Source of the DNA: an uncultured Mycoplasmatota bacterium
GTDB taxonomy: Bacteria > Bacillota_I > Bacilli_A > RF39 > UBA660
Length of the DNA: 41,279 nt
Reading direction: 5' to 3'
Assembly (NCBI GenBank): GCA_947646095.1
Contig: CANSFI010000015.1
Location: forward strand, 1-41,279
Of the stretch, positions 1 to 41,279 are shown in pieces (position 1 is the first letter of the stretch; the number at the start of each line of letters is the position of its first letter). A program made the translations under genes and the position numbers. The notes under the pieces were generated by a model. The model saw only the letters and a list, made by a program, of their open reading frames with translations, was not told the origin of the DNA and did no database searches.

Positions 1-11
1 TTTTCTTTCAT
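1..11 (-). CDS. 5' end of a CDS running off the left edge (starts ATGAAAGAAAA...)
   Basis: Reverse complement of 1-11 is ATGAAAGAAAA, preceded by GGAGAG RBS at ~21-26. Confidence 0.4.
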
Positions 12-166
12 AATAAAAATCTCTCCATTTCTTTTATTGTATCATGGAAAGATTTTTATTTACACAAAATTATTTACAGACTCGCTGGCTAGGACATATA
101 TTTTGACTTGTATTCACATTTATTTAGTTCAAATTTAAAAGGACTGCTTGCTTTACAGTCCTATTT

Positions 167-520
167 TCATACATAAATTATTTCTTTTAAGATAATTTCT
201 TCTGCCATATTTTTATAATTATTCATTAGTTTTGCCCATTCAATTTGGTTATTAATTTTATTTTTTTCAGATAGTAATTCATCAGAATTTTTGTATTGCT
301 TCATTAAAATATTTAATCTATTTTCTGCTTCAATACTAACTGAAACAAGATGATTTGTTAGTTCATTTTTCATTAAAAGAGTTGTATAAAGTGGCTTATT
401 ATTTTCTTTCAGATAGTGTAACCTTAAATAGCCATACTTGTTTATTTTTTCATTATTTTGTTTTTCTATTGTTAAATTCGGTAATAAATAATCACCAACT
501 TTTGTATAGTTTAATTCCAT
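167..520 (-). CDS. hypothetical protein, mobile-element accessory gene
   Basis: 117-aa ORF with GGAGAG RBS, downstream of the recombinase in the same orientation. Confidence 0.6.
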   Translation of the reverse strand: MELNYTKVGDYLLPNLTIEKQNNEKINKYGYLRLHYLKENNKPLYTTLLMKNELTNHLVSVSIEAENRLNILMKQYKNSDELLSEKNKINNQIEWAKLMNNYKNMAEEIILKEIIYV

Positions 521-524
521 TTTT

Positions 525-767
525 TTATCTCTCCATTTCTTTATTCTTAATATTTTCTTCGTAAAAATCTACCGATTTCGTTTTGCTATTGTATTTAAAA
601 TATCCCTGTTCATTGTTTTTATCTACAACTTTAATAGTAAATCTATCAATTAAAATTACAACAAAATCACTAATAAATAATTGCTTTTTTAGATAATCAA
701 GAACTTTAAATTGCTCTATGGTATCTACTTGATTTTTCAAAATATTTTCTTTTGCTAATCGTTTCAT
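525..767 (-). CDS. hypothetical protein, mobile-element accessory gene
   Basis: 80-aa ORF with GAAAGGA RBS immediately downstream of the recombinase gene. Confidence 0.55.
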   Translation of the reverse strand: MKRLAKENILKNQVDTIEQFKVLDYLKKQLFISDFVVILIDRFTIKVVDKNNEQGYFKYNSKTKSVDFYEENIKNKEMER

Positions 768-785
768 TGAAAAATCCTTTCATTT

Positions 786-2576
786 TTAATTTGCTTTTGA
801 TACTTCTTTTTTAGGTACTAATAGTAGAAAATCTTTAGCAACATTTCCTTCAAAATAAGGACAACCTATTATACCATCTACATAAAAATGACTATGTGCT
901 TTGGCAAAAAAATCATCTACAAACTTACTCGAATATTCATTTCTTTTCATCTTTAAAATTGATAAAACATCATAATCTTTTTTCTTTGTTTCTAATTCTT
1001 CTTTCGTCATTTCATTTAGATATTTGATTCCAACATTATCATTTTGAAGAACAATGTTTAAATATTTTAGAAACTCTTTACTGCTTTTGGTGATAAATTC
1101 ATCTGTAAATTTTATATTTTTAATGTCAATATTGTAGTTATCATCTCTTGTGATTTCTATTTGTGATATTAGTCTATGAATCATATCTCTCTTGGCTTCT
1201 CTTGATAGTAAATTATAGAAAAAGGTAAAGTCAAACATCTTAACATTTTTAAATATCAATTTGTCATCTTCCTTTTTACAATCTAATTTTTTTAATAGTT
1301 CTGTTGTATATTCTTTTGATTCATTATCTGGATCAAGGGTTATTTTCTTTTTGTTTAGTTTCTCAATCTCTTTTTTGATAACATCGTTTTTGTGGTTAAT
1401 TGTCTCAACATCTAATGTAGAACTTAAATATAAATCAACTAATCTTTTTTCTTGTAATTTTAGTTTTTCAATGGCTTTCTCGATTTCTTTTACATCATTA
1501 CTTTTTGTAGAATTACAAGTGATAATTTCATTATTTGTACCCATCATAAAGATAGTTAATTCTTCTAAAACTCTCCTTAATTTAACTTCAATTTTCTCGG
1601 TATTATAATGAAGTCCATAGCCACTACAATTATGATTTTTACATCTTAAATGGTAATAAACTTTTTGTTTTCCATTTGGATATTTAAAAGATTCAGAGGA
1701 AGCCATAATACTACCACATATCGGACATTTTACTAATCCTGAAAATAAATGAATAAACTCTCCATAGTTTGAATGCTTATTTTTTACTAATACATTTCTA
1801 GTAGCATTCCAAGTAACTTCATCAATAATTGGCTCACAATAGTCTTTTACTCTTAAAATATCTTGTGGTTTTCGCTTATATTTCCCATATTCAAATATGC
1901 CTATATAGATAGAATTAGTAAGTATTTTATAAACTCTATCACTTCGCCATTTTCCATTTTTTAAATAAGCATTATTATCATCCATAATAGTAGCAATGCC
2001 TCTAGTAGAATGTCCTTTTTGGCAAAGTTTAAATATTTCTTTAACAACTTGGGCTTCAATTGGCTCTATTTCTAAATGTCCTGTATCTTTATTTCTAATA
2101 TAGCCGAAAGGCGCTTTACTAGGGTGAACATGCTCTAAAGCCATTTCTTCCATAGCTCTTTTTGTTCTTGCTCCAATTTCTTTTCTTTCCCTTTGACCGA
2201 ATACTAAATTCATACCAAAAATCATTTCACCATTAGCAGTAGATACATCATAAGGCTCTAAAATAAGTTCTATTTTAACATCGTGTTCTTCACAGTAATT
2301 AAGTAGCCAAAATCCATCATAGTTATTTCTAGTCAGTCTATCCACTTTAATAGCAATTAACTTATCAATCTTTTTAGATTTAATATCTGCAAGTAATCTT
2401 TGCATTTCTGGTCGCATTAAATCTTTTCCAGAATGACCTGCGTCATTATAAACATCAACAATACTATAATCGTTTTTCTCACAATATTCTTTAATCATAC
2501 GAAGTTGTGAATCAATAGAATAACCATTATCTCTTTGGTCGTCTGTACTAACTCTTACATATACTGCACATCTCAT
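786..2576 (-). CDS. large serine recombinase / site-specific integrase
   Basis: N-terminal resolvase motif YVRVSTDDQ..GYSIDSQ, VDRLTRN, zinc-ribbon cysteines (KCPICG...CKNHNC), C-terminal coiled-coil; AGGAG RBS. Confidence 0.93.
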   Translation of the reverse strand: MRCAVYVRVSTDDQRDNGYSIDSQLRMIKEYCEKNDYSIVDVYNDAGHSGKDLMRPEMQRLLADIKSKKIDKLIAIKVDRLTRNNYDGFWLLNYCEEHDVKIELILEPYDVSTANGEMIFGMNLVFGQRERKEIGARTKRAMEEMALEHVHPSKAPFGYIRNKDTGHLEIEPIEAQVVKEIFKLCQKGHSTRGIATIMDDNNAYLKNGKWRSDRVYKILTNSIYIGIFEYGKYKRKPQDILRVKDYCEPIIDEVTWNATRNVLVKNKHSNYGEFIHLFSGLVKCPICGSIMASSESFKYPNGKQKVYYHLRCKNHNCSGYGLHYNTEKIEVKLRRVLEELTIFMMGTNNEIITCNSTKSNDVKEIEKAIEKLKLQEKRLVDLYLSSTLDVETINHKNDVIKKEIEKLNKKKITLDPDNESKEYTTELLKKLDCKKEDDKLIFKNVKMFDFTFFYNLLSREAKRDMIHRLISQIEITRDDNYNIDIKNIKFTDEFITKSSKEFLKYLNIVLQNDNVGIKYLNEMTKEELETKKKDYDVLSILKMKRNEYSSKFVDDFFAKAHSHFYVDGIIGCPYFEGNVAKDFLLLVPKKEVSKAN

Positions 2577-2767
2577 AAAATAATCATCTCCTCACTTGTT
2601 TCCTCACTCAGAAGCTAAAATTCAGACCCGAGTTATGAAAAAAGTTAAAATTTTACGCATTTTTTACACTTTTTTATTAGTTTCCTCATTAAAAAGGAAT
2701 TTTACAAAGTCTAATTAAAAAATTAGTCCTCTCATCTGTTTCCTCACTAAAACGAAAAAAGTAAACC

Positions 2768-3052
2768 CTAAATTTTCAATTTCTTTAAAATTTGAATAAG
2801 TTCTGATAATGAATATTTTTGATTATGTTCTTTAATATAAAACGGTTTGTTAGATATTTCGTTAATTTTATATTCTAGTATTGTAAGAGTAGTAGGATAT
2901 GTAATTTGATACTCTGTAGGCTCTATAACCTGTAAATTAGTATGTAATAAGTGTTTAACTGTTCCTTTCTTAACTTTGTAAGTATAGTCTTTGATTACCT
3001 CCAAGATTTTGTTATTTGGCTTTAATGTTTCCATAGTTTTAAAATCCAACAT
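2768..3052 (-). CDS. small hypothetical protein upstream of recombinase (start revised from 3154 to 3052)
   Basis: Strong RBS AGGAAGGAGG followed by ATG (MLDFKTMETLK...); the longer ORF start lies upstream of a terminator hairpin. Confidence 0.6.
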   Translation of the reverse strand: MLDFKTMETLKPNNKILEVIKDYTYKVKKGTVKHLLHTNLQVIEPTEYQITYPTTLTILEYKINEISNKPFYIKEHNQKYSLSELIQILKKLKI

Positions 3053-3109
3053 CAAAAAAGTCCTCCTTCCTAGAAAGAGAACTTTAAGCATTTTATATAA
3101 AATAAAAAA

Positions 3110-3135
3110 CTCACGAACTTGTTGCAGTCCGTAAG
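3110..3135 (-). terminator. intrinsic terminator
   Basis: Minus strand CTTACGGACT-GCAACA-AGTTCGTGAG followed by TTTTTT; 10-bp stem including G-T pairs. Confidence 0.75.
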
Positions 3136-3260
3136 TTGTTTTCAAATGGAGCAAATGGTGTAGATATCTACAACTTTTTCACTTCTTAACGACTTGATAT
3201 ATAAAATATCAATCACTAATGACATTTTAGCACAATTATTTCATAAAATAAATATATTGA

Positions 3261-3746
3261 TTAGTTTTTTTCAATTATCTTCTTAATATTTATATTATCT
3301 ATTAAATTAGTATAAGTGGTTAAATCTATGAAAAAATTTTTATTTATAAATTCATTTTTAATCATTGTTAAGTATTTGTTTATTTCAAGTTTTATCTCTT
3401 TGTCATCTTTATCGTCAGTGAAAAAGTGTAATCCAATAGTTGGTAAGTATACAATGAAGTGTTTAGATTTAGCATTGTAATGAATGCTTTTATCCTCTGT
3501 CATAAATAATTCAAAAATTATATCTTTATTCTTAATTAAAATTTGTATGTAGCCTACAATTTGATTATATTTCCATACAGAGACCGTAAAATATATTTTA
3601 TTTAACCAATATTCATAATCTCCCAATTCACTGTTTATTTTTAAATATTTTTCTATTTCTCGTTGTTTAAATTTTTCCCATTTATTGTCAAAGACATTTT
3701 GAGGCATTGAATATATTGGAATTTCAAATAATATTTTTTCTTTCAT
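3261..3746 (-). CDS. hypothetical protein, candidate partner of upstream nuclease
   Basis: 161-aa ORF, 17 nt downstream of the 484-aa nuclease-like ORF, with GGAG RBS. Confidence 0.65.
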   Translation of the reverse strand: MKEKILFEIPIYSMPQNVFDNKWEKFKQREIEKYLKINSELGDYEYWLNKIYFTVSVWKYNQIVGYIQILIKNKDIIFELFMTEDKSIHYNAKSKHFIVYLPTIGLHFFTDDKDDKEIKLEINKYLTMIKNEFINKNFFIDLTTYTNLIDNINIKKIIEKN

Positions 3747-3763
3747 TTATTTTCTCCATTTCT

Positions 3764-5218
3764 TTATTTAAAGAAGTTTTCTATAAATTTTTTATTAAAA
3801 AAACTATTCACTTGCTCTCGATAAATACCGTTATTTATCATAAATTCTGTATCAACATCGTGATTATTGTCAATGAGCATTTTATATACTCGTTCATTAT
3901 TTTCATCAGTTAAAAATCCAAAAGCATCTATCTCATCTACATCTAATTTTAATTTTTTATTTTTGTTAAGCATTTTAAATCTTTTATGTAAATATTCAAA
4001 GACTGGTTTAGAGTTGTATTTTGTTAAATTCATAATTGTTAAAAAATCAATAAAATTCCAATTAATTGGATAAATATCTACAGGATTGATTAAACTTTTA
4101 TCTAATTTTTGAACACAAGTTTGTAAATATTCTATATTGTACAAGCTTAAATTTATGAAAATTACATTTTTGTTTTTGAAATCAAAAGAAAAATTCTTTT
4201 TTGATTGTTTTGAATACATTTTACTTCCATTATTTTTAATGTAATTATAAAAATCATTTATAGTTTTAAACCCATTCCCGAATGCTTTCAAAAAAGCATT
4301 TTTCATTTCTTTATCATTTTCTGTTTTTTGTATATTGAATTTAGAACTTTTACATTCAAAAATAATAATATCATCCGATGTTTCTAATAAAATATCAATT
4401 TCGTGATTACCAAAACTATCTTTATAATTTAAACCTCTAAAGATGTTAGATTTTGGAAAAGCATCAATCAATTCTTTAAAACAGTATTTTTCAAAAGTTT
4501 TTCCACGATTCGAATAATAATTGTCAATATTATCATTTTCTTTATAATAATTGACAACTCTATCTTCTAATACATCATATACATTGTATAAAAAATCCCA
4601 AACGAAATATAAAATATATTTATTTTCATATTTTAATAATAGCGATGTATCATCTATTTTTTTCATATTCTTAATGTCTATTGATATAATTTGTAAAATG
4701 TTATCAATGGATTTATCGTTATTGGGAAAGAAACTGCATAGTTCTTCTTTAGTAATAAAGTAATTTGTAGAATGTGGAAATGTCATCTTATATTCTTTTT
4801 TTCTCTTTTTATTTTTTTCGAGATAATAATTATTAAATAGATTTATTCTAAGTATAATTATGCTTACAAGATTGATAAAAAGTTCATATTCAAAATTAAA
4901 TATTTGATTCCATCTCTTTTGACCAATTGTTATATAAATAATTTGTAGTCTTGTAATAGTTTGTTCAAATGGGTATGTAAAATGTAGAAATTCCTTTTCT
5001 GTAAAAAACTGATCTTTTATGTCAGCATTTAAATAATTGAGAATTTTAAATCTAATATTGTCATTATAGTTTTTTATATACTTTTTTGCATTAAAATCAT
5101 TGTTCTCAATATTTCTTAGTTCATAAACAAACTTGATAAATTCTCTATCTGTTGAAAATTTAATTGTATGTTTTAGGTTAAAATAGTTTAAATATATTTC
5201 TTTAAGTAAAAAGTCCAA
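3764..5218 (-). CDS. PD-(D/E)XK nuclease-like protein
   Basis: 484-aa ORF (TTG start); motif RGKTFEKYCFKELI...GNHEIDILLETSDDIIIFECKSSK matches E...D...ExK nuclease architecture. Confidence 0.7.
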   Translation of the reverse strand: MDFLLKEIYLNYFNLKHTIKFSTDREFIKFVYELRNIENNDFNAKKYIKNYNDNIRFKILNYLNADIKDQFFTEKEFLHFTYPFEQTITRLQIIYITIGQKRWNQIFNFEYELFINLVSIIILRINLFNNYYLEKNKKRKKEYKMTFPHSTNYFITKEELCSFFPNNDKSIDNILQIISIDIKNMKKIDDTSLLLKYENKYILYFVWDFLYNVYDVLEDRVVNYYKENDNIDNYYSNRGKTFEKYCFKELIDAFPKSNIFRGLNYKDSFGNHEIDILLETSDDIIIFECKSSKFNIQKTENDKEMKNAFLKAFGNGFKTINDFYNYIKNNGSKMYSKQSKKNFSFDFKNKNVIFINLSLYNIEYLQTCVQKLDKSLINPVDIYPINWNFIDFLTIMNLTKYNSKPVFEYLHKRFKMLNKNKKLKLDVDEIDAFGFLTDENNERVYKMLIDNNHDVDTEFMINNGIYREQVNSFFNKKFIENFFK

Positions 5219-5329
5219 GTCTACATCACCATAAATATTATACCATATTTTAATTGGAATTTAGGTTTAGAGTGTAGTAAATAAGCCAAAAATATAGTAT
5301 AATCATATTAAGAAATTGCTTGGAGGTAT
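5219..5329. promoter_or_regulatory. divergent promoter region between two cargo operons
   Basis: + strand TATAAT in tagtataatcat; minus strand GGTATAATATT; lies between divergently oriented genes. Confidence 0.55.
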
Positions 5330-5983
5330 TTGATGAAAGTTATTAAGACTATAGATTTATGGACAGAACAACATGATAATCATTATGAATGCTTTAATGG
5401 AGCTTTTGTTGATGGATTTGAAGACAAAAAAATACCATTTAATGAGTACAAAATAATTAAGAATTGTAATTGTATAATAACTGTTAATAATCATGAAATT
5501 AATATTGATAATAAGCACAATGCAATAGTCTTTTATAAGGATAGTATACCTGTAAGACTAATGGTGATGAATAAAAATACTGATATTGATAAATGCATTT
5601 CTATAGCATTATCTCAGCGATTTAATGATTCGACTTTAAATGATTATTATGATAAAAATAATATAAAATTCAAAATGATTGATATGAACGAAGAACCAAT
5701 TTTCAAAGATACTGATAATACTAAATCTGAAAATGATGTTGGATCTTGCGATAGATGGAATTTATTATATTGTATGTTAAAAGGCAGTTATACTGAAAGT
5801 GATACTTCTTATGGTAATTTCCAAAGTGATAGATATGAGTTTATTCCAGATATATTTATAAAATATGAATTAACAACTGATACTGAAAAGTTTGAGATTG
5901 AACATAAATGCGCATTTATCAATACTATAAAAACTAGATTAATTCCTATACAAGAAAACTCTTCATTAACCAAACAAGGGTAG
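5330..5983 (+). CDS. hypothetical protein, first gene of HEPN/phosphotransferase operon
   Basis: 217-aa ORF with TTGGAGG RBS; the next gene starts 13 nt downstream. Confidence 0.65.
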   Translation: MMKVIKTIDLWTEQHDNHYECFNGAFVDGFEDKKIPFNEYKIIKNCNCIITVNNHEINIDNKHNAIVFYKDSIPVRLMVMNKNTDIDKCISIALSQRFNDSTLNDYYDKNNIKFKMIDMNEEPIFKDTDNTKSENDVGSCDRWNLLYCMLKGSYTESDTSYGNFQSDRYEFIPDIFIKYELTTDTEKFEIEHKCAFINTIKTRLIPIQENSSLTKQG

Positions 5984-5996
5984 ATTGGAGTAGAAT

Positions 5997-6449
5997 ATGA
6001 ATATAAATGATGACTTTATAGAAATTTGTAAATATGCTCATGGATGGAACTGGGTACCAGATTTGGATATTGTGCAAAAAATATATAATACATATCCTGA
6101 ATCATATTCCGTTTTAACCCCATTTGCTTATACATATTTAGAAGAACTAATTCGTTCCACTACTTCTGAATATGGAATGGAATTATTAGATGAAAATGGA
6201 AATCCTAAATATAGAAGAACTGGTAAAAAACTAATTAAATTAGCAAAAAAGGAAAATAAAAATAAAATCGAATATATTTCATTATTAAATGAATTAGAGC
6301 ATTATTTTGATGATTCAAGTACTTTCGATAGAGGAGACAATAGAAATAGTGTTAATCACGGATATATGCATCCTAGATTTTGGACAAAAGAATCTTTTGA
6401 ACAATTAATCCATGATATAGCTAGAATATCAAAATTTGCAGGATTTTAA
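5997..6449 (+). CDS. HEPN-domain-like protein (putative RNase)
   Basis: 150-aa mainly helical ORF with C-terminal DNRNSVNHGYMH, i.e. R-N-x3-H as in HEPN nucleases. Confidence 0.55.
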   Translation: MNINDDFIEICKYAHGWNWVPDLDIVQKIYNTYPESYSVLTPFAYTYLEELIRSTTSEYGMELLDENGNPKYRRTGKKLIKLAKKENKNKIEYISLLNELEHYFDDSSTFDRGDNRNSVNHGYMHPRFWTKESFEQLIHDIARISKFAGF

Positions 6450-6482
6450 ATAATAATTAATTAGAAAGTGAGATGATTAAAT

Positions 6483-7484
6483 ATGGAGACATTTGAATTA
6501 CAGGATTTCAATAAAAGGATTGGTCTAAATACTGATTTAAAAAATATTTCATTAGAAATATGCAAAAGATATGACTTAGGAGATTTTATTTCTAATGAAT
6601 TAATAGAGATAGGATATGAAGATTATAATTATTATTTAACTACATCTAGAGGTAAATATTGCGTAAAAATATTTAGTAAAGCTAGAACAAGCGAAGATGT
6701 TAATAACTATTTAGAAAGAATAAGAGCTGTAGCAAATAGTAATATTAATGCTCCTAAACCTTTATTAATAAATGGTGATATAAACTTATCTTTAGAATAT
6801 CAACAAAATAATTATGAAATATGTGTTTTTGAATATATTGATGGAAAGAACTTTTTTCAATTACAAGAAAATCCTAGTATAGATACTATAAAAGAGCTTG
6901 CAAAACAAACTTCTATGATTAATAATTTAGATATAGAACCTAATTTTATTTACGATTCTTGGGCAATTATAAATTTTGAAGAAGAATATAATAAAAAAAG
7001 AGAATATGTATCTTCAGAATATAAGGAACAATTTGATAGACTATTAGAAGAGTTAAGGAAAATTGATTTTGATCGTTTACCAAAAGCTTTTGTTCATGGT
7101 GATATAATTAGTACAAATGTTATGGTTGATAAAGATTCTAAAATATGGATTATTGATTTTGCTGTTTCAAATTATTTACTTAGAATAATCGATTTAGCTG
7201 TTATTTCTTGCAATATGTGTTTAGATAAGGATTCCAAAGAAAGAACTTATGAAAATATTTCTTTATTGCTAAGTGAATATAATAAGTACAATAAACTATC
7301 AGAATACGAATTAGAAACTTTTGGAACTTTCTATAAAGTTGCAAATGCTATGCATATTCTTCAAACTCAATATATAATAAAAACGGATGGTGATTCTGAA
7401 GAAAATCAATATTGGTTGAATGAAGGTATAATAGGAATGTCATATAGTGATTATGCAGAATTTCAAAAAGGATTAAAATTATAA
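6483..7484 (+). CDS. aminoglycoside phosphotransferase (APH)/choline-kinase-family protein
   Basis: FVHGDIISTNVMVDKDSKIWIIDF matches the HGDxxxxN...IDF catalytic loop; 333 aa. Confidence 0.85.
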   Translation: METFELQDFNKRIGLNTDLKNISLEICKRYDLGDFISNELIEIGYEDYNYYLTTSRGKYCVKIFSKARTSEDVNNYLERIRAVANSNINAPKPLLINGDINLSLEYQQNNYEICVFEYIDGKNFFQLQENPSIDTIKELAKQTSMINNLDIEPNFIYDSWAIINFEEEYNKKREYVSSEYKEQFDRLLEELRKIDFDRLPKAFVHGDIISTNVMVDKDSKIWIIDFAVSNYLLRIIDLAVISCNMCLDKDSKERTYENISLLLSEYNKYNKLSEYELETFGTFYKVANAMHILQTQYIIKTDGDSEENQYWLNEGIIGMSYSDYAEFQKGLKL

Positions 7485-7522
7485 AAGATGATAAAGAGCA
7501 TCAACGCTCAATATCATCTTTT
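7483..7522. terminator. bidirectional intrinsic terminator
   Basis: AAAAGATGATA...GAGC...GCTC...TATCATCTTTT inverted repeat at the convergent ends of 6483-7484(+) and 7501-8883(-). Confidence 0.75.
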
Positions 7523-8883
7523 TCTATTATAAATTTATTTTTATTATTTGTATTTTTGTTATCTTGAAGAATGTTGAAATCTTCTTCATCTAAAGCTCCA
7601 TACTCATATAATTCCGTAGCAAATTCCATATATTTTTCCTTATCTTTATTTCTATAAATTCTATCCATAAGAAATTTAACGAGATTGTAAATTAAATTTT
7701 TAAGATGTTCAAGTGCAGATTTTAGTGAATGATTTTCTTCTTTTAAATCATTAATTTCATTATCTTTTGACTTGATTTTTTTATTTAAATTATCAACCTC
7801 AGAATTGAGTTCTTCATTGTTTTTCAATAATAATCTAATTCGATCACGATTGTTAAGAAGTTCACTTTCCACTTCTTTTATTGTAACAGATAATTCTTGA
7901 ATGTTTTGGTATTCTGCAATAGTTCTATCAACTAAATCAAAAAAAACAATAGCTTTATCTCTATCAACTACATCTAAGACTAATTGACTTTTAATTAAAC
8001 CTTTTGACTTTAAATTTTCAAGCATATCTCTAATTTCTTTTGTACTATTTTTTAAATTATCAGTTTTGTCTTTTGCTTTATTTAATGTGTTTTGATGTAT
8101 TTCAAGAGATTTTTTCATCTTTTGATAATTTCCCATTTCTGAAATATGATAATCACGATTTCGACCTTTTAATTTAGATTTTAACTTATAATTAGTGTGA
8201 TACTCTTTATTGAAAGATTCCATACAATGAACTCTCATTTTGTCTTGAATTTTTGTTAAAGATTCTTTAGTAAAGACATTAGACTTTCCAACTTGTTTAG
8301 ACATACCATACTTATTTTTAGATTTAATTGGAACTCCAATTATATGAAGATGTGGACTTGTTTCATCATAATGAATTATAGCACTTGCTATCTTAAAATC
8401 AGGAACTAATTTTTCTAAATCTTTAACTTGTTCTTCAAACACATTAGTCATTTTCTTTTTATAGCCCATATCTTTTGTACTCCAAAATTCCATATCGCCA
8501 AGTTCAATAATTATCTCACAAGCTAAATCCTTTTTTGTGTTATTACTAACATGAGTGAAATAATCTTTTATCTTTCTATCATCACGAATTTGTCTATTAT
8601 TATATTCGATTCTTGCTTCTTCAAACTCATCCTTATATAATTTTTTAACATCATTTACGATTGAATTAGTTCCTATAATAATTTCAATATCATATTCTCC
8701 GTCATCATACTTTCTACAATTATGATTATCACATTTTGATAATCCTGCTGCATTTTGGATAGCATTATTACTATTAGATGTTGTACCACTTAAATTAGAT
8801 TTTGCACTTGCTTTACTACTATTTTTCTTATTTTTATCATTACTTAAATGAAAAGAATAACCTAAACTAGGTATATAAATCAC
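7501..8883 (-). CDS. mobV: MobV/Pre-type relaxase (plasmid recombination enzyme)
   Basis: IIHYDETSPHLHIIGVPIK (HxDExxPHxH metal-binding motif), C-terminal coiled-coil; GTG start, TGA stop. Confidence 0.88.
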   Translation of the reverse strand: MIYIPSLGYSFHLSNDKNKKNSSKASAKSNLSGTTSNSNNAIQNAAGLSKCDNHNCRKYDDGEYDIEIIIGTNSIVNDVKKLYKDEFEEARIEYNNRQIRDDRKIKDYFTHVSNNTKKDLACEIIIELGDMEFWSTKDMGYKKKMTNVFEEQVKDLEKLVPDFKIASAIIHYDETSPHLHIIGVPIKSKNKYGMSKQVGKSNVFTKESLTKIQDKMRVHCMESFNKEYHTNYKLKSKLKGRNRDYHISEMGNYQKMKKSLEIHQNTLNKAKDKTDNLKNSTKEIRDMLENLKSKGLIKSQLVLDVVDRDKAIVFFDLVDRTIAEYQNIQELSVTIKEVESELLNNRDRIRLLLKNNEELNSEVDNLNKKIKSKDNEINDLKEENHSLKSALEHLKNLIYNLVKFLMDRIYRNKDKEKYMEFATELYEYGALDEEDFNILQDNKNTNNKNKFIIEKDDIER

Positions 8884-8934
8884 ATCTCCTTTCTTTGTGG
8901 TTTTTTAGCTATATTTTGTTTTGACAAAATATTT

Positions 8935-8990
8935 AACCCCCTAGGAATTTTGTCATACTAACAAAATACGGGGGCTAAGGCTCGCCTTAG
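8935..8990. other. candidate oriT (origin of transfer)
   Basis: Upstream of the relaxase: ATTTTGT-CATACTA-ACAAAAT (8947-8967) nested within CCCCC/GGGGG (8937-8941/8970-8974), plus perfect CTAAGGC-TC-GCCTTAG (8975-8990). Confidence 0.6.
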
Positions 8991-9003
8991 AATCCAGAAG
9001 AAA

Positions 9004-11079
<2,076 letters not shown>

Positions 11080-11139
11080 TTATCTATCCACTATATTAAT
11101 TATACAACTTTTGTCTTAAAATGTCCATCCTGTGAAAGT

Positions 11140-11415
11140 CTAGTTCATAGTGTTTAAGTAGTTTTCTAATTCTGATATTTGTATCTTATTCGCTAGATTT
11201 CCAACATAAATATCAGTAGAATAATTAAATACAAGAAATGTAATACCTTTGATAATAACTCTATGAGGTTCTATAAAGTTTAAATTAGATTTATCAATTC
11301 TTCTAATGCTACCATTAATAAATATGGGCTTAGTTTTACAGAACTTACATATAAACTCTAATCTTTGCTTTAAACTTTCTTCCATTTCAATTTCTTGTTT
11401 AATTATATGAATCAT
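11140..11415 (-). CDS. small hypothetical protein upstream of recombinase (start revised from 11466)
   Basis: Minus strand GGAAGGATGGTGTTT-ATGATTCATATA; the annotated longer start lies inside the tRNA operon terminator. Confidence 0.6.
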   Translation of the reverse strand: MIHIIKQEIEMEESLKQRLEFICKFCKTKPIFINGSIRRIDKSNLNFIEPHRVIIKGITFLVFNYSTDIYVGNLANKIQISELENYLNTMN

Positions 11416-11454
11416 AAACACCATCCTTCCTTTAGGATGATTTCTTTGTAACAA

Positions 11455-11477
11455 CAAAAAAACCAATCTTTCGATTG
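11455..11477 (-). terminator. terminator of tRNA-Cys/tRNA-Gly operon
   Basis: Minus strand CAATC-GAAA-GATTG followed by a T-run. Confidence 0.7.
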
Positions 11478-11521
11478 ATTTCTATATATCAATGTTCGAA
11501 AAGTTCGAACAGATTCGTCAA

Positions 11522-11596
11522 TGGAGCAAGTGATGGGAATCGAACCCACGTCTCAGCCTTGGCAAGGCCACGTACTAGCCGTTGTACTACACCTGC
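11522..11596 (-). tRNA. tRNA-Gly (GCC)
   Basis: Cloverleaf GCAGGTG...CCTTGCCAAGG...GGTTCGATTCC...CACTTGCTCCA; encoded CCA. Confidence 0.95.
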
Positions 11597-11597
11597 A

Positions 11598-11671
11598 TGG
11601 AGGGCCTAGTCGGATTTGAACCAACGCTCAGGGAGTTGCAGTCCCATGCCTTACCACTTGGCTATAGACCC
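11598..11671 (-). tRNA. tRNA-Cys (GCA)
   Basis: GGGTCTATAGCCAAGTGGTAAGGCATGGGACTGCAACTCCC...GGTTCAAATCC...CCTCCA. Confidence 0.95.
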
Positions 11672-11835
11672 ATAAATACAATTTAATTTTATAATAAAAT
11701 ATAATAAATGTCAATGAAGTATCAGAAAAAAATCAAAATTCAATAATATTATATGTAAAAATTAAAAACTTGTAACAATTTATTAAAAAAATAATTAAAT
11801 TATGATAAAATATTAAAAGAAAAAGAGATGATATT

Positions 11836-12594
11836 ATGAATTTAATTGCACTTTCATTAACTTTAGGAGTAGGGTTATTTATTCTAATTGGAGCTATTAT
11901 AGTTTTTATAACAAAAAATAATGAAAAAATTGTAAATTTATCAATAAGCATGGCATTTGGAGTAATGATAGCTTTAATATTTTCTGAACTTATTCCCGAA
12001 GCGTTTGAACTTATGGAAAATAGAAATAGAATTTTAACAGCTTTAATAGTAGTAGTTTTCTCATTTCTAGGTGTATTTCTTTTAAAAAGTTTAGATATAT
12101 TAGTTCCACATCATGAACATAATCATAAAGATAAACATGGAGATATAGAAAACTTAGAACATATTGGTCTAGTTTCAAGTATTGCTTTAGTAATACACAA
12201 TATTATAGAAGGTATGGCTTTATACGGAACAGCTTTATCATCAACTAGTTTGGGATTAATGGTTTGTGTTGGAATAGGACTTCATAACATTCCAATGGGA
12301 CTTGTAATTGCATCAACATTTTATAATTCTAATAAAAATAAACTTAAAACAATTTTAATAACACTATGTATTTCACTTTCAACCTTTTTCGGTGGAATAA
12401 TAATGTTTATTTTAAATAATAATATTATTAATAACTTTATTTTAGGGGTTTTAATTTGTATAACTCTTGGAATGATTATTTATATAGCAATTTTTGAATT
12501 GCTTCCTAAAATGTTGTGTAGTAAAGATAAAAAAACAGTAGTAGTTGGAACATCACTTGGCATTCTAATTTTATTTATAAGTTCATTATTTTAA
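11836..12594 (+). CDS. ZIP-family metal transporter
   Basis: HNIIEGMALYG and GLHNIPMGLVIA motifs; His-rich loop HHEHNHKDKHGD. Confidence 0.9.
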   Translation: MNLIALSLTLGVGLFILIGAIIVFITKNNEKIVNLSISMAFGVMIALIFSELIPEAFELMENRNRILTALIVVVFSFLGVFLLKSLDILVPHHEHNHKDKHGDIENLEHIGLVSSIALVIHNIIEGMALYGTALSSTSLGLMVCVGIGLHNIPMGLVIASTFYNSNKNKLKTILITLCISLSTFFGGIIMFILNNNIINNFILGVLICITLGMIIYIAIFELLPKMLCSKDKKTVVVGTSLGILILFISSLF

Positions 12595-12658
12595 ATCACT
12601 TTTAGTGATTTTTCTTTTAACAAACGTTTGTTTGTGCTATAATGTTAATGGTGATAAT

Positions 12659-13864
12659 ATGGATAGAATAATATTTCATATTGATGTTAATAATGCCTTT
12701 TTGTCTTGGACAGCCATTGATTTATTAAAAAGAGGATATAAATATGATATTAGAAATAGTTATGCTGTTATTGGAGGAGATGAAAAAGCTAGAAGTGGTA
12801 TAGTACTAGCTAAATCAATGCCAGCTAAAAAACTTGGTATATATACCTCAGAAACCTTATATAGCGCGAGAAAAAAATGTAAAGTATTAAAAGTATATCA
12901 ACCAAACTATAAATTTTATAGTGAAATGTCTAAAAAACTATTTGAACTTTTAAAAAATTATTCACCAGATATAGAAATAGCTTCTATTGATGAATGTTAC
13001 ATGGATTATGGTAAAGTAAAAAATATATATGGTGATCCTATAGAATTTGCTTATAAATTAAAAAAAGAAATAAAAGACATCTTAGGATTTACAGTGAATA
13101 TTGGAATAGCTAATAATAAACTATGTGCTAAAATGGCCTCAGATTTTTCTAAACCAGATAAAGTACATACACTATTCGAAACTGAAATTAAAGAAAAAAT
13201 GTATCCCTTAAAAATAGACGATTTATTTGGAATAGGTAAAAAAACAGCACCTAAATTTCATAGTTTAGGGATACATACAATTGGTGATCTAGCTAATTCT
13301 AATATTGAATATTTATCAAAACAATTTAAAAATCAAGCATTAGTATATATAAATATGGCAAAAGGAATAGATAATAATCCTGTTATTAGTGAAGAATCTA
13401 TTCCTGATAGCATTTCTAACGAGACAACATTAAATAGAGATATTAATAATAAATTAGAATTATATCAATATTTATTAGCACTATCAGAATCAGTTGGTAT
13501 TAGAATAAGAAAACAAAAAAAATACGCTAGTGTTATAGCAGTTATCTTAAAAGATAGGTATTTTAAAAGAAGAACCCATCAAAAAAAACTTATAAATCCT
13601 ACAAATATAACTAGTGAAATATATGAAATAAGTAAAGAAGTATTTGATGAAATGTGGGAGTGTGAACCTATTAGATTAATAGGTATTAGATTAGATGGAT
13701 TAATGGATAATTTATATTTTCAAACTTCACTATTTGAAGATGGAAATATAAGAGATGAACAAGAACAAATCGAAGCAGTTATCGACGATTTAAAAGAGAA
13801 ATATGGCTATAAAATAATTAAAAAAGCAGGATTAATAGAAAATAAAATAAGACATAAAGAATAG
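12659..13864 (+). CDS. dinB: DNA polymerase IV (Y-family); start revised to MDRIIFHIDVN
   Basis: FHIDVNNAFLSW, ASIDECYMD, GIANNKLCAKMASD. Confidence 0.93.
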   Translation: MDRIIFHIDVNNAFLSWTAIDLLKRGYKYDIRNSYAVIGGDEKARSGIVLAKSMPAKKLGIYTSETLYSARKKCKVLKVYQPNYKFYSEMSKKLFELLKNYSPDIEIASIDECYMDYGKVKNIYGDPIEFAYKLKKEIKDILGFTVNIGIANNKLCAKMASDFSKPDKVHTLFETEIKEKMYPLKIDDLFGIGKKTAPKFHSLGIHTIGDLANSNIEYLSKQFKNQALVYINMAKGIDNNPVISEESIPDSISNETTLNRDINNKLELYQYLLALSESVGIRIRKQKKYASVIAVILKDRYFKRRTHQKKLINPTNITSEIYEISKEVFDEMWECEPIRLIGIRLDGLMDNLYFQTSLFEDGNIRDEQEQIEAVIDDLKEKYGYKIIKKAGLIENKIRHKE

Positions 13865-13906
13865 AAAAAGTTATAAAAAAATGTTATTATATATATGGAG
13901 GTAACT

Positions 13907-16069
13907 ATGAATAAAGATATAATAAAAAATTTAAGTATTGAACTTAATATAAGAGAACAATCTATAGAAACAGTATTAAAACTATTAGAGGAAGGAAATA
14001 CTATACCATTTATTGCTAGATATAGAAAAGAAGCAACAGGAGCTTTAAATGAAGAACAAATAAAAAAAATAGGGGATGTTTATGAATACCAAGTAAATCT
14101 TTTGAAAAGAAAAGAAGATGTAATTCGTCTTATTGATGAAAAAGGCCTTTTAACAGATGAATTAAAAACAAAAATAATGGAATCTACTAAACTAGTTGAA
14201 GTAGAAGACTTATATCGTCCATTTAAAGAAAAAAAGAAAACAAAAGCAACAGAAGCCATTAAAAATGGATTAGAACCTATGGCTAAAATAATGATGTCAT
14301 TCCCAATTAAAGGTACAATAGAGGAACTTGCTAATCGTTTTATTAATGATAATATTAAAACCAAAGATGAAGCTATTATAGGAGCATGTTATATTATAGC
14401 TGAATATATAAGTGATAATGCTTATTTTAGAAAGTGGATTAGAAATTTCATTTATCGTACAGGTGTAATTACTTGTAAAAAGAAAAAAGATGCAAATGAT
14501 GAAAATAAAACTTATGAAATGTATTATGAATATAGTGAAGCGATAAAAGAGATAAAACCACATAGAATACTTGCTATAAATCGTGCTGAAGCAGAAAAAA
14601 TAGTTAATGTTTCTATTGATGTTGATAATAAAAAAATATTAAACTTTTTAGAAGAAAAAGTCATTAAAAATAAAGAATCATTTGTTTATAGTTATGTAGT
14701 TAATGCAATAAATGATTCTTATAAAAGATTAATCAGTCCTAGTGTTGAAAGAGAAATAAGAGCAGATTTAACAGAAAAAGCAGAGATTTCAGCTATTGAT
14801 AATTTCAGTAAAAATTTAGAAAGTCTACTTTTACAGCCACCAATGAAAGAGAAAATAGTTTTAGCATTCGATCCAGGTTTTGTTAATGGATGTAAGCTTG
14901 CAGTTGTTGATAAAACTGGTAAATATCTTGATTCAATTGTTATAAAGCCATTTTTAAATGGAACAAATAAAGATAATTATATAGCTCAAAGCAAAATCAC
15001 TGTTAAAAATTTAATAACTAAATATAATGTTGATATTATAGCAATCGGAAATGGAACTGCATCTCGTGAATCAGAAAAATTTTGTGCTGAATTGATAAAA
15101 GAATTTAATTTATCATGTAAATATGTAATTGTATCAGAAGCAGGAGCATCTATTTATAGTGCATCAAAAATTGCAATTGAAGAATTTCATGATTTAGCAG
15201 TTGAAAAAAGAAGTGCTGTATCAATTGGAAGAAGACTTCAAGACCCACTTTCAGAACTTGTTAAAATACCACCTGAGGGAATAGGTGTAGGTTTATATCA
15301 ACATGATGTTAGTGGAAAGAAATTATCAGAATCACTTAACTTTGTCGTTTCTAAAGCAGTAAATAGTGTAGGTGTAAATATTAATACAGCTAGTCCATCG
15401 CTATTAAAATATGTATCAGGAATAAATAAAAAGAATATCGATAAAATAATTGAATATCGTAATTCAAATGGTAGAATTGCATCTAGAGAAGAAATAAAAA
15501 AGAAAAAGCTTTTAGGGGATAAAACTTATGAACAAGCAATAGGTTTCCTTAGAGTTATTGAAGGTGCTAATATTTTAGATGCAACATCAATTCATCCAGA
15601 AAGTTATGAACTAACATTAAAACTTTTAAAAGAACTTGACTGCGATTTAAATGATGTTGGAAAAGGTAAGCTAATTAATTTACTTGAAAATATAAGTATA
15701 AATGATTATGTTACAAAATTAAATACTGATATATACACATTAGAAGATATTATTAATTCTTTAAAAAGACCTAATAGAGATCCTCGTGATGAGATGCCAC
15801 AACCACTTCTTAAGAGTGATATTTTAGATATAAAAGATTTAAAAGTTGGAATGAAATTACAAGGAACAGTTAGAAACGTTGTTGATTTTGGAGTATTTAT
15901 CGATATAGGCCTTCATAATGATGGTCTTGCTCATATTTCCAAATTAACTGATAAATATATAAAACATCCAATGGAAGTAGTAAATGTTGGTGATATAGTT
16001 GATTGTTATGTTGATGACATTTTTTTAGAAAAAGGAAAAGTATCATTGTCACTTATTGAACCTAAATAA
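13907..16069 (+). CDS. tex: Tex-family S1 RNA-binding transcription accessory protein
   Basis: TIPFIARYRKEATGALNEEQ, DPGFVNGCKLAVVD, VGRRLQDPLSELVKI-like, GVGLYQHDV, C-terminal S1 domain. Confidence 0.95.
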   Translation: MNKDIIKNLSIELNIREQSIETVLKLLEEGNTIPFIARYRKEATGALNEEQIKKIGDVYEYQVNLLKRKEDVIRLIDEKGLLTDELKTKIMESTKLVEVEDLYRPFKEKKKTKATEAIKNGLEPMAKIMMSFPIKGTIEELANRFINDNIKTKDEAIIGACYIIAEYISDNAYFRKWIRNFIYRTGVITCKKKKDANDENKTYEMYYEYSEAIKEIKPHRILAINRAEAEKIVNVSIDVDNKKILNFLEEKVIKNKESFVYSYVVNAINDSYKRLISPSVEREIRADLTEKAEISAIDNFSKNLESLLLQPPMKEKIVLAFDPGFVNGCKLAVVDKTGKYLDSIVIKPFLNGTNKDNYIAQSKITVKNLITKYNVDIIAIGNGTASRESEKFCAELIKEFNLSCKYVIVSEAGASIYSASKIAIEEFHDLAVEKRSAVSIGRRLQDPLSELVKIPPEGIGVGLYQHDVSGKKLSESLNFVVSKAVNSVGVNINTASPSLLKYVSGINKKNIDKIIEYRNSNGRIASREEIKKKKLLGDKTYEQAIGFLRVIEGANILDATSIHPESYELTLKLLKELDCDLNDVGKGKLINLLENISINDYVTKLNTDIYTLEDIINSLKRPNRDPRDEMPQPLLKSDILDIKDLKVGMKLQGTVRNVVDFGVFIDIGLHNDGLAHISKLTDKYIKHPMEVVNVGDIVDCYVDDIFLEKGKVSLSLIEPK

Positions 16070-16123
16070 CTATTGATTTTTCAATAGTTTTTTCTTATGA
16101 TATAATAAAAAAGAGGTGGATTT

Positions 16124-18679
16124 ATGATTGAATATTTTCAATTACAAATAGAAGAATTAAATAAATTATCTTTTGTATCATTTTTGAATTATTTTAAAAA
16201 GCTTAGTATAGAAAAACAAATTGAATTAATAAATAATCCTTTTTTACTTTCTTTATCAGATGATAATTTTCGTATTTTACTTTTCAATATTGATGATAAA
16301 TTTGTTGTTAATATTTTAGAAAGTGAAAAACTATATAATAAAGTTTTAAATTTAAAAGGTAATGGGAAAAGAACTATTTTGCAAGTTTTAGAAACTAATA
16401 AACCTTATTTATTGAAATTAATTTTAGAAAGTAATTATTCTGAAAACTTTTTTGAGCAATTTAAAAATTACTTTGAAGATATGGATATTAATAAATTTAA
16501 ACATTTAATTTCAAATATTGATATTAAAAAACTTACTAAAAAATTGGTTGACTATGAAAATGATAATAAATTATCTGAATTTATTAAAACTAAATTTAAA
16601 CAAGAAATAGATAATACTTTTGATGATATTATTAATATCTTAATAAATAAATTACATAATAATAAATTAAACCCTAGTTATCTTTTTAAGATAAACAATT
16701 ATAAAGAATTAATTTTATTTACTAAATTTAATATGTTAATTAAAGTTGATATTGATTCTGATGATATTGTTTTAAATAAAGGACTAGTATTACCTTATAA
16801 AGAAATTATAAAAATAAAAGAAAGTAAAATAAATAAATTGATAGAATTATTACAACAAAAAGAAGATATAAATGATGAAGACTTATTAGAATTAAGTTTA
16901 AAATTATATTATATATTTGGATTTGATAATGCAAAAAAAATATTAGAAGATAAATTTACTAATATGACTAGTTCAGCTTTAACAAGAATATCTGATTTTA
17001 AATATAAATCAGAAAGAAGAGAATATCGTACTAAAAATCAACAAAAATTTTATTATTATGGAATGGTTGATAAAGTTTTAGAATCTTTAAAAAATGGATC
17101 AAATGATATATTTGAATTACTCACTTATAATGGAGATGAAAATGAGATAAATATAATCAAACAAGAATTTGCCTCTTTATTAAATCAATATCCACAAAAT
17201 CAAGAACTTAAAATGAAAATAAAAGAAAAAATAAAAGAAAAAATTGGTTTAAGAGAACAACAATGTAAAGATAGTATATACAAAGATCTTTATAAAAAAT
17301 ACCAAATAACCCCAGGAAAAAAATTGAATATATCTAAATTAATAGGTCTTTTTAAAAGTATTGATTTAAAGAAAATTATTACAACATTTGATTCTAATAC
17401 TTTAAAAGATATAAATACTTTTTTACTAGGAAATACTAAAAGTAATAATGATTGTTTATTTAGATTAATACTAAATGAAGAAGCATTTGGTTTAAATAAT
17501 AATTTAAGTCAACTTATTAATAATTTTAAATTAATAAAAAGTATTGCTTTTAAAGGGAATTTATCTTTAAATTCAGTTTTAGATGTTATTGATATTTTAA
17601 AGGTAAATTTATATCATTTACGTCCTAATGAACAAGATATTTCTTTAGAAATATTAACCAAAGTTATCAATTCTACTGAGTTTTGTACAAAAGATAATAA
17701 TAATATAGTAAGGGAAATTTGTAATTTGCATGTGAATAGAAAAAGTAAAGTATATTCTTCTATTCCTACTGTTAAAGGAAAAAATGGTGATTTTACTTAC
17801 GAGGTAGCTCCTTTTGATGCTGATTATTTATTAATGGCTGGTTGTGAAAGTAAAAATTGTTTCAAAATTTCTGGTAAAGGAGAAGATTTCTTTAGATATT
17901 GCCTTACTAGTAATCATGCTGTAGTTATTTATATAAGCGGTCATAATCATACTTATATTTGCCCAACTGTTAGAAGTGGTAATATAATAAATGTTAATAA
18001 TATTAGTCCAGATATCGAAAAAGATGAAGAAAACTATGTAATAGATACATTAAAAAAATGCTTAATTGATATAATAGAAAAAGCTAATATTCATGAAGAT
18101 CATACTAAAAATATTGAAATAGCAACTTTAACTAGTTGGCATTTAGAAATTTTTTTTAAAAATTGTAATTATGAAAAAATTAGTTTAACAGAATCTATTC
18201 CTTTAGATACGGATTGCTATAATGATTACAATAAACGTGATATTACTAATTATATATTATTAAAAAATGATGAAGATAGTAAACCTATTTATTATTTATC
18301 TTCAGATAAGTTTTATCAAGAAAGAAAACTTAATTATGAATTTGATATTAATACTGAATATGATAAAGAAAAATTATCTTTAATTGTAAATTCCATTTAT
18401 TATACTTCTATCGATTATCAAAAACTAACTGATGATGAAAAAAATAAAAAACGTAGAGATTTTGAAAAATTAGATGTTTCAGAATTTAGATATATTATTG
18501 GAAATAAAGATTGGTATGTTGCAATTGATGAGCAATTTAATATTTTAGCAAATCTTTTACCCTATGATGATAGGGCCAAACAAGATTATTTTAAAACACT
18601 AGCGAACATTTCTAATCTTGTTAATCAAATTAGAGAGGAAAATAATTATGATAGGCAAAATAGTAGAAAAAATAGATGA
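16124..18679 (+). CDS. hypothetical 851-aa protein
   Basis: Long ORF with GAGGTG RBS; conserved-looking C-terminal segment APFDADYLLMAGCESKNCFKISGKGEDFFRYCLTSNHAVVIYI. Confidence 0.8.
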   Translation: MIEYFQLQIEELNKLSFVSFLNYFKKLSIEKQIELINNPFLLSLSDDNFRILLFNIDDKFVVNILESEKLYNKVLNLKGNGKRTILQVLETNKPYLLKLILESNYSENFFEQFKNYFEDMDINKFKHLISNIDIKKLTKKLVDYENDNKLSEFIKTKFKQEIDNTFDDIINILINKLHNNKLNPSYLFKINNYKELILFTKFNMLIKVDIDSDDIVLNKGLVLPYKEIIKIKESKINKLIELLQQKEDINDEDLLELSLKLYYIFGFDNAKKILEDKFTNMTSSALTRISDFKYKSERREYRTKNQQKFYYYGMVDKVLESLKNGSNDIFELLTYNGDENEINIIKQEFASLLNQYPQNQELKMKIKEKIKEKIGLREQQCKDSIYKDLYKKYQITPGKKLNISKLIGLFKSIDLKKIITTFDSNTLKDINTFLLGNTKSNNDCLFRLILNEEAFGLNNNLSQLINNFKLIKSIAFKGNLSLNSVLDVIDILKVNLYHLRPNEQDISLEILTKVINSTEFCTKDNNNIVREICNLHVNRKSKVYSSIPTVKGKNGDFTYEVAPFDADYLLMAGCESKNCFKISGKGEDFFRYCLTSNHAVVIYISGHNHTYICPTVRSGNIINVNNISPDIEKDEENYVIDTLKKCLIDIIEKANIHEDHTKNIEIATLTSWHLEIFFKNCNYEKISLTESIPLDTDCYNDYNKRDITNYILLKNDEDSKPIYYLSSDKFYQERKLNYEFDINTEYDKEKLSLIVNSIYYTSIDYQKLTDDEKNKKRRDFEKLDVSEFRYIIGNKDWYVAIDEQFNILANLLPYDDRAKQDYFKTLANISNLVNQIREENNYDRQNSRKNR

Positions 18680-18836
18680 AAGCTATGGTTATATTAAAGA
18701 TTTAAAAAATAATTTATACTTATTTTCTATTAGTGATATTTTAGATGATACTTCAATCATTATTGGAACAGACGTTTTGTTTAAACCAATTAAAGATAAA
18801 ATTCCTTTAGCAGTTTATATATCAAGATTAAAATAA
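18648..18836 (+). CDS. small cold-shock-domain-like (OB-fold) protein
   Basis: MIGKIVEKIDESYGYIKDLKNNLYLFSISDI...GTDVLFKPIKDKIPLAVYI resembles the CSD pattern GxVxx....GFI......FxH.sdi...GdxVxF; RBS GAGAGGA. Confidence 0.5.
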   Translation: MIGKIVEKIDESYGYIKDLKNNLYLFSISDILDDTSIIIGTDVLFKPIKDKIPLAVYISRLK

Positions 18837-18938
18837 CATATAAAATGTATGTTATTTTTATTGAAGTAAAAACCTGTCAGTGATATAATTTAAGTTATGT
18901 TTTTAAAATTAAATTCATAAGTTGAAAAAGGAGGAAAT

Positions 18939-21251
18939 ATGTTAGAATTAAAAAAGATAAAAAAAAGCTATACAACAGGTAGTTTTACACAACACGCTTT
19001 AAAAGGAGTTAATTTAGAGTTTAGAGAAAATGAGTTTGTTGCTATACTAGGACCTAGCGGTAGTGGTAAAACAACACTTTTAAATATAATTGGTGGATTA
19101 GATAGATATGATAGTGGTGACTTGATTATAAATGGTAAGTCAACTAAAAAATTTACAGATACTGAATGGGATGCTTATCGTAATAATTGTATTGGTTTTA
19201 TTTTTCAAAGTTATAATTTAATTAATCATATTAGTGTTTTAGAAAATGTCGAAATGTGTATGACTTTAAGTGGAGTATCTGCTTCTAAACGTAAGAAAAA
19301 AGCTTTAGAAGTTTTAAAAAAAGTTGGATTAAAAGAACATGCCCATAAAAAACCAAATCAATTATCAGGTGGCCAAATGCAAAGAGTTGCAATAGCTAGA
19401 GCACTTGCTAATGATCCTGATATAATACTTGCAGATGAACCAACAGGAGCACTTGATACAAATACAAGTAAACAAATAATGGATTTAATAGTAGAAATTG
19501 CAAAAGATAAACTGGTAATTATGGTAACTCATAACCCAGAACTTGCTCATGAATATGCAAATCGAATTGTTGAATTTAAAGATGGATTATTAATAAGTGA
19601 TTCTAATATTATTGATAAATCAGAAAAAAGACAAACAACTTATAATATTAAAAAAACAGCTATGAATTTTTTTACAGCTTTAAAACTTTCATTTAACAAC
19701 ATAAAAACAAAAAAAGGTAGAACCTTACTTACAGCATTCGCATCTAGTATTGGTATTATAGGAATAGCCTTAATTTTGTCACTTTCAAATGGTTTTGATA
19801 TGGAAATAGATGATTTTCAGTCAACAACTTTATCATCAATGCCAATTATTATATCAGAACAAGCTATGAATTTAGATGAAGAACAAATGAAAAAAATGCA
19901 CAACGAAATGAGTGGTATTAAAGAAGATGACTCTTATCCTGAAAAACAAGAAGTATATCCCTTAGAATCTATGCAAGAAATTATGACACATACTAATATT
20001 TTAACTAAAGATTATGTCGATTATATAGAAAAAATAAATCCAGATTATGTTTCAGGTTTAGGTTATGCCAGAGCAACTGCTCTAAATATTGTATCATCAT
20101 CAGATAGTAACTATAAAAAATTAGACACGACATCTATGAATATTACAGCTATTCCTAAAGTGATAAGTAAAGAAAATGAAAGCGTAATTGAAAAAAACTA
20201 TGATATTTTAAAAGGGAAAATTCCTGATAAAAAGGAAGAATTATTATTAATTGTTGATAGTAAGAATAGATTAGATAAAAATTTACTTGAAGCATTAGGA
20301 ATTGATACTTCTAAAGATAGTATAAGTTTTGATGAACTTATGAGTAAAGAATTAAAATTAATTTTAAATAATGATTTTTATAAATCATTAGGGAATTACT
20401 TTACAATGAATCAAGATTTTGAAAGTATGTATAATAGTAAAAATAGTCTTACCTTAAAAATTGTTGGTATCATTAGAGGTAAAGAAGATAAAGCAATGGT
20501 AACAAGTGGTACAGGATTAGCCTACAATTCAGATTTAATTGATTATATTATTGAAAAAAACTCTGAATCTGAGATTGTAAAATTTCAAAAACAAAAAGAT
20601 TATAATGTTTTAACAGGACAAAAATTTGAAATTGATAATAAGGAGATGACTAAAGAAACAATTTTATCATATCTTGGAGATAATAGTTCGCCAGTTATGA
20701 TAAATATCTATCCAAAAGACTTTGAATCTAAAGATGCAATAATTGAATACTTAGATAAGTATAATGAAGATAAACAAGAAGAAAATAAAATATTATATAC
20801 AGATATGGCAGATTTAATGTCATCTTTAACAGGTAATATTATGGATGCTGTAACAATTGTATTAATTGCATTTTCCGCTATTTCATTAATAGTATCATCA
20901 ATTATGATTGGAATAATTACATATATATCAGTATTAGAAAGAACTAAAGAAATAGGTGTTTTAAGAGCACTTGGTGCTAGAAAAAAAGATATTACAAGAG
21001 TATTTAATGCAGAAACATTTATTATTGGTTCTTGTTCTGGAATACTTGGAATAATTATCGCAAGAATTTTAGTATTCCCAGCCAATATGGTTATTGAAAA
21101 TATGTCTGGTCTTGATAATGTTGCTAAAATGAATCCTATTCATGCTTTAATACTTGTTATAATTAGTGTATTACTAACTCTTATAGGTGGATTTATCCCA
21201 GCCAAAATAGCTGCTAAAAAAGATCCAGTTGAAGCTTTAAGAACAGAATAA
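18939..21251 (+). CDS. ABC transporter, fused ATP-binding and FtsX/MacB-like permease
   Basis: Walker A GPSGSGKTT, signature LSGGQMQR, Walker B DPDIILADEPTGALD; C-terminal FtsX-like TM region. Confidence 0.95.
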   Translation: MLELKKIKKSYTTGSFTQHALKGVNLEFRENEFVAILGPSGSGKTTLLNIIGGLDRYDSGDLIINGKSTKKFTDTEWDAYRNNCIGFIFQSYNLINHISVLENVEMCMTLSGVSASKRKKKALEVLKKVGLKEHAHKKPNQLSGGQMQRVAIARALANDPDIILADEPTGALDTNTSKQIMDLIVEIAKDKLVIMVTHNPELAHEYANRIVEFKDGLLISDSNIIDKSEKRQTTYNIKKTAMNFFTALKLSFNNIKTKKGRTLLTAFASSIGIIGIALILSLSNGFDMEIDDFQSTTLSSMPIIISEQAMNLDEEQMKKMHNEMSGIKEDDSYPEKQEVYPLESMQEIMTHTNILTKDYVDYIEKINPDYVSGLGYARATALNIVSSSDSNYKKLDTTSMNITAIPKVISKENESVIEKNYDILKGKIPDKKEELLLIVDSKNRLDKNLLEALGIDTSKDSISFDELMSKELKLILNNDFYKSLGNYFTMNQDFESMYNSKNSLTLKIVGIIRGKEDKAMVTSGTGLAYNSDLIDYIIEKNSESEIVKFQKQKDYNVLTGQKFEIDNKEMTKETILSYLGDNSSPVMINIYPKDFESKDAIIEYLDKYNEDKQEENKILYTDMADLMSSLTGNIMDAVTIVLIAFSAISLIVSSIMIGIITYISVLERTKEIGVLRALGARKKDITRVFNAETFIIGSCSGILGIIIARILVFPANMVIENMSGLDNVAKMNPIHALILVIISVLLTLIGGFIPAKIAAKKDPVEALRTE

Positions 21252-21340
21252 ATATAGAAATCTATATTTATTTTTACTATTTAGATATAAAATTATTATA
21301 AACTATTTATTTTTATGTTATACTTAAAAAGAGGTGGAAA

Positions 21341-21829
21341 ATGGAAAGAGTAGATAAGATAAACTATTACTTAGATATTGCTGAATCAGTGTTAGAAAGA
21401 GGAACATGTTTAAGAAGAAACTTTGGTGCTATTATTGTTAATAATGATGAAATAATTTCAACTGGTTATGTAGGAGCACCTAGAGGAAGAGAAAATTGTT
21501 GTGATTTAAAATATTGTAATCGTGAAAAACTAAACATTCCAAGAGGTGAAAGATATGAGCTTTGTAGGAGTGTTCATGCAGAGCAAAATGCTATTATAAG
21601 TGCAGATAGAAAATCTATGTTAGATTCAACACTTTATTTAGTTGGAAAAAATTATGGGGAGAATACTTATGTAGAAAATGCTAGGCCATGTTCATTGTGT
21701 AAGAAAATGATAATTAATGCTGGTATAAAAGAAGTAATTGTTAGAGATACTAAGCATAAGTATACGATCATAAAAGTCGAAGATTTTATTAATAACGATG
21801 AAAGTTTAGAAGGAGTTCTTGGTTACTAA
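21341..21829 (+). CDS. comEB: deoxycytidylate (dCMP) deaminase family
   Basis: CRSVHAEQNAI...ARPCSLCKKMIINAGI zinc deaminase motifs. Confidence 0.88.
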   Translation: MERVDKINYYLDIAESVLERGTCLRRNFGAIIVNNDEIISTGYVGAPRGRENCCDLKYCNREKLNIPRGERYELCRSVHAEQNAIISADRKSMLDSTLYLVGKNYGENTYVENARPCSLCKKMIINAGIKEVIVRDTKHKYTIIKVEDFINNDESLEGVLGY

Positions 21830-21934
21830 TAGTAAACATAGCTTATAAATGAGGTAAAATATCTATTTTTTTACTTTATTTATAAGCTTTTTTATAAAAA
21901 ATGTTTGATTAGTGGTATAATTTAAATATAAAAT

Positions 21935-21949
21935 TGGTAAATTTTACCA
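21935..21949. promoter_or_regulatory. inverted repeat downstream of TATAAT, candidate operator of the ibr-like operon
   Basis: TGGTAAA-T-TTTACCA, about 14 bp downstream of TATAAT (21916-21921). Confidence 0.5.
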
Positions 21950-22010
21950 TTATAAGAAATACATTTATTTATAATTTCTTATTATCTTATCGCAGTAGGG
22001 AAGTGATTAA

Positions 22011-23288
22011 ATGCCACAAATATATAATGATAAAGATGTATACACTGCAGCTATGGAAAGATTTGAATTTGTTTTTAATAATTTTGACAATTATTACTTT
22101 TCAGTAAGTGGTGGAAAAGATAGTAGTATTATGCTTCAATTAGCCGCTAAAAAAGCTCGTGAAATGCATAAAAAAATAAGTGTTCTTTATGTAGATTTTG
22201 AAGCCCAATATAAAGCCACTATCAATCATATATATGAACTTATTGATGAAATACGAGATGTATTAGACTGTTGGTATTGGATTGCTATGCCACTTGCTTT
22301 AAGAAATGCTGTATCAATTATTCAACCAAAATGGATTTGTTGGAATAGTAAAGAAAAAAATAAATGGGTAAGAGAAATGCCTGATAATAATTGGGTAATA
22401 AATGAAGAAAATTATCCAAAAGAATGGACTTGGTTTCATAAAGGAATGGAATTTGAAGATTTTATTTTATATTTTGCGGAATGGTTTAACAGGCAAAAAG
22501 GTGGTATTACAGCTTGTTTAGTAGGAATTAGAACAGCTGAAAGCTTAAACCGTTTTAGAACTATTACTAATACAAAAAAAGAAAGATTTTTAGATAAAAG
22601 TTGGACTACTAGATTTCATATTAAAAATCATCCTATAGATGTTTACAATATTTTTCCTTTGTATGATTGGAAAACAGAAGATGATTGGACAGCTGTATTT
22701 AAATTTAATTTGAAATATAATGATATTTATGAACAAATGTATAAAAATGGTCTATCAATTCATGAACAAAGATTGTGTCAGCCTTATGGTGATGATCAAA
22801 AAAATGGATTAAATCAATTTAAAGCATTAGAATATGATACCTGGGAAAAAGTTTTAAATAGAGTACATGGGGTTAATTTTGGTAATATTTACTGTAGAAC
22901 TAGTGTTTTAGGATTTATGAAAACCGAAAAGCCAGATAGTATGACTTGGCAACAATATACAGTATTCTTACTTGAAAGTATAGGTTTATATGTGCCAGAA
23001 CTTAGAGATCACTATTATGGGAAAATAAAAGCTTTTTTAAGGTGGCATGAAAAAAAATTTGGTATCAAAGCAAATCAAATTAAAGATGAAGAAGATAAAA
23101 GACTTGAAAATTTAAGAAGGGTTGCTAGTTGGAGAAGAATAGCTAGAGCTATTGAAAGAAATGATTTTTGGATGAAGAGACTTAGTTTTTCTCAAAGTAA
23201 AAAAGATGCTAAAAGACTTGTAGAATTACAAAAAAAATATAAAAATTTAGTTGATAAAAATGATAGTCATTTTAAAGGAATAGAATAG
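22011..23288 (+). CDS. ibrA: PAPS-reductase-like / DUF3440 protein, IbrA-like
   Basis: SVSGGKDSSIMLQLA (PP-loop SGGKDS), VGIRTAESLNRFR, YDWKTEDDWTAV typical of the IbrA/DUF3440 family. Confidence 0.85.
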   Translation: MPQIYNDKDVYTAAMERFEFVFNNFDNYYFSVSGGKDSSIMLQLAAKKAREMHKKISVLYVDFEAQYKATINHIYELIDEIRDVLDCWYWIAMPLALRNAVSIIQPKWICWNSKEKNKWVREMPDNNWVINEENYPKEWTWFHKGMEFEDFILYFAEWFNRQKGGITACLVGIRTAESLNRFRTITNTKKERFLDKSWTTRFHIKNHPIDVYNIFPLYDWKTEDDWTAVFKFNLKYNDIYEQMYKNGLSIHEQRLCQPYGDDQKNGLNQFKALEYDTWEKVLNRVHGVNFGNIYCRTSVLGFMKTEKPDSMTWQQYTVFLLESIGLYVPELRDHYYGKIKAFLRWHEKKFGIKANQIKDEEDKRLENLRRVASWRRIARAIERNDFWMKRLSFSQSKKDAKRLVELQKKYKNLVDKNDSHFKGIE

Positions 23289-23298
23289 GAAGTTTGTT

Positions 23299-23751
23299 AT
23301 GAAAAGTATTAAAGAATATGATATAAAAAATGAATATAATATTAAAGTATTTATGGGAAATTACAATAAAAGGGAATTCTATAGTTGGATGGGTGAATTT
23401 TTTGCTGATCGTAAATATAGAAAAAAAATGCCATATCTTATTAATGATGTTGATAAAATATGGTATGTAATATATGAAAGAAGAGATAAAATTGTTGGAT
23501 TTTTTGGAATTAAAATTTGCTTAGATAATACTTTAATATCAGATATATATATAGATGAAAATTATAATAGAATGAGTATTTTTGAATATATGGCTAAATA
23601 TTTAGTAGAACTTTATCAAGAAGAAACAATTAAAGTTCTAACTAAAATGCCAAATGAACAAATTATTTGGTCGAATTTAAGTTTTACAATTATTGGAAAT
23701 AGGGGAAATTATGCTATTATGACCAGAAAGGTAAAAAATGAAAAAAATTGA
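23299..23751 (+). CDS. GNAT-like N-acetyltransferase (tentative)
   Basis: 150 aa, small alpha/beta pattern; located between ibrA-like and ibrB-like genes. Confidence 0.45.
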   Translation: MKSIKEYDIKNEYNIKVFMGNYNKREFYSWMGEFFADRKYRKKMPYLINDVDKIWYVIYERRDKIVGFFGIKICLDNTLISDIYIDENYNRMSIFEYMAKYLVELYQEETIKVLTKMPNEQIIWSNLSFTIIGNRGNYAIMTRKVKNEKN

Positions 23752-24277
23752 TTTTCCTGTTTTAAATGTTCAAATGATTTCCACTTCAAAAGTAATAGCG
23801 AATGATTATAATCCTAATAAAGTAGCATATCCTGAAATGAAACTTTTAAAACATTCAATTGAACAAGATGGATATACTCAACCCATTGTTACTTATTATG
23901 ATAAAAAGAAGGATATATACGTTATTGTAGATGGCTTTCATAGATATAGATGTGCTAAAGAATATTTTCATCTAGAAGAAATACCAGTTGTAGTAATAAA
24001 AAAAGATATAAAGAATAGAATGGCTTCTACTATTAGACATAATAGGGCTAGAGGAACTCATCAAATAAAGGATATGAGTATTATAGTTAAAGACTTAGCA
24101 GAATTTGGCTGGAGTGATGAAAAAATATGTAATGAACTAGGTATGGAATTGGATGAAGTAATAAGATTAAAACAAGTAACAGGCCTTAAAGAAGCTTTTC
24201 AAAATCATGAATTTAGTAAATCATGGGATGAATTTGAAAAAAGATATTATTCTGACCAAATAAAAAATAATGATTAG
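23738..24277 (+). CDS. ibrB: ParB/Srx-like nuclease-domain protein, IbrB-like
   Basis: ANDYNPNKVAYPEMKLLKHSIEQDGYTQPIVTYY..VIVDGFHRYRCAKE, TIRHNRARGTHQI; overlaps upstream stop by 14 nt. Confidence 0.88.
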   Translation: MKKIDFPVLNVQMISTSKVIANDYNPNKVAYPEMKLLKHSIEQDGYTQPIVTYYDKKKDIYVIVDGFHRYRCAKEYFHLEEIPVVVIKKDIKNRMASTIRHNRARGTHQIKDMSIIVKDLAEFGWSDEKICNELGMELDEVIRLKQVTGLKEAFQNHEFSKSWDEFEKRYYSDQIKNND

Positions 24278-24625
24278 TAATTTTTTCTTATATTGTTGGT
24301 TTAAATAAGTAATGGAATAGTTATATGTGATTTCATCATAAAAACCATTGATATTTACATAAATATATCAAAAAATTATATTTATTAGATAATATTTAAA
24401 CAATAATTAAATAGTTTTAAAAATTTAAATAGAGTAGTTATAGTTTTAATATATTCTAAAATAACAATTTAAAAATATTAGTGATTATTTAATTAATAAA
24501 ATAATAATATTAAATATAAGTGTAATATTTCTTTTAGTTTGGGATATATTAATTAATATATCATAATATTATTGTTTAAATATAATTATAAAATTAATAT
24601 AAAATTAGAAATTAAGTAAAAAGTA

Positions 24626-24654
24626 TTGACATTTTATTTAATTTCTAGTAATAT
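24626..24654 (+). promoter_or_regulatory. promoter of tRNA-Gly
   Basis: TTGACA - 17 bp - TAATAT. Confidence 0.7.
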
Positions 24655-24671
24655 TAATATTGCCTACAGAT

Positions 24672-24745
24672 GCGGGTGTAGTTCAATGGTAGAACTCCAG
24701 CCTTCCAAGCTGATAACGTGGGTCCGATTCCCATCACCCGCTCCA
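24672..24745 (+). tRNA. tRNA-Gly (TCC)
   Basis: GCGGGTGTAGTTCAATGGTAGAACTCCAGCCTTCCAAGCTGATAACGTGGGTCCGATTCCCATCACCCGCTCCA. Confidence 0.95.
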
Positions 24746-24837
24746 TTTTGTTTATAACACTAAAAAAACAATAGTGTTATGATATATATAGACTTTATTT
24801 ATAAAATATTAAATGCGGTGGTTATGCTTTCAACATT

Positions 24838-25068
24838 TTAAAATAATAGTCTTATAAAATTAAGGGTTCTAGTAACTCTTTTTTCTTGTTTTAAATCACT
24901 GTGAACATAAATATCTATAGTAGTACTAGTTTTAGAATGTCCTAATCGTGAAGAAACAACTTTCAAGGGTACTTTTTTGTTAATTAATAATGTAGCATGA
25001 CTGTGTCTAAAATCTTGACATAAATCCAAACATAGATGATTTAGAAAGATAAGAAGATTATACGCCAA
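24838..25068 (-). pseudogene. tyrosine recombinase (integrase) C-terminal remnant
   Basis: DFRHSHATLLINKKVPLKVVSSRLGHSKTSTTIDIYVHSD; no N-terminal part present. Confidence 0.85.
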
Positions 25069-25161
25069 TTTTCTTTTTTTACTTTATAGATAGTGATTAT
25101 GTTTGTAATTTATGATAAAATATATTTGAAAGACAAATTACTATTTGTCGAGGAGATCAAT

Positions 25162-25416
25162 ATGAAAAAAGAGAAAAAAGAAAAGATGAGTTTTATAGGA
25201 TTTCTAACTGCTTCAATAATATATTTTATTGGATCAATATTGAATTTCATAGATAAGAATACTGGAACAGGAACAATGTTCCTATGTTTAGGTTTTTCAT
25301 TCCTATGTTTAGCAACTACTCATTTAGATAAAAAAGAAGATAAAAATAATAAAGATAAACAATTATCAAAAAATCACAATTTGAAAGGAAGTGGTAAATA
25401 TGGCAAGATGGTGTAA
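25162..25416 (+). CDS. small membrane protein (start revised from 25093)
   Basis: RBS GAGGAG, two predicted TM segments, charged tail. Confidence 0.55.
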   Translation: MKKEKKEKMSFIGFLTASIIYFIGSILNFIDKNTGTGTMFLCLGFSFLCLATTHLDKKEDKNNKDKQLSKNHNLKGSGKYGKMV

Positions 25417-25495
25417 AGAACATAAGAAAACAATAGGATGGATGATAATTTTAATAGGTATAGTTGTTGCCTGTGCAATAAACTTATTATGGTAA
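25400..25495 (+). CDS. 31-aa small membrane protein MARWCKEHKKTIGWMIILIGIVVACAINLLW (not in ORF track)
   Basis: ATG overlapping end of upstream ORF, GGAAGTGG RBS, single TM helix. Confidence 0.4.
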   Translation: MARWCKEHKKTIGWMIILIGIVVACAINLLW

Positions 25496-25741
25496 ATTAC
25501 AAGTATACTTTAAGATGTAAATAATTTAATATTTATATCTTATTTTTTATATTAAATTATTTACCAAGAGTTTAAGTGAAAACGGCAAATTACAGAGATC
25601 ATAGAATCTAGCAAATTGACAGTTCAACTTTTATTTCTATTATTAATTTAGTTTAAGATAGTGAGGTCAAAAGAATCTATATAACAAGCTTGATGAAATA
25701 ATGGTGGAAACATAAGACTTAAATTCAGAAAGGAGTAAATA

Positions 25742-26725
25742 ATGAAGTCAGTATTAGGTGTAGATGTTGCAAAGTGTAAAAGTATGATAACGCTATCTAC
25801 AGAGTATGGAGAAGTATTAATTGAACCTAAAGAAATTAAACATAATTTAAAAGATTTTGATGATTTTAAATTAGAAGATTTAACAATATTTATGGAATCG
25901 ACAGGAATCTATCATTTGCCAGTAGAAAGATATTTTAAAGAAAATGGTTTAAATGTTAGTTGTAAGAATAGATATAAGTGATTGATAAATATCTGTTTCC
26001 CAGAGTTTGAAGAAATATTTAAAGGTAGTAGAATTTATGAAGAAACAGCTTTAAACTTTATAAAAACATTTCATCATGATTATATTGTTAAAGAAAAAAG
26101 AATTGATACTTTATATAACAACTTATATAAAACAAACTCTAGATATGATTATTATTACAAAAGACTTGCAAATAAAATTAAAGAGATTTCCCTTAATTCT
26201 TATCCAGGAGTAGATAAAGATCATTCAGATGTTAAAAACTTATCAGATATGGCAGGTATCTTACAAGAAAATATTAAAACAATAAATGAGTTAAAAGATA
26301 AAATGATTGAAACAGCAAAACAATCTCCATATTTTGATATTATTAATTTATTTTATGGTGTTGGAGAAGTATTAACGACTGAGCTACTAGGAGAACTTGG
26401 GGATATTACAAGCTTTGATAATCATAAGCAACTAATTGCTTTTTGTGGTTTAGATCCAACAATAATACAATCAGGAAAAAGTATTAATGTTCATGGAACA
26501 ATCTCAAAACGAGGAAATAAATATGCAAGCTGGATTTTATTTAATATAAGTCAAATGGTAGTTAAGTTAGGACACCAATGTCCAAATCATCCAGTATATA
26601 ATTATTATTTAACAAAAAAAGCAGAAGGCAAACATTACGATGAAATCCTAACTGCATGTTCTATAAAAATATTAAGAATGTTATATACAATGTGCAAAAA
26701 TAATACAACATTTAAAATAAATTAA
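25742..26725 (+). pseudogene. IS110-family transposase, degenerate (in-frame TGA at 25979 and missing central segment)
   Basis: MKSVLGVDVAKCKSMI...FMESTGIYHLPVERYFKENGLNV (DEDD start) joined to CKNRYK*LINICFPEFEEIF...GVGEVLTTELLGELGDITSFDNHKQLIAFCGLDP...SKRGNKYASWILF (Transposase_20). Confidence 0.88.
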
Positions 26726-27142
26726 CAAATTTATTTTATCATATATATCACTATAATACACGAAAAATAAAAAAATGCCGATTTTCGTGATTTTAGTCAT
26801 GGTATAATATTTTTATAAATTTAGTATTGACAAAACTTAGATAGTCAATTTGTAGAACAAATCATAAAAATTGTATTGCTTAAAAAATAATAAATTGGAA
26901 AATAGTTATAGAAATTAGTTATTTACTAGTTTTACTTTAGGAGTTTCAAATAACATTTATTATCGCTCCATATTTATATTTAGTCGAACTTTTTAATTCG
27001 ATTTTTCAATGTTTATATTTATTGTGAATTAAAAGATGAATAATAAAATTTAAAATATTGCTGATGTTTTTATATAAATTTATAATCATATTTAAAATTC
27101 TTAAGCATATATTTTAATGTAGAAAGAGGAGGAATAATATAT

Positions 27143-27403
27143 ATGGAAACACTTAAAGTTGGAGCTAAATCAAATCCAAATTCAGTTGCAGGAGCACTTG
27201 CTAATGTATTTAGAGAAAAAGGATCAGTAGAAATACAAGCAATAGGAGCTGGTGCTTTAAATCAAGCAATTAAATCAATCGCAATTGCTAGAGGTTTTGT
27301 AGCCCCTAGTGGTAAAAACTTAGTTTGTATTCCAGCCTTCACAGATATAGTAATTGAAGGGGAAGAAAGAACAGCGATAAAACTTATAGTCGAAGCAAGA
27401 TAG
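27143..27403 (+). CDS. spoVS: stage V sporulation protein S
   Basis: METLKVGAKSNPNSVAGALANVFREKGSVEIQAIGAGALNQAIKSIAIARG. Confidence 0.95.
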   Translation: METLKVGAKSNPNSVAGALANVFREKGSVEIQAIGAGALNQAIKSIAIARGFVAPSGKNLVCIPAFTDIVIEGEERTAIKLIVEAR

Positions 27404-27454
27404 TCTTGCTTTTTTAGTTTTCTAATATTATAATATAATCTAAAAGGTGATATT

Positions 27455-27877
27455 ATGGATTCAAATTTAAAAAGAAGCATTATTTTAGATAATTATCAAA
27501 ATCCTAAAAATAGAGGATTAATTGAAGATGATAGTTATATAAAAGTTAATACCAATAATGAAAGTTGTATTGATGAAATAGATCTTATGGTTAAAATTAA
27601 AGACAATATAATAGAAGATATTAGGTTTGATGGAGAAGCCTGTGCTATATGTACTAGTTCTACATCGATTATGATAAATACTTTAATAGGTAAAAGTGTG
27701 GAAGAAGCTAGAATAATTTACTCGAATTTTGATAAAATGATAAATGAGCAAGAATATAATGAAGATATCTTAGAAGAAGCAATAGTTTATAATGATGTAT
27801 ATAGACAACCAAATAGAAAAAAATGTGCACTACTTCCTTGGTGGGGTATTGATAAAATAATAAATAAAATAAAATGA
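27455..27877 (+). CDS. sufU: SufU-type Fe-S scaffold/sulfur transfer protein
   Basis: ILDNYQNPKNRG...FDGEACAICTSSTSIM...NRKKCALLPW. Confidence 0.92.
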   Translation: MDSNLKRSIILDNYQNPKNRGLIEDDSYIKVNTNNESCIDEIDLMVKIKDNIIEDIRFDGEACAICTSSTSIMINTLIGKSVEEARIIYSNFDKMINEQEYNEDILEEAIVYNDVYRQPNRKKCALLPWWGIDKIINKIK

Positions 27878-27933
27878 TAGAAAATCTCTATCTTTTATTT
27901 TTTTTTTAATATATAATATATATGGTGATATTT

Positions 27934-29247
27934 ATGAAAAGTAGAAAACAATTAGATAAAGAAACAATAAAAAAAATATCTGCTTTAAAACAGGAGCCTG
28001 AATGGATGTTAGAGTTTAGATTAAATGCTTTAGAAAAATTTGATGAACTTTATAACCCAACATTTGGTCCAGAAATAAAGATAGACTTTTCTGATATCAA
28101 TTACTATAAAAAAGTAACAGACGAAATAGAAAATGATTGGAGTAAATTACCTAAAAATATTAAAGACACATTTGATAAAATAGGACTTCCTGAAGCTGAA
28201 AAAAAATATTTATCTGGAGTACATGCCCAATATGAAAGTGAATCAGTTTATCATAATATGATAAAAGAATTAAATGATAAAAATATTATTTTTTGTGATA
28301 CAGATACAGCTTTAAAAAAATATCCTGATTTATTTAAAGAATACTTTAATAATTTAGTTAAATATGATGAAAATAAATATACAGCTTTAAATGGAGCTGT
28401 TTGGAGCGGAGGGACATTTATTTATATACCTCCTCATACAAAACTTGATCGTCCATTACAAAGTTATTTCAGAATCAATAGTAAAAATATGGGACAATTT
28501 GAAAGAACCATTATAATTGTAGATGAAGAAAGTGATGTTCATTACATGGAAGGTTGTACAGCCCCAACATATACAAGTGATTCACTTCATGCAGCTGTAG
28601 TTGAAATATATGTAAAAAAAGGCGCTAAATGTAGATATACAACGATTCAAAATTGGTCTAATGATGTTTATAATTTAGTCACTAAAAGAGCTATAGTAGA
28701 AGAGAATGGCCTAATGGAATGGATTGATGGAAATATAGGTTCTAAAGTTAATATGAAATATCCAAGTTGTATTTTAAATGGTAAAAATGCTAAAGGAAAT
28801 TGTATTTCTATTGCTGTTGCAACCACCAACCAATTTCAAGATACAGGCGCTAAAATGATTCATTTAGCTTCTAATACTAAAAGTAGTATCATCAGTAAAT
28901 CAATCGCTTTAAAAGGTGGAACTGCTAATTACAGAGGAACTGTAAATATATCTAGAAAAGCAAAGAATTCTTATAGTTATGTAAAGTGCGATACAATAAT
29001 TATAGATGATGAATCTAAAAGTGACACTATTCCTAGAAACATAATTGATAATAGTACATCTTTTATTGAACATGAGGCAACCGTTTCTAAAATAGATGAA
29101 GATAAACTATTTTATTTAATGAGTAGAGGGTTAACTGAGGATAAAGCAAGAGAACTTTTAATGATGGGGTTTATTGATCGCTTTAGAGAAGAATTACCAA
29201 TGGAATATGCAGTTGAACTTAATGCATTACTTAAAAACTATTTTTAA
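27934..29247 (+). CDS. sufB: SufB Fe-S assembly protein
   Basis: VWSGGTFIYIPPHTKLDRPLQSYFRINSKNMGQFERTIIIVDEESDVHYMEGCTAP. Confidence 0.96.
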   Translation: MKSRKQLDKETIKKISALKQEPEWMLEFRLNALEKFDELYNPTFGPEIKIDFSDINYYKKVTDEIENDWSKLPKNIKDTFDKIGLPEAEKKYLSGVHAQYESESVYHNMIKELNDKNIIFCDTDTALKKYPDLFKEYFNNLVKYDENKYTALNGAVWSGGTFIYIPPHTKLDRPLQSYFRINSKNMGQFERTIIIVDEESDVHYMEGCTAPTYTSDSLHAAVVEIYVKKGAKCRYTTIQNWSNDVYNLVTKRAIVEENGLMEWIDGNIGSKVNMKYPSCILNGKNAKGNCISIAVATTNQFQDTGAKMIHLASNTKSSIISKSIALKGGTANYRGTVNISRKAKNSYSYVKCDTIIIDDESKSDTIPRNIIDNSTSFIEHEATVSKIDEDKLFYLMSRGLTEDKARELLMMGFIDRFREELPMEYAVELNALLKNYF

Positions 29248-29258
29248 AGGAGGAAATT

Positions 29259-29564
29259 ATGAAAAAAATAAGTATTATTTTATTTATAGGGGCTTTATTT
29301 TTAACAGGTTGTAGAAACAAAGAAGAAGAATATAAAGAAATTTTAGAAAGTTATGCTAAAACCTATTATGAAGATTATATGATAGGAGTAGAAAACCAAC
29401 AACAGGTGGAAATTACAATTGAAATGTTAAAGAATGCTAATGAAAATGGAGCTAGATATGATTTATCTAAACTAAAAAAATGTAAAGATTCCACTACAGT
29501 TGTAGTAGATTTAAATGAAAAAAAAGAAATTGTTAAGTATAACTATGATTTAAAATGTGATTAA
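29259..29564 (+). CDS. small lipoprotein
   Basis: MKKISIILFIGALFLTGC lipobox. Confidence 0.7.
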   Translation: MKKISIILFIGALFLTGCRNKEEEYKEILESYAKTYYEDYMIGVENQQQVEITIEMLKNANENGARYDLSKLKKCKDSTTVVVDLNEKKEIVKYNYDLKCD

Positions 29565-29741
29565 TTCACATTTTTTTAAATTTTAATCTTTCTTTTTAAA
29601 TATAATTTATTTTATATATAAAATATAAAATGTTCTAATCACATTTAACAAATGTCAATCCTTTTTATTACCAATTATTAAAATCTGTCATTTGAAATTA
29701 TTCTTCATATTGTGTATTCTTGATGTGAAAGGAGAAATTAT

Positions 29742-30077
29742 ATGTTAAATAATACTGTTATAGTAGGGAGAATTGTAAGAGATCCTGAATTAAAAGAAAC
29801 TGAAACTGGTAAAAAAGTTACTAATATAACATTAGCTGTACCAAGAAGTTATAAAAATACAGAAGGAGAATATGAAACAGATTTTATTCCATGTGTATTA
29901 TGGTCAGGTATAGCTGAAAATACAGTTACTTATTGTAAAACTGGTGATTTAGTTGGTGTTAAGGGAAGAATTCAAAGTAGAACATACGAAACAGAAGAAA
30001 CTAAACATTCTATAGTTGAATTAGTAGCAGAAAAAGTGACCTTTTTATCTAGTAATAAAAACAAAGAAACAGATTAA
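29742..30077 (+). CDS. ssb: single-stranded DNA-binding protein
   Basis: MLNNTVIVGRIVRDPELKETETGKKVTNITLAVPRSYKN; OB fold; short, without acidic tail. Confidence 0.9.
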   Translation: MLNNTVIVGRIVRDPELKETETGKKVTNITLAVPRSYKNTEGEYETDFIPCVLWSGIAENTVTYCKTGDLVGVKGRIQSRTYETEETKHSIVELVAEKVTFLSSNKNKETD

Positions 30078-30391
30078 GTTCTGCTTTTTTAGTTGATTTA
30101 TATGAAATCTGATATTTATTTTTTTAGTTTTTTATTACTAGAATTTATAAATAATGAAACAATAGAACTTATTAATCAAAGCAATAGTTATATGGTAAGA
30201 ATAAAGAAAAAAAGCTTTAAAAGAAATCAATAAAATAAATAAAAATTAGATTAAAAATATATAGAACAAATAAATTTTATACTATATGAATATCAAAGTC
30301 TTTTAAATAAATATATAGAAAATAATAATGAAGAAATTATAGAAGTTACTTTTGAAATTATTATATAAAAATATCTATAAAAGCATATTAA

Positions 30392-30417
30392 AACAAGGTT
30401 TAGTTTCCTTGTTTTTT
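30392..30417. terminator. intrinsic terminator, overlapping end of the 30400-30606 ORF
   Basis: AACAAGG-TTTAGTTT-CCTTGTT-TTTTT. Confidence 0.7.
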
Positions 30418-30606
30418 TGTGTCTTCATAAAAAAGATTATCAGGAGTTGTTTTAAACATTTTAGATATTTCAATGGCTCGTTCATATGATAGTCTTCTTT
30501 TATTATTTTCAATCTGCCAATAGAAAGTTTTGCTTATACCTAACAAATCAGCCATATCTTTATAGCTTAAGTTAGACTTTATACGATAATCTTTTAGTGT
30601 TTTCAT
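30400..30606 (-). CDS. XRE-family HTH regulator
   Basis: LKDYRIKSNLSYKDMADLLGISKTFYWQIENNKRRLSYERAIEISKMFK. Confidence 0.85.
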   Translation of the reverse strand: MKTLKDYRIKSNLSYKDMADLLGISKTFYWQIENNKRRLSYERAIEISKMFKTTPDNLFYEDTKKQGN

Positions 30607-30742
30607 AAATCACCTTCCATAATCAATTATACGTTAATCTAAAGTTAATTTCAATGATAAATTTACTAAAAATTAATTTTATTCCTTTTTATATTATTTA
30701 CTGATATAATTTAATTAACAAATAGATAACGGAGGGATTAAA

Positions 30743-31015
30743 TTGTTAATAGGTGAAAGAATTAAACAAGAAAGAATAAACAGGGGTTTAACACAAGAAG
30801 AATTAGGTAAATCACTTGGTGTATCTAAAGTATCTATTTGTGGGTATGAGACAGGTACTAGAACACCTACCGTTGATACATTTTTAAAACTTATTGAAAT
30901 ATTAGACTTAAAACCACAATATGCTTTAGGTTTGGATATGAATGTAGTAGCAGAAAAAGAAGAAGACTATCATATTGTTATGGCCAAAGAAGATATGATA
31001 ATTATTAATGAATAA
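30743..31015 (+). CDS. XRE-family HTH regulator (possibly C-terminally truncated)
   Basis: IKQERINRGLTQEELGKSLGVSKVSICGYETGTRTPTVDTFLKLIEILDL. Confidence 0.85.
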   Translation: MLIGERIKQERINRGLTQEELGKSLGVSKVSICGYETGTRTPTVDTFLKLIEILDLKPQYALGLDMNVVAEKEEDYHIVMAKEDMIIINE

Positions 31016-31179
31016 AAAAAACATAGAGAACTTTATAATAAACTTTGTAGTGATCCTAAGAGAACAATAGAATTGATTAGTAGAAAAGTAAAATAATTTA
31101 AGAACTAAAATTAATTTAAAATTAGTTCTTTTTTTCTAAAATAATCTAAAAATATGATACAATTATAATAGGTGATGAT

Positions 31180-32454
31180 ATGAATATAATTGATATAATA
31201 AATAAAAAAGAAGCTAAAGGAGAACTAACTAATGAAGAATTAAAATATGTAGTAGATAATTATCTTAACGGAAATATTGATGATGCTCAGGTAAGTTCTT
31301 TACTTATGGCTATTTGTATTAATGGTATGACTGATAATGAAATATTTGAGTTGACAGACATATTTTTAAATAGTGGTGATAAAATAGATTTAAGTACTAT
31401 TGATGGAATTAAAGTTGACAAACATTCAACTGGTGGCATTGGAGATAAAACAACATTAGTTTTAGTTCCTCTAGTAGCTTCTACTGGTGTAAATGTAGCT
31501 AAAATGAGTGGTAAAAGCTTAGGATTTACTGGAGGTACAATTGATAAACTAGAATCTATTCCAGGATTTAAAACAGATTTAGAACTAGAAGAATTTTTAT
31601 GCCAAGTGAGAAAAATAGGAGCAGCTTTAGTTTCTCAAACTGGTAATTTAGTTCCAGCAGATAAAAAAATTTATAGCCTTAGAGATGTTACAGGTACAGT
31701 CGAATCTTTACCTCTAATAGCAGTATCTATTATGAGTAAAAAACTAGCTAGTGGTGTTGATAAAATAGTTATAGATTTAAAAATAGGTGATGGTGCTTTA
31801 ATTAAAACTATCTCAGAAGCTAAAACATTAGGTCGTATTATGGTAGAAATAGGAAATCATTATGGAAAAGAAGTCGTTTGTGTTGTTACCAATATGAATG
31901 AACCATTAGGACATGCAATAGGTAATAGCTTAGAAGTAATGGAAGCAATAGATACATTAAAAGATAATGGTCCAGATGATTTAAAAAAATTAGTCTTAAC
32001 TTTAGGTTCTTATATGGTTTCAATGGCTAAAAACATATCTTATAATGATGCCCAAAAAGAATTAATTGTTAATTTGAAAAATGGGTTAGCTTATAAAAAA
32101 TTTCTTGAATTAGTTAATATGCAACATGGAAGTATAGAAAATTTAAAAGTTAGTTCTAAAGTATTTTCATTAAAAAGTAAAAAAACAGGTTTTGTTAATG
32201 AAATAAAAGCTCAAAGACTTGGAGAACTTGTTAGAAGTATTGGTGGTGGTAGATATCACAAAGAAGATAATATTAACTACGAAATTGGATTTCTATTAAA
32301 TAAAAAAGTTGGTGATTATGTATTAGAAGATGAAGAACTAATCAAAATTTATTTAGGCGATAAAGATATCAATGTAAATGAAGTCTTAGATTGTTTTAAA
32401 ATTGATATTGAACCAGTAAAAGAAATACCATTAGTTTATGGAGTTATTAAGTAA
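31180..32454 (+). CDS. pdp: pyrimidine-nucleoside phosphorylase
   Basis: VDKHSTGGIGDKTTLVLVPLVASTGVNVAKMSGKSLGFTGGTIDKLESIPG. Confidence 0.94.
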   Translation: MNIIDIINKKEAKGELTNEELKYVVDNYLNGNIDDAQVSSLLMAICINGMTDNEIFELTDIFLNSGDKIDLSTIDGIKVDKHSTGGIGDKTTLVLVPLVASTGVNVAKMSGKSLGFTGGTIDKLESIPGFKTDLELEEFLCQVRKIGAALVSQTGNLVPADKKIYSLRDVTGTVESLPLIAVSIMSKKLASGVDKIVIDLKIGDGALIKTISEAKTLGRIMVEIGNHYGKEVVCVVTNMNEPLGHAIGNSLEVMEAIDTLKDNGPDDLKKLVLTLGSYMVSMAKNISYNDAQKELIVNLKNGLAYKKFLELVNMQHGSIENLKVSSKVFSLKSKKTGFVNEIKAQRLGELVRSIGGGRYHKEDNINYEIGFLLNKKVGDYVLEDEELIKIYLGDKDINVNEVLDCFKIDIEPVKEIPLVYGVIK

Positions 32455-32700
32455 TAAAAGGAATTGATAATTTATTAATAATTATTTTAAACTAAATTAA
32501 AAGTAAAAGAGAATATAACTATATGTTTTAATCAAAAAAAGCTGTATATTTGCTATAATAAACAAAACTAATATTAAAATAATTCTATATAATGTCTTTT
32601 ACTATAATCTTTCTAAATTAATAATAGTATTGATAAAATAAATAAATTATATGATAAAATAGTTATGTGAGACTATTTTTTTTATGAAAGTAGGTGAATT

Positions 32701-34581
32701 ATGGCTGTAACAAAAACTAACTTTATTAATTATAGTAGATGTCCTAGATATGTAGCTTTATCAGATTTAAAAAAAGATAAGCTAGATAGTATAGTTACAT
32801 TAGAAGAATACTTAAAAGAGGAAGAAGAAGAACATATAAAAGAATTATTGTGTAGTATGTATGATGAAGATAACAATGATTTAATTGATGTCAAAAATGA
32901 ACATTTAGAAACCATGCTTCCATATTATAACAAGGTTGAATTATTAGCAGGATTTCTGGCCCCTAAATATTTTAAAGGAACATTTAAATATTCAGCTAAA
33001 ACATTATCACAAGAAAGTTTTGATTTTAAAATAAATGGCATTAGATATTTGTGTTATGTAGACATTTACAACGAAATAGATGATAACTTTAATATAATAG
33101 AAGTAAAAGCCACAACTACTAATAAATATTTAAAAATCGGAAAAACTATTAGGGATGATTTAGGTAATAAAAAAGTAAATTCTATATTTAAAAAAGGGAA
33201 TGATGGTATATATTATTTATTAGAAGACTTAAATATCAATATAAATGATTATATGGAAGAAGATAAGTATTATGGTTACAGACAGAAACTATTTAATAAA
33301 TTAGATCCAGCAGGTCATTATATATATGATTTAGCTATTCAAAGATATATTATAGAAAACGATTTAAAACAAAATAATATGAATAGTAAAATAAATAATA
33401 TTAAATATTATTTAGCTGTTTTAAATGCGGACTATATATTTGATGGAAAATATGAATTTGATGAACCTGTTTATGATACTGATAGATTTGGTAATGATAT
33501 TATTTGTTATTTTGACATGACTAGTATTACTAAAGAATATCTAGATATAATTGAAACATCACGAAAAAAAGTAGAAATGTATATTAGAAATCTAAAGATA
33601 GATAAATATCCTATTGGTGATTTTTGTGAAAATAAGAAGACAACTGTATGTAAATTTAAACAAATATGTTGGGAACATATTCCAAAAAATAATTCTATTT
33701 TTAATTATATTGATTCCCACCATGGTTTTAAAGATGAAAATGGTGTTAAATATGATACTTTTAGTTTAGTAAATAAAGGTATTGTAAAAATGGAAGATAT
33801 GCCTAATAACTATTTAAATAGGAAGAAAAATATTATTCAAAAAGAAAGTTTAATTAATAAAACTTATGTAAATAAACAAAAAATAGTTGATGGAATCAAA
33901 CAAATCACTTATCCTATTTATCATTTAGATTTTGAGACTTTTCCTTGTCCTCTTCCTAGATACAAAGGTGAAAAATGTTATACTCAATCAGTATTTCAAT
34001 TTTCTCTGCATATTGAAAAAGAACCTAATAAATGTGATAAATATAAAGATCATTACGAATTTTTAGCTTATAACCATAATGATTTAAGAGAAGAACTAGT
34101 TAAAAAATTATGTGAATATATTGATACAGAAAGTGGTGGGACTGTCCTAGTTTATAATGATGCATTTGAAAAAACTAGATTAAAAGAATTAGCTGAAATA
34201 TTTCCAAATTATAAAGATAAACTTTTAAAAATAAAAAATATGATTTTTGATTTAATGAATATAACTAAAACCAAAAGTAGTTTATATGAAAATTTAGGAT
34301 ATGATAAAGAGGAAGCTAAAATGTTTAATTATTATCATAAAGATCAAAGTGGCTCATTTTCTATAAAAAAATTTTTACCTTTATTTAGTAATTTAACTTA
34401 TAAAGGAATGGAAATAGGTAATGGAGTAGAAGCCATGATAGCGTATGCAACTTTCCCTAAATTAAATAAAAGAGAATTTAAACATAAATATCAAAAATTA
34501 ATCGAATATTGTAGACAAGATACATGGGCAATGTATGAAGTTTTAAAGGGATTAAAAAAGGAGGTTGATTATCATGATTAA
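32701..34581 (+). CDS. DUF2779-family protein with PD-(D/E)XK-like N-terminus and DEDD-like C-terminus
   Basis: YPIYHLDFETFPCPLPRYKG..Y.QSVFQFSLH; N-terminal GIRYLCYVDIYNEIDDNFNIIEVKATT; cysteines TTVCKFKQIC. Confidence 0.75.
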   Translation: MAVTKTNFINYSRCPRYVALSDLKKDKLDSIVTLEEYLKEEEEEHIKELLCSMYDEDNNDLIDVKNEHLETMLPYYNKVELLAGFLAPKYFKGTFKYSAKTLSQESFDFKINGIRYLCYVDIYNEIDDNFNIIEVKATTTNKYLKIGKTIRDDLGNKKVNSIFKKGNDGIYYLLEDLNININDYMEEDKYYGYRQKLFNKLDPAGHYIYDLAIQRYIIENDLKQNNMNSKINNIKYYLAVLNADYIFDGKYEFDEPVYDTDRFGNDIICYFDMTSITKEYLDIIETSRKKVEMYIRNLKIDKYPIGDFCENKKTTVCKFKQICWEHIPKNNSIFNYIDSHHGFKDENGVKYDTFSLVNKGIVKMEDMPNNYLNRKKNIIQKESLINKTYVNKQKIVDGIKQITYPIYHLDFETFPCPLPRYKGEKCYTQSVFQFSLHIEKEPNKCDKYKDHYEFLAYNHNDLREELVKKLCEYIDTESGGTVLVYNDAFEKTRLKELAEIFPNYKDKLLKIKNMIFDLMNITKTKSSLYENLGYDKEEAKMFNYYHKDQSGSFSIKKFLPLFSNLTYKGMEIGNGVEAMIAYATFPKLNKREFKHKYQKLIEYCRQDTWAMYEVLKGLKKEVDYHD

Positions 34582-35713
34582 TAATATCAATAAAATTATA
34601 GATGAACTTATAAAAAAAGGTTGTAATATAAGTGATAAAAGAGATTATTTATTAAATAATAGTTTAGATATATTAGAAAATGACAATTATGATTCATTTA
34701 TTTACAATTTGGAAAAGAATATTAATAGTTATATAAATAATGAAACAGGTATTAAAAACCTAAGTATTGGTATTAAAATCAATGATATAAAATTAGTATT
34801 TAATAAAGGTAATATTGATTTCGATAATACTGTTTATGATATAGCAAGTATTACTAAATTTTTTACTTTAAAACTTTGCTATGAATTTAATAAATTAGGT
34901 ATTTTAGATTTTAATTCCAATATAAAAGATATAGATTCAAATTTTATTAATTTAGAATCGTATAAAATAATAGATATATTAAAAATGCATGGATTTATTG
35001 AAACAGAAGGCAAATTATCAGAAACAAATAGCAAAGAAGAATTAATAGAACGTTTGAAGACAGTTAAAGTTAAAGATTTAGAGAAAAACTTATATACAGA
35101 TATTGGGTTTATTATACTACCATTTATTTTAGAAAAATTATATGAAATTAAATATGATAAATTTTTAACTTTTAATGAACTATGTAAAAAATATATATTT
35201 GATAAATATGATTTAAAAAATACTGGATTTAATTTAAAAAATAAAATAATTGTTGGTAATGATTATGGTAATTTACCTAGTGATAAAAAGGCTAAATTGT
35301 TAAATGGCATATGTGGAGCAGCTGGAATATTCACTAATGTTTATGATTTACTTCATTTAAGCGATTCTATACTTAATTATACTTTCTTTGATAGAGATTT
35401 TATAAAAGAAATTTTAAATTATCATTTTTTAGATAATTTAAATAGAAAAAGAAGTTATGGTGGTATTTATTTACACAGTAATAATAAAAGTTATGCGCCA
35501 ATTTATTATTCTTCTGAAACAATCGCTCATCAAGGGTATACAGGAAGCACTATATCTTTTGATTTTAAAACCAATATTAGTCAAGTAATATTGGTTGATT
35601 CTCTTAATAAAGATAATAAGAAAAATGAATTATTTTTTGAATTCTTTCATAAGTTACATGATGAAATTAGTTTAGCTAGTTTAGTTATATATATTGTTGA
35701 TGTTATAAAGTAA
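34575..35713 (+). CDS. beta-lactamase-like (class C/serine hydrolase) protein
   Basis: DIASITKFFTLKL (SxxK), LYTDIGFIIL, HQGYTGSTISFD. Confidence 0.82.
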
Positions 35714-35795
35714 ATGTCAAAAAATGTAAAAAACAATCGAATAGCTTGAATTTATAATTAATATATTATATTATCATAATAGGGAGAGTGATAAT

Positions 35796-35996
35796 ATGAT
35801 TCATCCTTCAATTGATAAATTATTAAATAAAATAGGTTCTAAGTATTTACTTGTTAATGTAGTTGCTAGAAGAGCAAAACAAATGCAAGAAACGGAACAT
35901 TATCAAATGAAAGAAAATGAATATAAATCTAAAAAATCGATCGGAAGAGCTTTAGAAGAAGTTGCAAAAGATTTAATTCAAATTAAAGAGCAGTAG
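35796..35996 (+). CDS. rpoZ: DNA-directed RNA polymerase omega subunit
   Basis: MIHPSIDKLLNKIGSKYLLVNVVARRAKQM...KSIGRALEEVAKDLI. Confidence 0.9.
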   Translation: MIHPSIDKLLNKIGSKYLLVNVVARRAKQMQETEHYQMKENEYKSKKSIGRALEEVAKDLIQIKEQ

Positions 35997-36039
35997 TTAT
36001 ATGATTATATAACTTTTTTTAATGAAATAAGGTGAAAAA

Positions 36040-36819
36040 ATGAATACAATATTTAAAAAATATAAAGATAGTAAAATTTATATGGTATCAGGATTAGGTA
36101 CTTTAGGTGTTCCTTATACAATAGATAATATCAATAGTCAAAGTTTTATAGATTTATTAGCCTATAAATTTAAAGAAGAAAAAGTTAATGTAGAATATGT
36201 TAATTTATGCACAATGGCTAGTACTACTTCTTATGAACTAATTAATATTTTAGAAAAAAACTATAGTAAGGGAGCATATTATAAGCAAAATAGACATCTA
36301 AATTCTTTTGTTATTTCAAGTAATAAAAAATATAAACATTCAATAAATCCACTTTTCTTTTATAACTATTATAGAAATATACAAAACCCTGAATTAAAAA
36401 TTACTACTAATTTAATAAATAGTAAAAATCCTATTTTTATATATACATTTGATTATTTAAATATTAATTATATAAAAGATATTAAAAAACTTTTATGTAA
36501 TTTAGAAGATAATATCATAAAAATTATTACAGATATTGATGAATGTTTAAATTATATTATTAATTTAAATAGTGATATAGAAATATATGTACTAGGATTA
36601 TATTCTAATAAAAATAGTAAGATATTAAGTATGATTATTGAATATTTATATAATTATTGTAATGAATTTATAAAATCAATCTGTGAAAGATATCCTAATG
36701 TTCATTATGTAGATATATTTGAATTAAAAAACTTTATAGATTATAATACTCCAACTTTAGAAGGACAAAAGTTTATATCAAAACAAATAATTAAAACTAT
36801 GAATAGTACTATAAAATAG
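36040..36819 (+). CDS. divergent SGNH/GDSL-hydrolase-like protein
   Basis: N-terminal GLGTLGVPYTID block and C-terminal VHYVDIFELKNF...TPTLEGQKFISKQI arrangement. Confidence 0.45.
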   Translation: MNTIFKKYKDSKIYMVSGLGTLGVPYTIDNINSQSFIDLLAYKFKEEKVNVEYVNLCTMASTTSYELINILEKNYSKGAYYKQNRHLNSFVISSNKKYKHSINPLFFYNYYRNIQNPELKITTNLINSKNPIFIYTFDYLNINYIKDIKKLLCNLEDNIIKIITDIDECLNYIINLNSDIEIYVLGLYSNKNSKILSMIIEYLYNYCNEFIKSICERYPNVHYVDIFELKNFIDYNTPTLEGQKFISKQIIKTMNSTIK

Positions 36820-36896
36820 ATATTAATCTATTTTTAATTTTATAAAAAGTTAAAATATTTTTCCATTTACATATATTTTAATATATGGAGGGCTGT

Positions 36897-38078
36897 ATGG
36901 GTATTGATATTATATTCGAAAATTTAATTTCAAATGGTTCAAAATTTAATTTAACAGAATTAAAATTAATTAAAAATGAGTTACAAAAATATATTAATAA
37001 AGATTATTCTTTAAACGATATTTTAAACTCTATTATAGAAGAAATGGAATTAAGAACAGAAGAGTTTTTGCATCATAGTTCTAATTCTATTTCAGGATTA
37101 AGTACTTCCATATATTTATATCCAAATTATAAAATAAATATTATGGGTGGTAGTAAAAGGAGAAATTTTAATGATTTAATTGATTGTGATACACTATTTG
37201 ATATAGCTAGCATTACTAAATTATATACAGGTTTATTATTTAAAAGATTAGAAAAACTAGATTTGATTGATAGAAATACAAAAATAAATGATATAACTGA
37301 TAATTTCAATTTAGATGATTATTCCATAGATGATCTTATAAATATGAGAGGTATTATAAAAACACCTAAAAGATTAGATGAGTGCAAAAGTAGTGAAGAA
37401 GCAATTAATATTTTAAAACAAACATATATAGAGACTAACAATAAAGATGTATATAATTATACAGATATGGGTTTAATTATTTTAACTTATATTTTAGAAG
37501 AAAAGTTAGGTATGGAGTATGATAAAATAATCTATAAATATTTAATAAATCCATTAGGATTAAAAGCTACATATAGTCCATTAAAAAATATAACAGGTAG
37601 TGGAAGATTTGATAATAAACCTAATGATCCTAAAGCTAGAATTTTAAATAAGCCATTAGCGTCAGCTGGTATTTTTACTAATAGTAGTGATTTAATTCTA
37701 TTAAGTAAATATATATTTGAATGTGAAGATATGCAAGAATTTTGTATAAATAAAACAGAAAAAGCTAGAGCTATATTTGGTTCTTATACTCATAGTCCAT
37801 TAGGTTTTTCTAAAACTTATGTACTTGATGAATTTTCTAAATATTCATTTGCTTTTGAAGGGTACACGGGTAGTATAGTACTATTTGATTTAATAAATAA
37901 AATTCACAATAATATTTTAGTAAATTCTGTATATGAAGGAACTACATTAAAGCCAAGTGGCTTTCAAAATGCTATGGCTAATTACCAATATAAAATATCA
38001 CTTGATAGTTTAAAATTATTCATAATTGATAAATACTTTAATAAAGAACAAGAATTTGTAAAAAAAATTAAAGTATAA
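36897..38078 (+). CDS. beta-lactamase-like (class C/serine hydrolase) protein, paralogue of 34575-35713
   Basis: DIASITKLYTGLLF (SxxK), YTDMGLIILTYILEEKLG, FEGYTGSIVLFD. Confidence 0.82.
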   Translation: MGIDIIFENLISNGSKFNLTELKLIKNELQKYINKDYSLNDILNSIIEEMELRTEEFLHHSSNSISGLSTSIYLYPNYKINIMGGSKRRNFNDLIDCDTLFDIASITKLYTGLLFKRLEKLDLIDRNTKINDITDNFNLDDYSIDDLINMRGIIKTPKRLDECKSSEEAINILKQTYIETNNKDVYNYTDMGLIILTYILEEKLGMEYDKIIYKYLINPLGLKATYSPLKNITGSGRFDNKPNDPKARILNKPLASAGIFTNSSDLILLSKYIFECEDMQEFCINKTEKARAIFGSYTHSPLGFSKTYVLDEFSKYSFAFEGYTGSIVLFDLINKIHNNILVNSVYEGTTLKPSGFQNAMANYQYKISLDSLKLFIIDKYFNKEQEFVKKIKV

Positions 38079-38116
38079 ATGTGATATCACATAAAAAATT
38101 TACTAAATAATTTTGA

Positions 38117-38281
38117 AAATACTAAAAGCTATGATATAATGTATACAGATGAGGAATTTTTCATACAATAAAAAAGTGATATACTTTACTTTAGTCTGTT
38201 AGGCGTGTCTCTAATAATTTAGGCTATTACTAGCTTATAATGTGAACAACACCATATCAGTGATGATAGGTGTTATTTTTT
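38117..38281 (+). ncRNA. candidate stand-alone small RNA with own promoter and terminator (transcript ~38147-38281)
   Basis: -35 TTGAAA, 16 bp, TATAAT (38135-38140); internal helix TAGTCT/AGGCTA; terminator AACACC-A-TATCA-GTGA-TGATA-GGTGTT-ATTTTTT; no ORF. Confidence 0.6.
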
Positions 38282-38912
38282 GTCTAAACTTTTTATCAAG
38301 TATATTATTATAAGCACTAAAGCTAATTCTAACATATTTGCCTTTTCAATCCATAAGACATCATCTTGCATTTCTGGAGGAACACCTAACAATAAAGTAT
38401 ATCGCTAAAAATATTATACTAAATATTTAACTTAAAGCAAATATGTTAACTTTTAATTAATCATTTCAAATTCAGTAAGTCAAAATTTATGTAATAATTT
38501 TAATTTTCAAACTAAATTAATATATAATAAAAAGCAGAATAGGAGAATAAAAAGTATGAAAGGATGGGCAAATATTCCATCAGATGATTATACATTAGAA
38601 GATGATAAACCATCAAAATTTGAATAGCAAGTTGGTACAAATAGTGCATGAACCAATAAAAAGAACAAATGAGAGCAAGATTATTGTTTTTAACATATAT
38701 AATAGATTTTGTTGATTGAAAAACAAGAGAAGCCATGTTAATGATGTTGACTATAGTGGTCTCCACCCAGTTATAAAAGTAAAAAAACTATTTAATTTCT
38801 AGATTTTTTTCTTTTAATATAATAGGATGTTATACAAAAATAAAAAAACGTTGTATATCAAACAAATGTATGATATACTTATATTTAGAAAAATGTTTAA
38901 TATGGTGATAAA

Positions 38913-39689
38913 ATGAAAATAGAAAAAATAAAAAAACTTAATAGTGGTAAATATAAAATAGAATTAGAAGATAGTAGTAAAATAGTTACATACGATGATG
39001 TAATATTAAAACATAATTTACTTTTTAATAGGGAATTAGATGGTACTAAATTAAATGAACTAAATATTGATACTAAATATTATGATATCTACAGTAAGTG
39101 TCTTAAATATATTGGTAGAAGACTTAGAAGTGAATATGAAATGCTAAACTATTTAGATAAATTTGAATTAGATAATGAAACTAAAAATAATATTATATTA
39201 GATTTAAAAAAAATAAATTTAATTAATGATTTAAATTTTACTAAAGCCTATATTTCAGATAGGATATATTTAAGCAATGATGGATTAAATAAAATCAGAA
39301 AAGATTTAAGTAACCATAAAATAGATATTAATGTTATAGAAGAAGAAATATCTAAAATAGATGAAAATATTATAAAAGAAAAGTTATCTAAAATTATATC
39401 TAAAAAAATAAAAAATAATCATAAAGATTCTAATTATATTATGAGAAAGAAAATATACAATGATATGATTAATTTAGGTTATAGTAGTGAAATGATTAAT
39501 GAATGTTATAATTCATTAGAAACTAATGATAATGATAATTTAAATAAAGAATTTGATAAATGGTATCGTAAATTATCTTTAAAAGAAACAGGGGATAATT
39601 TATATTTAAAAATAAAACAAAAATTATATCAAAAGGGTTATAATTTATCAGATATAGATAAATTAATACAAGTAAAAAGAGATTTATAA
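38913..39689 (+). CDS. recX: RecX-family regulatory protein
   Basis: CLKYIGRRLRSEYEMLNYLDKFE..ILDLKKINLINDLNFTKAYISDRI. Confidence 0.85.
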   Translation: MKIEKIKKLNSGKYKIELEDSSKIVTYDDVILKHNLLFNRELDGTKLNELNIDTKYYDIYSKCLKYIGRRLRSEYEMLNYLDKFELDNETKNNIILDLKKINLINDLNFTKAYISDRIYLSNDGLNKIRKDLSNHKIDINVIEEEISKIDENIIKEKLSKIISKKIKNNHKDSNYIMRKKIYNDMINLGYSSEMINECYNSLETNDNDNLNKEFDKWYRKLSLKETGDNLYLKIKQKLYQKGYNLSDIDKLIQVKRDL

Positions 39690-39802
39690 TTAATTTTTAA
39701 AAGAGTGTAAAAGCTCTTTTTTTAAGTTTTATAATAATATTTTTCATGAAAAAAACTATAAAGTATTTTAGAATTTACTTTATAGATTTATGTTTAAATA
39801 TA

Positions 39803-40777
39803 TTATTTATTTGCTTTAATAGTTTTATTATATTCAGATAAAATATCACTATCAATAATATCTAAATTATATTTTTTACGAACATTAACCCAAGCTTCAG
39901 TTATAGCGTTTTGATCTTCAGAAGTTTTTTCAGTAGTTAATGCAGTTAAGATTTCATCTTTAACATCTTCTTTTTTAGGTTTTTCATCTTGTTTAACTCT
40001 TAAAATAACAAAGTATCCATAACTAGATTTTACAGGTGTAGTAGTATATTCGCCATCTTTTAAATTAACAGATGCATTCCAGAATTCTTCTACAACATCA
40101 TTTTTTTGAAAACCAGAATATAACCCACCATCTTTAGCAGTAGTACTATCATCAGAATGTTCTTTAGCTAAATCTTCAAATTTTTCACCTTTTTTAAGTT
40201 TTTTAATGATATCTTTAGCTTCATCTAAAGCTTGATCTTCAGCTTCAGTTTTCTCTTCAGCAGTCATATCATCTTTAACATCAGGTTTGATTAAAATATA
40301 ACGAACTGTCATTTCACCATAAATATTGTTTTTATAATATTCCTCTATTTCTTTATCAGAGAAAGTAGTCTTAATATAATCTTCAGCTACTTTATTTTTT
40401 TTGAAATCTAAAGCAATAACTTTTTTGAATTCATCTAAATTTTTATATCCAGCATTAGTTAAAGCGGTATCAAAATCTTCTTCATATGATTCATATTGAG
40501 CTTTTAAAGTAGCAATTTGACTATCAGCATACTTTAATGCTTCTTCATCATCTTTTATTTCTTTACTTACGATAAATTCATCAATAAGATTTACTAAAAC
40601 ATTAGTACCACCTTGTTTTTTTAATTCAGCATATAAATCATCTGCAGTAAAATCTTTGCCATCTAGTTTCGCAACAACTTCCTTACCATCTTTTAATTTT
40701 GGTATAGTTTTATTACCACATCCAGTAAGAACTAATCCAATACATAATATAGGTAATAATAATTTTAATTTTTTCAC
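39803..40777 (-). CDS. prsA: foldase lipoprotein PrsA (parvulin PPIase)
   Basis: Lipobox VLTGCGN; parvulin core VRYILIKPDVKDDM..AEDQALDEAKDIIKKLKKGEKFEDLAKEHSDDSTTAKDGGLYSGF. Confidence 0.93.
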   Translation of the reverse strand: MKKLKLLLPILCIGLVLTGCGNKTIPKLKDGKEVVAKLDGKDFTADDLYAELKKQGGTNVLVNLIDEFIVSKEIKDDEEALKYADSQIATLKAQYESYEEDFDTALTNAGYKNLDEFKKVIALDFKKNKVAEDYIKTTFSDKEIEEYYKNNIYGEMTVRYILIKPDVKDDMTAEEKTEAEDQALDEAKDIIKKLKKGEKFEDLAKEHSDDSTTAKDGGLYSGFQKNDVVEEFWNASVNLKDGEYTTTPVKSSYGYFVILRVKQDEKPKKEDVKDEILTALTTEKTSEDQNAITEAWVNVRKKYNLDIIDSDILSEYNKTIKANK

Positions 40778-40938
40778 TTTCTGTATTCTCCTTCCAATTT
40801 AAGTATAATGGTTGCATCATACAAACAATATAATATCAAAAATAAAAAAAAATTACAATATATTTGTGCGTATGTAATCACAAAATATGATTAATACCAT
40901 ACAATAATGTGAAAAGATAAAAAAAGGAGGAATGTTAT

Positions 40939-41022
40939 ATGTGTAATACTGGTATATCTAGTGCTGCAATCGTTTTAGTATTATTTATTCTTTTAATAAT
41001 TATACTAGGGGCTTATATTTAA
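40939..41022 (+). CDS. 27-aa YjcZ-like small membrane protein MCNTGISSAAIVLVLFILLIIILGAYI (not in ORF track)
   Basis: AAGGAGG RBS; IVLVLFILLIIILGAYI matches the YjcZ-family sporulation protein pattern. Confidence 0.75.
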   Translation: MCNTGISSAAIVLVLFILLIIILGAYI

Positions 41023-41043
41023 GTCTAGAACGGAGGTATAAAA

Positions 41044-41184
41044 ATGGCTTGTCAAAATTCAAAATGTGGTTCAAATCAAGTACCAGAATGTTGCCAAAAT
41101 TCAGGTAGTAATAGCTTTAATTTTATTATAATAATTGTATTATATATTTTACTTGCTATTATCATTGGATCATGTATTTGGTAA
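41044..41184 (+). CDS. 46-aa Cys-rich YjcZ-like small membrane protein MACQNSKCGSNQVPECCQNSGSNSFNFIIIIVLYILLAIIIGSCIW (not in ORF track)
   Basis: CGGAGG RBS, hydrophobic C-terminal helix, tandem with the previous micro-ORF. Confidence 0.65.
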   Translation: MACQNSKCGSNQVPECCQNSGSNSFNFIIIIVLYILLAIIIGSCIW

Positions 41185-41279
41185 AAAGAGATTATTCTCT
41201 TTTTTTTATTTATAAGGAAAGTGTGTTAGAAAGCGTAACAAAAAAACATTCACTAATAGTGAATATCAATACATTGAAA

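Follow-up and report, generated by a model that had tools for sequence, protein, structure and literature searches.

A putative HEPN effector on mobile elements of Firmicutes, encoded between an orphan protein and an APH-fold phosphotransferase

Within a stretch of 41,279 nucleotides from an uncultured Mycoplasmatota bacterium (the window), three adjacent genes encode an orphan protein (P1), a HEPN-like protein (P2) and a phosphotransferase (P3). Our preferred reading, to which we assign a probability of about 60%, is that P2 is a stand-alone HEPN effector carried as cargo by mobile elements of Firmicutes, with P3 a separate kinase and P1 an orphan. The initial annotation had combined all three into one system, in which the kinase modifies P2 or its RNA target and so serves as the antitoxin, with P1 as the sensor. 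A conserved P1–P2–P3 system is rejected here because relatives of these proteins were never found together; the kinase and P1 look like chance neighbours of P2.

Gene layout and mobile surroundings

The three closely packed genes described at the outset are present on one strand, separated by 13 nt (P1–P2) and 33 nt (P2–P3), and the bidirectional terminator placed after P3 was recovered as a stable hairpin flanked by T-runs on both strands, beyond which lies the convergent Mob_Pre gene (Table 1). The open reading frame of P1 was retained with a revised start, the ATG at 5333 behind a GGAGG fitting better than the TTG at 5330, so that the protein comprises 216 rather than 217 residues. The divergent gap upstream of P1 was also found, but not the promoter attributed to it: the TATAAT in this gap has no good −35 box and a promoter consensus scan of the window listed none there. 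Since the terminator scan called none inside the run, P1, P2 and P3 may share a transcript, an arrangement that would be compatible with joint function in this one element.

The presence of two large serine recombinases and TnpV nearby, in addition to the Mob_Pre relaxase, places the cassette in a mobilizable region, as previously proposed, and the host of the mobile element is a gut-type Firmicute. The combination of TnpV, two large serine recombinases and Mob_Pre looks like that of Tn4451/Tn4453-type elements, and the left end of this putative element reaches the contig edge. The 484-residue protein encoded divergently from P1, with its weak similarity to the nuclease-related NERD domain, is possible defence cargo.

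Table 1. Features of the three-gene run and its surroundings (positions in the window)
Feature	Position	Strand	Basis
TnpV	167-520	same as both large serine recombinases	
Second large serine recombinase	786-2576	same as the recombinase at 9004-11055	
484-residue protein, divergent from P1	3764-5218	-	weak NERD match (E 3e-4), weak PADLOC PDC-S01 match
Divergent intergenic gap	5219-5332		TATAAT at 5298-5303 (+)
P1, 216 residues, first of the run	5333-5983	+	ORF; GGAGG at 5322-5326 upstream
P2, 150 residues, HEPN-like, predicted RNase	5997-6449	+	ORF; E49-x3-R53 and R116-N-x3-H121
R-x4-H codons (G-D-N-R-N-S-V-N-H, P2 residues 113-121)	6333-6359	+	sequence; alignment
P3, 333 residues, APH-fold phosphotransferase, ThrB_alt-like	6483-7484	+	ORF; Pfam APH
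Bidirectional hairpin terminator, P3/relaxase boundary	7483-7522	both	-17.2 kcal/mol, z -6.6
Mob_Pre relaxase	7501-8883	-	PF01076, E 2e-17
Large serine recombinase of the element	9004-11055	-	PF00239, PF07508, PF13408

Sequence motifs and predicted fold of P2

HEPN domains are recognized by Rx4–6H and Ex3[KR] motifs (PMC3710099). P2 carries DNRNSVNHGYMH, in which the initial annotation had correctly read an R-N-x3-H signature, formed by R116 and H121. Both residues are invariant in an alignment of nine P2 sequences, with asparagine following the arginine throughout, and E49-x3-R53 is invariant in the same sequences; the P2 family thus displays R-x4-6-H with a polar residue after the arginine, and P2 has E-x3-[KR] in an earlier helix. 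An invariant E-x3-[KR] followed by an invariant R-[NDH]-x3-5-H occurred in 0.09% of alignment-column shuffles, which puts the R-x4-H of P2 beyond chance. The AlphaFold model is all-helical with a mean pLDDT of 83; E49 lies within helix 34–53 and the R-x4-H between helices 91–104 and 131–147, in a loop modelled with the lowest confidence (pLDDT 42). A fold search of the PDB gave weak matches (E ≥ 3.7) with HEPN structures at ranks 1 (2hsb), 3 and 4 (human sacsin HEPN, 3o10) and Csx28 in seventh place. The motifs, the helical model and these fold matches support the HEPN reading first suggested for the 150-residue protein, and P2 is likely a HEPN protein, for which a metal-independent RNase activity through R116 and H121 is predicted.

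P2 resembles the HEPN superfamily RNases (PMC3710099) in its R-N-x3-H and E-x3-R motifs, its predicted all-helical structure and its mobile-element or defence surroundings, but differs from them in having no family match in Pfam, NCBIfam or PADLOC and in the weakness of its fold match; HEPN family models likewise gave no match to P2 by sequence. Its family, probably of HEPN type, is uncatalogued and occurs on mobile elements. AbiD/AbiF (Abi_2) proteins are similarly stand-alone HEPN proteins of prophages and transposons with a comparable R-N-x3-H, but unlike P2 they are about 300 residues long and have a profile of their own. Membership of P2 in Abi_2 was rejected, as there was no Pfam match and hhalign showed no relation (probability 0.1%, no better than shuffles). 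A relation to DUF4209 was also discarded (E 0.19 only; DUF4209 in 1 of 60 genomes), and the best BFVD match, A0A2P0ZLD4 (329 residues, E 6.5e-3), was not used as an identification because it has no name in the tables. An Abi_2 gene does occur elsewhere in the window's own genome (L036, C8:1433–1999) and in 20 of 70 genomes of the class.

Relatives and neighbours of the three proteins

Ten relatives of P2 were identified, a small sample with several near-identical members, at eight genome loci and on two viral contigs (L017 and L018); L002 and L016 are one gene, from the same bacterial family as the window, and L003–L009 are from Firmicute genomes. Nine P2 loci, the window included, were compared all-versus-all with four kinase loci, the near-duplicates L005 and L018 being left out of this comparison and read separately. 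Apart from P2 itself, the P2 loci have in common only integrase-type genes (L008/L016) and a Mob_Pre relaxase, the latter in four of them. An unrelated 342-residue gene overlaps the start of P2 in the Mob_Pre element of L004, L005 and L009, while the L016 element, with Mob and a tyrosine integrase, has P2 among AbiEii, AAA_13 and type I restriction–modification (R-M) genes. Elsewhere, one P2 relative belongs to a type IV secretion operon (L006), another follows an HNH gene (L007), a third lies 20 nt downstream of a gene encoding two transmembrane segments, as judged by eye (L003), and in L017/L018 P2 is part of a prophage with a terminase; in L017 a terminator-like hairpin stands between P2 and the preceding gene. 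In L008 (5001–7248, Flavonifractor sp. An112), P2 is preceded by a hairpin with a T-run and stands directly upstream of a reverse transcriptase (Drt6 E 4e-117, Drt4 E 2e-105). The genes upstream of P2 are mutually unrelated in the all-versus-all comparison, and these scattered settings indicate that P2 travels alone or with changing neighbours.

Copies of P2 truncated by frameshifts occur in L009 (4971–5291) and L018 (5941–6363) alongside the near-identical intact copies of L004 and L017, respectively. This would fit a gene that is costly or dispensable, an assembly error also being possible. A search of the collection for phages that share the L017 region yet lack P2 gave no match.

The association of P2 with relaxases in four loci, and of one copy with a type IV secretion operon, might suggest a regulator of element transfer, either helical and HEPN-like or unrelated to HEPN, rather than an active RNase, and the low fold scores would fit such a protein. 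This is improbable, given that R and H are invariant at HEPN spacing together with E-x3-R and that P2 is also found in a prophage and by a defence-type reverse transcriptase with no transfer genes near.

The neighbourhood search recommended in the initial annotation bears directly on the proposed three-gene system, and its outcome is the one that the annotation had named as refuting that system. Neither the kinase nor P1 adjoins any of the ten P2 relatives, and neither P1 nor P2 adjoins any of the four kinase relatives, within the stretches read; the conserved linkage to a HEPN-modifying enzyme that characterizes MNT-HEPN pairs was not found. Modifying-enzyme antitoxins have been proposed for HEPN toxins in the case of MNT (PMC3710099), the run is operon-like with no internal terminator found and the catalytic residues of P3 are kept, but this lack of linkage and the proximity of P3 to small-molecule kinases make a kinase antitoxin with P1 as sensor highly improbable. 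As in MNT-HEPN pairs, the HEPN gene comes second in an operon-like run; unlike them, there is no nucleotidyltransferase, and the kinase is downstream and not conserved with P2.

The phosphotransferase loop of P3 (HGDIISTN...IIDF) is complete, as originally reported, and its catalytic residues HGDxxxxN...DF are invariant in five sequences. With 79.3 bits against Pfam APH (cut-off 23.2, E 5e-22), P3 belongs to the APH superfamily by both score and catalytic loop. Its nearest solved structures are a homoserine kinase (2ppq) and an amicoumacin kinase (6sui), and it shares with ThrB_alt/APH-fold kinases the full HGDxxxxN...IDF core and a weak match over nearly the full length. However, assignment as a ThrB_alt homoserine kinase was rejected, since its scores lie far under the cut-offs (84.7 against 271 bits for homoserine kinase; 84.2 against 255.9 bits for the NCBIfam equivalog). 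P3-type kinases were found in five of 193 genomes of the family, the window's own genome counted, and the four relatives (G159 and G186 at 75–77% identity; G646 and G658 at 46–50%) have ordinary genes as neighbours, such as a deaminase and, as named by eye, pyridoxal-kinase-like and YbaK-like genes. P3 is probably a small-molecule kinase of homoserine-kinase-like type that was captured by the element, and its position beside P2 is probably due to chance. The YbaK/ProX-looking gene lies near the P3-type kinase in two genomes, at L015 (8153–8695) and at L048 (5034–5582), the two copies being 58% identical, and offers a lead to a metabolic role of this kinase.

P1 has no family match and no believable relatives in plasmids, phages, IMG/VR, 247 genomes of the class or 295 genomes of the phylum. 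Two matches at E 0.005–0.007 per genome are at chance level for the number of genomes searched. Assignment of P1 as an AraC effector-binding domain was rejected, the one 39-residue match (E 0.007 per genome, 295 genomes) likewise being at chance level. The single-sequence structure model of P1 (pLDDT 39) was not usable.

P1 could nevertheless be a partner of P2. A local toxin–antitoxin or sensor–effector pair, in which P1, made first, would bind P2 and restrain or trigger it while other copies of P2 are served by other upstream genes, has a small but appreciable chance of being correct. The ribosome site of P2 follows directly on the P1 stop, 13 nt separating the two genes, and another gene on the same strand lies immediately upstream of P2 in L003, in L004, L005 and L009 and in L007; this slot is where MNT-HEPN pairs have their antitoxin gene (PMC3710099). 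Against a pair, the P2 gene of L016, L008 and L017 either lacks a coding neighbour close upstream or is separated from it by a terminator-like hairpin, and the upstream genes are unrelated to one another. Another reading, which we consider unlikely, would make P2 a 'plug-in' HEPN effector with changing partners: from one mobile element to the next, its domain would join unrelated proteins, encoded upstream or downstream, that serve as sensors or antitoxins; candidate partners would be P1, the two-transmembrane protein, the 342-residue protein, the HNH protein and the DRT-type reverse transcriptase.

Restraint of P2 by a small RNA (type III), in the manner of the C. difficile HEPN toxin AbiF, is very unlikely. 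HEPN abortive-infection proteins with RNA antitoxins are known (PMC12373285), and the hairpin and T-run ahead of P2 in L008 could be taken for such an element. AbiF has an RNA antitoxin, but none was seen for P2: an Rfam search of the region returned tRNAs only, and no upstream sequence shared between P2 loci was seen. In the window only 13 nt are available upstream of P2, which moreover has no profile similarity to Abi_2.

Proposed role of P2

The reading of P2 as a stand-alone effector envisages a Firmicute cargo gene of mobilizable and conjugative elements and of prophages, the product of which would act once a phage or competing element is sensed. Cleavage of RNA through R116 and H121 may then lead to growth arrest or abortive infection, which would shield the population, or the element that carries the gene, against the rival phage or element; alternatively, P2 may help to retain its carrier element in the cell. 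The neighbouring AbiEii and type I R-M genes (L016) and DRT-type reverse transcriptase (L008) favour a defence role.

The close spacing of P1, P2 and P3 illustrates that such spacing is by itself no proof of a functional system. The analysis adds what is probably an uncatalogued HEPN family, which in Firmicutes occupies mobile elements of several kinds and lies near defence genes, and makes P2 a candidate for phage defence or for competition between elements.
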